From the NCBI GenBank assembly GCA_945833775.1, contig CAMAGI010000002.1:1-64000 (forward strand): DNA of 64,000 nucleotides, in the 5' to 3' direction. Shown here piece by piece: positions 1 to 64,000 of this stretch; the first letter of the stretch is position 1, and the number at the start of each line of letters is the position of its first letter. A program made the position numbers and the translations under genes. Under the pieces are notes generated by a model. It made no database searches. It was not told the origin of the DNA and saw nothing but the letters and a program-made list of their open reading frames with translations. This stretch comes from an uncultured Lachnospiraceae bacterium (GTDB lineage: Bacteria > Bacillota > Clostridia > Lachnospirales > Lachnospiraceae).

Positions 1-48
1 AACGGCGGAAACAACGGCGGAAACAACGGCGGAAACAACGGCGGCAGC
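1..48 (+). repeat. 12-base tandem repeat encoding Asn-Gly-Gly-Asn
   Basis: The unit aacggcggaaac is repeated about four times, the last copy diverged, in frame with the surface protein that crosses the window start. It encodes a flexible Asn/Gly linker. Short in-frame repeats of this kind can change length by slippage. The array may begin outside the window. Confidence 0.85.
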
Positions 49-969
49 AATAACGGTGGCGGAACGGTTACCAATCCTACACTGTATACGCTGACGGTTC
101 GAAACGGAAGCGGTTCCGGCAGCTATGTGGAAGGTGCACAGGCGATCATTATCGCAAACGATCCGGCTTCCGGAATGGAATTTGCCAACTGGACGGTTGA
201 TTCCGGAAGTGTGACATTGCCCAGTACGGCGATCTCCGCTACGGTCGTGACAATGCCTGCCGGAAATGTGACGGTTACCGCCAATTATAAAAAGAAGAGC
301 ACGGGATCCTCAAGCAGTAATAATTCTGTCAGCGGAGGCAATGCTAACAGTGGCAACAATGTAAATACAGGGACTGTTTCCAAAGGCGGAACTACGGTAG
401 TGATCGATAAAAACGGTTTGTCCAATACCGGTGTTGTGTCTGCTACGGTGAACGGATCCTCCGATAATTTCACAATCAAGATTACCGAGAATACCAATGC
501 GACGGAAGCGATTGTAAAGGCTTTGATCGCAGAGTACGGAAGCGACTTAAGTAATATCAAGTACTTCCCGATGGACATTACTTTGTATGACTCCACCGGA
601 AAGACGAAGATTACGGACACAACCGGGCTGTCCATCAGCATCACACTGCCTCTGCCGGATTCCCTCGCAACCTATGCAGGTAATAACAAGGTTGCAGGTG
701 TTGTGAATGATAAGCTGGATAAGCTGACACCGCGGTTTACCACCATTTCCGGGGTACCCTGTGTAACCTTTACCGCAGAACATTTTTCACCCTATGTGAT
801 CTATGTGGATATTACGAATCTCTCCGCTTCGGGAGCTGCGGATACAACACCGAAGACAGGTGACGGAATCCATCCCAAGTGGTTTTTGTCGATCGGACTA
901 GCTTGTGTATCGGTTGTATTGTTTTTGAAAAAGGATAAGAAGAGACAGCCTGTTAAGGCGAGAGCCTGA
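1..969 (+). CDS. Cell-wall-anchored repeat protein, C-terminal part (5' end outside window)
   Basis: The reading frame is open from base 1, so this is the C-terminal 322 residues of a longer protein. In order it shows an Asn/Gly-rich linker, one InlB-B-type repeat (about residues 32-98, ending in the typical TMPAGNVTVTANY), a Ser/Asn-rich linker, a beta-rich domain of about 150 residues, and a sorting signal: TPKTGD, a hydrophobic helix (WFLSIGLACVSVVLFL) and the basic tail KKDKKRQ. That arrangement indicates export and covalent attachment to peptidoglycan by a sortase that accepts a PKTG-type motif. The leucine-rich-repeat surface protein follows after 18 bases, so the two are probably co-transcribed. 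Ligand unknown. A methionine at base 127 is internal and not the start. Confidence 0.8.
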   Translation, partial: NGGNNGGNNGGNNGGSNNGGGTVTNPTLYTLTVRNGSGSGSYVEGAQAIIIANDPASGMEFANWTVDSGSVTLPSTAISATVVTMPAGNVTVTANYKKKSTGSSSSNNSVSGGNANSGNNVNTGTVSKGGTTVVIDKNGLSNTGVVSATVNGSSDNFTIKITENTNATEAIVKALIAEYGSDLSNIKYFPMDITLYDSTGKTKITDTTGLSISITLPLPDSLATYAGNNKVAGVVNDKLDKLTPRFTTISGVPCVTFTAEHFSPYVIYVDITNLSASGAADTTPKTGDGIHPKWFLSIGLACVSVVLFLKKDKKRQPVKARA

Positions 970-987
970 GGCTGTGTAAGGAGGCCT

Positions 988-3249
988 ATGAGAGGCAGAA
1001 TACGTGTTATCGGGGCATTGATTGTTGCAGTTGCCCTGGTCATTCTGTCGCTTCCTTCATCGGAAGCAGATGCTGCAGGCACTGCTTCCGATTTTAAAAT
1101 GGAAGGGACTACACTGGTTAAGTACCGAGGCACGGCAAACACCGTGTCTGTTCCCGATACCGTTGAGACAATCGGTGAGAGCGCTTTTGAAGGCAATACC
1201 AATGTAGAACTGATCGTACTTCCGGCTTCGGTGACCAAAATTGAATCCTATGCTTTCTGGGGGTGCGAGAAGCTGGAAACCGTCGTGCTGGGAAAAGGCT
1301 TAAGCGAGGTGGGAGACTTTGCCTTCGCACGTTGCAGCGGTCTGAAACAGATTTCCATTCCTTCCAATGTATCAAGGATCGGGTTGATGGCGTTTGCCGA
1401 CTGTATGCGGCTGGAGGATGTTTCGATTCCGCCGGAGACATCCGATATCCATGAGACTGCGTTCGACGGATGTATTCGTTTGGCCATCCATTATGAGCAG
1501 GGAACTGCGGCGGAGAAGTTTGCAGAGAAATTTTATGAGAGGCAGAAGAATATGCCGGAGTATGAGGATATCGGTTCGATACCCGGAGACTCGGAAACTT
1601 CCGATTCCACAGGAAAAGAAGATGTAGAAGAGCAGGACACAAAACCGGATTCCGATGACGAGAGTAACGATAAACAGCAACAGGAAGAAACAGTGACCGG
1701 GAATGAGATGGGAAACTCCAAGGTAGTAGGGAACCGCGCCGTTGTTTTTCTGGATAACAGCCGGGAAACCGTATATCAGGGACAAGATAACCATTCGAAC
1801 AATCCCGAAACATCGGAAGCTGTCACCACCCAAAATGTTGTGGAAACCGGGATGGATTCGTCGGATTCGGACAATCGAACGGATCGGTTTTCAATACAAA
1901 ATCCGTTGAACAAATTCACGGTTGTGGATGGCAAAATCATTGCGGATCAAGCTTATTATCAGGCTCCTCTAAATTACGGGTTTGAAGTGCCTGAGGGGAT
2001 TACGGAAATCGGTCAGTTTTCTTTTGCCAGAAGCAGTGTCAAAAATGTGAGTTTACCGGATGGTGTGGAGACGGTTTCCTACGGCGCATTTTACCATTGC
2101 GATGAGCTGGTGGATATTGCTCTTCCGGACAGCATAAGGAACGTCGAGCCAAATGCCTTTGTACATACCGGCCTGGTAGATGCATTTTTGAACGGACAGA
2201 ATGTTATCGGAGGAAAAGCATATGTGGAAGACGATGATTTCTTAATCAGTGGTTCCACGCTTATTGCATACCGCGGCCACGACAAGGAAGTGCATATTCC
2301 GGACTCCGTCAGGGTGATTGCCGCGCAGTCTCTTTGCGGGCATACAGAGATTGAGAATGTAGTGATTCCAGATTCGGTACTGGTGATCGGGGAAGGTGCT
2401 TTTGAGGATTGTGAGAATCTTACCACAGTGGTTATCGGTGATTGTGTGGAAGCGATTAAAGACAGAGCTTTTTATCACACGAAACTGGTCAGTGTATCCC
2501 TTCCGGCTTCCCTGGATGAAATTGGGTTGCTTGCATTTCCCTCCAATACCGAGCGGGTTTATAACGGGTCTAATCGTCCGACGGCAACCTGTGAGAATTC
2601 GGCGCGGCGCCTTTCCAATGATGCCTACCGTGATTGCGGAGCGGAAACTGACGAGCCGGGTGTTACGGTTGTGGAGCTTCCGGACACCTATGCCTCCCTG
2701 GAGGGAGCGTCAAGAGCCTATGTCCTTCGAATCAATACACCCCGGGAGTCGGAAAATATAGAGCGGGCATGGGAGAGATTGTACGGTCAAAATACACCGG
2801 ATAATATGAACTTCTATGAGCTGATCTTTTTTGACAACAGCGGTATTCCGCTGAACAAACTGGGAAATCAATATTTGACGGTGTACGTTCCAATTCCGGA
2901 GAACTTACAAAATCAGAGGATTGAGGCAGTCACACTGGATCGAAACGGTCAGTTGGAAGCTATTTTCTGTGATCGTGTATCGCTCGCGGGAACGCAGTAC
3001 ATTCGGTTTCGCGTCAATCAGATATCAGAGATAGGTTTGTACGGAACGGGGGAGCTTTCGAACAGCTCACAGATTCAATGTGAGGAGGTTTCTCTGGAAA
3101 GCCTGTCCGGAATTGCAAAAGGAAATACCGGTGAGAGAGTAGCTGAGTTTGAAATTTCAACCGTAGTACGAAGAAGCATCGGAATTATCCTTTTGGCGGT
3201 GGGGAGTGTGATGCTTGTCCTTCACAGACCCGTTAAACGCAGAAAGTAA
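988..3249 (+). CDS. BspA-type leucine-rich-repeat surface protein
   Basis: A protein of 753 residues with an N-terminal signal peptide (hydrophobic GALIVAVALVILSL, then Ser/Ala-rich cleavage region near residue 29). Two blocks of LRR_5-type repeats (about residues 35-175 and 310-530) carry the recurring pattern of 'IP.SV..IG..AF..C..L..V'. They are separated by an acidic, low-complexity linker of about 110 residues. A further beta domain follows, then a C-terminal membrane helix (IGIILLAVGSVMLVLH) with a basic tail. No LPXTG-like motif precedes the helix, so it is probably membrane anchored rather than sortase linked. BspA-type repeats in other bacteria bind host or matrix proteins; here that is inference. 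The start is set by AAGGAGG at 978-984. Confidence 0.8.
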   Translation: MRGRIRVIGALIVAVALVILSLPSSEADAAGTASDFKMEGTTLVKYRGTANTVSVPDTVETIGESAFEGNTNVELIVLPASVTKIESYAFWGCEKLETVVLGKGLSEVGDFAFARCSGLKQISIPSNVSRIGLMAFADCMRLEDVSIPPETSDIHETAFDGCIRLAIHYEQGTAAEKFAEKFYERQKNMPEYEDIGSIPGDSETSDSTGKEDVEEQDTKPDSDDESNDKQQQEETVTGNEMGNSKVVGNRAVVFLDNSRETVYQGQDNHSNNPETSEAVTTQNVVETGMDSSDSDNRTDRFSIQNPLNKFTVVDGKIIADQAYYQAPLNYGFEVPEGITEIGQFSFARSSVKNVSLPDGVETVSYGAFYHCDELVDIALPDSIRNVEPNAFVHTGLVDAFLNGQNVIGGKAYVEDDDFLISGSTLIAYRGHDKEVHIPDSVRVIAAQSLCGHTEIENVVIPDSVLVIGEGAFEDCENLTTVVIGDCVEAIKDRAFYHTKLVSVSLPASLDEIGLLAFPSNTERVYNGSNRPTATCENSARRLSNDAYRDCGAETDEPGVTVVELPDTYASLEGASRAYVLRINTPRESENIERAWERLYGQNTPDNMNFYELIFFDNSGIPLNKLGNQYLTVYVPIPENLQNQRIEAVTLDRNGQLEAIFCDRVSLAGTQYIRFRVNQISEIGLYGTGELSNSSQIQCEEVSLESLSGIAKGNTGERVAEFEISTVVRRSIGIILLAVGSVMLVLHRPVKRRK

Positions 3250-3317
3250 ACATCGGCCCGTCCGCTGCATATATTTCAGTAATTATCTTTCATAAGCGGC
3301 AGACTGTCGCAGAAAAT

Positions 3318-4244
3318 ATGCAACGTGTCAGGCGTCAGATTGAAGCAGAATTTGAGAACCCGGAATTATTAGGCAGTCTTTCGAAAGAGCGGGTTGTCGC
3401 AGCGGTATTGGATACCGGCATCGGACGACACCCGGACTTTGACGGAAGACTGTTTGCGTTCCGGGATTTTGTAAACGGAAAAGATGTAATCTATGATGAT
3501 AGCGGACATGGAACTCATGTGTGCGGAATCCTGGGAGGCGACGGACACATCTCAGGCGGAAGGTATCGCGGAATTGCTCCCGGCTGTGGCTTCGCGGTGG
3601 GAAAGGTACTTGACCGATACGGCGATGGCAGTGTGGAAAACATGCTGGAAGGGCTGCAATGGGTGTTGGATTTAAAACACAGGCTTCCCATCCGTGTACT
3701 GAATATCTCAGTTGGCATCGGTGAACTTCGGGAAAGTGCCAAGGAAGATGCAATGCGAAGCATGCTGGAGCAGATCTGGAATGCCGACATTTTTGTTGTT
3801 TGCGCAGCTGGCAACAAGGGTCCTTCCGATGGGTCACTTTCCTCCATTTCCGGAGGAAAGATACTGTCTGTGGGCTGTCACGACGGTCCGTATTTTCAAA
3901 ATGTGGCAAACCGGTGCGAGACTTATTCCGGAAGAGGAGTGAAGGGAAGCAACTATCGCAAACCGGATATTGTGGCTCCCGGAACCAATATCGCCTCCTG
4001 CAATGCATTCTGGAGAATGGGGTACGGCAGAGCGCTCAATGCCTACGTAACAAAAAGCGGAACCAGCATGGCCGCACCGATTGTGGCAGGAACGGCAGTA
4101 CTGGCCTTTCAGGCAAAGCCACAATTATCCAATGAGGAATTGCGTTTCCTGCTTACAACAACAGCGACAGATTTGGGAGAGGATTGGAATAAACAGGGCT
4201 GGGGTATGGTAAATGCGAAAAAACTATTGACACGCCTCGTATGA
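3318..4244 (+). CDS. Subtilisin-family (S8) serine protease without signal peptide
   Basis: A 308-residue peptidase S8 domain with the full catalytic set: Asp32 in AVLDTGIG, His64 in GHGTHVCG, the oxyanion Asn in CAAGNKG, and Ser250 in SGTSMAAP. There is no signal peptide, prodomain or C-terminal anchor, and the length matches intracellular subtilisins (ISP type), so cytoplasmic action or non-classical export is likely. No strong ribosome binding site precedes the ATG; the frame is open upstream to a stop at 3234 but has no better ATG/GTG/TTG start. It follows two surface-protein genes by 68 bases, so processing of those proteins is possible but unproven. Its stop codon lies inside the promoter/operator of the next operon. 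Confidence 0.85.
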   Translation: MQRVRRQIEAEFENPELLGSLSKERVVAAVLDTGIGRHPDFDGRLFAFRDFVNGKDVIYDDSGHGTHVCGILGGDGHISGGRYRGIAPGCGFAVGKVLDRYGDGSVENMLEGLQWVLDLKHRLPIRVLNISVGIGELRESAKEDAMRSMLEQIWNADIFVVCAAGNKGPSDGSLSSISGGKILSVGCHDGPYFQNVANRCETYSGRGVKGSNYRKPDIVAPGTNIASCNAFWRMGYGRALNAYVTKSGTSMAAPIVAGTAVLAFQAKPQLSNEELRFLLTTTATDLGEDWNKQGWGMVNAKKLLTRLV

Positions 4245-4255
4245 TTGTATACAAT
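4227..4255 (+). promoter_or_regulatory. Sigma-A-type promoter of the citrate synthase operon
   Basis: TTGACA at 4227-4232, a 17-base spacer and TACAAT at 4250-4255. The predicted transcript starts near 4262, downstream of a possible TTG start at 4245, which rules that start out. The promoter lies over the last codons of the protease gene. Confidence 0.8.
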
Positions 4256-4264
4256 TATACGAGG
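4235..4264. promoter_or_regulatory. 30-base near-perfect palindrome, probable GntR/FCD operator
   Basis: The two halves match except for one symmetric pair of positions. The centre, ATTGTATACAAT at 4244-4255, is a perfect palindrome of the TNGT...ACNA type bound by FadR-subfamily GntR regulators. It covers the -10 box and the predicted transcription start. The second gene of the operon encodes such a regulator, so autoregulation with repression by occlusion is the natural inference. Confidence 0.7.
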
Positions 4265-4319
4265 TGAATTTTATTGCTATGAAAATACAATCAGAATGTG
4301 CGGAAGGAAGGCAGCGTTA

Positions 4320-5768
4320 ATGATGCGTGAGAATGAAACGTTCCAGAATCGTCCGGTAACGATGAATCAAAAGAATAATCTGCTTCAGATCGAGGAGCAC
4401 ATGTATATTTTGGATGACGTTGCAAAGCCAAATGTGTTCCGGAATATGTTCCCTTACTCCGAGATTCCCAAGATCCCGTTCAATGATCGAATTGTTCCAC
4501 ATAACATGCCAAAAGAAATCTGGATAACGGATACTACTTTCCGTGACGGACAACAGTCCAGAGCTCCCTACACGACGGAACAGATTGTCACGATTTTTGA
4601 CTATCTTCACAAATTGGGCGGCCCCAACGGCATGATCCGTGCAAGTGAATTCTTTCTGTACAGCAAGAAGGATCGGGATGCGGTCTACAAATGTATGGAG
4701 AGGGGATATCAGTACCCGGAGGTTACCAGCTGGATTCGTGCAAGCAAGGAAGATTTCAAGCTTGTCAAAGAAATCGGAATGAAGGAAACCGGTATTCTGG
4801 TAAGCTGCTCGGACTATCATATTTTCCTGAAATTGAAAATGACCAGACGTCAGGCAATGGATCATTACCTCAGTGTCATCCGGGATTGTCTGGAAGAGGG
4901 AATCAGTCCAAGGTGCCATCTGGAGGATATCACCAGAGCAGATATTTACGGATATGTGGTGCCGTTTTGTCTGGAACTGATGCGTCTGATGGAGGAATAC
5001 AAGATTCCGATTAAAATTCGTGCCTGTGATACCATGGGATATGGAGTCAATTTCCCAGGTGCGGTTATTCCGAGAAGCGTTCAGGGAATCATTTATGCGA
5101 TCCACACTCATGCGGGAGTGCCCCACGAGCTGATTGAGTGGCATGGACATAATGATTTCTACAAGGCAGTAGCCAACTCGACAACTGCCTGGCTGTACGG
5201 CTGTTCGGGAATCAATACTTCACTTTTCGGAATCGGAGAGCGTACCGGTAATACGCCTCTTGAAGCGATGGTCTTTGAGTATGCACAGTTAAAAGGCGAC
5301 TTAAACGGAATGGATACCACCGTGATCACGGAGCTCGCGGAATACTATGAGCGCGAGATCGGCTACGAAATTCCGCCCCGTACTCCTTTTGTGGGAAAGA
5401 ATTTTAATGTCACGAGAGCGGGTATTCATGCGGACGGTCTCTTGAAAAACGAGGAGATCTACAATATTTTTGACACCGAGAAATTCTTAAACCGGCCGGT
5501 TCTGTGTGCAATCTCCAATACATCCGGTCTTGCAGGAATCGCGCATTGGATCAATACTTATTACAAATTGCGTGACGGAAGACAGGTGGACAAGACCTCC
5601 GAGCTTGTTCAGGAGATTAAGAAGTGGGTGGATGAGGAATATGCCGGCGGACGAGTGACGGTACTTACGGATGAAGAGATTGTTGCATGCTTAAACCGCG
5701 TGTGCCTGGAAAAGGGGATTTCCCTCGAAACCAGTACAGCTGAAAGTCAGCAGGGAAGAGAAGGATAA
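4320..5768 (+). CDS. Probable Re-citrate synthase (isopropylmalate/homocitrate synthase fold)
   Basis: A 482-residue TIM-barrel enzyme of the HMGL-like/LeuA superfamily, with the signature DTTFRDGQQ near residue 71, a metal-binding WHGHNDF (His275, His277) and the GIGERTGNTPLE stretch. By sequence alone it could be called 2-isopropylmalate synthase, but it lacks the long LeuA C-terminal allosteric domain. From memory it closely resembles the Re-citrate synthase of Clostridium kluyveri (GILVSCSDYHIF, RACDTMGYG, FNVTRAGIHADGL). The operon with NADP isocitrate dehydrogenase supports condensation of acetyl-CoA and oxaloacetate to citrate for glutamate synthesis. Start: ATG at 4320 with GAAGGAAGG at 4303-4311; a second in-frame ATG follows at 4323. 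Confidence 0.8.
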   Translation: MMRENETFQNRPVTMNQKNNLLQIEEHMYILDDVAKPNVFRNMFPYSEIPKIPFNDRIVPHNMPKEIWITDTTFRDGQQSRAPYTTEQIVTIFDYLHKLGGPNGMIRASEFFLYSKKDRDAVYKCMERGYQYPEVTSWIRASKEDFKLVKEIGMKETGILVSCSDYHIFLKLKMTRRQAMDHYLSVIRDCLEEGISPRCHLEDITRADIYGYVVPFCLELMRLMEEYKIPIKIRACDTMGYGVNFPGAVIPRSVQGIIYAIHTHAGVPHELIEWHGHNDFYKAVANSTTAWLYGCSGINTSLFGIGERTGNTPLEAMVFEYAQLKGDLNGMDTTVITELAEYYEREIGYEIPPRTPFVGKNFNVTRAGIHADGLLKNEEIYNIFDTEKFLNRPVLCAISNTSGLAGIAHWINTYYKLRDGRQVDKTSELVQEIKKWVDEEYAGGRVTVLTDEEIVACLNRVCLEKGISLETSTAESQQGREG

Positions 5769-5772
5769 GAAA

Positions 5773-6471
5773 TTGAGTACAGATTACGATGTAAAAAAAG
5801 AAGTGACGGATAAGTACTCTCTGCGGGGACGTGTTTTTCACAGATTGCGGGAAGATATTCTCAGCGGCAAATATGAAGAAAACGAAGAACTGCGGGAAGT
5901 TGCCATCGGCGAGGAGATGGGCGTCAGCCGAACGCCTGTCAGAGAAGCCCTGCGTCAGTTGGAGCTGGAGGGATTGATTCAGATCATTCCCAACAAGGGT
6001 GCGTATGTCACCGGAATCACCGAAAAGGATGTCAAGGACATTTACATGATCCGTTCCCTTTTGGAAGGATTATGTGCCCGCTGGGCTACGGAGAACATCT
6101 CCAAGGAGCAAATGGAAGAGATGGAGGAGAATGTTTATCTTGCCAAATTTCATGCCGAAAAGGGACATTGGGAACAGCTGGCAGAGCTGGACAATCGCTT
6201 TCACGATATTATGTATGAAGCCTGCAACAGCAAAATGCTGGAGCATCAGTTGAAGGACTTTCACCAGTATGTCCTACGGGTGCGTAAGAAGACGCTGTCC
6301 AGTGCCGTGCGCGGGAAAAAATCCAATGAAGAGCACGAGATGATCATGGAAGCGATCAAAGCGGGAAATGCAGAGCTGGCGGAGCAGTTGGCGCATCAGC
6401 ATATGATCAATGCGTATGACAATATGGTGAGCAATGGCTTAAAAGAAATATTCCGGCGTGTTGAAAACTAG
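5773..6471 (+). CDS. GntR-family transcriptional regulator, FadR subfamily (FCD domain)
   Basis: 232 residues: an N-terminal winged helix (about 15-80, with the typical GVSRTPVREALRQLELEGLI) and an all-helical FCD ligand domain (about 85-220). The FCD domain keeps the Asp and three His positions that usually bind a metal (LDNRFHD, NEEHEMI, AHQHM). The start is TTG, fixed by GAGAAGG just upstream; it begins four bases after citrate synthase, indicating translational linkage. Lying between citrate synthase and isocitrate dehydrogenase, it probably represses this operon through the palindrome at 4235-4264. The effector is not visible; citrate or another organic acid is a guess from the family. 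Confidence 0.85.
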   Translation: MSTDYDVKKEVTDKYSLRGRVFHRLREDILSGKYEENEELREVAIGEEMGVSRTPVREALRQLELEGLIQIIPNKGAYVTGITEKDVKDIYMIRSLLEGLCARWATENISKEQMEEMEENVYLAKFHAEKGHWEQLAELDNRFHDIMYEACNSKMLEHQLKDFHQYVLRVRKKTLSSAVRGKKSNEEHEMIMEAIKAGNAELAEQLAHQHMINAYDNMVSNGLKEIFRRVEN

Positions 6472-6510
6472 ATGCTGTCCGCATCGACAATATGGAAAGG
6501 ATGAGAAAAA

Positions 6511-7719
6511 ATGAGCAAGATTCAGATGAAGACCCCGTTGGTAGAGATGGACGGAGATGAGATGACCCGAATCCTCTGGCAGATGATAAAGGACGAGCTT
6601 TTGCTCCCTTATATTGATTTGAAGACAGAGTATTATGACCTTGGTCTGGAGAATCGCAATGCAACCGATGATCAGGTTACCGTGGATAGTGCAAATGCAA
6701 CGTTAAAATACGGTGTAGCGGTAAAGTGCGCGACGATTACTCCCAACGCAGCCCGAATGACGGAGTATCAGTTGAAGGAGATGTGGAAGAGTCCGAACGG
6801 AACGATCCGTGCAATACTGGATGGCACGGTATTTCGTGCGCCGATTCTGGTAAAGGGAATTGTACCTTACGTGAAGAATTGGACCAAGCCGATCACAATT
6901 GCGCGTCATGCATATGGTGACGTATACAAGAATACCGAGATTAAGATTCCCGGAGCGGGGAAAGCGGAACTTGTCTACACAGCTGAGGATGGAACCGAGG
7001 TGCGTGAACTGATCCACAATTTCACCGGTGCAGGGATTATACAGGGTATTCACAATACGGAGAAGTCAATTTCCAGCTTTGCAAGAGCCTGCTTTTCTTA
7101 TGCAGTGGATACAAAACAGGATCTCTGGTTTGCAACAAAGGATACCATATCAAAGAAGTATGACCATACCTTCAAGGATATTTTCCAGGAGATCTATGAC
7201 ACGGAATATAAGTCAAAGTTCGAAGAACTGGGCATCGAGTATTTCTATACGCTGATCGATGATGCCGTGGCAAGAGTCATTCGTTCCGAGGGAGGATTTA
7301 TCTGGGCGTGCAAGAACTATGACGGCGATGTAATGTCCGACATGGTCGCAACCGCTTACGGGGATCTATCCATGATGACCTCCGTACTGGTAAGCCCCAG
7401 CGGAGTGTACGAGTATGAAGCAGCACACGGAACCGTGCAGCGTCATTATTACAAACATCTGAAAGGGGAGGAGACTTCCACCAATTCCATCGCAACCATC
7501 TTTGCATGGAGCGGAGCACTCAGAAAGCGTGGCGAACTGGATCAGATACCGGAGCTTAGCGCATTTGCCGATAAACTGGAGCAGGCCTGCATCAAGACAG
7601 TGGAGGACGGAAAGATGACCAAGAGTTTAAGTCTGATTTCCACCTGTCCCAATCCCGTGATTTTGAACAGCCTGGACTTCATTAAGGCCATCCGGGAAAC
7701 GCTGGATACGTTGTTATAA
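6511..7719 (+). CDS. icd: NADP-dependent isocitrate dehydrogenase, homodimeric eukaryotic-like type
   Basis: 402 residues, full length for the type II isocitrate dehydrogenases also found in mitochondria and cytosol of eukaryotes, not the E. coli-type Icd. Recognisable pieces are [13 protein letters not shown] at the N-terminus, the substrate region [19 protein letters not shown], and [14 protein letters not shown] near residue 310, the coenzyme region of this subfamily. It oxidises isocitrate to 2-oxoglutarate with NADP+ in the cytoplasm and, with the citrate synthase upstream, feeds glutamate synthesis. No aconitase gene lies in the window. It is the last gene before a strong terminator. 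An AAAGGA site precedes the ATG. Confidence 0.93.
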
Positions 7720-7742
7720 AGATTTTAAGGTTCAATATGTGG

Positions 7743-7782
7743 GGGATTTGCATGGAAGTATTCGATGCAAATCCCTTTTTTT
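7743..7782 (+). terminator. Rho-independent terminator after icd
   Basis: A perfect 11-base stem (7743-7753 with 7765-7775, GGGATTTGCAT/ATGCAAATCCC) is followed by seven T residues at 7776-7782. It ends the citrate synthase operon. Confidence 0.92.
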
Positions 7783-7811
7783 CATGCATCGTGTACTTTG
7801 GAAATATTTCT

Positions 7812-7842
7812 TTGACAAAGGACTTTCCCTTTGACTGATAAT
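7812..7842 (+). promoter_or_regulatory. Candidate promoter for ktrBA
   Basis: TTGACA at 7812-7817 and GATAAT at 7837-7842 with a long 19-base spacer. An alternative extended -10 (TGA-TAGAAT, 7844-7852) lies slightly downstream. No c-di-AMP (ydaO-type) riboswitch is visible in the short leader. Confidence 0.4.
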
Positions 7843-7916
7843 GTGATAGAATAAATTTTATCGTTTTCGGAAAGAGATAGCGATACAAAACCGGAGTCCT
7901 GAGAGGAGAAAAAGAG

Positions 7917-9248
7917 ATGAGTGCAGTGGTTTTGAAAAAGAAACTGACATCATTTCAGATCATTATTCTTGGCTTTTTAGGCGTTATTCTGGTGGGAACT
8001 TTGCTTTTAATGCTGCCGATTTCCAGCCGTAGCGGACAGATGACAACTTTTTGGGATGCATTGTTTACTTCCACTTCGGCGGTTTGCGTAACGGGGCTGG
8101 TGGTTTATGATACGGCAAGCTATTGGTCTCTCTTTGGGCAGTTGATTCTTCTTCTGCTGATCCAAATTGGGGGAATGGGTGTTGTCACGGTAGCTGCATC
8201 CATTGCCATGATATCCGGAAGAAAAATATCCCTGATGCAGCGAAGTACCATGCAGGAGGCAATTTCCGCACCGAAGGTTGGGGGAATCGTTCGACTGACC
8301 GGATTTGTAGTGAGGATTACGTTTGTCATAGAACTGATCGGAGCCCTTGTCATGGCTCCGGTGTTTTGCAGAGATTATGGGATGAAGGGATTTTGGATGG
8401 CCCTGTTCCACTCCGTTTCGGCATTTTGCAATGCAGGATTTGATTTAATGGGGGGAAGGGCGCCGTTTTCTTCCCTGACAGGTTATGTGACGCAGCCGGT
8501 TATCAATTTCACAATCATGCTCTTAATCATTGTGGGCGGAATCGGATTCCTGACCTGGGATGATATTCGTACGAACCGGCTGCATCTCCATAAATACAGA
8601 CTTCAGAGTAAGGTGATTCTCACCACGACGTTTTTTCTTCTGGTGGTGCCGGCTGTTTACTTTTATTTCTTTGAATTTCAGGAACTGAGCCCGGGTGAAC
8701 GAATTTTTCCCGTTCTCTTTCAGACGGTGACAGCGAGAACAGCAGGCTTTAACACGGCGGATCTGACGGATTTAAGTGAGGCGGGGCAGTACATCATGAT
8801 TTCGCTTATGCTTGTCGGTGGAAGCCCCGGTTCAACTGCCGGAGGAATCAAGACAACCACAATTGCGGTTTTATTTACGGCGGCATTATCCACCTTTCAG
8901 CGCAAGGAGAATGCTACTTTCTTCGGTCGAAGAATTGACGATGTTGTGGTCAAAAATGCGGCAACTATTTTCCTGATGTATATTTCTTTATGCTTTTCTG
9001 CCGCTTTATTCATCAGTATCACGGAGGGCTTGCCGATGCTTACTTGTCTGTTTGAAACCGTTTCGGCAGTGGCAACGGTGGGCCTTTCTCTGGGAATTAC
9101 CGGAAGCCTTGGCCTGTTTTCCAGAATTGTTTTGATCCTGTTGATGTTTTTTGGGCGGGTAGGTGGACTGACATTGATTTTTGCAGCGTTGTCACAAATG
9201 AGAAAAAATGTGTCAAAGTTGCCTCGTGAAAATATAACAGTAGGGTAA
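7917..9248 (+). CDS. ktrB: Potassium-uptake channel subunit KtrB/TrkH
   Basis: A 443-residue integral membrane protein with the fourfold M1-P-M2 repeat of the Trk/Ktr/HKT family. The four pore loops are visible: TSTSAVCVTGLVVYD, HSVSAFCNAGFDLMG, QTVTARTAGFNTADL and ETVSAVATVGLSLGIT, each with the selectivity-filter Gly. It forms the K+-translocating dimer gated by the RCK protein encoded ten bases downstream. Length is typical of KtrB. The start follows a GAGAGGAGAAA site. Confidence 0.92.
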   Translation: MSAVVLKKKLTSFQIIILGFLGVILVGTLLLMLPISSRSGQMTTFWDALFTSTSAVCVTGLVVYDTASYWSLFGQLILLLLIQIGGMGVVTVAASIAMISGRKISLMQRSTMQEAISAPKVGGIVRLTGFVVRITFVIELIGALVMAPVFCRDYGMKGFWMALFHSVSAFCNAGFDLMGGRAPFSSLTGYVTQPVINFTIMLLIIVGGIGFLTWDDIRTNRLHLHKYRLQSKVILTTTFFLLVVPAVYFYFFEFQELSPGERIFPVLFQTVTARTAGFNTADLTDLSEAGQYIMISLMLVGGSPGSTAGGIKTTTIAVLFTAALSTFQRKENATFFGRRIDDVVVKNAATIFLMYISLCFSAALFISITEGLPMLTCLFETVSAVATVGLSLGITGSLGLFSRIVLILLMFFGRVGGLTLIFAALSQMRKNVSKLPRENITVG

Positions 9249-9258
9249 AGGAGACATT

Positions 9259-9906
9259 ATGAAATCAATTCTATTAATTGGTCTTGGACGATTCGGAAGA
9301 CATATCGCCAGGCATCTGAATCAATTGGGACATCAGGTGATGGCGGTTGATGAAGCAGAGGAGAGGGTAGAAGCTGTTCTGCCCTATGTGACGAACGCCC
9401 AGATCGGAGACAGTACGAATGCACCCTTCCTGGAATCTCTGGGAATCCGCAATTTTGATGCGTGTATCGTAACCATAGGTAACGATTTTCAAAGTTCGCT
9501 GGAGACAACCTCCTTACTCAAGGAACTTGGGGCGCGCCTTGTAGTATCCAGGGCCGCAACGGATGTACAGGAAAAGTTTTTGCTTCGAAACGGTGCGGAC
9601 GAAGTTGTCTATCCGGAAAAACAGCTCGCAAAGTGGACGGCTATCCGTTACAGTGCGGAGCACATTCTTGACTACATCGAATTGGACGAGGGACATGCCA
9701 TATTTGAGATCCCGGTACCGAAGGAATGGGCAGGTCAGACGGTAGGACAGATCGATATACGAAAGAAATACAGCATCAACATTATGGGGATTAAAAAGGA
9801 CGGAAAGCTGCATCTGTCCATTTCGTCGGAAACAGTTCTGGAAGCGGACGAGACTATGCTGGTTCTGGGCAATAACAAGGATTTGCAAAAGTGCTTCCAT
9901 ATTTAA
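9259..9906 (+). CDS. ktrA: Potassium-uptake regulatory subunit KtrA (RCK protein)
   Basis: 215 residues: an RCK_N Rossmann domain with the GLGRFGRHIARHL nucleotide-binding loop at the N-terminus, the acidic end of the second strand (AVDEAEE), and a C-terminal RCK_C domain from about residue 135. It forms a cytoplasmic ring that binds nucleotides and gates KtrB; RCK_C domains of Firmicutes KtrA often bind c-di-AMP. It overlaps neither neighbour and shares the ktrB transcript. Confidence 0.92.
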   Translation: MKSILLIGLGRFGRHIARHLNQLGHQVMAVDEAEERVEAVLPYVTNAQIGDSTNAPFLESLGIRNFDACIVTIGNDFQSSLETTSLLKELGARLVVSRAATDVQEKFLLRNGADEVVYPEKQLAKWTAIRYSAEHILDYIELDEGHAIFEIPVPKEWAGQTVGQIDIRKKYSINIMGIKKDGKLHLSISSETVLEADETMLVLGNNKDLQKCFHI

Positions 9907-9987
9907 TGAAATGACGGATAAGCTCGAAATGACGATTGGCGGGTTATCGAAGGATCGTGCACAATAAGGATTGGAATTGTAAGGGAA

Positions 9988-10026
9988 AATGGGAGATCCC
10001 GGCTTACTCAGCCAGGGTCTCCCATT
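9988..10026 (-). terminator. Terminator of the ABC-F gene, containing its stop codon
   Basis: A long imperfect stem (ATGGGAGA at 9989-9996 with TCTCCCAT at 10018-10025, extended inward by GGC/GCC pairs) is followed on the - strand by TTTTCCCTT. The ABC-F stop codon (10004-10006) lies in its loop region. It may also end ktrBA transcripts, but the + strand lacks a good T run. Confidence 0.65.
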
Positions 10027-11938
10027 CTTCGTAGAGTGCTTCCAATTGGGCTCTGATGTCGCTTTGTTCGGAGGTAAGCTCCTGCAGCCGGACGGATTGG
10101 GTTGCCACAGAGGGATCGGACATTTCCGCATCGATTGCGCTGCATCTTTCTTCCAGAAGGGCGATTTTTTCCTCGCACTTTTTGAGGTCGTTTTCTCTCT
10201 TGCGCAGACGGGCTTGTTCTTCCTTTTGGGACTTCCAGTCTTGTTTGCCAGGTTCAGAGGAAGCGGGCGCAGGGATCGTATCGGCGCGGGAGGCTGAGGC
10301 GGAGGGAGATTCCACGGGCAGTGCGGCCATCTGTACCTCGCGCTTTTCCAGATAATAATCGTAGTTGCCGATGTAGTTGACAAAACGATGGGCTGTCAGA
10401 TCCAATATGCGATGAGCCGTTCGGTTGATGAAATAACGGTCATGGGAAACATAGAGAACCGTTCCCTCATAGCTGTTAAGCGCGTCCTCCAGAATCTCCT
10501 TGGAGGCAATATCCAAATGGTTGGTAGGCTCGTCAAGAATCAGAAAATTTGCATTTCCGAGCATCAGCTTTGCCAGGGAGACGCGGCCCCGTTCTCCGCC
10601 GCTTAGATCCTTGATCTGTTTGAATACATCATCTCCGGTGAAGAGGAACGCAGCCAGAGTATTGCGAATCTGCGTGTTTGTCAGATAAGGGTAATCATCG
10701 GAGATTTCCGCAAACAAGGTCTTCTCACTGTGGAGTACATGGTGCTCCTGATCGTAGTACCCGATTTCAACATTGGTTCCCAGCCGAAAGGTGCCCGAAT
10801 CTGCGGGTACCAGTTCGTTCAGAATTTTTAAAAGAGTGGTCTTTCCGGTTCCGTTGTCACCGATGATAGCCACATGCTCCCCGCGTTTGATGGAAAAGCT
10901 GACATTTTCAAACAAGGTAAGCGATCCGAAGGATTTGGAAAGTCCTTCGACCGTTAGAACATCGTTGCCACTTTGGCGGAAAGGTACCAGCTTCAGCTTC
11001 ATATCGGTATTTACCTGGGTGGGTTTGTCGAGAACTTCCATCTTGTCCAGCATCTTTTCGCGGCTCTGTGCACGACGGATTGACTTCTCGCGATTGAAGG
11101 AGCGAAGCTTTTCTATGACCTCCTCCTGATGCTTTATCTCGCGCTGCTGATTCTGATAGGCATTGAGCGCAGCAATGCGAAGCTGTTCTTTTTTGACAGC
11201 GTAATCCGAGTAATTTCCCTCAAAGGTTGTAGCCTTTGTCTGGTCAATTTCAATCACCTTGGTGGCGATCCGATCCAAAAAGAAACGGTCGTGAGAGACA
11301 ATCAAAACCGCACCCTTATAGTTGAGAAGATAGGTTTCCAGCCAGGAGATGGAATTTAAATCCAAATGGTTGGTGGGCTCGTCGAGAATGATCAGGTTGG
11401 GTTTTTGCAAAAGCAGTTTGCCCAGTGCGACACGGGTTTTCTGCCCACCGGAAAGGGTGGAAACAGGCTTTGTAAACTCGTCCTCCGCAAAACCAAGTCC
11501 CTTTAACACCCCGATCAGTTCACTGCGGTAAGCATATCCGTCGCCGGATTCAAAGGCATGGGTAAGATCGTTGTAGCGCTTCATCAATTGTTCCAGCTCA
11601 TCACCGTCTGCGTGTTTCATCTGCTCTTCACAAATGCGCATTCCATGCTCCATATCAATGAGATTCTGTTTTACGGAGAGAAGTTCTTCGTAGATAGTAT
11701 TGGACCCGTCAACGGCTCCGTTCTGAGCCAGATATCCCATGGTTTTGTCCTTGGAGAGTGTCACAGTGCCCTCATCCGGGGACATTTCCCCCACGATTAT
11801 TCGAAGAAGCGTCGTTTTACCGGCTCCGTTGATGCCGACAAGAGCCGCCTTTTCATAGTCTTCTATATGAAAACTGATATCTTTTAAAACCTGATTTTCT
11901 GCAAAGGCCTTGGATAGATTGGAACAGGAGAGTACCAT
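10004..11938 (-). CDS. ABC-F family ATPase (YdiF/Uup type)
   Basis: 644 residues with two ABC domains in tandem and no membrane segment. Domain 1 has GINGAGKTT, LSGGQKTRVALGKLLL and LILDEPTNHLD; domain 2 has GDNGTGKTT, LSGGERGRVSLAKLML and again LILDEPTNHLD. Between them is the ABC-F linker (P-site tRNA interaction motif region, about 240-310), and a coiled-coil tail rich in Glu, Lys and Arg closes the protein, as in YdiF and Uup. ABC-F proteins act on the ribosome as translation factors or antibiotic-protection factors; nothing in the sequence tells which. It is transcribed divergently from rex. Confidence 0.88.
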   Translation of the reverse strand: MVLSCSNLSKAFAENQVLKDISFHIEDYEKAALVGINGAGKTTLLRIIVGEMSPDEGTVTLSKDKTMGYLAQNGAVDGSNTIYEELLSVKQNLIDMEHGMRICEEQMKHADGDELEQLMKRYNDLTHAFESGDGYAYRSELIGVLKGLGFAEDEFTKPVSTLSGGQKTRVALGKLLLQKPNLIILDEPTNHLDLNSISWLETYLLNYKGAVLIVSHDRFFLDRIATKVIEIDQTKATTFEGNYSDYAVKKEQLRIAALNAYQNQQREIKHQEEVIEKLRSFNREKSIRRAQSREKMLDKMEVLDKPTQVNTDMKLKLVPFRQSGNDVLTVEGLSKSFGSLTLFENVSFSIKRGEHVAIIGDNGTGKTTLLKILNELVPADSGTFRLGTNVEIGYYDQEHHVLHSEKTLFAEISDDYPYLTNTQIRNTLAAFLFTGDDVFKQIKDLSGGERGRVSLAKLMLGNANFLILDEPTNHLDIASKEILEDALNSYEGTVLYVSHDRYFINRTAHRILDLTAHRFVNYIGNYDYYLEKREVQMAALPVESPSASASRADTIPAPASSEPGKQDWKSQKEEQARLRKRENDLKKCEEKIALLEERCSAIDAEMSDPSVATQSVRLQELTSEQSDIRAQLEALYEEWETLAE

Positions 11939-11973
11939 TTTCGTGATCCTTTCGTGAAAGCATAATTACCATC

Positions 11974-12002
11974 ATTTTATCTTCCCGAAAATATCCTGTC
12001 AA
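11974..12002 (-). promoter_or_regulatory. Promoter of the ABC-F gene
   Basis: On the - strand TTGACA (12002-11997), 17 bases, TAAAAT (11979-11974). Its -35 box lies four bases from the -35 box of the rex promoter, forming TGTCAATTCATTGACA at 11997-12012. Confidence 0.7.
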
Positions 12003-12006
12003 TTCA

Positions 12007-12024
12007 TTGACATGTTTTTAACAA
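12007..12024. promoter_or_regulatory. Candidate Rex operator (autoregulation)
   Basis: TTGACATGTTTTTAACAA compares with the clostridial Rex pattern TTGTTAA-N4-TTAACAA: the right half is exact and the left half matches four of seven positions. It covers the rex -35 box. The weak left half keeps confidence low. Confidence 0.4.
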
Positions 12025-12035
12025 AGTGATATGCT
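12007..12035 (+). promoter_or_regulatory. Promoter of rex
   Basis: TTGACA at 12007-12012, 17-base spacer, TATGCT at 12030-12035. The transcript would start near 12042, 39 bases before the rex ATG. Confidence 0.6.
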
Positions 12036-12080
12036 ATAAGCAATGGAAATTACCGTTGGACGGTTTTGAAGGAGATTATT

Positions 12081-12722
12081 ATGGAGGAGAAAGAAATATC
12101 ACAGGCTGTGATCGGACGACTTCCCCGGTATTTCAGATATTTGGGAGAACTTAGGGATGAGGGTGTGGAACGGATTTCTTCCCAGGAACTCTCGGAGCTT
12201 ATGAAGGTGACGGCATCCCAGATTCGACAGGATTTCAACAATTTCGGCGGTTTCGGTCAGCAGGGCTATGGATATAATGTGGACTATCTGTACAAGGAAA
12301 TCGGCAAAATCCTGGGCCTTGATAAAAAGCATAACTTCATTATTGTGGGTGCGGGAAATCTGGGGCGTGCTCTCGGTAATTACTTGAATTTTGAGCGCAG
12401 GGGCTTTATTTTCCGCGGCATATTTGACCAAAATCCGGAGCTTATCGGACAGGATGTGCGAGGCATCAAGGTCATGCCGATGGAGAAGCTGGAAACCTTT
12501 GTACGTGAGAATGATATTGATATAGCCGTACTTACGATTCCTAAGACCGGTGCGGTTGAGATAGCGGACAGGCTGGTAAACAACGGAATCCGTGCAATCT
12601 GGAATTTTGCGCATGTGGATTTGAATGTTCCCGATGGAATTCAGGTGGAAAATGTTCATCTTTCCGACAGCCTGATGAAGCTTTCCTATAATATTACGCG
12701 TTACATGAAGGAGAATCAGTAG
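12081..12722 (+). CDS. rex: Redox-sensing transcriptional repressor Rex
   Basis: 213 residues. An N-terminal winged helix (about 1-80; ISSQELSELMKVTASQIRQDF) is followed by a Rossmann domain with the NAD(H)-binding IIVGAGNLGRALGNY and a C-terminal swapped helix (LSDSLMKLSYNITRYM). Rex dimers bind DNA when NADH is low and release it when NADH rises, derepressing fermentation and hydrogenase genes. Start: ATG at 12081 with AAGGAG at 12069-12074; a TTG 15 bases upstream overlaps that site and is unlikely. A possible own operator lies at 12007-12024 and another Rex-like site before the hydrogenase at 56025. Confidence 0.95.
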   Translation: MEEKEISQAVIGRLPRYFRYLGELRDEGVERISSQELSELMKVTASQIRQDFNNFGGFGQQGYGYNVDYLYKEIGKILGLDKKHNFIIVGAGNLGRALGNYLNFERRGFIFRGIFDQNPELIGQDVRGIKVMPMEKLETFVRENDIDIAVLTIPKTGAVEIADRLVNNGIRAIWNFAHVDLNVPDGIQVENVHLSDSLMKLSYNITRYMKENQ

Positions 12723-12751
12723 CGGGCGCGATGTCCGGGATCGGAGGAACC

Positions 12752-13408
12752 ATGGGCAACAGGGGCGGCAGCCGTAAAGCCGATCAGTTTTATGAATCTC
12801 TGCAGGGGAAAAAGCTCCCTATTTTGACGTTGGACAGTAAGTGGTACAAATTGCTGGATGAAATCGGCAGAGACGATGCTAAGGATTTGGAGAATGAACT
12901 GAATGAACTGTTGAAACGGCAGGGTAAACTGAACACAGATACCCATGAGATCAAAAAGCTCAAGAAGAAACTGATGAATGAGATTGTTCCTCTGGTCGAC
13001 GAGATGGAGCATGGCGGAAATCGTTCACTGGAAAAACAGATTGCGGACAGAAAGCGTCTGATCCAAGAATGTAATGAGAAACTGGAAGCCTATCAGGACG
13101 AACTTCTGGAACTTCCGTTTCAGATCGATGATGTGAACTTCCGGTTAATGCTGCTCACCATGGAGCATTGCTATGATAATATTCAGCAGAACGCGGAGGA
13201 TATCGCAAAAATTACGGAATGGGTTGCCAAAATCCGTGTTGAGCTGAAGAAAAACCTGGTTCGAAAGCAACAGATGGAACAGGAAAACCAGGATATTTAT
13301 GCCTATATGCACGATATTTTCGGTGCAGACGTGGTGGATCTTTTTGACATGCAGTTTCTGCCGCAGAATGCGGAGGAGAGCAAAAAGGCCAAAGAGAATG
13401 AGAATTAA
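12752..13408 (+). CDS. Conserved coiled-coil protein of unknown function
   Basis: About 218 residues, cytoplasmic, without signal peptide or membrane segment. Most of the chain is charged helix with heptad-like spacing (residues about 40-105 and 130-190), suggesting a coiled coil. No enzyme motif is visible and I do not recognise the family. The ATG at 12752 has GGAGGA at 12743-12748; an in-frame ATG at 12731 lacks a site. It follows rex by 29 bases and is probably in the same transcript. Confidence 0.65.
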   Translation: MGNRGGSRKADQFYESLQGKKLPILTLDSKWYKLLDEIGRDDAKDLENELNELLKRQGKLNTDTHEIKKLKKKLMNEIVPLVDEMEHGGNRSLEKQIADRKRLIQECNEKLEAYQDELLELPFQIDDVNFRLMLLTMEHCYDNIQQNAEDIAKITEWVAKIRVELKKNLVRKQQMEQENQDIYAYMHDIFGADVVDLFDMQFLPQNAEESKKAKENEN

Positions 13409-13426
13409 AGGGAGAGGGCGTTCCGC

Positions 13427-14971
13427 ATGACGGGCGTCCTTTTGCACTTGCAAAGCAAAGAGGGCAAAGAAGCTATGGAGTATCTGGTAACGGCAAAAGA
13501 GATGAAAGAATATGATCGGAATACGATCGAAAAAATCGGAATTCCGGCTGCGGTATTGATGGAGCGGGCTGCATTGAGTGTATGGGATCTGATCCGGGAA
13601 CGGATGTCGGATATTGCGGCCCGGGCGGTTACGATTGTTGCCGGTATGGGAAATAATGGTGCGGATGGGCTGGCTCTGGCAAGACTCCTTTCCTGCAAGG
13701 GTTACCCGGTTGTGGTATATTGTGCCGGTGACCCCGCGCGGGCATCGTCTGAGTGGAGAAGGCAATATAGCATTCTGCAGCATTATTCGGTTCGGTGTCT
13801 GGATGTGGGGACCGATTTTAAGGGAATTTCCGGGATTGCTTCCGGAATACTCGTGGATGCACTCTTCGGCGTCGGATTATCCCGTGATGTGGAAGGATTG
13901 CAGCGCTCTGTAGTGGAGGCAATGAATAATTGCCGGGCGGAAGTACGGATTGCGCTTGACATCCCCAGTGGAATTGACAGCGACTCCGGAGTAGTACGGG
14001 GGATAGCGGTTGAAGGAATTGATTATACAGTCACATTTGGATTTTGTAAGAGGGGGTTGCGACTTTATCCGGGGTGTCGTCACTGCGGTGTAGTGATCCT
14101 TGCGGATATCGGAATCGATCAGACTGCCTTTCTGGGTCAGATTCCTCAGATGGTGTGTTTTGATACATCGGATCGGGAGCTTTTGCCGCAGCGTGACCCA
14201 TACGGAAATAAGGGAACCTTTGGAAAGGTGCTTTTGCTTGCAGGAAGCAAAAATATGGCCGGTGCAGCACTGCTTGCGGCAAAGTCTGCTTATCGGACCG
14301 GAGCAGGCATGGTCAGACTGATTACGGCTTCGGAGAATCGTGTGATCGTACAGGAGAGTATACCGGAAGTGCTGCTTGCGGAGCAGACGGATCTGGAGGA
14401 AAGTCTGCAGTGGTGTGATGTGGTGGCAATCGGTCCGGGTCTGGGGAAGAGTGATACGGCAAAAGCGTGCCTGAAAGCTGTTTTACAGAATTCGGATAAA
14501 CCGCTCTTGATCGATGCGGACGGATTGAATTTGCTTGCGGAGGAACCGGATTTGCCGGAGCTTCTTTCGCAGCGTAAGCGCCCCGCCATTCTGACACCCC
14601 ATGTGGGAGAACTAAAACGACTCCTGCACGAGTCGGAGAAGACGGAGTCTTTTAAAATACTGTTGCACGAAAAGGCAAAAATGCTTGCCCACAAACTACA
14701 CACGGTTGTAGTTGCAAAAGATGCGGTGACCTGTATCTGTGCCGAGGATCATCCCATCTGTGTGAATGCCTCTGCCAATTCCGGAATGGCTACGGCGGGA
14801 AGCGGAGATGTGCTGGCTGGCGTGATTGCAGGGCTTTTAGCACAGGGACTCTCTCCCTATGAAGCGGCATGTAAAGGTGTGCGATTACACGCTCTTGCGG
14901 GGGGACGGGCAGTGAAAGCTCATGGAGAACATGGATGTATGGCCGGTGATATAGCGGATCATCTGATATAG
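13427..14971 (+). CDS. nnrDE: Bifunctional NAD(P)H-hydrate epimerase / ADP-dependent dehydratase
   Basis: A 514-residue fusion. The N-terminal YjeF_N epimerase (about 17-220) carries AGMGNNGADGLALARLL; the C-terminal ribokinase-like dehydratase (about 235-510) carries GKVLLLAGSKNMAGAALLAAKSA and the NSGMATAGSGDVLAG nucleotide/catalytic stretch. Together they repair hydrated NADH and NADPH. The first 16 residues are not typical of the family; a start at ATG 13475 (MEYLVTAKEMKEYD) would match relatives, but the ATG at 13427 has a better site (AAGGGAGAGG), so the start is uncertain. It lies upstream of alr. Confidence 0.9.
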   Translation: MTGVLLHLQSKEGKEAMEYLVTAKEMKEYDRNTIEKIGIPAAVLMERAALSVWDLIRERMSDIAARAVTIVAGMGNNGADGLALARLLSCKGYPVVVYCAGDPARASSEWRRQYSILQHYSVRCLDVGTDFKGISGIASGILVDALFGVGLSRDVEGLQRSVVEAMNNCRAEVRIALDIPSGIDSDSGVVRGIAVEGIDYTVTFGFCKRGLRLYPGCRHCGVVILADIGIDQTAFLGQIPQMVCFDTSDRELLPQRDPYGNKGTFGKVLLLAGSKNMAGAALLAAKSAYRTGAGMVRLITASENRVIVQESIPEVLLAEQTDLEESLQWCDVVAIGPGLGKSDTAKACLKAVLQNSDKPLLIDADGLNLLAEEPDLPELLSQRKRPAILTPHVGELKRLLHESEKTESFKILLHEKAKMLAHKLHTVVVAKDAVTCICAEDHPICVNASANSGMATAGSGDVLAGVIAGLLAQGLSPYEAACKGVRLHALAGGRAVKAHGEHGCMAGDIADHLI

Positions 14972-14984
14972 AGAGGAATGTTTT

Positions 14985-16193
14985 ATGTTAGCGATTGATG
15001 AGAAAATGGAGACATACAGCCGGGTTTACGCCCGGATTAATCTGGATGCCATCGTAAAGAATCTGGAAAACATGAAGAGCCTTTTGGAGGCGGAAACTCA
15101 AATTATGGCAGTCATTAAAACGGATGGTTACGGTCATGGGGCAGTACCGATTGCCAAAGCAACCGAGCATTTACCGTTCTTGAAAGGGTATGCCGTAGCC
15201 ACCGCAGAGGAAGCACACATTCTGCGCTGCGCGGGAATTGAGAAACCGATTCTGATACTGGGGTATACATTTCCGTATTCCTACAGACAGCTGGCGATTG
15301 AGGAAATACGTCCGGCAGTCTTTCGCAGAGACTCTCTTCCCATGTTGAATGCAGCTGCCCAGGCCGCAGGCAAAAAAATCAAAGTACATATCAAGGTGGA
15401 TACCGGTATGGGACGCATCGGTATCAGGCCGGACGAAGAGGGAATCGACTTTGTGCGAGAGATTCTGAAATATCCGGATTTGGAGATTGAGGGGATCTTT
15501 ACCCATTTTGCAAGAGCGGATGAATTCGACAAATCTGCGGCCCGAAATCAGTTTGACAGATTTCTGCGATTCTGCAGCAGGGCGGAGGAAGCATGTAACA
15601 TAACGATTCCCCTGAAGCATTGTGCCAACAGCGCGAGTATTCTGGAACTGCCCGGGATGCAGCTGGATATGACCAGGGCAGGGATTACTCTGTATGGGCT
15701 GGCACCTTCGGAGGAAGTCAATATGAATGTGATTCCTCTGGAGGCTGCTCTCTCTCTTCACAGTCATATTGTCTATCTTAAGGACCTGAATCCCGGCGAG
15801 AGCGTAAGCTATGGAGGAACCTTCACGGCAACCCGCAAAATGCAGGTTGCCACAATACCGGTGGGGTATGGAGACGGGTATCCCCGTCTGCTTTCCGGCT
15901 GCGGATCGGTACTGATTCGCGGACAGCGTGCCCCGATTCTCGGTAGAGTGTGTATGGATCAGTTTATAGTAGATGTCACAGAGATTGCAGGAGTCTGCGA
16001 GGGTGACCCGGTCACTCTGATCGGAAGGGATAAAGCAGAATGCATAACGGCGGAGGAACTGGGGGATTTAAGCGGCCGCTTTAACTATGAGCTTGTCTGT
16101 GATCTGGGCAGAAGAATACCGCGCGTCTATATGAAGGACGGTAAGGTGTGCGGTCTGCGGGATGCCTATTCCGAAGACTATCTCGAAATCTGA
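14985..16193 (+). CDS. alr: Alanine racemase
   Basis: 402 residues, a PLP-dependent alpha/beta-barrel racemase making D-alanine for peptidoglycan. The PLP lysine lies in VIKTDGYGHGAV near residue 45; the C-terminal beta domain carries the second catalytic tyrosine region (SYGGTFTA) and RVCMDQFIVDVT. The ATG follows AGAGAGGA. In Firmicutes alr often lies just upstream of a mazEF/ndoA module, and here mazF follows. Confidence 0.95.
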   Translation: MLAIDEKMETYSRVYARINLDAIVKNLENMKSLLEAETQIMAVIKTDGYGHGAVPIAKATEHLPFLKGYAVATAEEAHILRCAGIEKPILILGYTFPYSYRQLAIEEIRPAVFRRDSLPMLNAAAQAAGKKIKVHIKVDTGMGRIGIRPDEEGIDFVREILKYPDLEIEGIFTHFARADEFDKSAARNQFDRFLRFCSRAEEACNITIPLKHCANSASILELPGMQLDMTRAGITLYGLAPSEEVNMNVIPLEAALSLHSHIVYLKDLNPGESVSYGGTFTATRKMQVATIPVGYGDGYPRLLSGCGSVLIRGQRAPILGRVCMDQFIVDVTEIAGVCEGDPVTLIGRDKAECITAEELGDLSGRFNYELVCDLGRRIPRVYMKDGKVCGLRDAYSEDYLEI

Positions 16194-16323
16194 TATTTGA
16201 TGAGAACAGGAAAGGCGGGCAGGCGTGTGTAATATAATTTCATTGAAAGTTTTCCTACGGCCGGTTTAGACGGTTATTTTCCGGTAATACTTGGCTTATC
16301 AGGTGAAAAAGCTGGAGGAAAGC

Positions 16324-16701
16324 ATGAGAAGAGGAGATGTATATTACGCAGACCTAAGACCGGTGGTGGGCTCCGAACAGGGAGGCATCCGTCCGGTGTT
16401 GATTATTCAAAACGATGTGGGCAACCGTCACAGCCCGACGGTGATTTGTGCAGCCATAACCTCTAAGATGAATAAGGCAAAGCTGCCCACGCATATTGAA
16501 CTCTCGGCGGCACGATATGACATGGATAAAGATTCGGTAGTCCTTTTGGAACAACTTCGAACGATTGACAAGAAGAGACTGAAAGATAAAGTATGCCATC
16601 TGGAGGGAGACATTATGCGCAAGGTGGATCACGCTTTGATGATCAGCCTGGAATTGCAGCTCGACAGGGCTACATACCCCGTTCTTGACAAGAAAACGTG
16701 A
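16324..16701 (+). CDS. mazF: MazF/PemK-family endoribonuclease toxin
   Basis: 125 residues with the family signature from the first residues: [31 protein letters not shown], then VICAAITS and the LDQIRT-equivalent LEQLRTIDK. It should cleave single-stranded mRNA at a short sequence. The start is ATG 16324 with GGAGGA at 16314-16319; a TTG 33 bases upstream is not needed. The 130 bases between alr and this gene hold no MazE-like antitoxin; the longest ATG frame is ten codons (16200-16232). The alr-mazF order matches B. subtilis, where the antitoxin sits between them. Confidence 0.9.
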
Positions 16702-16714
16702 GAAATGATATATT
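16685..16714 (+). promoter_or_regulatory. Promoter of the CNNM/CBS protein gene
   Basis: TTGACA at 16685-16690, 18-base spacer, extended -10 TGA-TATATT ending at 16714. It lies in the 3' end of mazF. The predicted start near 16721 excludes the GTG at 16698 as initiation codon of the next gene. Confidence 0.65.
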
Positions 16715-16757
16715 TATGCCGATTTCGAAATACAAAGAGAAAAGAGGAAGAGAAGGA

Positions 16758-18155
16758 ATGGACAACGGCGGGGCTTTTGCCGGCATAATTCTTTTTACAC
16801 TCCTGTTGTTGACGGATGTTGTATTTTACGGATTTGATACCGCTCTTAGGGGTGTGAACGAAAAAGAGATTGAAAAGCGCGCGCAGGAAAACGACAAACG
16901 GGCAGAGAGATTGCGTAAGATTATGGAGGGGCACACTGTATATGAAAATGCGCAGATGCTCATGATCGTGCTCGTCAATATGATTCTTGTTACATATTAC
17001 CAGCCAAGGTGGAGCGGCTTTGTTGAACAGTGCATACGAGGAAGCTTTGATACGTCGCATCTTGCGCCCTGGAGCGTTCCTGTGTTCTCCGAAATCCTCT
17101 CGGCATTTGTGCTTCTGTACCTGGTACTGACCTTTGGGGTGTTACTGCCTCGCCGCATTGCCGCCCGTATTCCCGAAAAATGGGCTTACGCATGTGTGCC
17201 CTTTATGACCTTTTTCAAGACGGTACTGACACCCTTTACCGGGCTGATCTCTGTGACGGTAAGCGGCGTTCTGTACCTGTTTGGAGTCCGTGATAAAGGG
17301 GATGAAGCGGATGTGACGGAAGAAGAGATCATCAATATGGTCAATGAGGGTCATGAGCAGGGAGTGATTCAGGCCAGTGAGGCTCAAATGATCTCCAATA
17401 TCTTTGAGTATGGAGACAAGGAAGCACAGGAAATCATGACACATCGCAATAACATCATTGCGATCGCGGATACCGTGACGCTACGGGAGGCCGTCGATTT
17501 CATGCTGGCGGAGAAAAACAGCAGATATCCGGTATATGAGGAAAGTATCGATCATATTGTGGGTATTTTGTACTTAAAGGATGCCCTCCGGTTTTGCAAA
17601 GCGCGACAGGAATCCGAGGATGAGTACCTGAAAAACTGCGAAGGGCTGTTGCGGGACCCTCAATATGTACCACAGACCAAGAATATCGATGAGCTGTGTA
17701 AGGAGATGCAGAAAAAGAAGCTTCAGATGGTCGTCGTTATCGATGAATACGGACAGACAGCCGGATTGGTAACCATGGAGGATATTCTGGAAGAAATCGT
17801 CGGAAACATTCTGGATGAATACGATGAAGATCGGGAGTATATTGAGGAAAAGGGAGATGACAGCTATGTGCTGGACGGAACGACTCCGTTAAAGGAACTG
17901 GAGGAGCAATTGGATATCACCTTCGGAGAAACCGAGTTTGAGACCATAAACGGTTTCCTGATTTCGAAGCTGGACAAGATACCTGAGCCGGACGAGGAAT
18001 TCGATGTGGATTACGGGGGATATAACTTTAAGATTTTGTCGGTCGAGAATAAAATGATCAGCAGTGTGCTTGTCACAAAACTGGAACCGGAGACAGATGA
18101 GGAGAGCGAAACGGACTCACAAAAAGAATCCACACTTGAAGAAAGTGAGAAATAA
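16758..18155 (+). CDS. CNNM/CorC-type membrane protein with CBS domains
   Basis: About 465 residues: an N-terminal CNNM (DUF21) domain with about three or four membrane segments, a pair of CBS domains (about 195-330; NRYPVYEESIDHIVGILYLKD and VVIDEYGQTAGLVTMEDILEEIVG) and a C-terminal CorC_HlyC domain, then an acidic tail. Often called hemolysin-like; family members export or regulate Mg2+/Co2+. The substrate is not fixed by sequence. ATG 16758 is preferred because the promoter just upstream starts transcription after the alternative GTG. Confidence 0.88.
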   Translation: MDNGGAFAGIILFTLLLLTDVVFYGFDTALRGVNEKEIEKRAQENDKRAERLRKIMEGHTVYENAQMLMIVLVNMILVTYYQPRWSGFVEQCIRGSFDTSHLAPWSVPVFSEILSAFVLLYLVLTFGVLLPRRIAARIPEKWAYACVPFMTFFKTVLTPFTGLISVTVSGVLYLFGVRDKGDEADVTEEEIINMVNEGHEQGVIQASEAQMISNIFEYGDKEAQEIMTHRNNIIAIADTVTLREAVDFMLAEKNSRYPVYEESIDHIVGILYLKDALRFCKARQESEDEYLKNCEGLLRDPQYVPQTKNIDELCKEMQKKKLQMVVVIDEYGQTAGLVTMEDILEEIVGNILDEYDEDREYIEEKGDDSYVLDGTTPLKELEEQLDITFGETEFETINGFLISKLDKIPEPDEEFDVDYGGYNFKILSVENKMISSVLVTKLEPETDEESETDSQKESTLEESEK

Positions 18156-18164
18156 TGCTATGAT
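18136..18164 (+). promoter_or_regulatory. Promoter of yebC
   Basis: TTGAAG at 18136-18141, 17-base spacer, extended -10 TGC-TATGAT ending at 18164. It lies over the end of the CNNM gene. Confidence 0.5.
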
Positions 18165-18209
18165 GTTTCATGGTATGTTAAAATTCTAAGGACAATAAGG
18201 AGTAGACAG

Positions 18210-18938
18210 ATGTCAGGACATTCGAAATTTGCAAATATTAAGCATAAAAAGGAAAAGAACGATGCTGCAAAGGGCAAAATCTTTACCATTATCGGCCGTG
18301 AAATCGCAGTAGCCGTAAAAGAAGGCGGTCCCGATCCCAACAATAACTTTAAACTGGCAACCGTTATTGCGAAAGCAAAGGCAAACAATATGCCCAACGA
18401 TACCATTGAACGCGGTATCAAGAAGGCTGCCGGCGATGTCGGAAATGTAAACTATGAATATGTCACCTATGAAGGATATGGTCCAAACGGTATAGCAATT
18501 ATCGTTGATGCGCTGACGGATAACAAGAATCGTACAGCGGCGAATGTGAGAAGTGCTTTCACCAAGGGACAGGGCAACGTGGGAACACCCGGCTGTGTAT
18601 CCTTTATGTTTGACAAGAAGGGGCAGATCATCATCGACAAGGAAGAGTGCGATATGGAAGCCGATGACCTGATGATGGTGGCACTGGATGCCGGCGCAGA
18701 GGATTTTTCCGAGGAGGAAGACAGCTTTGAAGTGCTGACGGATCCGGACAGCTTTGAGGATGTCCGCAAGGCACTTGAGGAAGCCGGAATTCCCATGATG
18801 AGTGCGGAAGTGACTATGATCCCCCAGAATTATGTACAGCTTACGGATGAGAACGCTATTAAATGTCTTCAGCGAACGCTGGATCTTCTGGAAGAAGACG
18901 ATGACGTTCAGGCAGTATACCACAACTGGGATGAGTAA
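18210..18938 (+). CDS. yebC: YebC/PmpR-family protein
   Basis: 242 residues beginning [26 protein letters not shown], the hallmark N-terminus of the family, followed by [17 protein letters not shown] and the acidic third domain. Members were long annotated as DNA-binding regulators; recent work also assigns some a role in ribosome function on proline stretches. The sequence does not decide between the two. AAGGAG precedes the ATG by seven bases. Confidence 0.93.
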
Positions 18939-18956
18939 TTGACTTCGGAGGTAGAG

Positions 18957-19910
18957 ATGGACAAACTTGCGATTGTAGTACCCTGTTATAATGAGGAGCC
19001 GATGCTTAAAATTTCATCCGAGGCCCTGCGTGGCGTACTGGACGATCTTGTGGCAAAAGGCAAAATCTCACCCGACAGCTTTGTTCTGTTTGTCAATGAC
19101 GGAAGTAAAGATCGGACCTGGGACTTAATTGAGGAAGAGCACAAGCTTTATCCAAAGCAGGTATGCGGCGTGAAGCTTGCCGGGAATGTGGGTCATCAGT
19201 ATGCTCTTACTGCAGGGTTGTTGACCGCAAAGGATATGAGCGATGTTACGGTTTCCATTGATGCCGATCTTCAGGACGATGTAGCCGTGATCGAAGAGAT
19301 GATTGATAAATTTCACGCGGGCTGCGACATCGTGTACGGTGTGCGGAGAGAACGTAAAACCGATACTTTCTTCAAGCGCACGACAGCCCAGGGATTCTAC
19401 AAAATGATGGACATGATGGGGGTAAAGACCATATACAATCATGCGGATTTTCGCCTGATGTCGAAACGTGCCGTGGAGCAGTTTTCCCAGTACAAAGAGA
19501 CCAATCTCTATCTGCGCGGCATGATGCCCCTGATCGGTTATCAGACGGATTCGGTTTATTACGATCGCAAAGAGCGTGTTGCGGGAGAGTCCAAATATCC
19601 GCTTAAGAAGATGCTTGCATTGGCATTTAACGGTATTTCCTCTCTCAGCGTGAAGCCGATCACGTTGATTCTGGGGCTTGGATTGTTGATTATCGGCATT
19701 TCGGTTTTAGCGGCGCTTTACGCATTGATTTCCTATTTTACCGGACATGTTGTACCCGGGTGGACCTCATTGATTCTTTCGATCTGGTTTCTGGGAGGCC
19801 TGCAGCTTCTCGCAATCGGTCTCGTCGGACAATACATCGGAAAAATCTATATTGAGGTGAAACACAGACCCCGTTACAATATCGAAAAGATTCTGCAATC
19901 TGAGGAATAG
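18957..19910 (+). CDS. Family 2 glycosyltransferase, GtrB/DPM1 type
   Basis: 317 residues: a GT-A domain with IVVPCYNEEPML at the N-terminus, VNDGSKDRTWDLI, and the metal-binding SIDADLQDD, then two C-terminal membrane helices (about 225-295). This is the layout of polyprenyl-phosphate sugar synthases such as GtrB, which load a sugar on undecaprenyl phosphate at the inner face of the membrane. Start: ATG 18957 with GGAGGT at 18945-18950, not the TTG at 18939. The next gene follows after two bases and encodes a likely partner. Confidence 0.88.
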   Translation: MDKLAIVVPCYNEEPMLKISSEALRGVLDDLVAKGKISPDSFVLFVNDGSKDRTWDLIEEEHKLYPKQVCGVKLAGNVGHQYALTAGLLTAKDMSDVTVSIDADLQDDVAVIEEMIDKFHAGCDIVYGVRRERKTDTFFKRTTAQGFYKMMDMMGVKTIYNHADFRLMSKRAVEQFSQYKETNLYLRGMMPLIGYQTDSVYYDRKERVAGESKYPLKKMLALAFNGISSLSVKPITLILGLGLLIIGISVLAALYALISYFTGHVVPGWTSLILSIWFLGGLQLLAIGLVGQYIGKIYIEVKHRPRYNIEKILQSEE

Positions 19911-19912
19911 GT

Positions 19913-21430
19913 ATGGATTGGAAAAAGAACGGATTCAGTTATTTCGCCTGGCTGGCGTATACCTTGATGGCCGGATGTGCACTGTTTATCAGTGCGGTTT
20001 GTCTGGTCGACCGGATATTTGAAAAGCCCGCGTGGATAGGCATTCCTGTCTGCGCGGCCTTTTTGGCGTTGGCTGCGCTGCTTGTCTATCTGTTACATAC
20101 GATTTGCTGTGTCTTACCCCGTCCGCGTGGTGGGAAACTGATCGGTATTGCGGTGGAGGGAATTTTACTGGTGGCATTTGTTGCTGCGGCTGTGGTGATC
20201 CGTTCTTTTTCTATGGACTTGGCCGCTGAGGAAGCGACTTATTATGAGAACGCCATGGTGGTCAGCGGACAGACGATTCCGCAGATTGCACATGGAGCGG
20301 TTTATCTGTATTTACAGCTCTTGCATCTTACCTGTATGGTGTTTGGCAATAAAATGATTGCCTGTGTGTGGCTTCAGATTGTGCTGCAGCTTGCGGGCGG
20401 ACTTTTTTTGTACGGCGCGGTCAGAATACTTTCCGGTTCGATCGCCGCACTGTCGGTATTTGCATTCATCGGTCTTTCTCCCTATATGCTGAGAGAATCT
20501 CTGACGCTTTCTCCCAGGAGTCTGTATCTGTTCCTCTTTTCATTTGTTTTGTTCCTGCTGGCATGCCTGATACGAAACCGCAGAAGGAAGGCATTGGCTT
20601 TCCTGTCGGTGGGACTGCTTGTCGGTGTGATTGTGTATCTCGATCTGCAGGGAAGTCTGCTTTTTCTTGCAGCAATCGCGGTTTTATTTGGGGAGGACTG
20701 CGAAGAAAAAAGGGAGGAGATCCGCCCGGTCAGGGTGCGTCTTCTAAACTATCTGGCGGTACTTTTTGGTGGTTTCCTGGGATTGTTCGGATCTCTTTTT
20801 GCGGACAGCTGCATGAGTGCCAAAGCTTATAGCAATGTCTTAAAGGCGTGGTGGAGTATCTATACACCGAAGGGGTTCTCGCTGCCTGCTACCTTGCAGC
20901 TGCCCGGAAAAGAAGCGGAAATCTGGCTGCTGATCGCAGGTTCCTTTCTGGTGGTATTGGGAGTATTCAGCTTCTGGTGCAGAAGAAAGACGGAACGCCA
21001 GAGCATTTGGGTATTTCTGGTGATTGCCCTGGCTCTGGGACAGTGTTTTCAGATGACCACCGCCTCACTCGCCGGATTTGATTTGTTGTATCTGTTTCTT
21101 GTCGCTCTGACGGGTACCGGTATCGGTGATATTTTTACACGCGAGGTTTTGGAGCAGGAGGATGCCCAATTGGCAGGTTCCAATGACCTGCCCGATGAAG
21201 AACCCGAAGAGAAGAAGCTTCCGGCGACACAGGCAGAAAAGACACAAGAATCCGCAGAAGAGAACCTGCAGGAGACAGCGTCGGAGGAAATTCCGAAGGT
21301 TACCTATCTTTCCAATCCGCTTCCGCTACCCAGGAAGCATGTCAGAAAGAAACTGGAATTTGATTATGAGGTTCCTGACGACGCGGAATTTGATCTTACC
21401 GTTTCGGATGAAGACGATTTTGACATCTGA
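19913..21430 (+). CDS. Polytopic membrane protein, possible GT-C glycosyltransferase
   Basis: 505 residues with about ten to twelve membrane segments over the first 400 residues and an acidic, Pro-rich cytoplasmic tail of about 110 residues ending in Asp/Glu clusters. After the third helix is MDLAAEEATYYENA, an acidic loop like the modified DxD of GT-C enzymes that use polyprenyl-phosphate sugars. With the GtrB-like neighbour two bases upstream, the pair could build and transfer a cell-surface sugar. The family assignment is inference; no specific family was recognised. Confidence 0.6.
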   Translation: MDWKKNGFSYFAWLAYTLMAGCALFISAVCLVDRIFEKPAWIGIPVCAAFLALAALLVYLLHTICCVLPRPRGGKLIGIAVEGILLVAFVAAAVVIRSFSMDLAAEEATYYENAMVVSGQTIPQIAHGAVYLYLQLLHLTCMVFGNKMIACVWLQIVLQLAGGLFLYGAVRILSGSIAALSVFAFIGLSPYMLRESLTLSPRSLYLFLFSFVLFLLACLIRNRRRKALAFLSVGLLVGVIVYLDLQGSLLFLAAIAVLFGEDCEEKREEIRPVRVRLLNYLAVLFGGFLGLFGSLFADSCMSAKAYSNVLKAWWSIYTPKGFSLPATLQLPGKEAEIWLLIAGSFLVVLGVFSFWCRRKTERQSIWVFLVIALALGQCFQMTTASLAGFDLLYLFLVALTGTGIGDIFTREVLEQEDAQLAGSNDLPDEEPEEKKLPATQAEKTQESAEENLQETASEEIPKVTYLSNPLPLPRKHVRKKLEFDYEVPDDAEFDLTVSDEDDFDI

Positions 21431-21465
21431 TCGGAATTATACATACTTTTTCGGGAATGCTAAAG

Positions 21466-21494
21466 AGGACTGTATCGAAGGGTACAGTCCTTTG
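21466..21494 (+). terminator. Hairpin after the glycosyltransferase pair, probable weak terminator
   Basis: A perfect nine-base stem AGGACTGTA/TACAGTCCT (21466-21474 with 21483-21491) is followed by only a short TTTG tail. Termination may be partial, allowing read-through to tepA. Confidence 0.5.
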
Positions 21495-21521
21495 TAATAT
21501 TTCCGGAGGAGTGGGTATTCT

Positions 21522-22226
21522 ATGGACAGACTGCATAATGACGTTTCGAAGAATCCGTCGACAGGAGAAAAGACAGAGGAGCACAGCGATGAGCGAATTG
21601 AAAAATACGGACAGTTAACGCTGAAAGACGGAGAAAAGCAAATCCATCTTCTCTCCGTGATCGGTGAAATCGAGGGACACGAAAATCTGGATCGAAATGC
21701 CAAAACGACAAAGTACGAGCATGTTTTACCACAGCTTGCAGCCATTGAAGAGAGTGAAACGATCCAGGGGGTTCTTGTTCTGCTCAATACCATGGGCGGT
21801 GATGTGGAAGCAGGACTTGCCATTGCGGAGATGATTGCTTCCTTAAGCAAACCTACGGTATCTCTGGTGCTTGGAGGAAGTCACTCGATCGGTGTTCCGA
21901 TAGCGGTCAGCACGGATTATTCCTTTATTGTTCCCAGCGGAACCATGGTGGTACATCCGGTTCGCTTGAACGGAACCGTCATAGGTGTTCCGCAGACCTT
22001 TGAGTACTTTAAGCTGATACAGGATCGGATCACCGGTTTTGTATGTGACCATTGTGGTATCGGACGAGGTCGTTTTGAAGAACTTATGATGGAAACCGGT
22101 GTACTGACAAAAGACATTGGCACGATTTTAGTCGGCGTAGAAGCAGTCAATTGCGGCATTATTGATGAGGTCGGCGGAATCCGGGAGGCTGTGAAAAAGC
22201 TTCGGGAATTAATGAGTGACAAGTGA
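21522..22226 (+). CDS. tepA: ClpP-fold serine protease TepA
   Basis: 234 residues of the ClpP/crotonase fold. Recognisable are VLLNTMGGDVEAGLAIAEMIASL, the nucleophile region LGGSHSIGVPIA and the His region GTMVVHPVRLNG. It matches translocation-enhancing protein TepA rather than ClpP itself, including the position immediately upstream of spoIIIE/ftsK, as in B. subtilis. It probably degrades membrane-associated or exported peptides. GGAGGAG precedes the ATG. Confidence 0.88.
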   Translation: MDRLHNDVSKNPSTGEKTEEHSDERIEKYGQLTLKDGEKQIHLLSVIGEIEGHENLDRNAKTTKYEHVLPQLAAIEESETIQGVLVLLNTMGGDVEAGLAIAEMIASLSKPTVSLVLGGSHSIGVPIAVSTDYSFIVPSGTMVVHPVRLNGTVIGVPQTFEYFKLIQDRITGFVCDHCGIGRGRFEELMMETGVLTKDIGTILVGVEAVNCGIIDEVGGIREAVKKLRELMSDK

Positions 22227-22244
22227 TAAGAAAAATGATATACT
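22216..22244 (+). promoter_or_regulatory. Promoter of the DNA translocase gene
   Basis: GTGACA at 22216-22221, 17-base spacer, extended -10 TGA-TATACT ending at 22244. It overlaps the end of tepA, so the translocase can be expressed independently. Confidence 0.65.
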
Positions 22245-22292
22245 TATCCTTTAGAGAAGAAGTACGAAGAAATAGAACAGGAGTGTTTTTGC

Positions 22293-24962
22293 ATGGCATC
22301 AACATCTGGCAGAAAGACATCATCCGGAAGAAGTGGAAACACCAAAAAGGTAGCCGGTTCCCAGGAACGGCACAATAAGCAGAAGGATTCCTACAGAAGA
22401 GAACAGGACAGTGCACTGTATCATGAGATCGGTTTGATTGTTCTGTTTGTGGCGGTGGCGATTCTCTTTTTTTGTAATTTCGGTGTAATCGGGCCGGTTG
22501 GCAACGCAATCAGTGGGGTTTTGTTTGGACTTTTCGGAATCACCGCATACATTGTGCCCATTCTTCTTTTTCTGGCAGTGGCCTTTTGGTTTGCCAATGA
22601 GGGGAATCCCAATGCGGTCCGCAAATTGGTGTCCGGCATTGTACTGTATATTATGATCGGTGTGATCTGCGATCTGATTGCAAGGGATGCCGTGACACTG
22701 GATACTTACAATATAAAAGAAATCTATGAGAAATGTCGTGACGGTCATCTCGGAGGCGGAGTGATTGCAGGAAGTCTTGCTTATGTACTGCATAAGTATC
22801 TGGAGACGATCGGCACGGTTCTTGTGGTGCTTCTCTGCTCCGTAATCAGTCTGATTCTGCTGACCGAGAAGTCATTTCTTGGCAGCGTAAAGAGTGGAGG
22901 CTCCAGAATCCGGGAACTGTCCCGCGAGGATTCCCTGCGCAGAAGGGAACTTGCCAGACAGCGACGCCTGGAACAGGAAGAGGAAAAGCAGCGCCGCGAG
23001 GAAGAACGGCGTGTGCGGGAGGAAGAGAAGGAGAATGAGCAAATCCTTCGAATGGAGCGCAAGCGAAGCGGCGTGACTATGAATACTTCCATCAAACAGG
23101 AGAGGGAAGAAAGTGCACATCCTGAGGATATGCATGAGATTAAGCTGAGCGAAGACGAAGATGAAGCCTCCACATTAACCGGGGCAGAACCGATCACAGA
23201 GACCAGACAGGATGCGGGACATTCTTCCTTTGATTTTGAGAAGATTAAGATTCGAAGCGTTCATCAGGTGACCATGGAGGAAGATGCTTTATCCGATCCT
23301 GACATGGCAGAGCAGGCATCAAGAATTCGGGTACATAAGGAGGATATTCCGGAAGAGACCGCCCATGAGACACAACGGATCCGCCCGACTGCACATCTTA
23401 GTGAGAATGCGGATAGCAGAGGAGGCTTTGAAGGCGCGTCGGAGATTTCGAAGGATATCCAGAGCACAGAGAAAAAGGTGCCCAAGAAATACATGTTTCC
23501 GCCACTTTCCAGACTTCAAAAGGGCGTTGCGGCAACCGGTGATTCCACGCATGAATTAAAAGAGACGGCGATGCGTCTTCAACAGACGTTGAATACCTTC
23601 GGTGTCCGAGTTGCGATTACGGATATCAGTCAGGGACCCAGTGTAACACGGTATGAGCTGCAGCCGGAACAGGGTGTGAAGGTATCCAAGATTGTAGGCC
23701 TTGCCGATGATATCAAACTCAACCTTGCGGCTACGGATATCCGAATTGAAGCTCCGATCCCGGGAAAGGCGGCCATCGGTATTGAAGTCCCGAATAAGGA
23801 GAATATGATGGTTGCTCTGCGCGATCTTTTGGAGAGTCGGGAATTTAAGGATTTTCCCTCCAATATTGCGTTTGCGGTGGGGAAGGATATTGCAGGAAAG
23901 GTTGTCGTCGCCGATATTGCCAAGATGCCGCATATGTTGATTGCAGGTTCCACCGGTTCCGGAAAGTCTGTCTGCATCAACACTTTGATTATGAGTATTC
24001 TCTACAAGGCCCATCCGGATGATGTCAAACTGATCATGGTGGATCCGAAAGTGGTGGAATTGTCGGTCTACAACGGCATTCCGCACTTATTGATACCGGT
24101 CGTAACGGATCCGAAAAAGGCATCAGCGGCGCTGCATTGGGCGGTTTCCGAAATGGAGGATCGTTATCGCAAGTTTGCGGATTTCAACGTGCGTGATCTG
24201 AAGGGCTATAACAAAAAACTGGAGACCATGCGCGAAAACGGTGAAGAGAACGTACCTGCAAAGCTGCCTCAGATTGTGATTATTGTGGACGAGCTTGCAG
24301 ACCTAATGATGGTCAGCCCCGGTGAGGTTGAGGAATCCATCTGTCGTCTGGCACAGCTGGCAAGAGCCTGCGGGATCCATCTGGTGATTGCAACCCAGCG
24401 CCCCAGTGTGGATGTCATTACCGGTCTGATCAAAGCAAATATGCCCAGCCGTGTGGCATTTGCCGTCTCCAGCGGCGTCGATTCCAGAACCATTCTGGAT
24501 ATGGTGGGGGCTGAAAAGCTTCTCGGGAAAGGGGATATGCTGTTCTATCCTCAGGGGTATTCCAAGCCCGCCCGTATCCAGGGAGCTTTTGTGTCGGATA
24601 AGGAAGTTTCGGATGTTGTAGATTTCCTGAAGAATCAGTCACTCGGTAATGTCTATGCGGAAGACGTAGAGGAAAAAATCCGTAACATCGGTTCCGGTTC
24701 CACCGCCGGCGGTTCCGGGAGCGGCAGCGGTTCATCGAACGGACGGGATGAGTATTTTGAGGAGGCAGGTCGCTTTATCATTGATAAAGATAAAGCCTCG
24801 ATAGGAGCATTGCAGCGACTTTTGAAGATCGGCTTTAACAGAGCGGCGAGGATTATGGATCAGCTCTGTGAATACGGAGTGGTCGGCGAAGAAGAGGGCA
24901 CAAAACCCAGACGCGTACTGATGTCCATGGAACAGTTTGAACAGCTCTTGGAAGAGATCTGA
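22293..24962 (+). CDS. ftsK: DNA translocase FtsK/SpoIIIE
   Basis: 889 residues: four or five N-terminal membrane helices (about 45-200), a charged linker of about 220 residues rich in Arg and Glu, the alpha/beta motor (Walker [13 protein letters not shown], Walker [15 protein letters not shown], then [13 protein letters not shown]) and a C-terminal winged-helix gamma domain after a Gly/Ser linker (about 825-889). It pumps chromosomal DNA through the closing septum; in spore formers the same protein moves the chromosome into the forespore. Context (tepA upstream) equals the spoIIIE locus of bacilli. Confidence 0.95.
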
Positions 24963-25036
24963 CAGATTCCCTGGAAAAATCCATTTGATTTGTTGAGGCT
25001 AGTGTGAAAAATATGCCTGATAACATATTTTAACAC

Positions 25037-25144
25037 GGCTATTTGTGCCGCAGGCGCCACAAAGTAGCCTATATCGCAGAGACGAATCGGAAATTCGTCT
25101 CGCGATTCCTCCGACGCATAAGCGTCTGCGGAATGGAGATTAAC
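25037..25144 (+). promoter_or_regulatory. Structured leader of fhs with three successive hairpins
   Basis: Hairpin 1 pairs 25037-25047 with 25058-25069 (one bulge); hairpin 2 is a perfect nine-base stem (25079-25087 with 25093-25101, loop CGGAA); hairpin 3 pairs 25105-25117 with 25122-25134 (11 of 13 positions, loop ATAA) and ends just before the GGAG ribosome binding site. None is followed by a T run, so translational or RNA-stability control is more likely than termination. It does not match the tetrahydrofolate riboswitch. Confidence 0.7.
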
Positions 25145-25147
25145 ATG
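25122..25147 (+). repeat. Shared translation-start cassette, copy 1 (fhs)
   Basis: A 26-base box with GCGTC TGCGGAATG followed by a purine-rich stretch and ATTAAC, ending exactly in the start codon. Its first 13 bases form the right arm of hairpin 3. Copies with the same length and end point precede nth (33011), the yetA-like gene (53316) and the hydrogenase (56107). Confidence 0.65.
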
Positions 25148-26815
25148 AAAACAGACATTGAAATTGCACAGGAAGCAGTCCTTTCGCCCATCACGGAAGT
25201 AGCCGGTAAACTCGGAATCGATGCGGACGAGTTGGAATTGTACGGTAAATACAAGGCAAAAATTTCTGACGAGTATATGCGAAAACTGGAGAGCAATCCC
25301 GACGGTAAGCTGATATTGGTAACCGCAATTAATCCCACACCGGCGGGAGAGGGAAAGACTACTACGACGGTAGGTCTGGGACAGGCGTTTGATAAGCTCG
25401 GGAAAAAAGCGATCATTGCACTGCGTGAGCCCTCTCTGGGCCCTTGCTTTGGAATCAAGGGCGGTGCTGCCGGCGGCGGTATGGCTCAGGTGGTACCCAT
25501 GGAGGATTTGAATCTTCATTTTACGGGAGATTTTCATGCAATCACATCCGCCAATAATCTGCTGGCGGCACTTTTGGACAATCACATTCAACAGGGGAAT
25601 GAGCTGGGGATTGATACCAGGCAGATCGTATGGAAGAGATGCCTGGATATGAATGATCGTGTTCTGCGCAATATTGTGGTTGGCCTCGGCAATAAAATGG
25701 ATGGATTTGTGCGGGAGGATCATTTTGTCATCACCGTTGCAAGTGAGATCATGGCGGTTTTGTGCCTTGCAGATGACATGCACGACTTAAAGGAAAGACT
25801 CTCCAGAATTATTGTGGCGTACAATTATGCCGGAGATCCTGTGACGGCAGGAGATCTGAAGGCAGTCGGAGCTATGGCGGCATTGCTTAAGGATGCCTTA
25901 AAGCCCAATCTGATTCAGACGCTGGAACATACTCCTGCACTGGTTCACGGCGGACCGTTTGCCAATATTGCACATGGATGTAATTCTGTCAGGGCTACCA
26001 AGATGGCGCTGAAGATGGCGGATTATTGCATTACGGAGGCAGGTTTCGGCGCAGATTTGGGCGCGGAGAAGTTCTTTGATATCAAGTGTCGCATGGCGGG
26101 ATTAAAGCCGGATGCGGTTGTTCTGGTTGCTACCGTCCGCGCATTGAAGTACAACGGCGGAGTCAAGAAGGAAAACCTGAATACGGAGAATCTGGAAGCC
26201 CTTCAGAAGGGAATCGTCAATCTGGAAAAACATATTGAGAATCTTCAAAAGTACGGTGTGCCCATCGTAGTGACACTGAATGCCTTTGTCAGCGATACGG
26301 AGGCAGAGATCGCATTTGTGCAAAGCTTCTGTGAGGAACGGGGCTGTGAGTTTGCCCTGTCCGAGGTCTGGGAAAAGGGAGGCGAAGGCGGTATCGCTCT
26401 GGCAGAGAAGGTGATCGAAACGATTGAAACAAAGGAGAGTCATTTTGCCCTTCTCTACGAAGATGATCTTCCTCTGAAGGAAAAGATCAACCGGATTGCT
26501 TCCGAGATTTATGGTGCGGGCAGTGTCAACTTTGCGCCCGCAGCCGAGAAGCAATTGGAGAAGCTTACCAAAATGGGCTTTGGAAAGCTGCCTGTCTGCA
26601 TGGCAAAGAACCAGTATTCCCTTTCGGACGATCCTTCACTTTTGGGAAGACCCGTGGGATTTGAGATGCTGGTACGGGAAGTGTATGTTTCTGCCGGAGC
26701 AGGATTTGTTGTCGCATTGACCGGAACGGTGGTCACCATGCCCGGTTTATCAAAAACTCCCGCGGCTTATGGAATCGATGTGAATGATGAAGGCTTGATT
26801 ACCGGTTTGTTTTGA
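25145..26815 (+). CDS. fhs: Formate--tetrahydrofolate ligase
   Basis: 556 residues, the standard family length. The ATP-binding loop [15 protein letters not shown] lies near residue 66, followed by [19 protein letters not shown]. It makes 10-formyl-THF from formate, THF and ATP, for purine synthesis or one-carbon assimilation. folD follows and completes the route to methylene-THF. Start ATG 25145 is fixed by GGAG six bases upstream and the known N-terminus; a longer frame from 25043 only reads through the leader. Confidence 0.96.
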
Positions 26816-26835
26816 TATTCGATGGGAGGAAAAAC

Positions 26836-27678
26836 ATGGCAAAAATAATTGATGGGAAAACCATATCTGCACAGATCAAAGAAGAGTGTAAGGCGCGTGT
26901 CGCAGAATTGAAAACGCAGGGGATTACGGTGTGTCTTGCTGTTATTCAGGTGGGTACCGATCCGGCCTCCACGGTTTATGTGGGAAATAAAAAGAAGGCC
27001 TGTGAATATATCGGAATCAAATCCCTGAGCTATGAGCTGCCGGAAGAGACCACTCAGGCTAAACTTCTGGATTTGATCGAAGAGTTAAACGGACGGTCCG
27101 ATGTAAACGGAATTCTGGTTCAGCTGCCGTTGCCTGCCGGGATCGATGAAGATGCCGTCATTCGGGCAATTGATCCCCGAAAGGATGTGGATGGTTTTCA
27201 TCCGCAGAATGTGGGCGCACTCTGTATCGGTCAGCCCGGATTTGTATCCTGCACTCCGGCCGGTATCATCCAGCTTTTGAAGCGTTCCGGTATTGCGATA
27301 GAAGGGAAAGAATGTGTAGTCGTGGGACGAAGCAATATTGTGGGCAAACCCATGGCACTGCTTTTGCTTCGCGAAAACGGAACCGTTACGGTGACGCACA
27401 GTCGTACTAAAGATCTGAAGGCGGTAACAAAGCGTGCGGACATCCTTGTGGTGGCAATCGGAAAGCCGAAATTCATTACCGCTGAGTATGTGAAAAAAGG
27501 AGCTGTTGTAATCGACGTCGGAATTCATAGAAATGAGCAGAACAAACTCTGTGGTGATGTGGATTTTGAAACGGTGGAACCTTTGTGCAGCGCGATCACA
27601 CCGGTCCCCGGCGGAGTAGGTCCAATGACGATCGCTATGCTTATGCACAATTGTGTTGAGTCGGTGTCAATTGGTTGA
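26836..27678 (+). CDS. folD: Methylene-THF dehydrogenase / methenyl-THF cyclohydrolase
   Basis: 280 residues, complete. It has the catalytic Lys in YVGNKKKACEYIGI, the substrate loop QLPLPAGIDEDAVI, the Rossmann motif VVGRSNIVGKPMALLLL and the terminal ITPVPGGVGPMTIAMLM. It interconverts methylene-, methenyl- and formyl-THF, directly linked to fhs 20 bases upstream. GGGAGGA at 26824-26830 sets the ATG. Confidence 0.96.
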   Translation: MAKIIDGKTISAQIKEECKARVAELKTQGITVCLAVIQVGTDPASTVYVGNKKKACEYIGIKSLSYELPEETTQAKLLDLIEELNGRSDVNGILVQLPLPAGIDEDAVIRAIDPRKDVDGFHPQNVGALCIGQPGFVSCTPAGIIQLLKRSGIAIEGKECVVVGRSNIVGKPMALLLLRENGTVTVTHSRTKDLKAVTKRADILVVAIGKPKFITAEYVKKGAVVIDVGIHRNEQNKLCGDVDFETVEPLCSAITPVPGGVGPMTIAMLMHNCVESVSIG

Positions 27679-27716
27679 TCATCGAGCAGGAGTTAACCGA
27701 TTTGTAGAGGATTTGT

Positions 27717-29171
27717 ATGATGAAATGTCCAAACTGCGGTGAGCAGATGCCTGAGAATTCTCTGTATTGTGAACGATGCGGGGAAGATATCCATATTGTT
27801 CCCGACTTTGAGCCTGAGGTAGAGTTCAGTCTTGAGGAGACACTCCAGGGAATCAAAGAAGAGCTGGGGGGGAATGAAGCCGGTGAGTATAAGACCGGAC
27901 AGGAACAAAAGAAGGATCGCGTGCCGGTTTTTCGAAAAAGCGTCAGAGTCGTTGTGTGTGTGATCTGTCTGTTGGTTCTTATACTGGCAGGAAGCGTTGC
28001 AGCAGTATTTTTTATTCGCTATAATTCGGAGGATTACCAACTCTCAAAGGCTCGCGAGTGCGTCGCGCGGGAACGGTTTGATGAAGCTCTTACATACTAT
28101 GGAAGAGCATTGGAACTTCCGGATGCTTGTGTTCTGGATATTGAATTCGAAATGCTGGAGGTGTACCGTCTCAAGGAGAATAAGGTTGAGCTCGAGTACC
28201 TGCTTCGAGCAATCATCAATGACCCGAATGCAAACGAAGAACAGATTGACAGTGCATACAGTCAGCTGATCGGTATCTATCGCGATCGGAAAGACTATCA
28301 ATCAATCAATGAACTGTTGAATGGTTGCCTGCATGACAATATCAAAATAAAGTATCAGAATTATCTCGTAAACAATCCTTCCTTCAGTGTGGAAGAGGGT
28401 TATTATACAGAACTTCAGGCGCTGAAACTGTCAACCCCCGGTTCGGGTGTGATTTACTATACGATGGACGGCAGCAAACCGGATACGGACAGTGATGTGT
28501 ATACAGCACCCATTATTCTGGATAGCGGTGATTATACAATCAGTGCCTATTTTGTAAGTGAATACGGAATTGCCAGTGATGTGGTTACGAAGAATTACCA
28601 TATTGAGATCGAGAAACTTCCGGAACCTTCTGTAAACGCGGTGAGCGGAGATTATTTTTTCCCGATCTGGGTGGAAGTTATCGGCGATGACGGAGCGGAA
28701 ATCTTTTACACAATTGACGGGGATGAACCGGATATTCATTCTACGCAGTATATGGGGGAGCTTCCTCTGGCATTGGGAAGACATACCTATCGCTTTATCG
28801 CGTATCTCGATGGTCGTTACAGCGATGTGGTGGAGAGAACGTATCATTTTGTTATGAATACGAAATATCGACCCTCACAGGCAGAAAAAGATCTGGCGAA
28901 ATATGCGTTTGAGAGTGGGAAAACGCTGGATGAAGAAGGCCATTACGACGAGTCCGGTTTCCGTTATGTGTACATGTACCAATATGTCACGAATATCAGT
29001 GAAGTAGATGATTTCTATATTCTCTCCGAGGGAATATGTGATCCGGCCGGCAGCGTTACAAAGACCGGAAGTTATTATGCAGCCAATGCCTACACGGGCG
29101 AATTGTTCAAAGTGCAGATTGATTCGGATGGTTATGCGCTTACAAAACTGGAACCGGTTGTACAGGAATGA
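27717..29171 (+). CDS. Zinc-ribbon membrane protein with TPR and chitobiase-like domains
   Basis: 484 residues. An N-terminal zinc ribbon (CPNCGEQ...CERCGED, residues 4-25) and an acidic linker precede one membrane helix (about 75-101). Outside the helix come a helical TPR-like stretch (about 110-220), then two CHB_HEX_C-type beta domains (VIYYTMDGSKPDTDSDVYTAP and EIFYTIDGDEPDIHSTQY), and a C-terminal domain without clear match. The topology suggests a cytoplasmic zinc ribbon and an outer carbohydrate- or wall-facing part. Function unknown. It lies between folD and nfnA with its own AGAGG site. Confidence 0.75.
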   Translation: MMKCPNCGEQMPENSLYCERCGEDIHIVPDFEPEVEFSLEETLQGIKEELGGNEAGEYKTGQEQKKDRVPVFRKSVRVVVCVICLLVLILAGSVAAVFFIRYNSEDYQLSKARECVARERFDEALTYYGRALELPDACVLDIEFEMLEVYRLKENKVELEYLLRAIINDPNANEEQIDSAYSQLIGIYRDRKDYQSINELLNGCLHDNIKIKYQNYLVNNPSFSVEEGYYTELQALKLSTPGSGVIYYTMDGSKPDTDSDVYTAPIILDSGDYTISAYFVSEYGIASDVVTKNYHIEIEKLPEPSVNAVSGDYFFPIWVEVIGDDGAEIFYTIDGDEPDIHSTQYMGELPLALGRHTYRFIAYLDGRYSDVVERTYHFVMNTKYRPSQAEKDLAKYAFESGKTLDEEGHYDESGFRYVYMYQYVTNISEVDDFYILSEGICDPAGSVTKTGSYYAANAYTGELFKVQIDSDGYALTKLEPVVQE

Positions 29172-29172
29172 A

Positions 29173-29225
29173 TGTGTAACTGTGAATACACAGAGAATGA
29201 TAGGAGGAGTGCCCGCAGGACGGGC
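29173..29225 (+). promoter_or_regulatory. Inverted repeat and hairpin before nfnA
   Basis: TGTGTA/TACACA arms at 29173-29178 and 29187-29192 form a 20-base operator-like repeat. After it comes AGGAGG (29202-29207), then a GCCCG-CAGGA-CGGGC hairpin (29211-29225) and the GAGGTGA site used by nfnA. No -35/-10 pair is convincing here. Confidence 0.35.
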
Positions 29226-29239
29226 AGAAGAGGTGAGTT

Positions 29240-30115
29240 ATGTATAAGATCGTGAAGAAGAGAGAGCTGACTACCAACATTTTTCTGATGGAGGTAGAGG
29301 CAAAAAGGGTTGCTAAGACCTGTCAGCCCGGACAATTTGTCATTGTCAGAACGGATGAACAGAGCGAGAGAATTCCTTTGACTATCTGTGACTATGATCG
29401 CGAGAAGGGTACGATTACCATTGTTTTCCAGACGGTAGGTGCCGGTACCAGGATCATGGCCCGGTTAAACGAAGGAGATTCCTTCCATGACTTTGTGGGG
29501 CCGCTTGGATGTCCCTCTGAGCTTGTGAAGGAGAGCAATGAGGAACTGAAAAAGAAAAAAATTCTCTTTGTCGCAGGTGGTGTCGGAGCCGCACCTGTTT
29601 ATCCACAGGTAAAGTGGCTGCATGAACAGGGCGTTGACTGTGATGTTATTGTCGGCAGCAAGACGAAGGAGCTCCTGATCCTTGAGAAAGAGATGGAAGC
29701 GGTTGCAGGTAATCTCTATGTGACTACGGATGACGGCTCCTACGGACGAAGCGGAATGGTAACCCAGACGCTGAAGGATCTGGTCGAGGAGGGCAAGAAA
29801 TACGATGTGTGCATTGCCATCGGACCGATGATCATGATGAAGTTCGTGTGCCTGCTCACCAGGGACCTGAATATTCCCACTGTTGTAAGCTTAAATCCGA
29901 TTATGGTTGACGGGACCGGAATGTGCGGAGCATGCCGTGTGACCGTCGGTGGGAAAGTGAAATTTGCATGTGTTGACGGACCGGAGTTTGACGGCCATGC
30001 AGTTAATTTTGACGAAGCGATGCGCCGTCAACAGATTTATAAGACAGCAGAAGGTCGTGCGTTGCTGGCCCTTGAGGAAGGTGACACTCATCACGGAGGC
30101 TGCGGAGCCTGTTAA
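29240..30115 (+). CDS. nfnA: NADH-dependent ferredoxin:NADP+ oxidoreductase, subunit A
   Basis: 291 residues of the dihydroorotate-dehydrogenase electron-transfer-subunit type: an FAD domain (about 1-100, with IPLTICDYD), an NAD-binding domain (FVAGGVGAAPVYPQVK) and a C-terminal [2Fe-2S] cluster region with GMCGACRVTVGGKVKFACVDGP. The next gene encodes the NADP-side flavoprotein, which identifies the pair as NfnAB rather than a pyrimidine enzyme. NfnAB couples NADH and reduced ferredoxin oxidation to NADPH formation by flavin-based bifurcation. Confidence 0.9.
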   Translation: MYKIVKKRELTTNIFLMEVEAKRVAKTCQPGQFVIVRTDEQSERIPLTICDYDREKGTITIVFQTVGAGTRIMARLNEGDSFHDFVGPLGCPSELVKESNEELKKKKILFVAGGVGAAPVYPQVKWLHEQGVDCDVIVGSKTKELLILEKEMEAVAGNLYVTTDDGSYGRSGMVTQTLKDLVEEGKKYDVCIAIGPMIMMKFVCLLTRDLNIPTVVSLNPIMVDGTGMCGACRVTVGGKVKFACVDGPEFDGHAVNFDEAMRRQQIYKTAEGRALLALEEGDTHHGGCGAC

Positions 30116-30145
30116 GAACGATTACGAGGATAAGGAGAATAAAAA

Positions 30146-31528
30146 ATGGATGTTTTAAAGAAAATTCCTGTCAGAGAGCAGGATCCGGTAGAGCGCGCTG
30201 CCAATTTTGAGGAGGTGTGTCTCGGCTACAATGTGGAGGAAGCCTGTGCGGAGGCTTCCCGCTGTATCAATTGTAAGAATGCACAGTGCGTGAAAGGCTG
30301 TCCTGTTTCCATCGATATTCCGGGTTTTATTGAGAAAGTGAAGGAAGGTGACATTGCAGCCGCTTACCAGATCATCAGTGAGTCCAGTGCACTTCCTGCG
30401 GTATGCGGACGTGTATGTCCTCAGGAAAGCCAGTGTGAAGGCAAATGCATTCGCGGAATTAAAGGGGAAGCCATCTCAATCGGTAAGCTGGAGCGCTTTG
30501 TTGCTGACTGGGCAAGGGAAAATGGGATTAAGCCTACGGCGACGGTTGAGAAGAAGGGCAAGAAGGTTGCCGTAATCGGTTCCGGCCCCGCTGGTCTTAC
30601 CTGCGCCGGGGATCTTGCCAAGATGGGCTATGATGTGACCATTTTTGAGGCACTGCATGAGGCAGGCGGTGTTCTGGTTTACGGAATTCCAGAGTTTCGT
30701 CTTCCCAAACAGGCGGTTGTTGCGAAAGAAATCGAGAATGTGAAAGCCCTGGGTGTAAAGATCGAAACCAATGTCGTGATCGGTAAGTCAACAACGATCG
30801 ACGAACTGATGAAGGCAGAAGGATTCAGTGCGGTATTTATCGGATCCGGTGCAGGACTTCCCAAGTTCATGGGCATTCCCGGAGAGAATTCCAACGGTGT
30901 CTTTTCTGCGAATGAGTATTTGACCAGAAGCAATTTGATGAAGGCATTTGACGAAAATTCCACAACACCGATCATGCGCGGCCATAAGGTAGCGGTGGTA
31001 GGCGGAGGAAACGTTGCCATGGATGCGGCAAGAACTGCCCTTCGATTGGGTGCAGAAGTTCATATTGTCTACAGAAGAAGCGAAGAAGAGCTTCCTGCCA
31101 GAGTGGAAGAGGTGCATCATGCAAAGGAAGAGGGCATCATTTTTGATCTGTTAACCAACCCCACCGAAATACTGGCAGATGAAAAGGGCTGGGTCACCGG
31201 TATGAAGTGCATTCGCATGGAACTGGGAGAGCCGGATGAATCCGGAAGACGTAAGCCGGTGGAGATTCCCGGATCCGAATTTGTTATGGAACTTGATACC
31301 GTTATCATGTCCCTCGGAACGTCGCCCAATCCTTTGATTTCCTCTACCACAGAGGGTCTTGAGACCAATCGGTGGAAGTGCATTATCGCAGATGAAGCAA
31401 ACGGCGCTACAACCAAAGAGGGAGTATATGCCGGCGGAGATGCCGTGACCGGCGCTGCGACCGTAATTCTTGCAATGGGTGCCGGGAAAGCTGCTGCAAA
31501 GGGTATTGACGAGTATTTGAGCAAATAA
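30146..31528 (+). CDS. nfnB: NADH-dependent ferredoxin:NADP+ oxidoreductase, subunit B
   Basis: 460 residues related to the small subunit of glutamate synthase. Two [4Fe-4S] sites at the N-terminus (CINCKNAQCVKGCPV and CGRVCPQESQCEGKC), then an FAD domain (VAVIGSGPAGLTCAGDLA), an NADP domain (VAVVGGGNVAMDAARTALRLGA) and the closing FAD motif GVYAGGDAVTGAATVILAMGAG. No large glutamate synthase subunit is near; the nfnA neighbour 30 bases upstream fixes the function. AAGGAG precedes the ATG. Confidence 0.9.
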   Translation: MDVLKKIPVREQDPVERAANFEEVCLGYNVEEACAEASRCINCKNAQCVKGCPVSIDIPGFIEKVKEGDIAAAYQIISESSALPAVCGRVCPQESQCEGKCIRGIKGEAISIGKLERFVADWARENGIKPTATVEKKGKKVAVIGSGPAGLTCAGDLAKMGYDVTIFEALHEAGGVLVYGIPEFRLPKQAVVAKEIENVKALGVKIETNVVIGKSTTIDELMKAEGFSAVFIGSGAGLPKFMGIPGENSNGVFSANEYLTRSNLMKAFDENSTTPIMRGHKVAVVGGGNVAMDAARTALRLGAEVHIVYRRSEEELPARVEEVHHAKEEGIIFDLLTNPTEILADEKGWVTGMKCIRMELGEPDESGRRKPVEIPGSEFVMELDTVIMSLGTSPNPLISSTTEGLETNRWKCIIADEANGATTKEGVYAGGDAVTGAATVILAMGAGKAAAKGIDEYLSK

Positions 31529-31576
31529 AGGATAAAGCGCCATTCTCGGAGGCGGAAAAAGAGGAGGTATTGGGGT

Positions 31577-32485
31577 ATGCCTTGGTGTCCGAAATGCAAA
31601 AATGAATATCGCAAGGGAATCCGCGTCTGTGCGGATTGCGGAATGGAACTGGTGGAGGATGACATGTCCGTTGAGTACGTTCCCATCACCTTTGGTGAGG
31701 AGGAACAATTGAAGGGGCTGCAGGGATTTCTGGAGTATCATCAATACACGAAGTCCATCATTGAGTTCAGCAAGCAAGACGGAGTGTATGAACTCAAAGT
31801 GCCGAAGCCGGACCGGGAGCAGGTGGAAAAGATGACGAAAGCGTTCATGATTCAGCTTGCCAGGAAGCAGCAACAGGCCTACGAAGAAGCGATGCAAAAC
31901 GGATCAGAGCCGGAAGATGAGAAGGAGGATGGGATCGTTGTTGATAAGTTCTCTGCCAATGGGGTAAGGCGGCAGACCACAGCGAAGAATCCATCTTCCT
32001 ACGGCCTCTATGAGAGCAATTCGGATAAGGCGGAAAATAACCGCTCTTCCGGCTGGATGCTGTTGACGCTTGGCATATTAGGGCTGGTTGTTGTCGTACT
32101 TTGTATGATGGGTGTGATTCCGTTCCGTCCCGGCAGTGCCTATCTGTTTTATGGCGTGATGTCGGCGATGTTTTTGCTTTTCGTGGTAATGGGCGTGGTA
32201 TCGATGAAAAATGCAAGGATCTTTGCTGGAAGAGCAGAATCCGAAAACTCACTGCGTGCCACCATGCAGGAATGGTGCCGCGACAATTTGAAAAAAGAGG
32301 AATTGGACGCTCAGCTGGGCGGAACCCAGGGAATATCGGAGGAGGTGCTCTATTTCAGGAGATTTGCGCTGCTGAAGGAGAGACTTAATCACCAGTTCAT
32401 GAATCTGGATCAGTCGTTTTTGGAGAGCTTTATTGACAACTATGTCTACGACAGTGTCTTTGAGTCCCACGACAGTGAAGCATAG
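31577..32485 (+). CDS. Zinc-ribbon membrane protein of unknown function
   Basis: 302 residues: an N-terminal zinc ribbon (CPKCKNEYRKGIRVCADCG, residues 4-22), a segment of about 70 residues resembling DUF2007-like signal-transducing folds, a Lys/Glu-rich linker, two membrane helices (about 155-175 and 183-203) and a charged helical C-terminus. I cannot assign a role. It sits between nfnB and rlmH, starting with GGAGGT eleven bases upstream. Confidence 0.65.
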   Translation: MPWCPKCKNEYRKGIRVCADCGMELVEDDMSVEYVPITFGEEEQLKGLQGFLEYHQYTKSIIEFSKQDGVYELKVPKPDREQVEKMTKAFMIQLARKQQQAYEEAMQNGSEPEDEKEDGIVVDKFSANGVRRQTTAKNPSSYGLYESNSDKAENNRSSGWMLLTLGILGLVVVVLCMMGVIPFRPGSAYLFYGVMSAMFLLFVVMGVVSMKNARIFAGRAESENSLRATMQEWCRDNLKKEELDAQLGGTQGISEEVLYFRRFALLKERLNHQFMNLDQSFLESFIDNYVYDSVFESHDSEA

Positions 32486-32499
32486 AGATCGGTAGCTTT

Positions 32500-32979
32500 A
32501 TGAGAATATCAATTGTCTGTGTGGGAAAAATCAAAGAAAAATTTTATCGGGACGCACTGGACGAGTATGCCAAAAGGCTGTCTCGCTATTGCAAATTTGA
32601 GATCATTGAAGTGCAGGATGAGCAGACACCGGACAGAGCCTGTGAGACCCAGGAGGACAAAATTCGGGAAAAGGAAGCTGCCCGTATTCTGTCAAGGCTG
32701 CGGGAGGACACGTATGTTTGTACTCTGGAAATTTCCGGCAGGATGTTGGACAGTGTAGAACTTGCGGATTGGATCAATCAAGCAGCGCTTTGCGGGAAAA
32801 GTGATATCACGTTTGTGATCGGAGGTTCCCTTGGCCTCCATGATTCCGTGACCAAACGGTCAGATTTTCACTTGAGTTTTTCAAGGATGACATTTCCGCA
32901 TCAACTGATGCGCGTTATTCTGAGTGAACAGATCTACCGAAGCTTTCGGATTATCAACGGGGAACCCTATCACAAATGA
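32500..32979 (+). CDS. rlmH: 23S rRNA pseudouridine-1915 N3-methyltransferase
   Basis: 159 residues, the full SPOUT methyltransferase RlmH. The knot motif FVIGGSLGLHDSVTKRSDFHLSFSRMTFPHQLMRVILSEQIYR and the C-terminal ending GEPYHK are diagnostic. It methylates the pseudouridine of helix 69 in assembled 70S ribosomes. Fourteen bases separate it from the upstream gene. Confidence 0.95.
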   Translation: MRISIVCVGKIKEKFYRDALDEYAKRLSRYCKFEIIEVQDEQTPDRACETQEDKIREKEAARILSRLREDTYVCTLEISGRMLDSVELADWINQAALCGKSDITFVIGGSLGLHDSVTKRSDFHLSFSRMTFPHQLMRVILSEQIYRSFRIINGEPYHK

Positions 32980-33010
32980 CGATACAGGGCAAGGAATAAA
33001 CGGCTTTATG

Positions 33011-33036
33011 GCGTCTGCGGAATGAGGATTACTATG
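33011..33036 (+). repeat. Shared translation-start cassette, copy 2 (nth)
   Basis: The first 14 bases are identical to the fhs copy (GCGTCTGCGGAATG), followed by AGGATTACT and the start codon. The hairpin arm seen upstream of the fhs copy is not preserved here, so this copy looks truncated at its 5' side. Confidence 0.6.
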
Positions 33037-33666
33037 ACGAAAAAACAACGGGCGCTGGAAATTATTCAGCGTTTAAAGGCGGAATACCCGGATGCGGATT
33101 GTACTCTGGAATATGATCAGGCATGGAAACTTTTGGTCAGCGTTCGGCTGGCTGCACAGTGCACCGATGCGCGTGTCAATGTGGTGGTGGAAAAGCTGTA
33201 CGAACAGTTTCCCGATGTTTGTTCCCTGGCAGATGCACCGGTAGAAGAGATTGAGCGCCTGGTCCATCCCTGTGGCCTTGGAAAGAGTAAGGCACGGGAC
33301 ATCAGCGCCTGTATGAAAATGTTGCGGGACGAGTTTGATGGTAAGGTGCCGGATGATTTTGATACCTTGTTAAAGCTTCCCGGTGTGGGCAGAAAGAGTG
33401 CGAATCTGATTATGGGGGATGTGTTCGGCAAACCGGCCATTGTCACGGATACGCATTGCATCCGGCTCACCAACCGAATGGGCCTGGTGGATGGAATCAA
33501 GGAGCCTGCCAAAGTTGAGAAAGCATTGTGGAAGATCATACCTCCCGAGGAGGGAAACAGTTTTTGTCATCGACTGGTAGAGCACGGTAGAGCAGTCTGT
33601 ACAGCAAGGACAAAGCCATATTGTGAGAAGTGCTGTCTGAAAGATATCTGTAAACAGATTCTGTGA
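33034..33666 (+). CDS. nth: Endonuclease III
   Basis: 210 residues. The helix-hairpin-helix LPGVGRKSANLI carries the catalytic Lys (K in GRKSAN) and VTDTHCIRLTNRMG the catalytic Asp. The C-terminal [4Fe-4S] motif reads CTARTKPYCEKCCLKDIC, a C-X7-C-X2-C-X5-C spacing, one residue longer in the first loop than the usual X6. It removes oxidised pyrimidines and nicks the abasic site. Start: ATG 33034 by the cassette and TGAGGA; an in-frame ATG at 33022 lies inside the cassette. Confidence 0.94.
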   Translation: MTKKQRALEIIQRLKAEYPDADCTLEYDQAWKLLVSVRLAAQCTDARVNVVVEKLYEQFPDVCSLADAPVEEIERLVHPCGLGKSKARDISACMKMLRDEFDGKVPDDFDTLLKLPGVGRKSANLIMGDVFGKPAIVTDTHCIRLTNRMGLVDGIKEPAKVEKALWKIIPPEEGNSFCHRLVEHGRAVCTARTKPYCEKCCLKDICKQIL

Positions 33667-33726
33667 GCATGTAGGAACAGGAAACGACATATATAATTGC
33701 AAACACATTTTCCGGTCGGTAGAAGC

Positions 33727-34869
33727 ATGATCTATGTAGTAAAAGCAGGTGATACCGTGGACAGTATTGCACAGGAATTGAGAGTTTCCGTTTCCGCACT
33801 TACCTATGACAACCAAATACCATATCCCTATGAGCTTGCCATTGGGCAGGCTCTTTTTGTACAAGAAGAGATAAGAGAAGCGAGTCGTTCCGTTCAGGTC
33901 GCCGGCTATGCATATCCCTTTATCAGTACCTGGGTGCTGGAGCAGACGCTCCCTTTTCTTACAGAACTTCCGATTTTTTCCTATGGTTTTACGGGAAACG
34001 GGGATCTGATACCTCCGATATGGGATGATGAACGTCTGATTGCACTTGCACTGCAATATGGCACAAGGCCGATTCTGACACTCACTCCTTTTGGCCCTGA
34101 CGGAAGGTTTAACAACAATCTGATCAGTTCCGTTGTCAACAATGAGACCAATCGTACCAATCTGATCCGGAATCTGATCGAAGTTATGCAGAAGAAAGGC
34201 TATCAGGGAATCGATATTGATTTTGAATACATTTTGGCCGAGGACAGGGATGCTTTTACAGAATTTGTGGTGGAAGTCTCATTACAGATGGGAGCATACG
34301 GTTATACAACAAGCGTTGCTCTGGCTCCCAAGACAAGCGCAGATCAAAAGGGGTTATTGTACGAAGGCAAGGATTACGCTGCATTGGGCGCAGCGGTGGA
34401 TTATGTTCTAATCATGACCTATGAGTGGGGCTATACGTATGGCCCGCCAATGGCAGTGGCACCCATTCATCAGGTGAGGCGGGTGGTGGAATATGCGATA
34501 ACGGAAATTCCTCCAGGGAAGATCCTTCTGGGGATACCCAATTACGGGTATGACTGGCCCCTTCCCTTTGAGAGAGGCGTTACCGCTGCTACCACCATTG
34601 GCAACATCGAAGCGGTACGCATAGCGGTTGAACAGGGTGCATCCATCAAATTTGATGAGGTTTCACAAAGCCCTTTCTTTAACTACTTTGATTTCTATAC
34701 CGGTGTGGAGCATGAAGTATGGTTTGAGGATGTGCGCAGTCTGCAGAGAAAATTTGATCTGATAGAAGAATTCGGGCTTCGCGGAGCCGGTTACTGGCAG
34801 ATCATGCAGTGGTTTCGGGCAAACTGGCTGGAGCTTTCGGCGACTTTTTTTATCGGTAAAGAGGGATAG
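33727..34869 (+). CDS. LysM plus glycoside hydrolase family 18 protein (YaaH/SleL type)
   Basis: About 380 residues: one N-terminal LysM domain (MIYVVKAGDTVDSIAQELRV, about 1-48) and a GH18 barrel (about 60-370) with the catalytic stretch YQGIDIDFEYI near residue 165. This is the layout of the spore cortex-lytic N-acetylglucosaminidase SleL/YaaH. No signal peptide is seen, which also holds for coat-associated relatives. A TATAAT-like box at 33692-33697 lies upstream without a -35. The ribosome binding site is weak; a TTG start at 33697 would add ten residues. Confidence 0.85.
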   Translation: MIYVVKAGDTVDSIAQELRVSVSALTYDNQIPYPYELAIGQALFVQEEIREASRSVQVAGYAYPFISTWVLEQTLPFLTELPIFSYGFTGNGDLIPPIWDDERLIALALQYGTRPILTLTPFGPDGRFNNNLISSVVNNETNRTNLIRNLIEVMQKKGYQGIDIDFEYILAEDRDAFTEFVVEVSLQMGAYGYTTSVALAPKTSADQKGLLYEGKDYAALGAAVDYVLIMTYEWGYTYGPPMAVAPIHQVRRVVEYAITEIPPGKILLGIPNYGYDWPLPFERGVTAATTIGNIEAVRIAVEQGASIKFDEVSQSPFFNYFDFYTGVEHEVWFEDVRSLQRKFDLIEEFGLRGAGYWQIMQWFRANWLELSATFFIGKEG

Positions 34870-34872
34870 AGC

Positions 34873-34902
34873 TTGTCAATGGAAGTGCGCGTGCGTTATA
34901 CT
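34873..34902 (+). promoter_or_regulatory. Promoter of pdp
   Basis: TTGTCA at 34873-34878, 18-base spacer, TATACT at 34897-34902. The predicted start near 34909 gives a 39-base leader before the ATG at 34948 and excludes upstream start codons. Confidence 0.6.
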
Positions 34903-34947
34903 CAAAGTAGCATCGACCAATCGATTTGGTACAGGAGGGCACGTAAT

Positions 34948-36255
34948 ATGCGGATGTATGATATTATCATGAAAAAGAGAAACGGACAGACCCTGACTGA
35001 GGAGGAAATCAATTGGTTTATTCAGGGGTATACCAATGGAGAAATCCCGGATTATCAGGTTTCCGCATTGATGATGGCAATCTATTTTCAGAAGATGCAA
35101 AGGGAGGAAACGCTCGCACTTACCATGGCCATGGCAAGAAGCGGGGACCAACTGGACTTGTCTGCAATACATGGAATCAAAGTGGATAAGCACAGCACCG
35201 GAGGGGTTGGTGATAAAACTTCTCTTGCCTTGACTCCGATGGTTGCTGCTTGTGGTATTCCGGTCGCTAAAATGAGCGGAAGAGGTCTGGGACATACCGG
35301 GGGTACGATTGATAAGCTGGAAAGCTTTCCGGGATTTACAACTTCCATTTCCACAACAAAATTCATCGAGAATGTGAATACGATCGGAATTGCGATCATG
35401 GGACAGACAGCTGATCTTGCGCCTGCGGACAAAAAACTGTATGCTCTTCGGGATGTGACTGCTACCGTTGATAACATGTCCCTGATTGCCAGCTCCATCA
35501 TGAGTAAAAAACTGGCTGCCGGTGCAGATGCAATTGTTCTGGATGTCAAGACCGGGAGCGGTGCGTTTATGAAGACAACGGAGGACGCCTTTGCGCTTGC
35601 ACGGGAGATGGTCCGAATCGGAACCGATGCCGGACGTAAGACGATAGCTGTTGTCTCCGATATGGATCAACCTCTCGGAAGGGCTGTCGGAAATGCGTTG
35701 GAGGTCAAAGAGGCAATTGAGACCCTGCGGGGAAACGGGCCGAAGGATTTTGAGGAATTGTGCTTGACGATTGGCGCTCAGATGTTGATTGCCGGAGGAA
35801 AGGCCGAAAGCGAAGAGGAGGCAAGAGAAAAGTTAGTAAGAACCATTGAGGACGGTTCTGCGCTCCATAAGTTTGCTGAGTTTGTTGCAGCACAGGGAGG
35901 AGATGCATCTTATGTCTTTGAGCCGGAGAAATTGCCAAAGGCTGCAATTGTGGAAAACATTTGTGCCGATAGGGGTGGTTATCTGTCCAAAATCATATGT
36001 GATGAGGTTGGGATCTGTTCCCTCATACTCGGTGGCGGAAGGGAGACAAAGGAGAGTGAAATTGATCTGTCGGTAGGACTTGTCCTGAACAAGAAAGTTG
36101 GGGATCATGTGAAACCGGGGGATGTGCTTGCTGTCATGCATGCAAATGATGAGGAGCGTTTCCAACAGGCAAAGAAGCGTTTTCTTGAAGCCTGTCAGAT
36201 CACGGAGGAGGAACCTGTGAAAGAACCGTTTATCAAAGGAATCATCAGAGCATAA
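34948..36255 (+). CDS. pdp: Pyrimidine-nucleoside phosphorylase
   Basis: 435 residues, complete. The thymidine/pyrimidine-nucleoside phosphorylase signature [19 protein letters not shown] lies near residue 110, preceded by the phosphate-binding [12 protein letters not shown]. It splits pyrimidine nucleosides with phosphate for salvage. Bacilli carry the same enzyme type (Pdp). ATG 34948 has AGGAGGG at 34933-34939. The gene stands upstream of the sporulation block. Confidence 0.94.
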
Positions 36256-36319
36256 TAAATTTGCTTCTGAATGGAGCAAAACCGCATATAGTGTAGTAAA
36301 TGTCATTGCAGGCGATGTT

Positions 36320-36598
36320 ATGAAGAAGAAATCGGTGAGCAGTTCTGCTGAAAAAATCGTGGATCGCTTTCATTTGCCGAGAGATATCTGTGCGGGAGCA
36401 ATTTGCATTTCTCTTACCGGGGATCGTGAAGCATGGATCGAAAATTATCGGGGGATTCTGGAGTATACCGATACATCCATTCTTTTACAGTCGAAGACCT
36501 GCCGGGTATGTCTGGAGGGCGAGGGACTTGCCATTGACTATTATACCAACGAGGATATGAAAATCAGTGGTTTGATTCGTTGCGTTAAATATTTATAG
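36320..36598 (+). CDS. yqfC: Sporulation protein YqfC
   Basis: 92 residues of the YabP/YqfC family, with the mid-protein pattern ITGDREAWIENYRGILEYTDT and the C-terminal basic-hydrophobic end. In B. subtilis the yqfC-yqfD pair is expressed in the mother cell under sigma-E. The order yqfC-yqfD-phoH-(yqfF)-ybeY is preserved here. CATATAGT at 36285-36292 resembles a sigma-E -10 box but no matching -35 was found. Confidence 0.88.
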   Translation: MKKKSVSSSAEKIVDRFHLPRDICAGAICISLTGDREAWIENYRGILEYTDTSILLQSKTCRVCLEGEGLAIDYYTNEDMKISGLIRCVKYL

Positions 36599-36607
36599 GC
36601 GGTGTAT

Positions 36608-37831
36608 ATGCTTCGATTCTTTTATTTATTGCGCGGATATGTGATGATCAGACTGACCGGTTTTGCACCGGAGCGGTTTATGAATTTGTGCAGCAACAAG
36701 GGAATTCTTTTGTGGGATGTCAATAAGTGCGGTCAGGAATATACAATGTGTATCGGCCTTAAGGAATTCCGACAGATAAAATCCATCGTCCGTAAGACAG
36801 GGACAAGGGTAGCGGTACTGAAACGGTGCGGGCTGCCCTTTTTTGTTCCCAAAATGCTTGCCAGAAAGTGTTTCCTTTTCGGGATGATCCTGGCAATCGG
36901 ATTCTGGATTGTCTCATCCTTTTTTGTCTGGGATATACGGGCGGAGGGTAATCTTTGTGTGACGAAGGATCAACTGTTTGCTTTTCTGGAGGAAAATGAG
37001 ATTTATCGCGGAATGCGCAAAAGTAGTCTTGATATTGAATCTTTGGAGAAACAGATTCGAAGACAGTATCCGATTGTCACCTGGACCTCGGCCAAACTGG
37101 AGGGGACCCGGCTGGTGATTCAGATAAAGGAAAATGATATGCCGGACTATGAACGTGTACAGGACGGCGAAGCGGGAAATCTATCCGCTGATTTTGACGG
37201 AACAATTGTGTCCATGATTGTTCGAGAGGGTGTTCCGAAAGTGAAGATCGGAGATAGCGTGGAAAGGGGAACTGTCCTTGTGGAGGGGAAAATCCCGGTC
37301 ATGAATGAGGACGCGACGGTACGGGAATACCTATCGGTGAAAGCGGATGCGGATATTGTGGCAGAGCATACGCGGTCATTTCATGATGAGTTGAAGAAAT
37401 CATACCTCCAAAAGGATTACACGGGAAGAATCAGGAAGGAAGCCTATATTCGCTTTGGAAGCAGACAGCTTAAGCTTCCGGCAGATTCACCGTTTGCGGT
37501 ATATGACAGTGTGGTTCGGGAAACCCGTCCGGAGGTGTTTGAGTTACTTAAAATACCGCTTTATTTTGGGGAAATAACCCATCGGGAATACCAGAATACG
37601 CAGCATTATCACACAATGGAAGAGGCAAAGGGGATTCTTTCGGACAATCTGACACTTTTTCTTGAAACTTTAGTGGAAAAAGGGGTACAAATTATTGAAA
37701 AAGATGTTAAAATAGAACATGATGGCACAAAGTGGATTTTGGATTGCAATCTTTGTGTCAGGGAACGGATCGGAATCCTGACGGAGATTCCGGAAGAGAA
37801 TGTGGGAGAGGCGGAAGAAGCTCCGCAGTGA
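36608..37831 (+). CDS. yqfD: Sporulation protein YqfD
   Basis: About 407 residues; a short N-terminal domain, one membrane helix near residues 92-112 (CFLFGMILAIGFWIVSSFFVW), and a large outer domain. It matches stage IV sporulation protein YqfD. The ATG at 36608 is preferred; a GTG at 36602 overlaps the AGGCGG site. It begins nine bases after yqfC and ends overlapping the phoH start. Confidence 0.88.
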   Translation: MLRFFYLLRGYVMIRLTGFAPERFMNLCSNKGILLWDVNKCGQEYTMCIGLKEFRQIKSIVRKTGTRVAVLKRCGLPFFVPKMLARKCFLFGMILAIGFWIVSSFFVWDIRAEGNLCVTKDQLFAFLEENEIYRGMRKSSLDIESLEKQIRRQYPIVTWTSAKLEGTRLVIQIKENDMPDYERVQDGEAGNLSADFDGTIVSMIVREGVPKVKIGDSVERGTVLVEGKIPVMNEDATVREYLSVKADADIVAEHTRSFHDELKKSYLQKDYTGRIRKEAYIRFGSRQLKLPADSPFAVYDSVVRETRPEVFELLKIPLYFGEITHREYQNTQHYHTMEEAKGILSDNLTLFLETLVEKGVQIIEKDVKIEHDGTKWILDCNLCVRERIGILTEIPEENVGEAEEAPQ

Positions 37832-38847
37832 CAGAATTTATGCAGACAGTGCACAAGATGGAGATGTCCTCCGAAGTGATGCAGAATATTTTCGGACGGC
37901 AGGATGCCTATATCAAAAAACTGGAACGGGATTTTAACGTAACTGTTGTGGACAGAAACGGCTCAGTGACAATCACCGGCGAAGAGGATGATGTCATTCA
38001 GGTTGAAAAGGTGATCAAGCAGCTTACAATACTATCCGAACGCGGAAATGAAATCGAGGAACAGAATGTGGATTATGCAATTGAGATGGGGAAAGAGGAT
38101 AACGAGGAAGTGATTTCGGAGATTGATTCCGATTGTATCTGCCATACAATAAACGGAAAACCGATTAAGCCGAAGACCCTGGGACAGAAGAATTATGTGG
38201 ATGCCATCCGAAAGAATATGATTGTATTCGGACTGGGACCGGCCGGAACCGGCAAGACCTATCTTGCCATGGCGATGGCAATTACAGCCTTTAAGAATGA
38301 AGAGGTCAGCCGTATTATTTTGACAAGACCGGCTATTGAAGCAGGAGAGAAACTGGGCTTTTTACCCGGGGATCTGCAGAGCAAAGTAGATCCCTACCTT
38401 CGACCGCTCTACGATGCATTGTATCAAATCATGGGGGCGGAGAGTTTTGCGCGCAACATGGAAAAGGGACTGATCGAGGTGGCGCCGCTTGCGTATATGC
38501 GGGGACGTACGCTGGACAATGCCTATATCATTCTGGATGAGGCACAGAATACGACTCCTGCTCAGATGAAAATGTTTTTGACGCGTATCGGCTTCGGTTC
38601 GAAAGTGATCGTGACCGGTGACTCCTCTCAGAAGGATCTCCCTTCCGGAACCGTTTCCGGTCTGGATGTTGCGGTACGTGTTTTGGATAAAATTGATGAT
38701 ATTGCGTTCTGCAATCTTACAAGCAGGGATGTTGTGAGACACCCTCTGGTGCAGAAAATTGTCAAGGCATATGATACTTATGAAGCCCGCGAGAAGCAAA
38801 GAAGCGGGAAGCGAACCGAAAGGAAAGCCGGTAATGGAAGAAAATAG
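37828..38847 (+). CDS. phoH: PhoH-like ATPase
   Basis: 339 residues. An N-terminal KH-like stretch (about 20-75) leads into a P-loop domain with GLGPAGTGKTYLAMAMA, FGSKVIVTGDSSQKDLP and YIILDEAQNTTPAQMKMFLTR. PhoH/YbeZ proteins are linked to RNA metabolism and are coupled with YbeY. The GTG start overlaps the yqfD stop (GTGA), indicating translational coupling; an ATG four codons later is an alternative. Its last 14 bases overlap the next gene. Confidence 0.9.
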   Translation: MTEFMQTVHKMEMSSEVMQNIFGRQDAYIKKLERDFNVTVVDRNGSVTITGEEDDVIQVEKVIKQLTILSERGNEIEEQNVDYAIEMGKEDNEEVISEIDSDCICHTINGKPIKPKTLGQKNYVDAIRKNMIVFGLGPAGTGKTYLAMAMAITAFKNEEVSRIILTRPAIEAGEKLGFLPGDLQSKVDPYLRPLYDALYQIMGAESFARNMEKGLIEVAPLAYMRGRTLDNAYIILDEAQNTTPAQMKMFLTRIGFGSKVIVTGDSSQKDLPSGTVSGLDVAVRVLDKIDDIAFCNLTSRDVVRHPLVQKIVKAYDTYEAREKQRSGKRTERKAGNGRK

Positions 38848-40015
38848 AGCTTCATTAACCTGGAAATATCTGGGATTTGAGATCTTTGTTCTGCTGCTTT
38901 CCTGTGCAGCTGTGTTTGGCCTGTCCTTCTGGCAAAATGGGGCAAATATGGTTGTAGCTGTAAGAGATGCCTGTATGGCATTGATCGGTACAGCGGTAAC
39001 GGGGTTCGTACTTCGAAGAGAATTCCTGACCGATCAGTTGGATTGCGACAATGCAGAGCATTTGTTCCGTTTTTGGACGAGCTATATAGCAGGCATTTTA
39101 TTTGTTTTGTGCAGTGTGTTTCTGCCGGTTGGCGGATGGCCCTATCCGGTTGTGTTTGTGATGCTGGCGCTGTTCTCAGACCGCATTGTGGGAATCGTGG
39201 CTGCATCATCGCTGCTGATGCTGTCAACTCTTGTGACCGGTTCTGCCGGCAGTATATTTTTGTTGTATTTTGTGAGTGGTGTATTTGCAGTGATACTGTT
39301 CGGAAAACCGGAACAGGAATGGAAGATAGCAGCACCGCTTTTACTGTCTTTGTTGTGTCTCCTTCTTCTGGAGACGGCGAACGTGATTCTTACGGCCAAC
39401 GAGAAGATTGGAATGGAATCCTTTGTGATTCCCCTTGTCAATTTGATTGTCACCGGGCTTCTCATGATGACTTTGCTGAAGATCTATTCGGGAAGGGTAC
39501 TCTATCGTTATCATATGAAGTATCAGGAGCTTAACGATACGGAGAATCCTGTTTTGGTGCAGATGCGCAAAACATCACGGGGAGAATATTTCCGTTGCAT
39601 CCACACAACCTATTTCTGTGAAAGGATTGCCGGTAAATTAAACATGGATGTGGAGGCATTAAAATGTGCCGGGTATTATCATCGTATCGGTGATCTGAAT
39701 GAGGTTTGCGAAACACTTGATTTCCCGCCCAGAGCGAAAGAGATTTTACAAGAGTATGCTACCTATAAGACGAAGCCGGTCAAAAGACGTGAGACGGCCG
39801 TTTTAATTCTCTCGGATATGGTTATCAGCACAATGTTATATCTGATTGCAAAGACTCCGGATAAACAACCGGATTGTGACCAGGTTATCGGGGCTGTTTT
39901 TGAACAGATTCAAAAGAACGGAACCTTTGATCACAGTGACCTGACTTTGAATGAACTACGGATTATACAAAAAACATTCCGGGAGGAAAAGCTGTATTAT
40001 GACTTTTTACGTTGA
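38834..40015 (+). CDS. PgpH-like membrane protein with degenerate HD domain
   Basis: 393 residues in the place of yqfF/pgpH between phoH and ybeY. There are about seven or eight membrane segments (12-235) followed by a cytoplasmic HD-like domain. Compared with PgpH, a c-di-AMP phosphodiesterase of about 710 residues, the large outer 7TMR-HDED sensor is absent and the metal ligands are gone: the YHHS-equivalent is EYFRC, YYHDIG is YYHRIG (His283-Arg284) and the later HH pair is missing, while the LSD aspartate remains. Catalysis is therefore unlikely. The ATG at 38834 overlaps phoH by 14 bases. Confidence 0.75.
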   Translation: MEENRASLTWKYLGFEIFVLLLSCAAVFGLSFWQNGANMVVAVRDACMALIGTAVTGFVLRREFLTDQLDCDNAEHLFRFWTSYIAGILFVLCSVFLPVGGWPYPVVFVMLALFSDRIVGIVAASSLLMLSTLVTGSAGSIFLLYFVSGVFAVILFGKPEQEWKIAAPLLLSLLCLLLLETANVILTANEKIGMESFVIPLVNLIVTGLLMMTLLKIYSGRVLYRYHMKYQELNDTENPVLVQMRKTSRGEYFRCIHTTYFCERIAGKLNMDVEALKCAGYYHRIGDLNEVCETLDFPPRAKEILQEYATYKTKPVKRRETAVLILSDMVISTMLYLIAKTPDKQPDCDQVIGAVFEQIQKNGTFDHSDLTLNELRIIQKTFREEKLYYDFLR

Positions 40016-40505
40016 AAATGAAACCGGTGTGGAATTTGAATTTGATATCGAGGAAGTTGTACAACGCGTTTGTGAGGCGGTATTAAAGGCAGAGAAATGT
40101 CCCTTTGATACACAGATCAATGTTCTGCTTACGGACAATGCGGGAATTCGAGAGTTCAATCGCGATTATCGTCAGATTGATCGGGAGACGGATGTTTTAT
40201 CGTTCCCGAATATGGAGTTTGCCGAACCGGGCAGATTTGAGCTTCGGCCTGAAAATGAGGCTGATTGTCTGGATCCCGATACCGGAGAACTGATTCTGGG
40301 CGATATCATAATAAGTGTTGACAGAGTGCGGGAACAGGCCCGGGAATACGGTCACAGCCAGAAACGGGAATTTGCCTTCCTTGTGGCGCACAGTATGTTC
40401 CATCTGTGCGGTTACGATCATATGGAAGAGAGGGAACGTCTGCTCATGGAAGAAAAACAGGAGGCGGTTTTAAACGATCTCGGCATTACCAGAGAAAACA
40501 ATTGA
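39999..40505 (+). CDS. ybeY: Endoribonuclease YbeY
   Basis: 168 residues with the zinc motif HSMFHLCGYDH, the family signature HxxxHxxGYDH, and DRETDVLSFP near residue 60. It functions in 16S rRNA maturation and ribosome quality control. GGGAGGA at 39981-39987 sets the ATG at 39999, which overlaps the end of the PgpH-like gene by 17 bases, so it belongs to the same transcript. Confidence 0.95.
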   Translation: MTFYVENETGVEFEFDIEEVVQRVCEAVLKAEKCPFDTQINVLLTDNAGIREFNRDYRQIDRETDVLSFPNMEFAEPGRFELRPENEADCLDPDTGELILGDIIISVDRVREQAREYGHSQKREFAFLVAHSMFHLCGYDHMEERERLLMEEKQEAVLNDLGITRENN

Positions 40506-40529
40506 TCGATTCACGATGAGGATATTTCT

Positions 40530-42134
40530 ATGAATCAGAAAGAAATCAAAAGAAGACAGATTGGACTTCTGGCAGACGGAATGGGATTTGTCATCCTGTT
40601 TCTGCTTGTAAAAATTGTGGGTTTTGAGAGTGTTGTCTATATTGCGGCTGCTTATGAGACAATGCAGTTGATTTGGACCGTGACCGGAAAGTCCTCCACC
40701 GACGCCCTGGGAAGGATTTTGCGAAGTCGCAGGGCAAAGGGACAGTATAAAAATGCAGCGATTATCGGTAAGAATATTATTTTTCTGCAGGGAGTAACCG
40801 GACTTTTGGGAAGTATTCTTTTTGCCGGAGTTGGCGGTTTCTTTGCAGGGAAGGTGTTTGGTATTCCGCATGCGGCTGCTGCTTTTTGGATTCTGGCCCC
40901 TGCTCTTTTCCTGCGCAATTTGTCTGCTGCGCTGGAGGGATCTTTTGTCGGTGAGGGCATCCAGCTGGCCTCTGTGATTGCGGGAATCATGCGGAGAGTT
41001 TTTCAAGGGGGATTTTGTGTCCTTTTTTGCAGTGCACTGTATCGTTACGGAGAAAAGGCCGGTGCATTGCTGATACTGGAAGAGGTTCGGTATCAATATG
41101 CAGGAATCGGATTTGCAATTGCAATTACCCTGACAGAATTATTGGTTCTTCTGTTTATGATCCTTCTATATTTCGGTAATCGCCAAAGCAGAAAAAAAGA
41201 GTCTGTTGAGGGCGGTATGCGGGCAACGGAGAATATGACCAGCAGTATCGGAATCTATTACAGTCATGCCGGGCTTCAAAGTCTGACGCTTTTCCTGGAA
41301 AGATTACCGATCTGGCTGGGCATGGTACTATACCTTCGCTATTTGCAGACCCACTCTTCGGTCAGCTACGGAGTGTTCTATGGCGGATTTTTAATTGCTG
41401 CCGGCTTGCCTGCGGTGCTTGTCTGTGTACTGATGATACCGGTGTGTGTAAGGACTTCCGCAGGTATTCGCAGAGAGGAGATGCGTTATGCCAGAAACGG
41501 AGTACAGACCGGATTTCAGTCCGGAATTGTATATGCATTGTTCATGACCGTCTTTCTGGCTGTTACGGCAGCACAGAGTGCCGAATTGCTGGGGGGAACG
41601 GAGCATGCAAGAATCCTGACTCAGTGTATGCAATATGGTTCTGCGGTTGTTTTGTTCCGGGTTTTGATTTTCTATTTTTCCGGAGTTTTGAGTGCGACCG
41701 GAAAGAGATTGCTTGTTATGATCGGATATGTGACCGGCAATATCGCCTATTTGATTGCTCTGATTCCAATGCTAAACGGTGGAAAACTGGGGATATTATC
41801 TCTCGTGGATGCTCTTGTTGTCGGAGCGGGTATTTGTTGTGTCGTGCTCGGAGCATTTGTGTTTATGCAGATCGGTTCCGGTGTGGACTGGCTGCACTGC
41901 GTTTTGCTACCGGCAATTGCGGCTGCAGTGGTGGGGCTTGCGGATCTGTTTCTCGGAAAAGCTCTTGCACCGCATCTTGGTGTGGTGGTAACGCTACTTA
42001 TCTGTTTTGTGGCAGCCTTTCTGATATTTTGGATCCTATTGCTTTTTACGGGATGCTTTCGAGAACAGGATCTGAAATCGGTTCCCTGTGGCAGCCTGAT
42101 TCGTAAATTGGGGCAGCTTCTTCGTATTTATTGA
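40530..42134 (+). CDS. MOP-superfamily polysaccharide flippase
   Basis: 534 residues with about 14 membrane segments over the whole length and no soluble domain. It resembles the MATE/Wzx/SpoVB group of lipid-linked saccharide exporters; the substrate cannot be read from the sequence. A SpoVB- or MurJ-like role is possible because it lies in a sporulation-rich block. GATGAGGAT precedes the ATG. It starts 24 bases after ybeY. Confidence 0.75.
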   Translation: MNQKEIKRRQIGLLADGMGFVILFLLVKIVGFESVVYIAAAYETMQLIWTVTGKSSTDALGRILRSRRAKGQYKNAAIIGKNIIFLQGVTGLLGSILFAGVGGFFAGKVFGIPHAAAAFWILAPALFLRNLSAALEGSFVGEGIQLASVIAGIMRRVFQGGFCVLFCSALYRYGEKAGALLILEEVRYQYAGIGFAIAITLTELLVLLFMILLYFGNRQSRKKESVEGGMRATENMTSSIGIYYSHAGLQSLTLFLERLPIWLGMVLYLRYLQTHSSVSYGVFYGGFLIAAGLPAVLVCVLMIPVCVRTSAGIRREEMRYARNGVQTGFQSGIVYALFMTVFLAVTAAQSAELLGGTEHARILTQCMQYGSAVVLFRVLIFYFSGVLSATGKRLLVMIGYVTGNIAYLIALIPMLNGGKLGILSLVDALVVGAGICCVVLGAFVFMQIGSGVDWLHCVLLPAIAAAVVGLADLFLGKALAPHLGVVVTLLICFVAAFLIFWILLLFTGCFREQDLKSVPCGSLIRKLGQLLRIY

Positions 42135-42139
42135 CAAAT

Positions 42140-42170
42140 TGAATAATTTACAAAAATTGACTGATACTGA
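42140..42170 (+). promoter_or_regulatory. Candidate forespore (sigma-G-like) promoter
   Basis: TGAATA at 42140-42145 fits the sigma-G/F -35 pattern TGNATA; 17 bases later GATACTG resembles the -10 CATACTA (five of seven). It precedes a BofC-like gene, which is forespore-expressed in B. subtilis. A TTGACA at 42131 has no matching -10. Confidence 0.35.
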
Positions 42171-42187
42171 AAGCAGTGAGGTGTGTT

Positions 42188-42928
42188 ATGAGAATTGTCA
42201 GAGGTATCAGTTTATTTTTTGTGTTGCCGGTATTACTTTTAGGAATCGGATTTTTTGGTGGATTGAAATGCCATGAATTTTTTTATCCCTCGGGTGAGTG
42301 GGGAAGTCAAGTATCGCAGCGAACAGGTCTGCCGGAAGAAACTGTGGATCCCTCCACAAATTTGGGCATTTCGGAAGAAAAGACACAACAGGATTCCATG
42401 CAGGAAAGTGCTTTTTATGAGGAATTGACAGCGGATGGTTATGGCTGGTATGATACAGAAGCCCGTACGGTATCCACGGATTCGGAAACACTCTGTGCAG
42501 ATACCGAGTATGTTGTCAGGGAGGTTGATATTCTGCGCAACACGGAGGTTGAGATGAGCGGAAAACTCCCGGGGAAATATTTTGGAATGGATCGTGAGAA
42601 ATTTGTGGAAAGTATGAAAGTCTATGAGATGGCTCCTCCGCTTGCCGAGTTGGAGAGAGGCTTTGTAAGTCTTGAGGTACTGTCCTTTTCACGGGAACGT
42701 GTTGTCGTACAGATGAACTATCAATACGTTCAGCCCAGTTCCAACTTCTATCTTGGTGCGTTGAACAATGAGGTTGTCGTTTATCTTGAGGACAAGAGCA
42801 CCATTTATATCTATACCGGAATATCCATGGCGGATCTGCCGGAGAGTCTGCAACTGGAAATCATTCAGCTGATGTGGATTGAGAATGAAGAGAGTCTGTA
42901 CAATTTTTTGGAGGCATATTCTTCCTAG
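42188..42928 (+). CDS. Secreted or membrane-anchored protein with BofC-like C-terminal domain
   Basis: About 246 residues: an N-terminal signal or anchor helix (ISLFFVLPVLLLGIGFFGG), a Ser/Glu-rich linker and a C-terminal domain ending in VVVYLEDKSTIYIYTGISM...LYNFLEAYSS. The terminal pattern 'T-x-I-x(2)-LPE-x-L...L-x-x-FLE-x-YSS' is that of the BofC C-terminal domain. BofC acts in the intermembrane space of the developing spore to restrain SpoIVB-triggered sigma-K processing. The assignment rests on the last 50 residues. ATG 42188 follows GTGAGGTG; a longer GTG start overlaps that site. Confidence 0.6.
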   Translation: MRIVRGISLFFVLPVLLLGIGFFGGLKCHEFFYPSGEWGSQVSQRTGLPEETVDPSTNLGISEEKTQQDSMQESAFYEELTADGYGWYDTEARTVSTDSETLCADTEYVVREVDILRNTEVEMSGKLPGKYFGMDREKFVESMKVYEMAPPLAELERGFVSLEVLSFSRERVVVQMNYQYVQPSSNFYLGALNNEVVVYLEDKSTIYIYTGISMADLPESLQLEIIQLMWIENEESLYNFLEAYSS

Positions 42929-42955
42929 CATCAGAATAGAAAGTGGAGTAACAAT

Positions 42956-44185
42956 ATGAACAGAAGAATCAAAATCGGAGTCGTCGGAGGAGGAGCTGCC
43001 GGAATGGCCGCAGCAATCACGGCTGTGAGACGCGGGGCGGAGGTCACGATTCTGGAAGGCGGAGAACGGCTTGGACGGAAGATCCTTTCGACCGGAAACG
43101 GAAAATGCAATCTGGGCAATCGGAACCTCTCGGTGCAGGATTATTACACTTCGTATCCCAAACGTATGGAGAGCTGGCTGAATGCGATTTCTACGACGGA
43201 TGTAATTGACTTTTTCCGGGAACTCGGGCTGTTGATTAAGGAGAAGAACGGCTATTTGTATCCGCTCAGTGAGCAGGCTTCCTCTGTTTTAGATGTGCTG
43301 CGATTCGGCGTAAAAGAGCTGGGAGTGGAAATCGTAACGGAATGTAAGATTCGGTATATTCGGAAAGAAAACGGCGGGATACGAATAGAAAGTGCAGATA
43401 GAAGTTACCTTTTTGACAAGGTGATTCTTGCCTGCGGTGGAAAAGCGGCCCCGAAAACCGGGTCGGACGGGAGTGGTTTTAAGCTTGCGAAACAAATCGG
43501 ACACTCAATCGCCCCCACCGTTCCCGCCCTTGTGCAGCTGCAATGCGAGGAGGAGTATTTCAAAGCGGTTGCAGGTGTGCGTACCGAAGCAATGATAACG
43601 ATCCGCAGTGGCGGAGCGAATCTTTGTGAACGCGGCGAATTACAGTTGACACAGCAGGGAATATCCGGAATTCCGGTATTTCAATTGAGTCGTAACGTTA
43701 ATTATCTCCTTCGCGAAAAAGAGCGCGTGGAAGCGGTGATTGATCTGCTCCCGGATCTGTCCCGGGAGGAGTGGGAGCGGATCATGATGTCAAGAAGTAT
43801 TCTTCTGCGGGGAAGAACACTGGAGGAATATTTCACCGGCATTTTGAATAAGAAGCTGATGCTCTTGTTTATTAAGCTGGCAGGGTTGAAGGCGACGGAT
43901 GCTGCGGATAATACTTCCAGGGAGGCACTCTCCAGGGTCTTTTCGTATTGCAAAGAGTGGCGAGTACATATCATCGGCAGCAATTCCTATGAGAGTGCAC
44001 AGGTTACCGCCGGAGGAGTTCGTCTTGAGGAGATAAGTGACACCTTTGAATCCGGGAAAATGCAGGGAGTATACCTGATCGGAGAGATGCTGGATGTGGA
44101 TGGCCGGTGTGGCGGTTACAATCTGCACTGGGCATGGTGCAGCGGAATCATTGCCGGAAGAGCTGTTACAGATACGGAGAGATAA
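42956..44185 (+). CDS. HI0933-family flavoprotein (YhiN type)
   Basis: 409 residues. Dinucleotide-binding VVGGGAAGMAAAITAVRRGAEV at the N-terminus, GRKILSTGNGKCNLGN, and the closing LIGEMLDVDGRCGGYNLHWAWCSG are the diagnostic pieces of the HI0933/YhiN NAD(P)/FAD-dependent oxidoreductases. The substrate is unknown. It is followed after three bases by a second, unrelated flavoprotein; the pairing is common in Clostridia as far as I recall. Confidence 0.88.
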   Translation: MNRRIKIGVVGGGAAGMAAAITAVRRGAEVTILEGGERLGRKILSTGNGKCNLGNRNLSVQDYYTSYPKRMESWLNAISTTDVIDFFRELGLLIKEKNGYLYPLSEQASSVLDVLRFGVKELGVEIVTECKIRYIRKENGGIRIESADRSYLFDKVILACGGKAAPKTGSDGSGFKLAKQIGHSIAPTVPALVQLQCEEEYFKAVAGVRTEAMITIRSGGANLCERGELQLTQQGISGIPVFQLSRNVNYLLREKERVEAVIDLLPDLSREEWERIMMSRSILLRGRTLEEYFTGILNKKLMLLFIKLAGLKATDAADNTSREALSRVFSYCKEWRVHIIGSNSYESAQVTAGGVRLEEISDTFESGKMQGVYLIGEMLDVDGRCGGYNLHWAWCSGIIAGRAVTDTER

Positions 44186-44188
44186 ACT

Positions 44189-45841
44189 ATGCTGCGAATC
44201 AGTCAGGTGAAATTGAGACCCGGGCACAGCCGGGATGAGTTGAAGAAAAAAATAGCGGATATACTGCGCCTTAGAGAACAGGAAATCGTGACTTTTGAAC
44301 TGGTAAGACAATCCATAGATGCCCGCAAAAAGCCGGATGTTTTCTGCATTTATACAGTGGATGTCAAGGTGGAGCAGGAAGAGAAGGTCTTAAAAAAGCT
44401 GAGGGGGAATCGGAATGTTGAGCGTATGATACCACAACAATACCGTTTTCCGGCGTCGGGCAGCAAAAGCCAGAAGCATCCGACGGTGATTATCGGCAGC
44501 GGACCGGCTGGTTTGTTCTGTGCCTATTATCTGGCGCTGCACGGCTATTGCCCATTGTTGTTGGAGCGCGGAAAATGTGTGGAGGAAAGACAACAGGATG
44601 TGGAGCGGTTCTGGCAGAAAGGAATACTGGATCCGACCTCGAATGTACAGTTTGGAGAAGGCGGAGCCGGTACATTCTCGGACGGGAAGTTAAATACACT
44701 TGTGAAGGAGAAGGAAGGACGAAACCGGGCGGTTTTGGAGACCTTCGTGAAGTTCGGAGCCGAGGAGTCCATTTTGTATGATGCGAAACCTCACATTGGG
44801 ACCGACGTGTTGTGCGGAGTGGTCCGCAATATGAGAGAAGAAATCCTTCGCCTCGGCGGAGAAATCCGATTCGAAAGCTGCGTCACAGCTCTGGAGTTGG
44901 ATGAACAGCGTAAGGTACAGGCAGTAATCGTAAATAAGCAGTACAGAATCGAATGTGAACAGGTGGTACTTGCCTGCGGACACAGTGCGAGAGATACCTT
45001 TGAGATGCTGTTGGAGCGAAAGGTTCCCATGGAAGCGAAGTCCTTTGCCGTGGGATTTCGGGTACAGCACCTGCAGCGCAGGATCAATCAGGCACAATAC
45101 GGCACGGAGGATGGGTCAGTCCTCGGTGCGGCACCTTACAAGGTAACAGCAAAGACTTCCTGTGGCCGTGGGGTGTATTCCTTCTGTATGTGTCCAGGTG
45201 GATATGTGGTCAATGCTTCCTCCGAGGAAAACCGCCTTGCAGTAAACGGAATGAGCTACAGCGGGCGTGACGGAGAAAATGCCAACAGTGCAATTATTGT
45301 TTCGGTCACACCTGATGACTACCAAAACGATACACCGCTTGCCGGCGTTATGTTCCAAAGAAAACTGGAAGAGAAAGCCTATCGGCGGGGGACAGGAAAC
45401 ATCCCGCTGCAGCGGTACGGAGCTTTCAGAAAAGAAGTTTTGGGAACGGGAGATGAAGACGAGAGTACAAAAGAGCAGGCTTCTGTACTGCAACCGGCTT
45501 GCAAGGGTAATTATCGATGGACTTCTCTGGCGGGAATCCTTCCGGAGGAATGTGAGCGGGCATTTCTGGAAGGCATGGAAGTCTTTGCGCGGCAGATTCC
45601 CGGTTTTGACGAGGAAGATACGATTCTTGCGGCGGTAGAGAGCCGAACTTCCTCCCCCGTTCGAATCATCCGGGATGAAACGTTGCAATCCGAAGTGCGT
45701 GGACTTTACCCCTGTGGTGAGGGAGCCGGCTATGCCGGAGGAATCACATCCGCAGCAATGGACGGTATGCGTGTTGCGGAGGCAATCGCATCGGAATATG
45801 CGCCTTTTTCGAAAGAAAACCGGCATATTGCCAAGGACTGA
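44189..45841 (+). CDS. FAD-dependent dehydrogenase (COG2509 type)
   Basis: 550 residues: an N-terminal alpha/beta domain of about 85 residues (MLRISQVKLRPGHS), then the FAD domain (VIIGSGPAGLFCAYYLALHGY), FGEGGAGTFSDGKLNT and the C-terminal GLYPCGEGAGYAGGITSAAMDGMRVAE. It belongs to the uncharacterised FAD-dependent dehydrogenases COG2509; physiological reaction unknown. GGAGAG inside the preceding gene is its ribosome binding site, so translation is coupled. Confidence 0.88.
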   Translation: MLRISQVKLRPGHSRDELKKKIADILRLREQEIVTFELVRQSIDARKKPDVFCIYTVDVKVEQEEKVLKKLRGNRNVERMIPQQYRFPASGSKSQKHPTVIIGSGPAGLFCAYYLALHGYCPLLLERGKCVEERQQDVERFWQKGILDPTSNVQFGEGGAGTFSDGKLNTLVKEKEGRNRAVLETFVKFGAEESILYDAKPHIGTDVLCGVVRNMREEILRLGGEIRFESCVTALELDEQRKVQAVIVNKQYRIECEQVVLACGHSARDTFEMLLERKVPMEAKSFAVGFRVQHLQRRINQAQYGTEDGSVLGAAPYKVTAKTSCGRGVYSFCMCPGGYVVNASSEENRLAVNGMSYSGRDGENANSAIIVSVTPDDYQNDTPLAGVMFQRKLEEKAYRRGTGNIPLQRYGAFRKEVLGTGDEDESTKEQASVLQPACKGNYRWTSLAGILPEECERAFLEGMEVFARQIPGFDEEDTILAAVESRTSSPVRIIRDETLQSEVRGLYPCGEGAGYAGGITSAAMDGMRVAEAIASEYAPFSKENRHIAKD

Positions 45842-45856
45842 AAAGTTGTGTATAAT
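45828..45856 (+). promoter_or_regulatory. Promoter of the proB operon
   Basis: TTGCCA at 45828-45833, 17-base spacer, TATAAT at 45851-45856. It overlaps the stop codon of the preceding gene and gives a leader of about 36 bases. Confidence 0.78.
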
Positions 45857-45898
45857 CAAGAGCGAATTGAAGGAAGAATAGAGTGAGGATAAGAAATC

Positions 45899-46765
45899 AT
45901 GAGTACGCTTCGAGAAATGATCAAAGAGAAACAACGCATCGTTGTAAAGATCGGCTCATCATCCCTGCAGCATGCGAAAACAGGTGATATGGATTATATT
46001 CGTCTGGAAAAGCTGGTACGTGAATTGTGTGATATCCGTAATCAGGGAAAAGAAGTCATTCTTGTCACATCCGGAGCCATTGCGGCGGGGCGAAAAGCAG
46101 TGAATCTCAAGCCCTCTAACGATAAGAAGCCGGAGGCGGCGATGGCGGAGAAGCAGGCTTGCGCTGCTATCGGACAGGCAAGACTTATGATGACTTATCA
46201 GAAGCTTTTTGCGGAATACAATCAGATAGCCGCACAGATTTTGATGACGAAGAATACCATAGTGGATGATTTGAACCGCTACAATGCGAGAAATACTTTC
46301 TTTGAGCTTCTTCGCATGGGAGTTATTCCGATAGTCAATGAAAATGATACGGTAGCTACCTACGAGATCGAAATCGGGGACAATGATACCCTGTCCGCCA
46401 TTGTGGCTGCATTGACAGAGGCTGATCTCTTGATTCTTTTGTCCGATATCGACGGACTTTACACGGATGACCCCAGAAAAAACCCGGAAGCGAAATTCAT
46501 CGAGCAGGTGGATGAACTGACAGAAGAACTGATGCAGATGGGCAAACCTTCAACCGGCAGTAATGTGGGAACCGGTGGAATGAATACCAAACTGGTTGCC
46601 GCTAAGATTGCCACCAGCTGTGACGTGGATATGATTATTGCAAACAGCAAAGATCTGGGTGTATTGCATCGGATTTTAGATGGCGAGAATGAGGGCACAC
46701 TCTTTGTGGCCAAAAGGGACGAAGCCTTTGATCTGCCAGGCTTTGTTGAGAATTTACATAAGTGA
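45899..46765 (+). CDS. proB: Glutamate 5-kinase
   Basis: 288 residues, the amino-acid-kinase domain alone (IVVKIGSSSL, VTSGAIAAGR, NENDTVATYEIEIGDNDTLSA, TGGMNTKLVAAKIA). The C-terminal PUA domain of the E. coli enzyme (367 residues) is absent, as in other short bacterial forms. It phosphorylates glutamate in the first step of proline synthesis; proA lies three genes downstream in the same transcript. Confidence 0.94.
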   Translation: MSTLREMIKEKQRIVVKIGSSSLQHAKTGDMDYIRLEKLVRELCDIRNQGKEVILVTSGAIAAGRKAVNLKPSNDKKPEAAMAEKQACAAIGQARLMMTYQKLFAEYNQIAAQILMTKNTIVDDLNRYNARNTFFELLRMGVIPIVNENDTVATYEIEIGDNDTLSAIVAALTEADLLILLSDIDGLYTDDPRKNPEAKFIEQVDELTEELMQMGKPSTGSNVGTGGMNTKLVAAKIATSCDVDMIIANSKDLGVLHRILDGENEGTLFVAKRDEAFDLPGFVENLHK

Positions 46766-46813
46766 TATCCAAAGAATAGACAGTGACTATAATTGCTGTC
46801 CGGGAGAATGAAT

Positions 46814-47032
46814 ATGACAATGGAACAGCGCATTGCGCGGATCAATGAATTGTATCACAAATCCCAGAAGGAAGGTCTTACAGCCAAGGAGAAGGAAGAA
46901 CAGGCAAGACTTCGCAGGGAGTATATCGAGAGTGTCCGCGGTAATTTGCGGGCACAACTCGACAACATCAATATTGAACAGCCGGACGGCACAATTGTGA
47001 ATCTCGGTGAAAAGTATGGAAAAAAACGATGA
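46814..47032 (+). CDS. DUF896 (YnzC) family small protein
   Basis: 72 residues beginning MTMEQRIARINELYHKSQKEGLTAKEKEEQARLRREYI, the characteristic helical pair of DUF896/YnzC, ending in a Gly/Lys tail. In B. subtilis ynzC is SOS-associated; role unknown. Three ATGs lie close together; GGGAG at 46802-46806 favours 46814. Its end overlaps the next start by 17 bases. Confidence 0.88.
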   Translation: MTMEQRIARINELYHKSQKEGLTAKEKEEQARLRREYIESVRGNLRAQLDNINIEQPDGTIVNLGEKYGKKR

Positions 47033-47603
47033 CCCCAATATTTTAAAAAAACAGATTCGAAAAGCAGTTCTTTCTGCGCGTAATACTCTTTCCGAAGAGC
47101 AATTATACCGGGCAAAGGTACTAATCACCGAGAAACTGTGCGGCCACCAATGGTTTTATCGTTCGGACATCCTGTTATGCTTTCTAAGCTACGGCTCGGA
47201 AATCGATACGAAGGATATCGTTAACGAGGCATTGCGACTGGGAAAAAAGGTGTTTGTCCCAAAAGTTGAGGGAGAAGAGATGGTGTTTTATAGAATCACA
47301 TCTCTATACGGATTACAGGAAGGCTATAAGGGAATACCGGAGCCTTCGGGTGATTGTGAAAAATATGAGTATCCTGGGGATGAAAACGAGGAATTGCAGC
47401 ACACGCTTTTGCTTATGCCGGGAGTTGCTTTCGACCCCTACCGCAATCGAATCGGTTACGGGAAAGGCTTCTATGACCGGTTCCTTCGGGATAAACAGGG
47501 GCTTTGGACAAGAAGCATAGCAATCGGGCACTGCTGTCAACAGGTGGACATAATTCCGGCAGAGGAGTTTGATATTCGACCATATCAAGTGATTTTAGTG
47601 TGA
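47016..47603 (+). CDS. 5-formyltetrahydrofolate cyclo-ligase
   Basis: 195 residues. Recognisable are the N-terminal [16 protein letters not shown] (RxxxRxxR-type) and the substrate motif [13 protein letters not shown] near residue 150. It turns 5-formyl-THF into methenyl-THF with ATP, complementing fhs and folD elsewhere in the window. Start ATG 47016 has a weak site; translation is probably coupled to the overlapping DUF896 gene. Confidence 0.92.
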
Positions 47604-47616
47604 GGTGACGTGGAAA

Positions 47617-48864
47617 ATGACAGATTTAGAGCAGATGGGTCAGAAGGCGGTTCAAGCCAAGTATATTCTTCAAAAATTAAGCAGCGAACAAAAGGATAAG
47701 CTGCTTCGATACGCTGCCGAACAGCTCCGGCTTGGGCGAAAGGAAATTCTTGCAGCCAACGCCGAGGATATAGCACTGGGAGAACAAAACGGTATGCATG
47801 CGGGATTGCTTGATCGCCTCCGACTTACCGAGGATAGAATCGATGCCATGGCGGAGGGACTTACGCAGGTCGCAGAGCTTCCGGATTGCATCGGTGAGGT
47901 GATGGAAAGCTTTGAGCGTCCCAACGGCTTAAAAATCGAGAAAAGAAGAGTCCCGCTGGGTGTTATCGGAATCATCTACGAATCCCGACCGAATGTGACA
48001 GCCGATGCTTTCGGACTCTGTTTTAAAACCGGTAACGCAGTCATCCTAAAGGGGGGGAGTGATGCGCTACATTCCAATATCGCTATTACGAAGATACTGC
48101 GCAGAGCACTCTCTTTGTGTGATTTGCCGGAGGATGCAATTCAGTTGATTGAGGATAGGGATCGGGCGGTGACGGCACAGTTTATGCGTCTCAATCAATA
48201 TGTGGATGTGCTGATTCCGAGAGGCGGTGCGGGACTGATCCGAAACGTAGTGGAAAACAGTACGGTTCCGGTCATCGAGACCGGAACAGGCAACTGTCAT
48301 GTCTATGTGGATAAGGATGCGGATCTTGCGATGGCAGTGGATATCATTTACAATGCCAAAACACAGAGGATCGGCGTGTGCAATGCCTGTGAATCGCTGG
48401 TGATACACAGGGATATCCGGGAGGTGTTTTTACCGAAATTGGCTGAGAAGCTTCGCTCCCGGAATGTGGAAATGCGTGGGGACGAACAGATCCGTGAAAT
48501 TCTTCCCGACTGCACAGCGGCAACCGAGGAAGACTATGGAAAAGAATATCTGGATTATATCATTTCCATGAAGACGGTGGAGAGTGTGGAGGAAGCCATT
48601 GCACATATTAACCGTTACAACACGAAGCATTCGGAATGCATTGTGACCAATAACCCGGATACTGCAGAACGTTTTTTAAACGAGGTGGATGCGGCTTGTG
48701 TATATGTGAATGCGTCCACAAGATTCACAGACGGTTTCGAGTTCGGATTCGGCGCGGAGATCGGAATCAGTACGCAGAAATTACACGCGAGAGGTCCGAT
48801 GGGCTTAAGAGAGCTTACGTCCTATAAATATACAATACGCGGCAATGGACAGATTCGAGGATAG
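47617..48864 (+). CDS. proA: Gamma-glutamyl phosphate reductase
   Basis: 415 residues of the aldehyde dehydrogenase fold with the catalytic Cys in [14 protein letters not shown] and the NADPH-binding [21 protein letters not shown]. It reduces gamma-glutamyl phosphate to the semialdehyde, the step after proB. GAGGTGA at 47602-47608 sets ATG 47617; a GTG four codons upstream overlaps it. Confidence 0.95.
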
Positions 48865-48883
48865 AAACTCAGGGAGGGCGATT

Positions 48884-49435
48884 ATGAAAGAGGTAAACGG
48901 AAGTATCTGGCATACGATGAGTACGCATCGGGTAACACCGACGGATTTCATATGTGTGATCGAGATCTCGAAAGGAAGTAAGAACAAATATGAGTTGGAT
49001 AAGGAGACCGGTCTCTTGATATTGGACCGTATTCTGCATACTTCCACCCATTATCCCGCAAACTATGGATTTATTCCCCGGACCTACGGGGATGACGGAG
49101 ACCCGCTGGATGTGCTTCTCCTGTGCTCGGAATCCATCCAACCGATGACACTTGTAAGGGCTTATCCCATTGGTGTTATCTCCATGCTGGACGGCGGTAA
49201 GAATGATGAGAAGATCATTGCGGTTCCTTTTAACGATCCCAACTATAACTGCTATCGGGATATTTCCGAACTGCCTCCCCATGTGGTGGAAGAGATGGAG
49301 CACTTTTTCACAATTTATAAGTCCCTGGAGAACAAGACAACTGCCGTCAATGAAAAGGGAGATCGTGAAGAAGCAATTGCAGTGATTAAGAAATGCCTGG
49401 ATAACTACATCGAAACATTTATAAAAAGCTGGTAG
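48884..49435 (+). CDS. ppa: Inorganic pyrophosphatase, family I
   Basis: 183 residues. The active-site stretch YGFIPRTYGDDGDPLDVLLL carries the D-x-D-P-x-D metal-binding motif. It hydrolyses pyrophosphate in the cytoplasm. GGGAGGG eight bases upstream sets the ATG at 48884. It is the last gene of the proB transcript, with its stop codon inside a terminator stem. Confidence 0.92.
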   Translation: MKEVNGSIWHTMSTHRVTPTDFICVIEISKGSKNKYELDKETGLLILDRILHTSTHYPANYGFIPRTYGDDGDPLDVLLLCSESIQPMTLVRAYPIGVISMLDGGKNDEKIIAVPFNDPNYNCYRDISELPPHVVEEMEHFFTIYKSLENKTTAVNEKGDREEAIAVIKKCLDNYIETFIKSW

Positions 49436-49454
49436 AATATCTGCCGGCTTTTCC
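49424..49454 (+). terminator. Terminator overlapping the ppa stop codon
   Basis: A 12-base stem with two G-T pairs (49424-49435 with 49441-49452, AAAAGC...GCTTTT) ending in TTTT. The ppa stop codon forms part of the left arm. Confidence 0.6.
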
Positions 49455-49488
49455 TGTGGAAAGAGCTTGACGGGAGGGAAAATAATAC

Positions 49489-50181
49489 ATGAATTTAGAA
49501 GAACGATATGGTGTTAAGGTGGACCAACTGATCTATGAAAATGGACTTTGTTCCGAAAAGGATGTGGAAGGATTTGTATTGGAGGGAAGTGCGAAGGTGA
49601 GCTTTCCCGGGGGACGCATGCGCCTGGAGAATGCGATGGACGAAAACCTTGGTCAAAAATCCAATTACGTATTCTGGTGTCCGGAGGTATTCCCGGATAA
49701 TATTATGATCGAATGGGAGTTTCAGCCGATCCGTGAACCCGGTCTTTGCATACTTTTTTACGCCGCAACCGGTCAAAACGGTAAGGATCTGTTTGATCCG
49801 TCTCTCCAAAGACGGACCGGAGAATACGATCAGTATCATCATGGCGATATCAATGCGTTTCATGTCTCATATTTCAGAAGAAAATGGGAGGAGGAGCGGA
49901 GTTTTCATACCTGTAACCTGAGAAAAAGTTATGGCTTTCACCTGGTTACTCAGGGGGCTGATCCCATTCCGGATGCGGATGAGGTGAAAAGACCCTATAA
50001 GATGACCGTAATCAAAAAAGGCGCACTCAATCTGTTTTTCTGTGATGAACTTGAAATTTTTCGCTTTGAAGACGATGGAAAAACATATGGTCCTTTTCTT
50101 AGAGGCGGAAGAATCGGTTTCCGGCAAATGGCGCCGCTCATCGGTGAGTACGGAAATCTAAAGGTTTACAGTCTATTGTAG
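49489..50181 (+). CDS. DUF1961 family protein (YesU-like)
   Basis: 230 residues, cytoplasmic. It has a concanavalin-like beta-sandwich pattern and the DUF1961 stretches YVFWCPEVFPDNIMIEWEF, EYDQYHHGDINAFHVSYFRR and RGGRIGFRQMAPL. DUF1961 includes B. subtilis YesU, which lies in the rhamnogalacturonan utilisation cluster. The activity is not established. Two further genes with pectin-type relatives follow (13 and 78 bases apart), so the three are likely one operon. GGGAGGG at 49473-49479 is the ribosome binding site. Confidence 0.78.
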   Translation: MNLEERYGVKVDQLIYENGLCSEKDVEGFVLEGSAKVSFPGGRMRLENAMDENLGQKSNYVFWCPEVFPDNIMIEWEFQPIREPGLCILFYAATGQNGKDLFDPSLQRRTGEYDQYHHGDINAFHVSYFRRKWEEERSFHTCNLRKSYGFHLVTQGADPIPDADEVKRPYKMTVIKKGALNLFFCDELEIFRFEDDGKTYGPFLRGGRIGFRQMAPLIGEYGNLKVYSLL

Positions 50182-50194
50182 GAAAGGAGAGGCT

Positions 50195-53100
50195 ATGGCG
50201 ATTTCTCTCGCAGGAGAGTGGGCTGTCACATTGGAAGAAAATTCTGATTACGGACCGGATTGCAGAGCGGTAAAGCTATCCGGTAAGATTTCACTTCCTG
50301 GAAGCCTGCAACAATATGGTTTCGGTTATCCGGTTGAAAAAAAGACACCGTGGGTCAGTAGCCTGTATAATCCCTTTTGGTATGAGCGGGATGAATACAC
50401 TTATGCTCAGGAAAGCGGGATAAAAGTTCCTTTTCTGGCCCAGCCCGCAACGCATTATCTGGGACGTGCGTTTTATAGCAAGAAGATTGTTTTGGATAAA
50501 GATATGCAGGATTGTGTACTCTTTCTGGAAGTGACCCGCTGGAAAACCTCTGTGTTTGTGGACGGAAAAGAATGTGGGCAGGAGACATCCCTGTGTACCC
50601 CTCATGTCCACAGGCTCGGAGATTTGTCTGCAGGAGAGCATACAATCGCTATAGAGGTTGATAACCGAATGATTTACCCTTATCGACCGGACGGACATGG
50701 TGTTTCGGATGCACTGGGAGCAACATGGAATGGTATCGTCGGTAAAATGGTGCTTTTAAGCGGCAGGGAATGGAATGACCTGGAAGAAAAGAAAAAGGAA
50801 TATGCTACGAAACATGCTCGGAAAATGGGTGTATCCAATGGTAAATTTCTGTCAGACGGACAGGTAGTTTACTTTCGGGGAACTCATTTTGGAGGAGATT
50901 ATCCCATCACCGGGTATCCGAACACCGCCGATGAGTGGTGGAACGATCTCATGAATACCGTAAAATCTTTCGGTATTAATTTTATTCGGTTTCATTCTTA
51001 TTGTCCGCCAGAGGCTGCCTTTGCTGCAGCAGACCGTGCAGATATCTTTCTCCAGCCGGAATGCGGTATGTGGAATTATTTTGAGGATGAAACAGAAATG
51101 TATGAAATCCTGAAAAGTGAGACGGTAAGGATACTAAGAGCATTCGGACATCATCCCTCTTTTGTATTGTTCTCCCCTTCCAATGAACCCGGCGGGAAAT
51201 GGTATTCCATATTACGGGAGTGGGTAATGTATGCGAGAGAAACAGATCGGTCTTTGGGATATGAGGGCAGAAGACTCTATACGGCACAATCCGGTTGGTT
51301 TTATGATACCGCTCCGTCGGAGACAACAGGGACGGATTATTTGTACTTTCACCGATCAGCATACGGACCGCTTCCGGGAGGAACCATTCGAAATTCAGAA
51401 GGTTGGAAAGGCAGAAACTATGATTCTTCTCTTGAAAACTCTAAACTTCCGGTGATCTGTCATGAACTGGGACAATGGTGTTCTTATCCGGATTATGGAG
51501 TGATCGGTAAATTTGCGGGAGTACTGCAACCCGGAAACTACGAGATCTTCCGGGAAAGCGCAAGAAATAGCGGTGTCCTGGAGAACAATAAGGAATTTGT
51601 GTTTTGTTCCGGACGCAATCAGGTGCGGCTCTATAAGGAGGATATTGAGGCCAACTTTCGCACGAGACATCTGTATGGATTTGAATTACTTGATCTGCAT
51701 GATTACCTGGGACAGGGAACCGCCAATGTGGGAATTCTCGATCCGTTTTGGGACAACAAGGGATATGTTACACCGGACGAGTTTCAAGAGTTTTGCGGGG
51801 ACACGGTAATCTGTACGGAACTATCTTCCTATGTGTGGAAGAATACGGATATTGTCACAATTCCGATAGTGGTGTGTCATTATGGAGCAAGAACCATTCA
51901 GAATGCGGTGCTTGAATGGAAACTTACAGATGCCATGTCCGGACTGTTGTTGGATGCAGGAAACGAACCTTGTGAAAAGATACCGGCAGGAGAAAACACG
52001 AAAGTTTGTACATTGCGAATAGAGCTTTCGTTCCTTTCTCGGAATACGCTGTGCAGACTGGAGGTTTCAATAGGTGAGGTCCGAAATCATTGGATGTTAC
52101 ATGTCTTTGCATCTGCAATGAAAGATGTTTTGACAGAGGAGGAAAGTTTTTTATATACGCGTGATTGGTCAGAAGTTAAGAAGGCATTGAATGCCGGAAA
52201 GACTGTAGTATTCAGTCCCTATCTGTCCGATTTGGATTATGATTGTCCTGCGGTAAGCATGAAAAATGTATTCTGGAATGCGCAGATGAATCCTTCCTGG
52301 TGCCGCTCCCTGGGAGTGATCTGTGACAGAGACCATCCAGTATTTGATCGTTTTCCGACTTTTGCGGATGGTGGTTGGCAATGGGAAGAAATCTTGAAAT
52401 ATTCGCGTGCTTTTTGTATGGATGATATGCCGAAGCAGTTGCAACCGATTGTCCGGGTTATTGACGATTGGAATCGTAATCTTCCCTTGTGCCTGCTTGC
52501 AGAGGCAAAGGTAGGGAAAGGCCATCTGATTCTTTCCGGTATCTGCCTGGACACAACGCCGGATTCCCTGCCACAACAAAATGCTTTTCGACAGGCAGTT
52601 TTTTGTTATGCGCGCAATTGTGTGCATAAAACAAATCCGGAAGTACCTTATGAGGCCATTGAAAAACATCTGTTTCCGATGCTCTTTACCCAAAAACTCA
52701 TTCAGAGAGTCACGGATCAAAACGGAGTGGTGTTTCCCCATGACAATCTGGCGGACCCCAATCCGAATTTGACATTTCGTTATGAACAAATTCAATATCC
52801 GATTACTTTGGAAATCCATCTGTCAGAATATGTTGCAATAAAAGGACTGTATTTACTGCCTGTGCAAAAGGATCGAATGTTTGAAGGATGTATACGAGAA
52901 TTTTGTATTGAAGGTGTAGTTGAGACGAGTTCATCGGAGTCTGCTTTGGAGGAGAAAGAAGTTTCATGGAAGACTTTGAGCAAGGGAATCATGAAGAACA
53001 ATTTGTTCGGTCAGAAGATCTATTTTGATGAAGTTTTTACAACGGACTGCATACGCTTGATTGTCTTATCCGGCTACGGGGAAGATATTCGACCTGTATG

Positions 53101-53260
53101 GCATGTAAAAAACGGCGGATGGGTTTATGAAAAGGAACAAACGAAGGCTGTATTGCAGTTGGCAGGTTTTCATCTGATAACGGATTGTCAATGTACCGGC
53201 GAAGACAGTTTGTTTTGGATGGAAGGATACAAGAGTATTTCTAAGGATGTGGAAAACTAA
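50195..53260 (+). CDS. Glycoside hydrolase family 2-type enzyme, cytoplasmic
   Basis: 1021 residues without signal peptide. An N-terminal jelly-roll sugar-binding domain (about 1-190; GRAFYSKKIVLD, WKTSVFVDGKECGQ) leads into a (beta/alpha)8 barrel (about 215-500) with the acid/base Asn330-Glu331 in SPSNEPGG and a likely nucleophile Glu424 in VICHELGQW. A long C-terminal half of beta type has no clear match. The usual immunoglobulin-like domain between is reduced or missing. With YesU- and YetA-like neighbours, an oligosaccharide from rhamnogalacturonan is the likely substrate; bond specificity is unknown. AGGAAAGGAGAGG precedes the ATG. Confidence 0.75.
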   Translation: MAISLAGEWAVTLEENSDYGPDCRAVKLSGKISLPGSLQQYGFGYPVEKKTPWVSSLYNPFWYERDEYTYAQESGIKVPFLAQPATHYLGRAFYSKKIVLDKDMQDCVLFLEVTRWKTSVFVDGKECGQETSLCTPHVHRLGDLSAGEHTIAIEVDNRMIYPYRPDGHGVSDALGATWNGIVGKMVLLSGREWNDLEEKKKEYATKHARKMGVSNGKFLSDGQVVYFRGTHFGGDYPITGYPNTADEWWNDLMNTVKSFGINFIRFHSYCPPEAAFAAADRADIFLQPECGMWNYFEDETEMYEILKSETVRILRAFGHHPSFVLFSPSNEPGGKWYSILREWVMYARETDRSLGYEGRRLYTAQSGWFYDTAPSETTGTDYLYFHRSAYGPLPGGTIRNSEGWKGRNYDSSLENSKLPVICHELGQWCSYPDYGVIGKFAGVLQPGNYEIFRESARNSGVLENNKEFVFCSGRNQVRLYKEDIEANFRTRHLYGFELLDLHDYLGQGTANVGILDPFWDNKGYVTPDEFQEFCGDTVICTELSSYVWKNTDIVTIPIVVCHYGARTIQNAVLEWKLTDAMSGLLLDAGNEPCEKIPAGENTKVCTLRIELSFLSRNTLCRLEVSIGEVRNHWMLHVFASAMKDVLTEEESFLYTRDWSEVKKALNAGKTVVFSPYLSDLDYDCPAVSMKNVFWNAQMNPSWCRSLGVICDRDHPVFDRFPTFADGGWQWEEILKYSRAFCMDDMPKQLQPIVRVIDDWNRNLPLCLLAEAKVGKGHLILSGICLDTTPDSLPQQNAFRQAVFCYARNCVHKTNPEVPYEAIEKHLFPMLFTQKLIQRVTDQNGVVFPHDNLADPNPNLTFRYEQIQYPITLEIHLSEYVAIKGLYLLPVQKDRMFEGCIREFCIEGVVETSSSESALEEKEVSWKTLSKGIMKNNLFGQKIYFDEVFTTDCIRLIVLSGYGEDIRPVWHVKNGGWVYEKEQTKAVLQLAGFHLITDCQCTGEDSLFWMEGYKSISKDVEN

Positions 53261-53268
53261 GGATTGCA

Positions 53269-53299
53269 GACGAGAAACTGAATGCGCGGATTTCTCGTC
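53269..53299 (+). promoter_or_regulatory. Leader hairpin of the yetA-like gene
   Basis: A perfect nine-base stem GACGAGAAA/TTTCTCGTC (53269-53277 with 53291-53299), not followed by a T run. It sits at the same place relative to the start cassette as hairpin 2 of the fhs leader. Confidence 0.6.
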
Positions 53300-53315
53300 G
53301 CATCTTCGCAACAAA

Positions 53316-53341
53316 GTTGCTCAGAAATGAGGGTTAATATG
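53316..53341 (+). repeat. Shared translation-start cassette, copy 3 (yetA-like gene)
   Basis: The most diverged copy: GTTGC TCAGAAATG AGGGTTAAT and the start codon, aligning without gaps to the other three over 26 bases. GTTGC closes a small hairpin with GCAAC at 53308-53312, as the equivalent bases do in the fhs copy. Confidence 0.5.
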
Positions 53342-55978
53342 AGACTACATAAACTGACCAAAGGAAAAGCAAATGGATACACTACCTGGGGATGTCTGTG
53401 GGACAAGGGAGAATGCCGTAAGGATACGGAATATATCTGCCGTAATGAAAATGGTGAAGTAGTTCCACTGCAGAGCAGAGTGACGGCATATTGGCCGGAC
53501 GGAAGCGTAAAATGGACTGCACATACTGCGGACAGCACCTTGCTCGGAGAGAAAATAGAGGTTCTGCCACGAGAGCCGCTTATGGACTGCGGGGAAAAAA
53601 ACCCGGAATCAGGCATTCGAATAACGGAAACGGAGAAAGAATATCGGATTTGCGGCGGGAAGCTGGAAATTGTGGTGTCCAAGAGAAGTAATTACCTGTT
53701 TGAAAATATTAACTATGACGGAAAAGAATGCGCTTTGCATGCAACTTTGGAACTTTTGTTGGAAAATCCTGTGACAGTGGAAGATAATCCTGCTAAGATA
53801 GAGCGAAAGTACCAGGGAAGAATTGATACAATAGAAATTGAAGAATCCGGTAATCTGCAGGCGATTTTGAAGTTTTCCGGTATTCACACGGATCGCAGGG
53901 GGGACGAAAAGTTTCCCTTCATTCTTCGAATGCGTGTAAATTTCAATGATCCACGGCTTCATTTCATGCATACGTTCCTCTATGACGGTGACGAGGATCA
54001 AGACTTTTTAAAGGGGATCGGGATCTCCTTTCAAACTCCCGTTGCGGGAAAACTTTACAACCGCCATTTGAAGTTTGCGGGGGACAACGGGGTATTTCAC
54101 GAGGCTGTGGTTCCGTTTATCAGCTGGAGACCCAGAGTTCCGGCAGGCCTTTATGAGAGACAAATGGCGGGAGAATGTCTTACTTTATCGGGGGATCAAG
54201 ACAGGATAGCAGAGCAGATTTTGAAGGATACACCGTACTGGGATACCTATGATATCTGCCAGGACAGTGCCACCCACTTTGCGGTACGTAAAAAACTGGC
54301 GGATGCCAATTGCTGCTATATCAATGCACTGCACGGACAGCGAAGTGTGGGAGGACTGTCCTTCGGAAGTGAGGCAGGAAGTTGTCTGGTGAGTATCCGT
54401 GACTTCTGGCAGAAATACCCTTCCGGATATACGATTAGCGGTCTGTCCTCTGACCGGGTGAACTGTAAGGTCTGGTTCTGGTCCCCATCGGCTCCGGTGA
54501 TGGACTTTCGCCATTATGCAAACCGCGGATACAATCAGGTTTGTTATGAGGGCTATGATTATAAGGGAGCTTCTGCAGATGGAATCGCCTGTACCAATGA
54601 GTGCACTATCACCTTTATGCCCCGGATGATTCCGGATGATGACACACTTGTACAATTTGCGGAAACAGAAAATGACACCACACTCTTTGTGGCGGATCCG
54701 GAGTTTTATCACGAAAAGCAGGCCTTCGGAATCTGGTCTCTTCCCTCTTATGAGACGGAAACGCTAAGATGGCTGGAGGAGCAGCTGGAGGGAGCCTTCT
54801 TATTTTACAAAAATGAGGTAGAACAGCGCGGATGGTATGGAATGTTTGACTACGGAGACTTCATGCATACCTACGACAGTATTCGTCATCAGTGGCGTTA
54901 TGATATCGGTGGTTATGCCTGGGACAATACGGAACTGGTTCCGACGCTCTGGCTCTGGCTGTACTTTATGCGCACCGGAAGGGAGGATGTGTTCCGCCTG
55001 GCGGAGAAACTGTCCCGCCATGCCAGTGAAGTGGATGTCTATCACATGGGCAAATACAAGGGGCTGGGATCAAGACACAATGTGCGTCATTGGGGATGTC
55101 CCTGTAAAGAGGCGCGTATCGCCATGGCGGCACATCATCGGTATTACTATTACCTGACCGGTGATCGGCGGCTGGAGGATATCTTTGAAGAATTGAAGGA
55201 CAATGAAATCAGTTTTTATAACCGGGATCCTCTCGGTGATTTCTATGAGAAGGACAAAATGGTATATCCGTCCCATGCGCGTAGCGGTCCCGACTGGTCA
55301 TCTCTATGTTCCAACTGGATGACCGAATGGGAGCGATTCTGTGATGTCCGATACCGTGACAAGATACTGGTGGGACTGCGTGACATCAAAAAGGCACCCT
55401 TACAGCTTGTATCCGGTCCGGACTTTGAGTTTGATCCCGCGTCCTGCCATCTGCGCTATATCGGAGAACGCACGACAGGGGGTACCCATTTACAGATCTG
55501 TATGGGGGCACCTTCCGTCTGGATGGAACTGGCGGAGCTTCTGGAGGATGAGGAATTCCGAAAGATGATTGCCGATTACGGACGGTTTTATTATCTGCCG
55601 AAAGAGGAACAACAAAGGGAATCGAAGGGCCTTGTCGGAGATCGCGAGTTTTCTCTGCCCTTTATGGCGGCTGCCATGGGAGCCTACGGTGCAAAGTATT
55701 ATCAGGACGATGTCCTTGCAATGCGTACCTGGCGTATTCTCCTGCACACCCTGATCCACGAAGAACGAATAGAGGGATTTACCCCGCAGATTACGCAAAA
55801 CTGCGGAAATCACGAAAAACTTTCGGAGATTGAATGGATTACGACCAATTTCACAGCCCAGTTTTGTCTGAATACGATTATGGTATTGGACCTGATTCGC
55901 GAAAAACTGCCGACAACCATTTCCGAAGTGAAGAAATTGGTTGCGGATATGGACATCTCCACATTTCATAAGGCATGA
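53339..55978 (+). CDS. PcRGLX/YetA-like protein, probable rhamnogalacturonan oligosaccharide enzyme
   Basis: 879 residues, no signal peptide. The N-terminus (TTWGCLWDKGECRKDTEY, PLQSRVTAYWPDGSVKWTAH) matches the RIFT-barrel domain shared by B. subtilis YetA and the exo-rhamnogalacturonan lyase PcRGLX (PL26). A middle beta domain follows and from about residue 480 a helical (alpha/alpha) barrel (DYGDFMHTYDS, HVRHWGCPCKEARIAMAAHHRYYY). The family call is from remembered sequence likeness; whether it is a lyase or hydrolase is not shown. ATG 53339 is fixed by GAGGG and the cassette; a longer frame to 53282 only reads through the leader. Confidence 0.75.
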   Translation: MRLHKLTKGKANGYTTWGCLWDKGECRKDTEYICRNENGEVVPLQSRVTAYWPDGSVKWTAHTADSTLLGEKIEVLPREPLMDCGEKNPESGIRITETEKEYRICGGKLEIVVSKRSNYLFENINYDGKECALHATLELLLENPVTVEDNPAKIERKYQGRIDTIEIEESGNLQAILKFSGIHTDRRGDEKFPFILRMRVNFNDPRLHFMHTFLYDGDEDQDFLKGIGISFQTPVAGKLYNRHLKFAGDNGVFHEAVVPFISWRPRVPAGLYERQMAGECLTLSGDQDRIAEQILKDTPYWDTYDICQDSATHFAVRKKLADANCCYINALHGQRSVGGLSFGSEAGSCLVSIRDFWQKYPSGYTISGLSSDRVNCKVWFWSPSAPVMDFRHYANRGYNQVCYEGYDYKGASADGIACTNECTITFMPRMIPDDDTLVQFAETENDTTLFVADPEFYHEKQAFGIWSLPSYETETLRWLEEQLEGAFLFYKNEVEQRGWYGMFDYGDFMHTYDSIRHQWRYDIGGYAWDNTELVPTLWLWLYFMRTGREDVFRLAEKLSRHASEVDVYHMGKYKGLGSRHNVRHWGCPCKEARIAMAAHHRYYYYLTGDRRLEDIFEELKDNEISFYNRDPLGDFYEKDKMVYPSHARSGPDWSSLCSNWMTEWERFCDVRYRDKILVGLRDIKKAPLQLVSGPDFEFDPASCHLRYIGERTTGGTHLQICMGAPSVWMELAELLEDEEFRKMIADYGRFYYLPKEEQQRESKGLVGDREFSLPFMAAAMGAYGAKYYQDDVLAMRTWRILLHTLIHEERIEGFTPQITQNCGNHEKLSEIEWITTNFTAQFCLNTIMVLDLIREKLPTTISEVKKLVADMDISTFHKA

Positions 55979-56024
55979 GAAGATACTGCTTGCTTTCCGT
56001 CCCGTTTTGTGATTAAATGATGAT

Positions 56025-56042
56025 GTGTTAAAAAAATATCAA
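56025..56042. promoter_or_regulatory. Rex-like site before the hydrogenase
   Basis: GTGTTAAAAAAATATCAA matches the clostridial Rex pattern TTGTTAA-N4-TTAACAA at 11 of 14 fixed positions. Hydrogenase genes are common Rex targets. A TTGTGA at 56007 could be a -35, but the -10 is poor. Confidence 0.35.
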
Positions 56043-56106
56043 GCCAATTGAGGACTGCGTGTGTGGCATCCGGCAGATGCGATGCTTTACACACGGTTTG
56101 TTTGTG

Positions 56107-56132
56107 GCATCTGCGGAATGGAAACGACTATG
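56107..56132 (+). repeat. Shared translation-start cassette, copy 4 (hydrogenase)
   Basis: GCATC TGCGGAATG GAAACGACT and the start codon, the same 26-base layout as at fhs and nth. Upstream, GCATC (56066), GATGC (56076), GATGC (56081) and CAGATGC can pair in mutually exclusive ways with one another or with the cassette's GCATCTG. Confidence 0.6.
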
Positions 56133-57631
56133 AGTATGAGAGGAATCGATACCCCTGTGCGGCAAAGAAGACGCCGCGTATTTAAAGAGGTTGCGAATTT
56201 AGCTTATGAATCCAGGAATTTGAAAGATGATTGTGAAGCACTTCCCTACAAGATTGTGGATTATGAAGAGTCCCAGTATTGGGAGAGCGTTTACCGTGAT
56301 CGGGCGATTATCCGTGAGCGTATCCGACTGGCGATGGGGATGAGTCTGCGCCCGGAGAATCGTGACAGGCCGGGGCACCTCACGGAGGGGATCGAAGAGA
56401 GCAATATTGATGAAAAGTATTATGAACCCCCGCTTATGCAGGTCATTCCATCTGCCTGCAATGCCTGCCCTGAGAATCGCTACGAAGTGACGAATTCCTG
56501 CATGGGATGTCTGGCACATCCCTGTCAGGAGGTTTGTCCCAGGGACGCGATCCGTTTTGTCAATGGAAAATCCGTGATCGATCAGGAAAAATGCATCCGA
56601 TGCGGAAAATGCAAAACAGTGTGCCCCTATGACGCAATTTGCCATAAGGAGCGGCCGTGTAAGTCCGCTTGCGGAATCGGTGCGATAAAGTCCGACAAAT
56701 TCGGGCGTGCCTGTATCGATAATGAACTGTGTGTATCCTGCGGTATGTGTATGGTAAGCTGTCCCTTCGGAGCCATTGCGGATAAATCTCAGATTTTCCA
56801 ATTGATCCGGGCTATGCAGTCAGGAAGAAAAATCATTGCGCAGGTGGCGCCCGCTTTCGTGGGGCAATTCGGACCGCTTGTGACACCTGAGAAATTTAAG
56901 ACAGCCCTGAAACAGCTTGGCTTTGCGGATGTCTATGAAACGGCGATCGGTGCAGATATGGGCTGTATGGCGGAAGCGGAGCATTACGTAAAAGAGGTTG
57001 CCGGCGGAAAACAGGCATTTGCACTTACCAGCTGTTGTCCGTCCTGGTCTGTGATGGCAAAACATTTCTTTCCGGAAACCATTGATAAGATCAGCAATGA
57101 GCTGACGCCCATGGTTGCAACGGCACGGTTGATCAAAAAGGAACACCCGGAAGCATCCGTGGTGTTTATCGGACCCTGTGCCTCCAAAAGCTGGAGGCAA
57201 GTCGCAAAAGCGTCAGGTCGGACGTCGATTTTGTCATCACCTTCGAGGAATTAACCGGCATGTTTGAGGCAAAGGGGATTCTGTTAGAGGAAATTGAGGC
57301 GATGGATACCATGCAGGATGCAACGGGTGCGGGTCGAGGATACGGTGTTGCGGGAGGAGTTGCGAGTGCAATCGCAAGCTGCATTAAAACCTATTATCCC
57401 GGAACCGAAGTGCGTATTGAGCATGCGGAGGGCTTGGCTGACTGCAGGAAAGTACTTACCCTTGCAAAGGCAGGGCGCATGAACGGCTGTCTGATTGAGG
57501 GAATGGCTTGCCCGGGCGGGTGTATCGCGGGTGCCGGGACCAATATTGCAATCAAGCAGGCAGCGAAGGAGGTTGCCCGGTTTCAGGAATCTGCCGAGAA
57601 GAAAGTACCGGATGAAATGGAAACATTATAG
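56130..57631 (+). pseudogene. [FeFe] hydrogenase with a single-base frameshift
   Basis: One gene read in two frames: 56130-57254 and, from about 57189, the frame ending at 57631. The N-terminus has a Cys-rich cluster (CNACPENRYEVTNSCMGCLAHPCQEVCP) and two further ferredoxin-type motifs (CIRCGKCKTVCP, CVSCGMCMVSCP). H-cluster motifs follow: L1 TSCCPSW, L2 FIGPCASK(K)LEA and L3 GMACPGGCIAGAGT. L2 is broken: the run of four A at 57186-57189 should be five to read CASKKLEASRKSVRSDVDF. Without correction translation stops at 57252-57254 and loses L3, hence the H-cluster. The motifs point to a monomeric group B-like enzyme. A sequencing error, a real mutation or rare -1 slippage are all possible. 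Confidence 0.85.
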
Positions 57632-57657
57632 ACTTTCCCATTGCCATGTGCTATACT
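57629..57657 (+). promoter_or_regulatory. Promoter of gltX
   Basis: TAGACT at 57629-57634, 17-base spacer, extended -10 TGC-TATACT ending at 57657. The 80-base leader contains an eight-base stem (57675-57682 with 57693-57700) without T run; no T-box sequence is present. Confidence 0.5.
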
Positions 57658-57741
57658 GATGAAATATTCGAAAAGACGGGATACTTCATGGAATCCTGTC
57701 AACATTTAAGATGTGACAGACACAGAAGGGAGTAGAAGAGG

Positions 57742-59202
57742 ATGAAGATCAGAACAAGGTATGCGCCCAGCCCCACCGGTAAAATGCACGTGGGCAATCT
57801 GCGCACCGGACTCTATGAGTTTTTGATCGCCAAGCATGACGGCGGTGATTTTATGCTTCGTATCGAGGATACGGATCAGGAGAGACTTGTGGAGGGAGCA
57901 ACACAGATCATTTACCGCACCCTTGAAAAAACCGGTCTTATACATGATGAAGGCCCGGATAAGGACGGCGGCCACGGTCCCTATGTTCAAAGTGAGCGTA
58001 TGAAGACCGGCATCTATATGAAATATGCCAAGGAGCTTGTAAAGAAGGGGGAAGCATATTACTGTTTCTGTGATAAGGAGCGCCTTGCAACCTTAAAAAC
58101 CGAAGTAGTGGACGGCAAAGAGATCAGTATTTATGACAAACATTGTCTGTCCCTCTCCAAGGAAGAGGTGGAAGCAAATCTTGCCGCCGGAAAGCACTTT
58201 GTCATTCGCCAAAACATTCCGAACGAGGGTTCCACCACATTCCACGATGAGCTTTACGGGGATATTACGGTGGAGAATGCAGAGCTGGATGATATGATAT
58301 TGATCAAATCCGACGGCTATCCAACCTACAATTTTGCCAATGTTGTGGACGATCATACCATGGAGATTACACATGTGGTAAGAGGAAATGAGTATCTTTC
58401 TTCCTCCCCCAAATATCAGCGGTTGTACGATGCATTCGGATGGGAGAGCCCCGTATATATCCATCTGCCCCTAATCACCGATGAGAATCACAAAAAACTT
58501 TCCAAGCGGTGCGGGCATTCTTCCTTCGAGGATCTTTTGGAGCAGGGCTTTGTGACCGAGGCGATTGTCAACTACATTGCGCTTCTTGGTTGGTCGCCCG
58601 AGGACAATCGCGAGATTTTCAGCCTGGAAGAGCTGATCCGCGAATTTGATTACCACAGAATCAGCAAATCACCTGCGGTATTTGATATTGTGAAGCTTCG
58701 CTGGATGAACGGTGAGTATCTGAAGGCAATGGATTTTGAGAAATTCTATGAGATGGCTGAACCTTATCTTAAGAAGGTGATTACAAAACCTCTGGATCTT
58801 CGAAAAATTGCAGCTATGGTAAAGACCCGTATCGAGGTTTTTCCCGACATTGCGGAGCATGTTGATTTCTTCGAAAAAATGCCGGAGTATGACGTGGCAA
58901 TGTATACACACAAGAAAATGAAGACCGATTCCGAGAGCTCTCTGGCGGTTTTGAAGGATCTTCTTCTGATTCTTGAAGCACAGGAGGATTACAGTAATGA
59001 CGGGCTGTATCAGACTCTTGTAAAATACGTGGAGGAGAAAGGGGTAAAGAACGGTTACGTGATGTGGCCGATTCGAACCGCGGTCTCCGGCAAGCAGATG
59101 ACTCCCGCAGGAGCCACCGAGATCATGGAAGTGCTCGGTAAGGAGGAGACGCTTGCTCGTATCCGCAAAGGCATCGAATTGCTTGAGAATGCCGGAATAT
59201 AG
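57742..59202 (+). CDS. gltX: Glutamyl-tRNA synthetase
   Basis: 486 residues, class I synthetase. The HIGH-type motif is in [19 protein letters not shown] at the N-terminus and the KMSKS-type motif is [12 protein letters not shown] near residue 255. It charges tRNA-Glu, and in bacteria without GlnRS also tRNA-Gln as a first step. It ends overlapping the helicase gene by 14 bases. Confidence 0.96.
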
Positions 59203-61165
59203 ATCACTTTCCCCGAGAGAGGTAATTCTGGAAGGCTTGAACGAACCGCAGCGAAAGGCTGTGTCGCATAACGAGGGCCCGCTTTTGATATTGGCGGGCC
59301 CGGGTTCCGGCAAAACCCATGTTATCACCAGAAGAATCCGATACCTCCTTGATGTCTTAAGGGTTCCCCCGGAGAAAATTTTGGTGATTACCTTTACAAA
59401 AGAGGCTGCACTGGCTATGCAGAAGCGGTTTTTCGAGCAATCCGGTCCTATGATTCCCGTCAATTTCGGAACTTTTCACTCTGTCTTTTATCATATTCTG
59501 AGACAATCCCAACCATTTAAGAAGAATGAATTGTTAACGGAAAGCAGGAAAAAGAACCTGTTGTACCCGATTATGTCCAAAATTCGCAATTCCATGACAA
59601 ACGAAGAGCGCGATATGCTGGAGGAAGAACTGTCCGACGATGTGACCCGCATGCTCTCGGCATTCAGTCTTTACAAAAACAGTGAAGACCTTGAAAAAGC
59701 TGCTTTGGTGGCAGGCCCTGTCTGGGGCCGGTATTTTCCGATGCTCTTTGAGCGTTATAACCGAATTTGCAAGGCGGAGAAGCTGTTGGATTTCGATGAT
59801 ATGGTGTATCGTTGCAGACAGCTTTTCGAAAGTGATACTGCTGTTTGTGAGGCATGGGCAAATCGATTTTCCCATATCCTGATTGATGAGTTTCAGGATA
59901 TCAACCCGCAACAGTATGCGGCGGTAAAGAAGCTTTCCAGGCCACCATACAATCTGTTTGTGGTAGGGGATGACGATCAGTCAATTTATGGATTTCGGGG
60001 ATCCGGACCTCAGTGCCTGTTTCATTTTGCGGAAGAAATGAAGGCAGATCAGATTGTCTTAAACGTCAATTATCGCAGTGTCCCGCAGATTGTGGATTCC
60101 TCCCTCAGAATGATCGGAGAAAATCAAAATCGTTTTTTCAAGGATTTGAAAGCTTACCGGTGTGCGGAGAGCGGTTCAGGCATAAAAATTCAAGCATTTC
60201 CTACGCGGGAAGAACAATACTGTGAACTCGTGGAAGAAATTCGCAAATGGATGCAGGAGACACCGATGTCGGATCCGGGAGAAACTGAAGCCCCGGTCCT
60301 TAGGACAGCAGCTGTGCTTTTTCGCACCAATCTGGAGATTCGACGCGTTGCAATGCTTCTGGAAAAGAATCATATTCCCTATCGGTGCAGGGAAAAACTT
60401 CAAAATCCTTACGACCATTTTGCGGTCAAAGATATTGTAAGTTATTATCGCCTGGCCAGCGGAATATGGGAACGAAGTGATTTCCTTCGGGTCATGAATC
60501 GACCATGCCGCTCGATTAACAGGGAGGCGGTGGGTGAGAATCCAATTGTGACGCCTCAACAAATCCTGGAATTTTACCGGTTATATGGGGAGCCCGACAA
60601 AAGAGATGTTGTACAGAATCAAATGACACGGCTGAAACGACATCTTGCGCAATTGTCTCAAATGTCCCCGGCACTGGGCATCCACTTTATCCTGAAGGTG
60701 ATTGGCTATGAGCATTATTTAGAGGAAAACATAAAAAGTGAAGAACAACGAAAGGAGATTCTAAGGAATCTGGAGGAACTTCGACTGGATGCAAAAAGAT
60801 ATGGCAATTTTGAAGAATGGTACAAAGCGATGGAAAAGATGGATAAGGATCTTGCCAACCAAAGAAAGATGGTGACAATACCGGAAGAGTGCGGGGAGAA
60901 GAAAGCGGTGGTCGAACTTATGACAGTACATGCTTCGAAGGGACTGGAATTTGACCGTGTATGGATTCCAAACTGTAATGAGGGGGTATTTCCTTACGGT
61001 AAAATGCTGTCGGAGGAGCAAATTGAGGAGGAGAGAAGAATCTTCTATGTTGCAATGACACGAGCAAAAGGAAGCCTGGAACTGTTCTACCGAAAAGGAA
61101 CGATAGAGCATTCCGGGCTTCCCTCCAGATTTTTGAATCCTTTCCTGCATGAGAAACGATTCTGA
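59189..61165 (+). CDS. UvrD/Rep-family superfamily 1 helicase
   Basis: About 658 residues with all SF1A motifs: Q-motif LNEPQRKAV, Walker [45 protein letters not shown], and [28 protein letters not shown] with [12 protein letters not shown]. It is shorter than PcrA (about 740 residues), with a reduced 2B domain and no C-terminal RNA-polymerase-binding tail, so it may be a second UvrD-like protein rather than PcrA. The ATG at 59189 inside the gltX end has a poor site; the exact start is uncertain. Confidence 0.88.
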
Positions 61166-61181
61166 GGAATTGTTTTAACGA

Positions 61182-61499
61182 TCATTCATCCAGAAGTTCA
61201 TCAAACTCACAGTTGTCCAGATACTCATCGAAAGCATCTGCCACCTTTTCGTATTCCTCATCATCCTCGATGAAGTCAAGCTCCGGTTCCTCGTTGGGAT
61301 CGTCGGGATTTTCGCGATAGCCGTAGAACCAAACCTCTCCGTCGGAATTCTCCCCGTTTTCATCAATGGGAAGAAGGGCAATATAGTCCTTTTTGTCCAC
61401 TTCCAAAATTGTGATAACAGCACAGTTTACGAGAGTGCCGTCTTCCAATTCCAGTTCAACCGTCATTTCTTCATCCGCGTAATTTTCGTTATTCGACAT
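61182..61499 (-). CDS. DUF1292 family protein (YrzB type)
   Basis: 105 residues, strongly acidic, with the DUF1292 core MTVELELEDGTLVNCAVITILEVDKKDYIALLPID...VWFYGYRE. In bacilli and clostridia this family is found near yrrK/yrzL; its role is unknown. The start is the ATG at 61499 with TGAGGA upstream. It faces the helicase gene (16 bases between stop codons, no terminator seen) and is divergent from the GH13-like gene. Confidence 0.88.
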   Translation of the reverse strand: MSNNENYADEEMTVELELEDGTLVNCAVITILEVDKKDYIALLPIDENGENSDGEVWFYGYRENPDDPNEEPELDFIEDDEEYEKVADAFDEYLDNCEFDELLDE

Positions 61500-61547
61500 A
61501 GGTTTCCTCATTTCTGCGCTGTTGCTGCGCGTATAAGCTTTTGTCTC

Positions 61548-61576
61548 ATTATAATCTATTGCAAGGTAAATCACAA
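61548..61576 (-). promoter_or_regulatory. Promoter of the DUF1292 gene
   Basis: On the - strand TTGTGA (61576-61571), 17 bases, TATAAT (61553-61548). It interleaves with the divergent promoter at 61559-61587. Confidence 0.55.
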
Positions 61577-61587
61577 GCGGTTATAAT
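61559..61587 (+). promoter_or_regulatory. Promoter of the GH13-like gene
   Basis: TTGCAA at 61559-61564, 17-base spacer, TATAAT at 61582-61587. The predicted start near 61594 leaves a leader of about 42 bases and supports the ATG at 61636. Confidence 0.75.
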
Positions 61588-61635
61588 AATTGTGATAATT
61601 GTTTGATAGAAATTCTGAAAAACGGAGGGAATACG

Positions 61636-63516
61636 ATGAATTCAACAGATAGTCAGACACCATATCCCCTGGGCGTTACCACAACCGATTCCGGAATCCG
61701 TTTTTCCTTTGTATCCGAATCCCCGGATTGCGGGATTTTACTGTATGAACGAGCGAGCGGAAGATGTCTTGAAAAGATACCTTTTCAGCCCGGGGAGCGC
61801 ATGGGAAAAGTCTATACAAAGCTCTTGAGTGCAAAACAGCTGCATGGATTGAAGAATACGGAGATTGCATGGCAGTTTTACAGGGAAGAGAAAATTGTAT
61901 GTGATGAGCGGGCGGGTGCATACATCGGCACACTTCCGTACGGAAAACCTCGTTGCAAGGAAAAGGTGCTTGCAGCGTTTCCGCTGACGGAGGATTTTAC
62001 CTGGGAATCGGATAAAAGACCGGGGCTTTCCTATGAAGACTGCATCGTGTACTGCATGCATGTGCGGGGATTTACCAGACACAGTTCCTCCAAGGTCGGA
62101 AAGAAAGGTACCTTTTCGGGAATCATTGAAAAGATTGATTATTTGAAACAAAGCGGTTTTACGACACTGGAACTCCAGCCTGCTTATGAATTCGATGAGT
62201 TGCCGGATGATGGAAGTTGTGCTCCTTCCCGCTTAAACTACTGGGGGTATTGTAAGGGCTTCTATTATGCCCCCAAGGCGGCATATGCGTCAGCGAATGC
62301 GGCAAAGGAAATGAAAGAACTGGTGAAGGCTCTGCATCAAAAAGGAATGGAGTTGATTTTGCAGATGTACTTTCCGGAGGATGTCAATGTGCTTGAGATA
62401 CCCGTGATCCTGCGTTTCTGGGTTTCGGAATATCATGTGGACGGATTTCACTTACTGGGCGCGACACTTCCGGCTGATCTGATCGCCTCGGATCCGGCCC
62501 TCAGCGATACGAAGCTCTGGTATTACCATTTTGACACAACTCATATTTATGGGAAGGGAACAGAGGTAACGGAACGAAATCTTGCCGAATGCAAGGATGA
62601 TTTTCTCTATGCAGCACGGAAATTTCTAAAAGGAGATGAGGGCATACTATCGGATATGCTTTCGCAGATGCGCTTTCAGCCGGATTGCATGGGTCGAATT
62701 CATTATATGACCAATTATAATGGTTTTACACTCTATGATCTGGTATCCTATGACCGCAAACATAATGAAGATAACGGTGAGGAGAATCGGGACGGAAGCG
62801 ACTATAATTTCAGCTGGAACTGTGGAGAAGAGGGAGAGACGAGAAAGAAGAACATTCGGAAGCTGCGTATTCGACAGATCAAGAATGCAATGTGTCTTTT
62901 ATTGCTTTCCCAATCCACTCCGATGGTATTTATGGGAGATGAGTTCGGCAATTCCCAGAAGGGAAACAATAATCCGTACTGTCAGGACAATGGGATTGCA
63001 TGGCTGGACTGGCGCTGCCTGGAGAAGAACAGGGAACTGTATGATTTCTGGTGCGGGTTGACACAATTCCGCAGAGAGCATCCCATTCTACACGGTGCGA
63101 AACAGTTGCGACTGATGGATTATGCGGCATGCGGATATCCGGACCTGTCCTATCATGGTGAGAATGCCTGGCAGCCGGCGCTTGCAGGCTTCGATCGGCA
63201 GATCGGCATTATGTATTGCGGAAAGTACGCCCATATCGATCGCGTGACGGAGGATGATTTCCTCTATATCGCCATCAATATGCATTGGGAGCCCCATGAA
63301 TTGGGGTTGCCCAAACTTCCGAAGGGAATGTGTTGGGAGATAGTCCTGGATACCCTGGAGGATAGGGGAACTTCGGAGTCAAATTTATCCGCCGGCCTGC
63401 ATTTTGAATCATCGACCAGCTCTACCATTGTTGCCGCTCGAAGTATAAAGGTATTAAAGAGTGTTCCCTGCAAGGTCGAAAAAGAAAAAGAGAAAAAGCT
63501 CAGAAAGAAGAGTTGA
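61636..63516 (+). CDS. GlgX-like GH13 protein lacking the catalytic residues
   Basis: 626 residues, homologous along its length to glycogen debranching enzyme/isoamylase-type GH13 proteins; the match is strongest around NGFTLYDLVSYDRKHNEDNGEENRDG and LLLSQSTPMVFMGDEFGNSQKGNNNPYCQDN. The catalytic triad is gone: region II VDGFRFD reads VDGFHLL (Leu274 for the nucleophile Asp), region III KLIAEPWD reads KLWYYHFD (Tyr297 for Glu) and region IV HDG reads YNG (Asn362 for Asp). Region I DVVYNH is also lost. It probably binds glucan without cleaving it. A Lys/Glu-rich tail ends the protein. GGAGGG at 61624-61629 sets the start. Confidence 0.85.
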   Translation: MNSTDSQTPYPLGVTTTDSGIRFSFVSESPDCGILLYERASGRCLEKIPFQPGERMGKVYTKLLSAKQLHGLKNTEIAWQFYREEKIVCDERAGAYIGTLPYGKPRCKEKVLAAFPLTEDFTWESDKRPGLSYEDCIVYCMHVRGFTRHSSSKVGKKGTFSGIIEKIDYLKQSGFTTLELQPAYEFDELPDDGSCAPSRLNYWGYCKGFYYAPKAAYASANAAKEMKELVKALHQKGMELILQMYFPEDVNVLEIPVILRFWVSEYHVDGFHLLGATLPADLIASDPALSDTKLWYYHFDTTHIYGKGTEVTERNLAECKDDFLYAARKFLKGDEGILSDMLSQMRFQPDCMGRIHYMTNYNGFTLYDLVSYDRKHNEDNGEENRDGSDYNFSWNCGEEGETRKKNIRKLRIRQIKNAMCLLLLSQSTPMVFMGDEFGNSQKGNNNPYCQDNGIAWLDWRCLEKNRELYDFWCGLTQFRREHPILHGAKQLRLMDYAACGYPDLSYHGENAWQPALAGFDRQIGIMYCGKYAHIDRVTEDDFLYIAINMHWEPHELGLPKLPKGMCWEIVLDTLEDRGTSESNLSAGLHFESSTSSTIVAARSIKVLKSVPCKVEKEKEKKLRKKS

Positions 63517-63517
63517 A

Positions 63518-64000
63518 ATGCTGGCAAGGCACTTAAAAACAATCTGTTATCACAAATATCTGGTGGCAAAGGGATGCTTTCGGGTCGGACTTTATAGACA
63601 GGGATTGCTTCATGACCTGTCGAAGTTTAGCCCAACGGAGTTCCTGGTGGGTGTTCGCTACTATCAGGGAAATCGAAGCCCGAACAATGCGGAACGGGAG
63701 GAAAAGGGATATTCCGAGTCCTGGCTGCACCACAAAGGACGCAATAAGCATCATTATGAGTATTGGATTGATTATTCCCTGAAAGATGGTCAAGGCGGAT
63801 GCATGGTTCCGGTTCCCATGCCGGACAAATACATTGCGGAAATGATTATGGATCGCATTGCAGCCAGCAAAGTGTATGAAGGCAGCGCCTATACCGATCG
63901 TTCTCCACTCAATTATTACTACAGAGGAACGGACAGGGCACCGATTCATGAAAAGACCAGAGCAAAATTACTGCATTATCTGAGCCTTCTTGCAAATGAG
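63518..64000 (+). CDS. DUF5662 family protein, cut by window end
   Basis: The first 161 residues of a protein that runs past the window; no stop is met. LLHDLSKFSPTEF and SWLHHKGRNKHHYEYWIDY are typical of DUF5662 proteins, with several conserved His and Asp that could bind a metal. Role unknown. Its ATG comes one base after the stop of the GH13-like gene, so the two are translationally linked. Confidence 0.8.
   Translation, partial: MLARHLKTICYHKYLVAKGCFRVGLYRQGLLHDLSKFSPTEFLVGVRYYQGNRSPNNAEREEKGYSESWLHHKGRNKHHYEYWIDYSLKDGQGGCMVPVPMPDKYIAEMIMDRIAASKVYEGSAYTDRSPLNYYYRGTDRAPIHEKTRAKLLHYLSLLANE

Follow-up and report, generated by a model that had tools for sequence, protein, structure and literature searches.

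Why does a Lachnospiraceae bacterium keep a GlgX-like protein that lacks the residues needed to cut glycogen? The gene lies in the window, i.e., the whole stretch of 64,000 nucleotides analysed here, as an open reading frame at 61636-63516 (forward strand, as are all features below unless indicated otherwise). It encodes 626 aa, starts with the ATG at 61636 and is preceded by a ribosome-binding site (GGAGGG, 61624-61629) six nucleotides 5' of the start codon. Its product, termed pseudo-GlgX in the following, is a GH13_11-like paralogue with an isoamylase/GlgX fold, and its assignment as a non-catalytic paralogue is based on the open frame with its ribosome-binding site, the match to TIGR02100, an AlphaFold2 model and a Foldseek comparison. 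TIGR02100 (GlgX) is the top NCBIfam model (E = 4.6e-87), but the score of 293 bits does not reach the curated cut-off of 640.9 bits. In the genome searches, the family scored at most 267 bits against this model, compared with 610-687 bits for active full-length GlgX. On the sequence level, the likeness to GlgX is nevertheless far above chance. The top sequence matches in the PDB are isoamylase 1 of rice and Arabidopsis and GlgX of Streptomyces venezuelae, and Pfam recognizes a partial alpha-amylase domain. A CBM48 domain was detected in six of 25 family members and is absent among the matches of the window protein.

An earlier note on this DNA had placed Leu274, Tyr297 and Asn362 at the positions of the catalytic Asp, Glu and Asp, and both the motif register and the residue numbers agree with this. 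In region II, GFRFD of GlgX is changed to GFHLL, with Leu274 (62455-62457) at the position of the nucleophile (Asp342 of S. venezuelae GlgX). In region III, KLIAEPWD reads KLWYYHFD, with Tyr297 (62524-62526) in place of the general acid/base (Glu378), and in region IV, HDGFTL reads YNGFTL, with Asn362 (62719-62721) in place of the third Asp (Asp450) and Tyr361 replacing His449. For the window protein, the loss of the triad was even understated in that note, as region I is also gone (DVVxNH to QMYFPE), and Arg of region II and His of region IV are replaced by His and Tyr, respectively. Furthermore, compared with GlgX, the stretch from region I to region II is shorter by approximately 44 residues and that from region II to region III by 14, and the shortened region I-II segment (62359-62433) comprises 25 residues.

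A joint alignment of 135 distinct homologues revealed a working triad in none of them. The nucleophile column is empty in all 135 members, which carry a GFHLxG-type motif there; in one member (L142), an Asp does take the matching place of the region II motif, yet its region III is deleted. Glu occupies the acid/base column in 12 members and the third Asp is kept in 15 (~11%), both residues occurring together only in L139, which has no nucleophile. The proposed loss of all three residues therefore does not extend to the whole family, in which it is the nucleophile and the complete triad that are generally lost. In the active comparators, Asp, Asn and His of region I, Arg and the nucleophile of region II, Glu of region III and His and Asp of region IV are kept in 31 of 31 sequences, a count with one fragment left out. 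The region I-II segment measures 24-25 residues in all 135 members versus 68-71 in active enzymes, and the spacing between regions II and III is 26-27 versus 39-41 residues. This constancy of segment lengths across the family points to one ancestral remodelling rather than to ongoing erosion, and according to the alignment most of the domain-B-type loop is lost. A shorter subclade of approximately 560-590 aa (L140-L144, L163 and L164) has lost more residues around region III. At two loci the homologue is in pieces (L110 and L117), and L110, with many short frames throughout, looks like a poor assembly.

The family is widespread in Lachnospiraceae. Among 200 genomes sampled from nearly as many genera, a profile search matched pseudo-GlgX in 160, three of which (G074, G147 and G189) score weakly and may hold partial genes; restricted to high-quality genomes, the count is 134 of 164. 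Outside the family Lachnospiraceae, pseudo-GlgX was found in none of the samples drawn from the order, class and phylum, where only GlgX of the active type occurred. These outside matches are broken in two at the segment that pseudo-GlgX lacks, belong mostly to open reading frames of 620-790 aa and have intact catalytic residues in every aligned case; the two strongest matches of the class and phylum samples carry DVVFNH, GFRFDLA, AEAWD and HDGFTL. About 85,000 species genomes were also scanned, non-exhaustively, with short peptide patterns, which gave loci of the Lachnospiraceae type and active Acidovorax GlgX. One member (L093, 7962-10031) comes from a record labelled Fusobacterium naviforme ATCC 25832 and is nested inside the otherwise Lachnospiraceae-only clade; the strain name of this record is probably wrong.

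In a tree of 105 rows, obtained by a quick search and midpoint-rooted for drawing only, pseudo-GlgX forms one side of a branch with an SH-aLRT of 100, with the active enzymes on the other side. With GlgX of E. coli and Acidovorax as the root, the clade attaches beside the Lachnospiraceae GlgX, and an origin by duplication of a resident GlgX gene is plausible. The end branches of pseudo-GlgX are longer than those of active GlgX, suggesting that constraint is somewhat relaxed. This faster evolution is what would speak for gene decay or for an artefact of the assembly, a reading whose probability we consider negligible in view of long open frames in about 160 genera, dN/dS values of 0.04-0.15 in 18 independent pairs and 26 invariant columns in 105 sequences; decay was rejected on the basis of dN/dS and distribution. 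Pseudo-GlgX is under strong purifying selection across Lachnospiraceae. The random decay beside orthologues with an intact triad that would have contradicted the earlier note was not seen; instead, the replacements are fixed across the clade, and its proposal of a conserved GlgX-type pseudoenzyme under selection holds clade-wide. We regard it as well supported, with very little residual doubt, that the protein is non-catalytic and selectively maintained.

What has been retained can be judged from the predicted structure. The AlphaFold2 model of the window protein, built on 105 homologues, reached a mean pLDDT of 94.7 and a pTM of 0.94. A Foldseek search against the PDB placed rice ISA1 first (E = 1.4e-55, TMq 0.83), followed by Chlamydomonas ISA1, S. 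venezuelae GlgX, TreX, E. coli GlgX and plant ISA2 (TMq 0.75). The three-domain isoamylase-type fold, together with the sequence homology, assigns pseudo-GlgX to the GlgX/isoamylase (GH13_11) fold family. The isoamylase fold is thus predicted to be intact, and an open cleft is suggested, from the missing segments only.

The structure of S. venezuelae GlgX with acarbose names the sugar contacts, including W222 and Y224 as contacts of the -1 subsite (PMC9530166). No member of pseudo-GlgX retains H271 or D342, and most have lost E378, H449 and D450; the W380 position is Trp in 78 of 135. In contrast, with Arg212 set aside for want of a reliable counterpart in the alignment, conservation across the family reaches 87-100% at W222, Y224, E470, N534 and Y536: W222 and N534 in all 135 members, Tyr or Phe at the Y224 position likewise in all, E470 in 133 and Y536 in 131. 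In the window protein, these contacts correspond to Trp203 and Tyr205 (WGY, 62242-62250), to Glu382 of the NGE motif (62779-62781) and to Asn446 and Tyr448 of GNNNxYCQDN (62971-62979). Since W222 and Y224 are contacts of the -1 subsite, this site keeps its aromatic floor and not its polar groups. The outer-subsite residues are conserved as much as in active enzymes, or more. Glucan binding, which we consider likely, is suggested above all by this combination of erased cleavage chemistry and a cleft that is kept. The binding role proposed in the earlier note thereby gains indirect support, although the outer-subsite residues may be conserved for folding instead. Control by c-di-GMP, known from S. 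venezuelae GlgX, was considered as well; the residues that bind it are reported to be shared within Streptomyces and to be missing from TreX and from GlgX of E. coli (PMC9530166). The conserved acidic residues Glu239, Glu382, Asp386, Asp435 and Glu436 would speak for an enzyme whose active site has moved or changed. However, these are common to active GlgX, where they have other roles, and a comparison of the two groups yielded no newly fixed acidic pair and no fixed differences at the threshold used, so that a new activity appears very improbable.

The genomic neighbourhood was compared at 75 loci. Pseudo-GlgX most often adjoins genes for an ABC-F protein and ExoIII or lies between a GalU-like gene and a HU/YabPQ/DivIC/SpoIIE/TilS cluster; in the relatives of the window, it is flanked by a divergent DUF1292 gene on one side and a DUF5662 gene on the other. 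Some of these names, DUF1292 and DUF5662 among them, come from domain scans, and the other neighbours were named by reading their sequences by eye. In the window, the DUF1292 gene (61182-61574, reverse strand; PF06949, E = 3.6e-19) is divergent, upstream of pseudo-GlgX and conserved in close relatives. The DUF5662 gene (63519-64000), identified by synteny and by PF18907 in the L050 orthologue, begins two nucleotides after the pseudo-GlgX stop codon, runs off the window and is probably co-transcribed with pseudo-GlgX. This gene, with His/Asp-rich motifs noticed by eye, directly follows pseudo-GlgX both in close relatives and in G133, a genome further removed (L213, 7030-7599). Elsewhere in the window, an iron-only hydrogenase-like gene (56061-57631), with ferredoxin-type cysteines followed by GPCASK, is interrupted near 57187 by a frameshift, beyond which the protein continues in another frame (KLEASRKSVRSDVDFVITFEELTGMFEAKG); the lesion may be real or stem from the assembly.

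Glycogen genes were looked for beside pseudo-GlgX across the 75 loci and none were found. This absence, the variation of the neighbours between lineages and the loss of most -1 contacts would fit a protein that works elsewhere, as a sensor, assembly factor or signalling partner, with the glucan cleft as a structural leftover. We consider such a function possible and rather unlikely, as the outer-subsite residues are conserved at least as well as in active enzymes.

Another explanation is that, like ISA2 for ISA1, pseudo-GlgX serves an active GlgX of its own cell as an obligate non-catalytic partner. Active GlgX was detected in 57 of the 200 genomes and is more common in carriers of pseudo-GlgX (54/160) than in non-carriers (3/40; Fisher p = 7e-4, ignoring phylogeny). 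In one genome (G126; L212, 2647-9738), genes for an active GlgX, an ABC-F ATPase and pseudo-GlgX form one operon-like run on the same strand, followed by TraX and LuxS, and in G133 the two paralogues are 2 kb apart. By coordinates, however, they lie close together in only these two of the genomes carrying both, and GlgX was not detected in 106 of the 160 carriers. The earlier note had suggested a genome search for an active GlgX or pullulanase; in the window's genome (83% complete) none was found, and all three types of debranching enzyme, i.e., GlgX, type I pullulanase and GDE_C, were searched without a match both there and in a 100%-complete genome of the same genus. The co-occurrence counts led us to reject an obligate partnership for the most part, and we regard it as improbable. 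Across Lachnospiraceae genomes, no association with pseudo-GlgX was found for type I pullulanase (p = 0.84) or GDE_C (p = 0.24; search in 190 of the 200 genomes). At the thresholds used, 63 of 134 high-quality carriers are without all three types. The glycogen genes glgA (194/200) and glgD (192/200) are near-universal in Lachnospiraceae and are carried by nearly all of the 40 genomes without pseudo-GlgX, and their co-occurrence with it therefore says little.

Our best guess, to which we assign about an even chance, is that pseudo-GlgX, an isoamylase paralogue of ancient origin and without catalysis, binds branched alpha-glucan and takes part in glycogen metabolism as a scaffold or regulator. 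The catalytic centre itself is dismantled: the nucleophile, the acid/base and the histidines of the -1 subsite have disappeared, and two segments of the active site have been cut out. In this reading, a GlgX-type paralogue would have lost its activity a single time, no later than in the ancestor of Lachnospiraceae, and would then have been kept as a cytoplasmic alpha-glucan-binding protein. Judging from the retained residues, the outer subsites may still hold a maltodextrin or branched-glucan chain. The analogy with plant ISA2 suggests a protein that would bind glycogen branches or chains and act by scaffolding, by masking branch points or by regulating other glycogen enzymes, and not by cutting. 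Several observations speak against this reading: the neighbours of pseudo-GlgX are not glycogen genes, 40 of the 200 genomes do without it although nearly all of them have glgA and glgD, and CBM48 is detected in few members. More speculatively, and with a probability we put clearly lower, Lachnospiraceae could organise their intracellular glycogen with an ancient, dedicated non-cutting isoamylase, an independent counterpart of ISA2 that acts without an active isoamylase and shapes or regulates glycogen by binding branches, given that in roughly half of the high-quality carriers GlgX, type I pullulanase and debranching enzymes of the GH133 type were all undetected.

No description of the pseudo-GlgX family was found in the literature searched. 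About four fifths of the sampled Lachnospiraceae genera carry this enzyme-shaped protein, with the machinery for cutting glycogen branches lost and the residues holding sugar chains kept. Databases and genome papers list such proteins as debranching enzymes, and GlgX is the name given by general annotation models and at least one genome table. The numbers of "GlgX" in gut Lachnospiraceae may be inflated. The 648-aa glgX2 listed for Butyrivibrio hungatei (PMC5716241) and the second glgX listed for Blautia obeum (PMC10395257) may belong to this family. The carriers are organisms in which a knockout combined with glycogen analysis may be feasible.

Among known systems, plant ISA2 is the closest analogue, as it combines an isoamylase fold with a lineage-wide loss of catalytic residues and maintenance under selection. 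ISA2 is a non-catalytic isoamylase whose catalytic residues were lost in the ancestor of the whole lineage and which is kept by selection for reasons not understood, an open question to which pseudo-GlgX adds a bacterial case (PMC12510319). In pseudo-GlgX, too, the nucleophile and most of the conserved catalytic residues are replaced lineage-wide. Unlike ISA2, it is bacterial, and the co-occurring active isoamylase partner that characterizes the ISA2 type is usually absent from the genome; given the 106 of 160 carriers without GlgX, it cannot depend on such a partner. The region I-II segment is excised in pseudo-GlgX. The pseudo-GlgX profile scored 424 bits with active ISA1, 393 bits with GlgX and 228 bits with ISA2. 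This makes an independent loss likelier than common descent and suggests that catalysis was lost independently of ISA2.

With GlgX/isoamylase (TIGR02100, GH13_11), pseudo-GlgX shares the fold, nearly the full length, the outer-subsite contacts and the motifs WGY, NGExxxDG, SWNCGxEG and GDExG..GNNNxYCQDN; in contrast to GlgX, it is without the triad, the chemistry of regions I, II and III and the two active-site segments, and it scores far below the TIGR02100 cut-off. GlgD, the non-catalytic subunit of ADP-glucose pyrophosphorylase in Firmicutes, is likewise a paralogue without catalysis that the same bacteria retain in glycogen metabolism (PMC10395257). GlgD differs in its fold and in the step concerned, and it works with its catalytic paralogue GlgC. 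In animals, SLC3A2 (4F2hc) is a non-catalytic GH13-like protein that serves as a membrane-anchored transporter subunit; it shares with pseudo-GlgX a GH13 fold without catalytic residues and belongs to a different subfamily.
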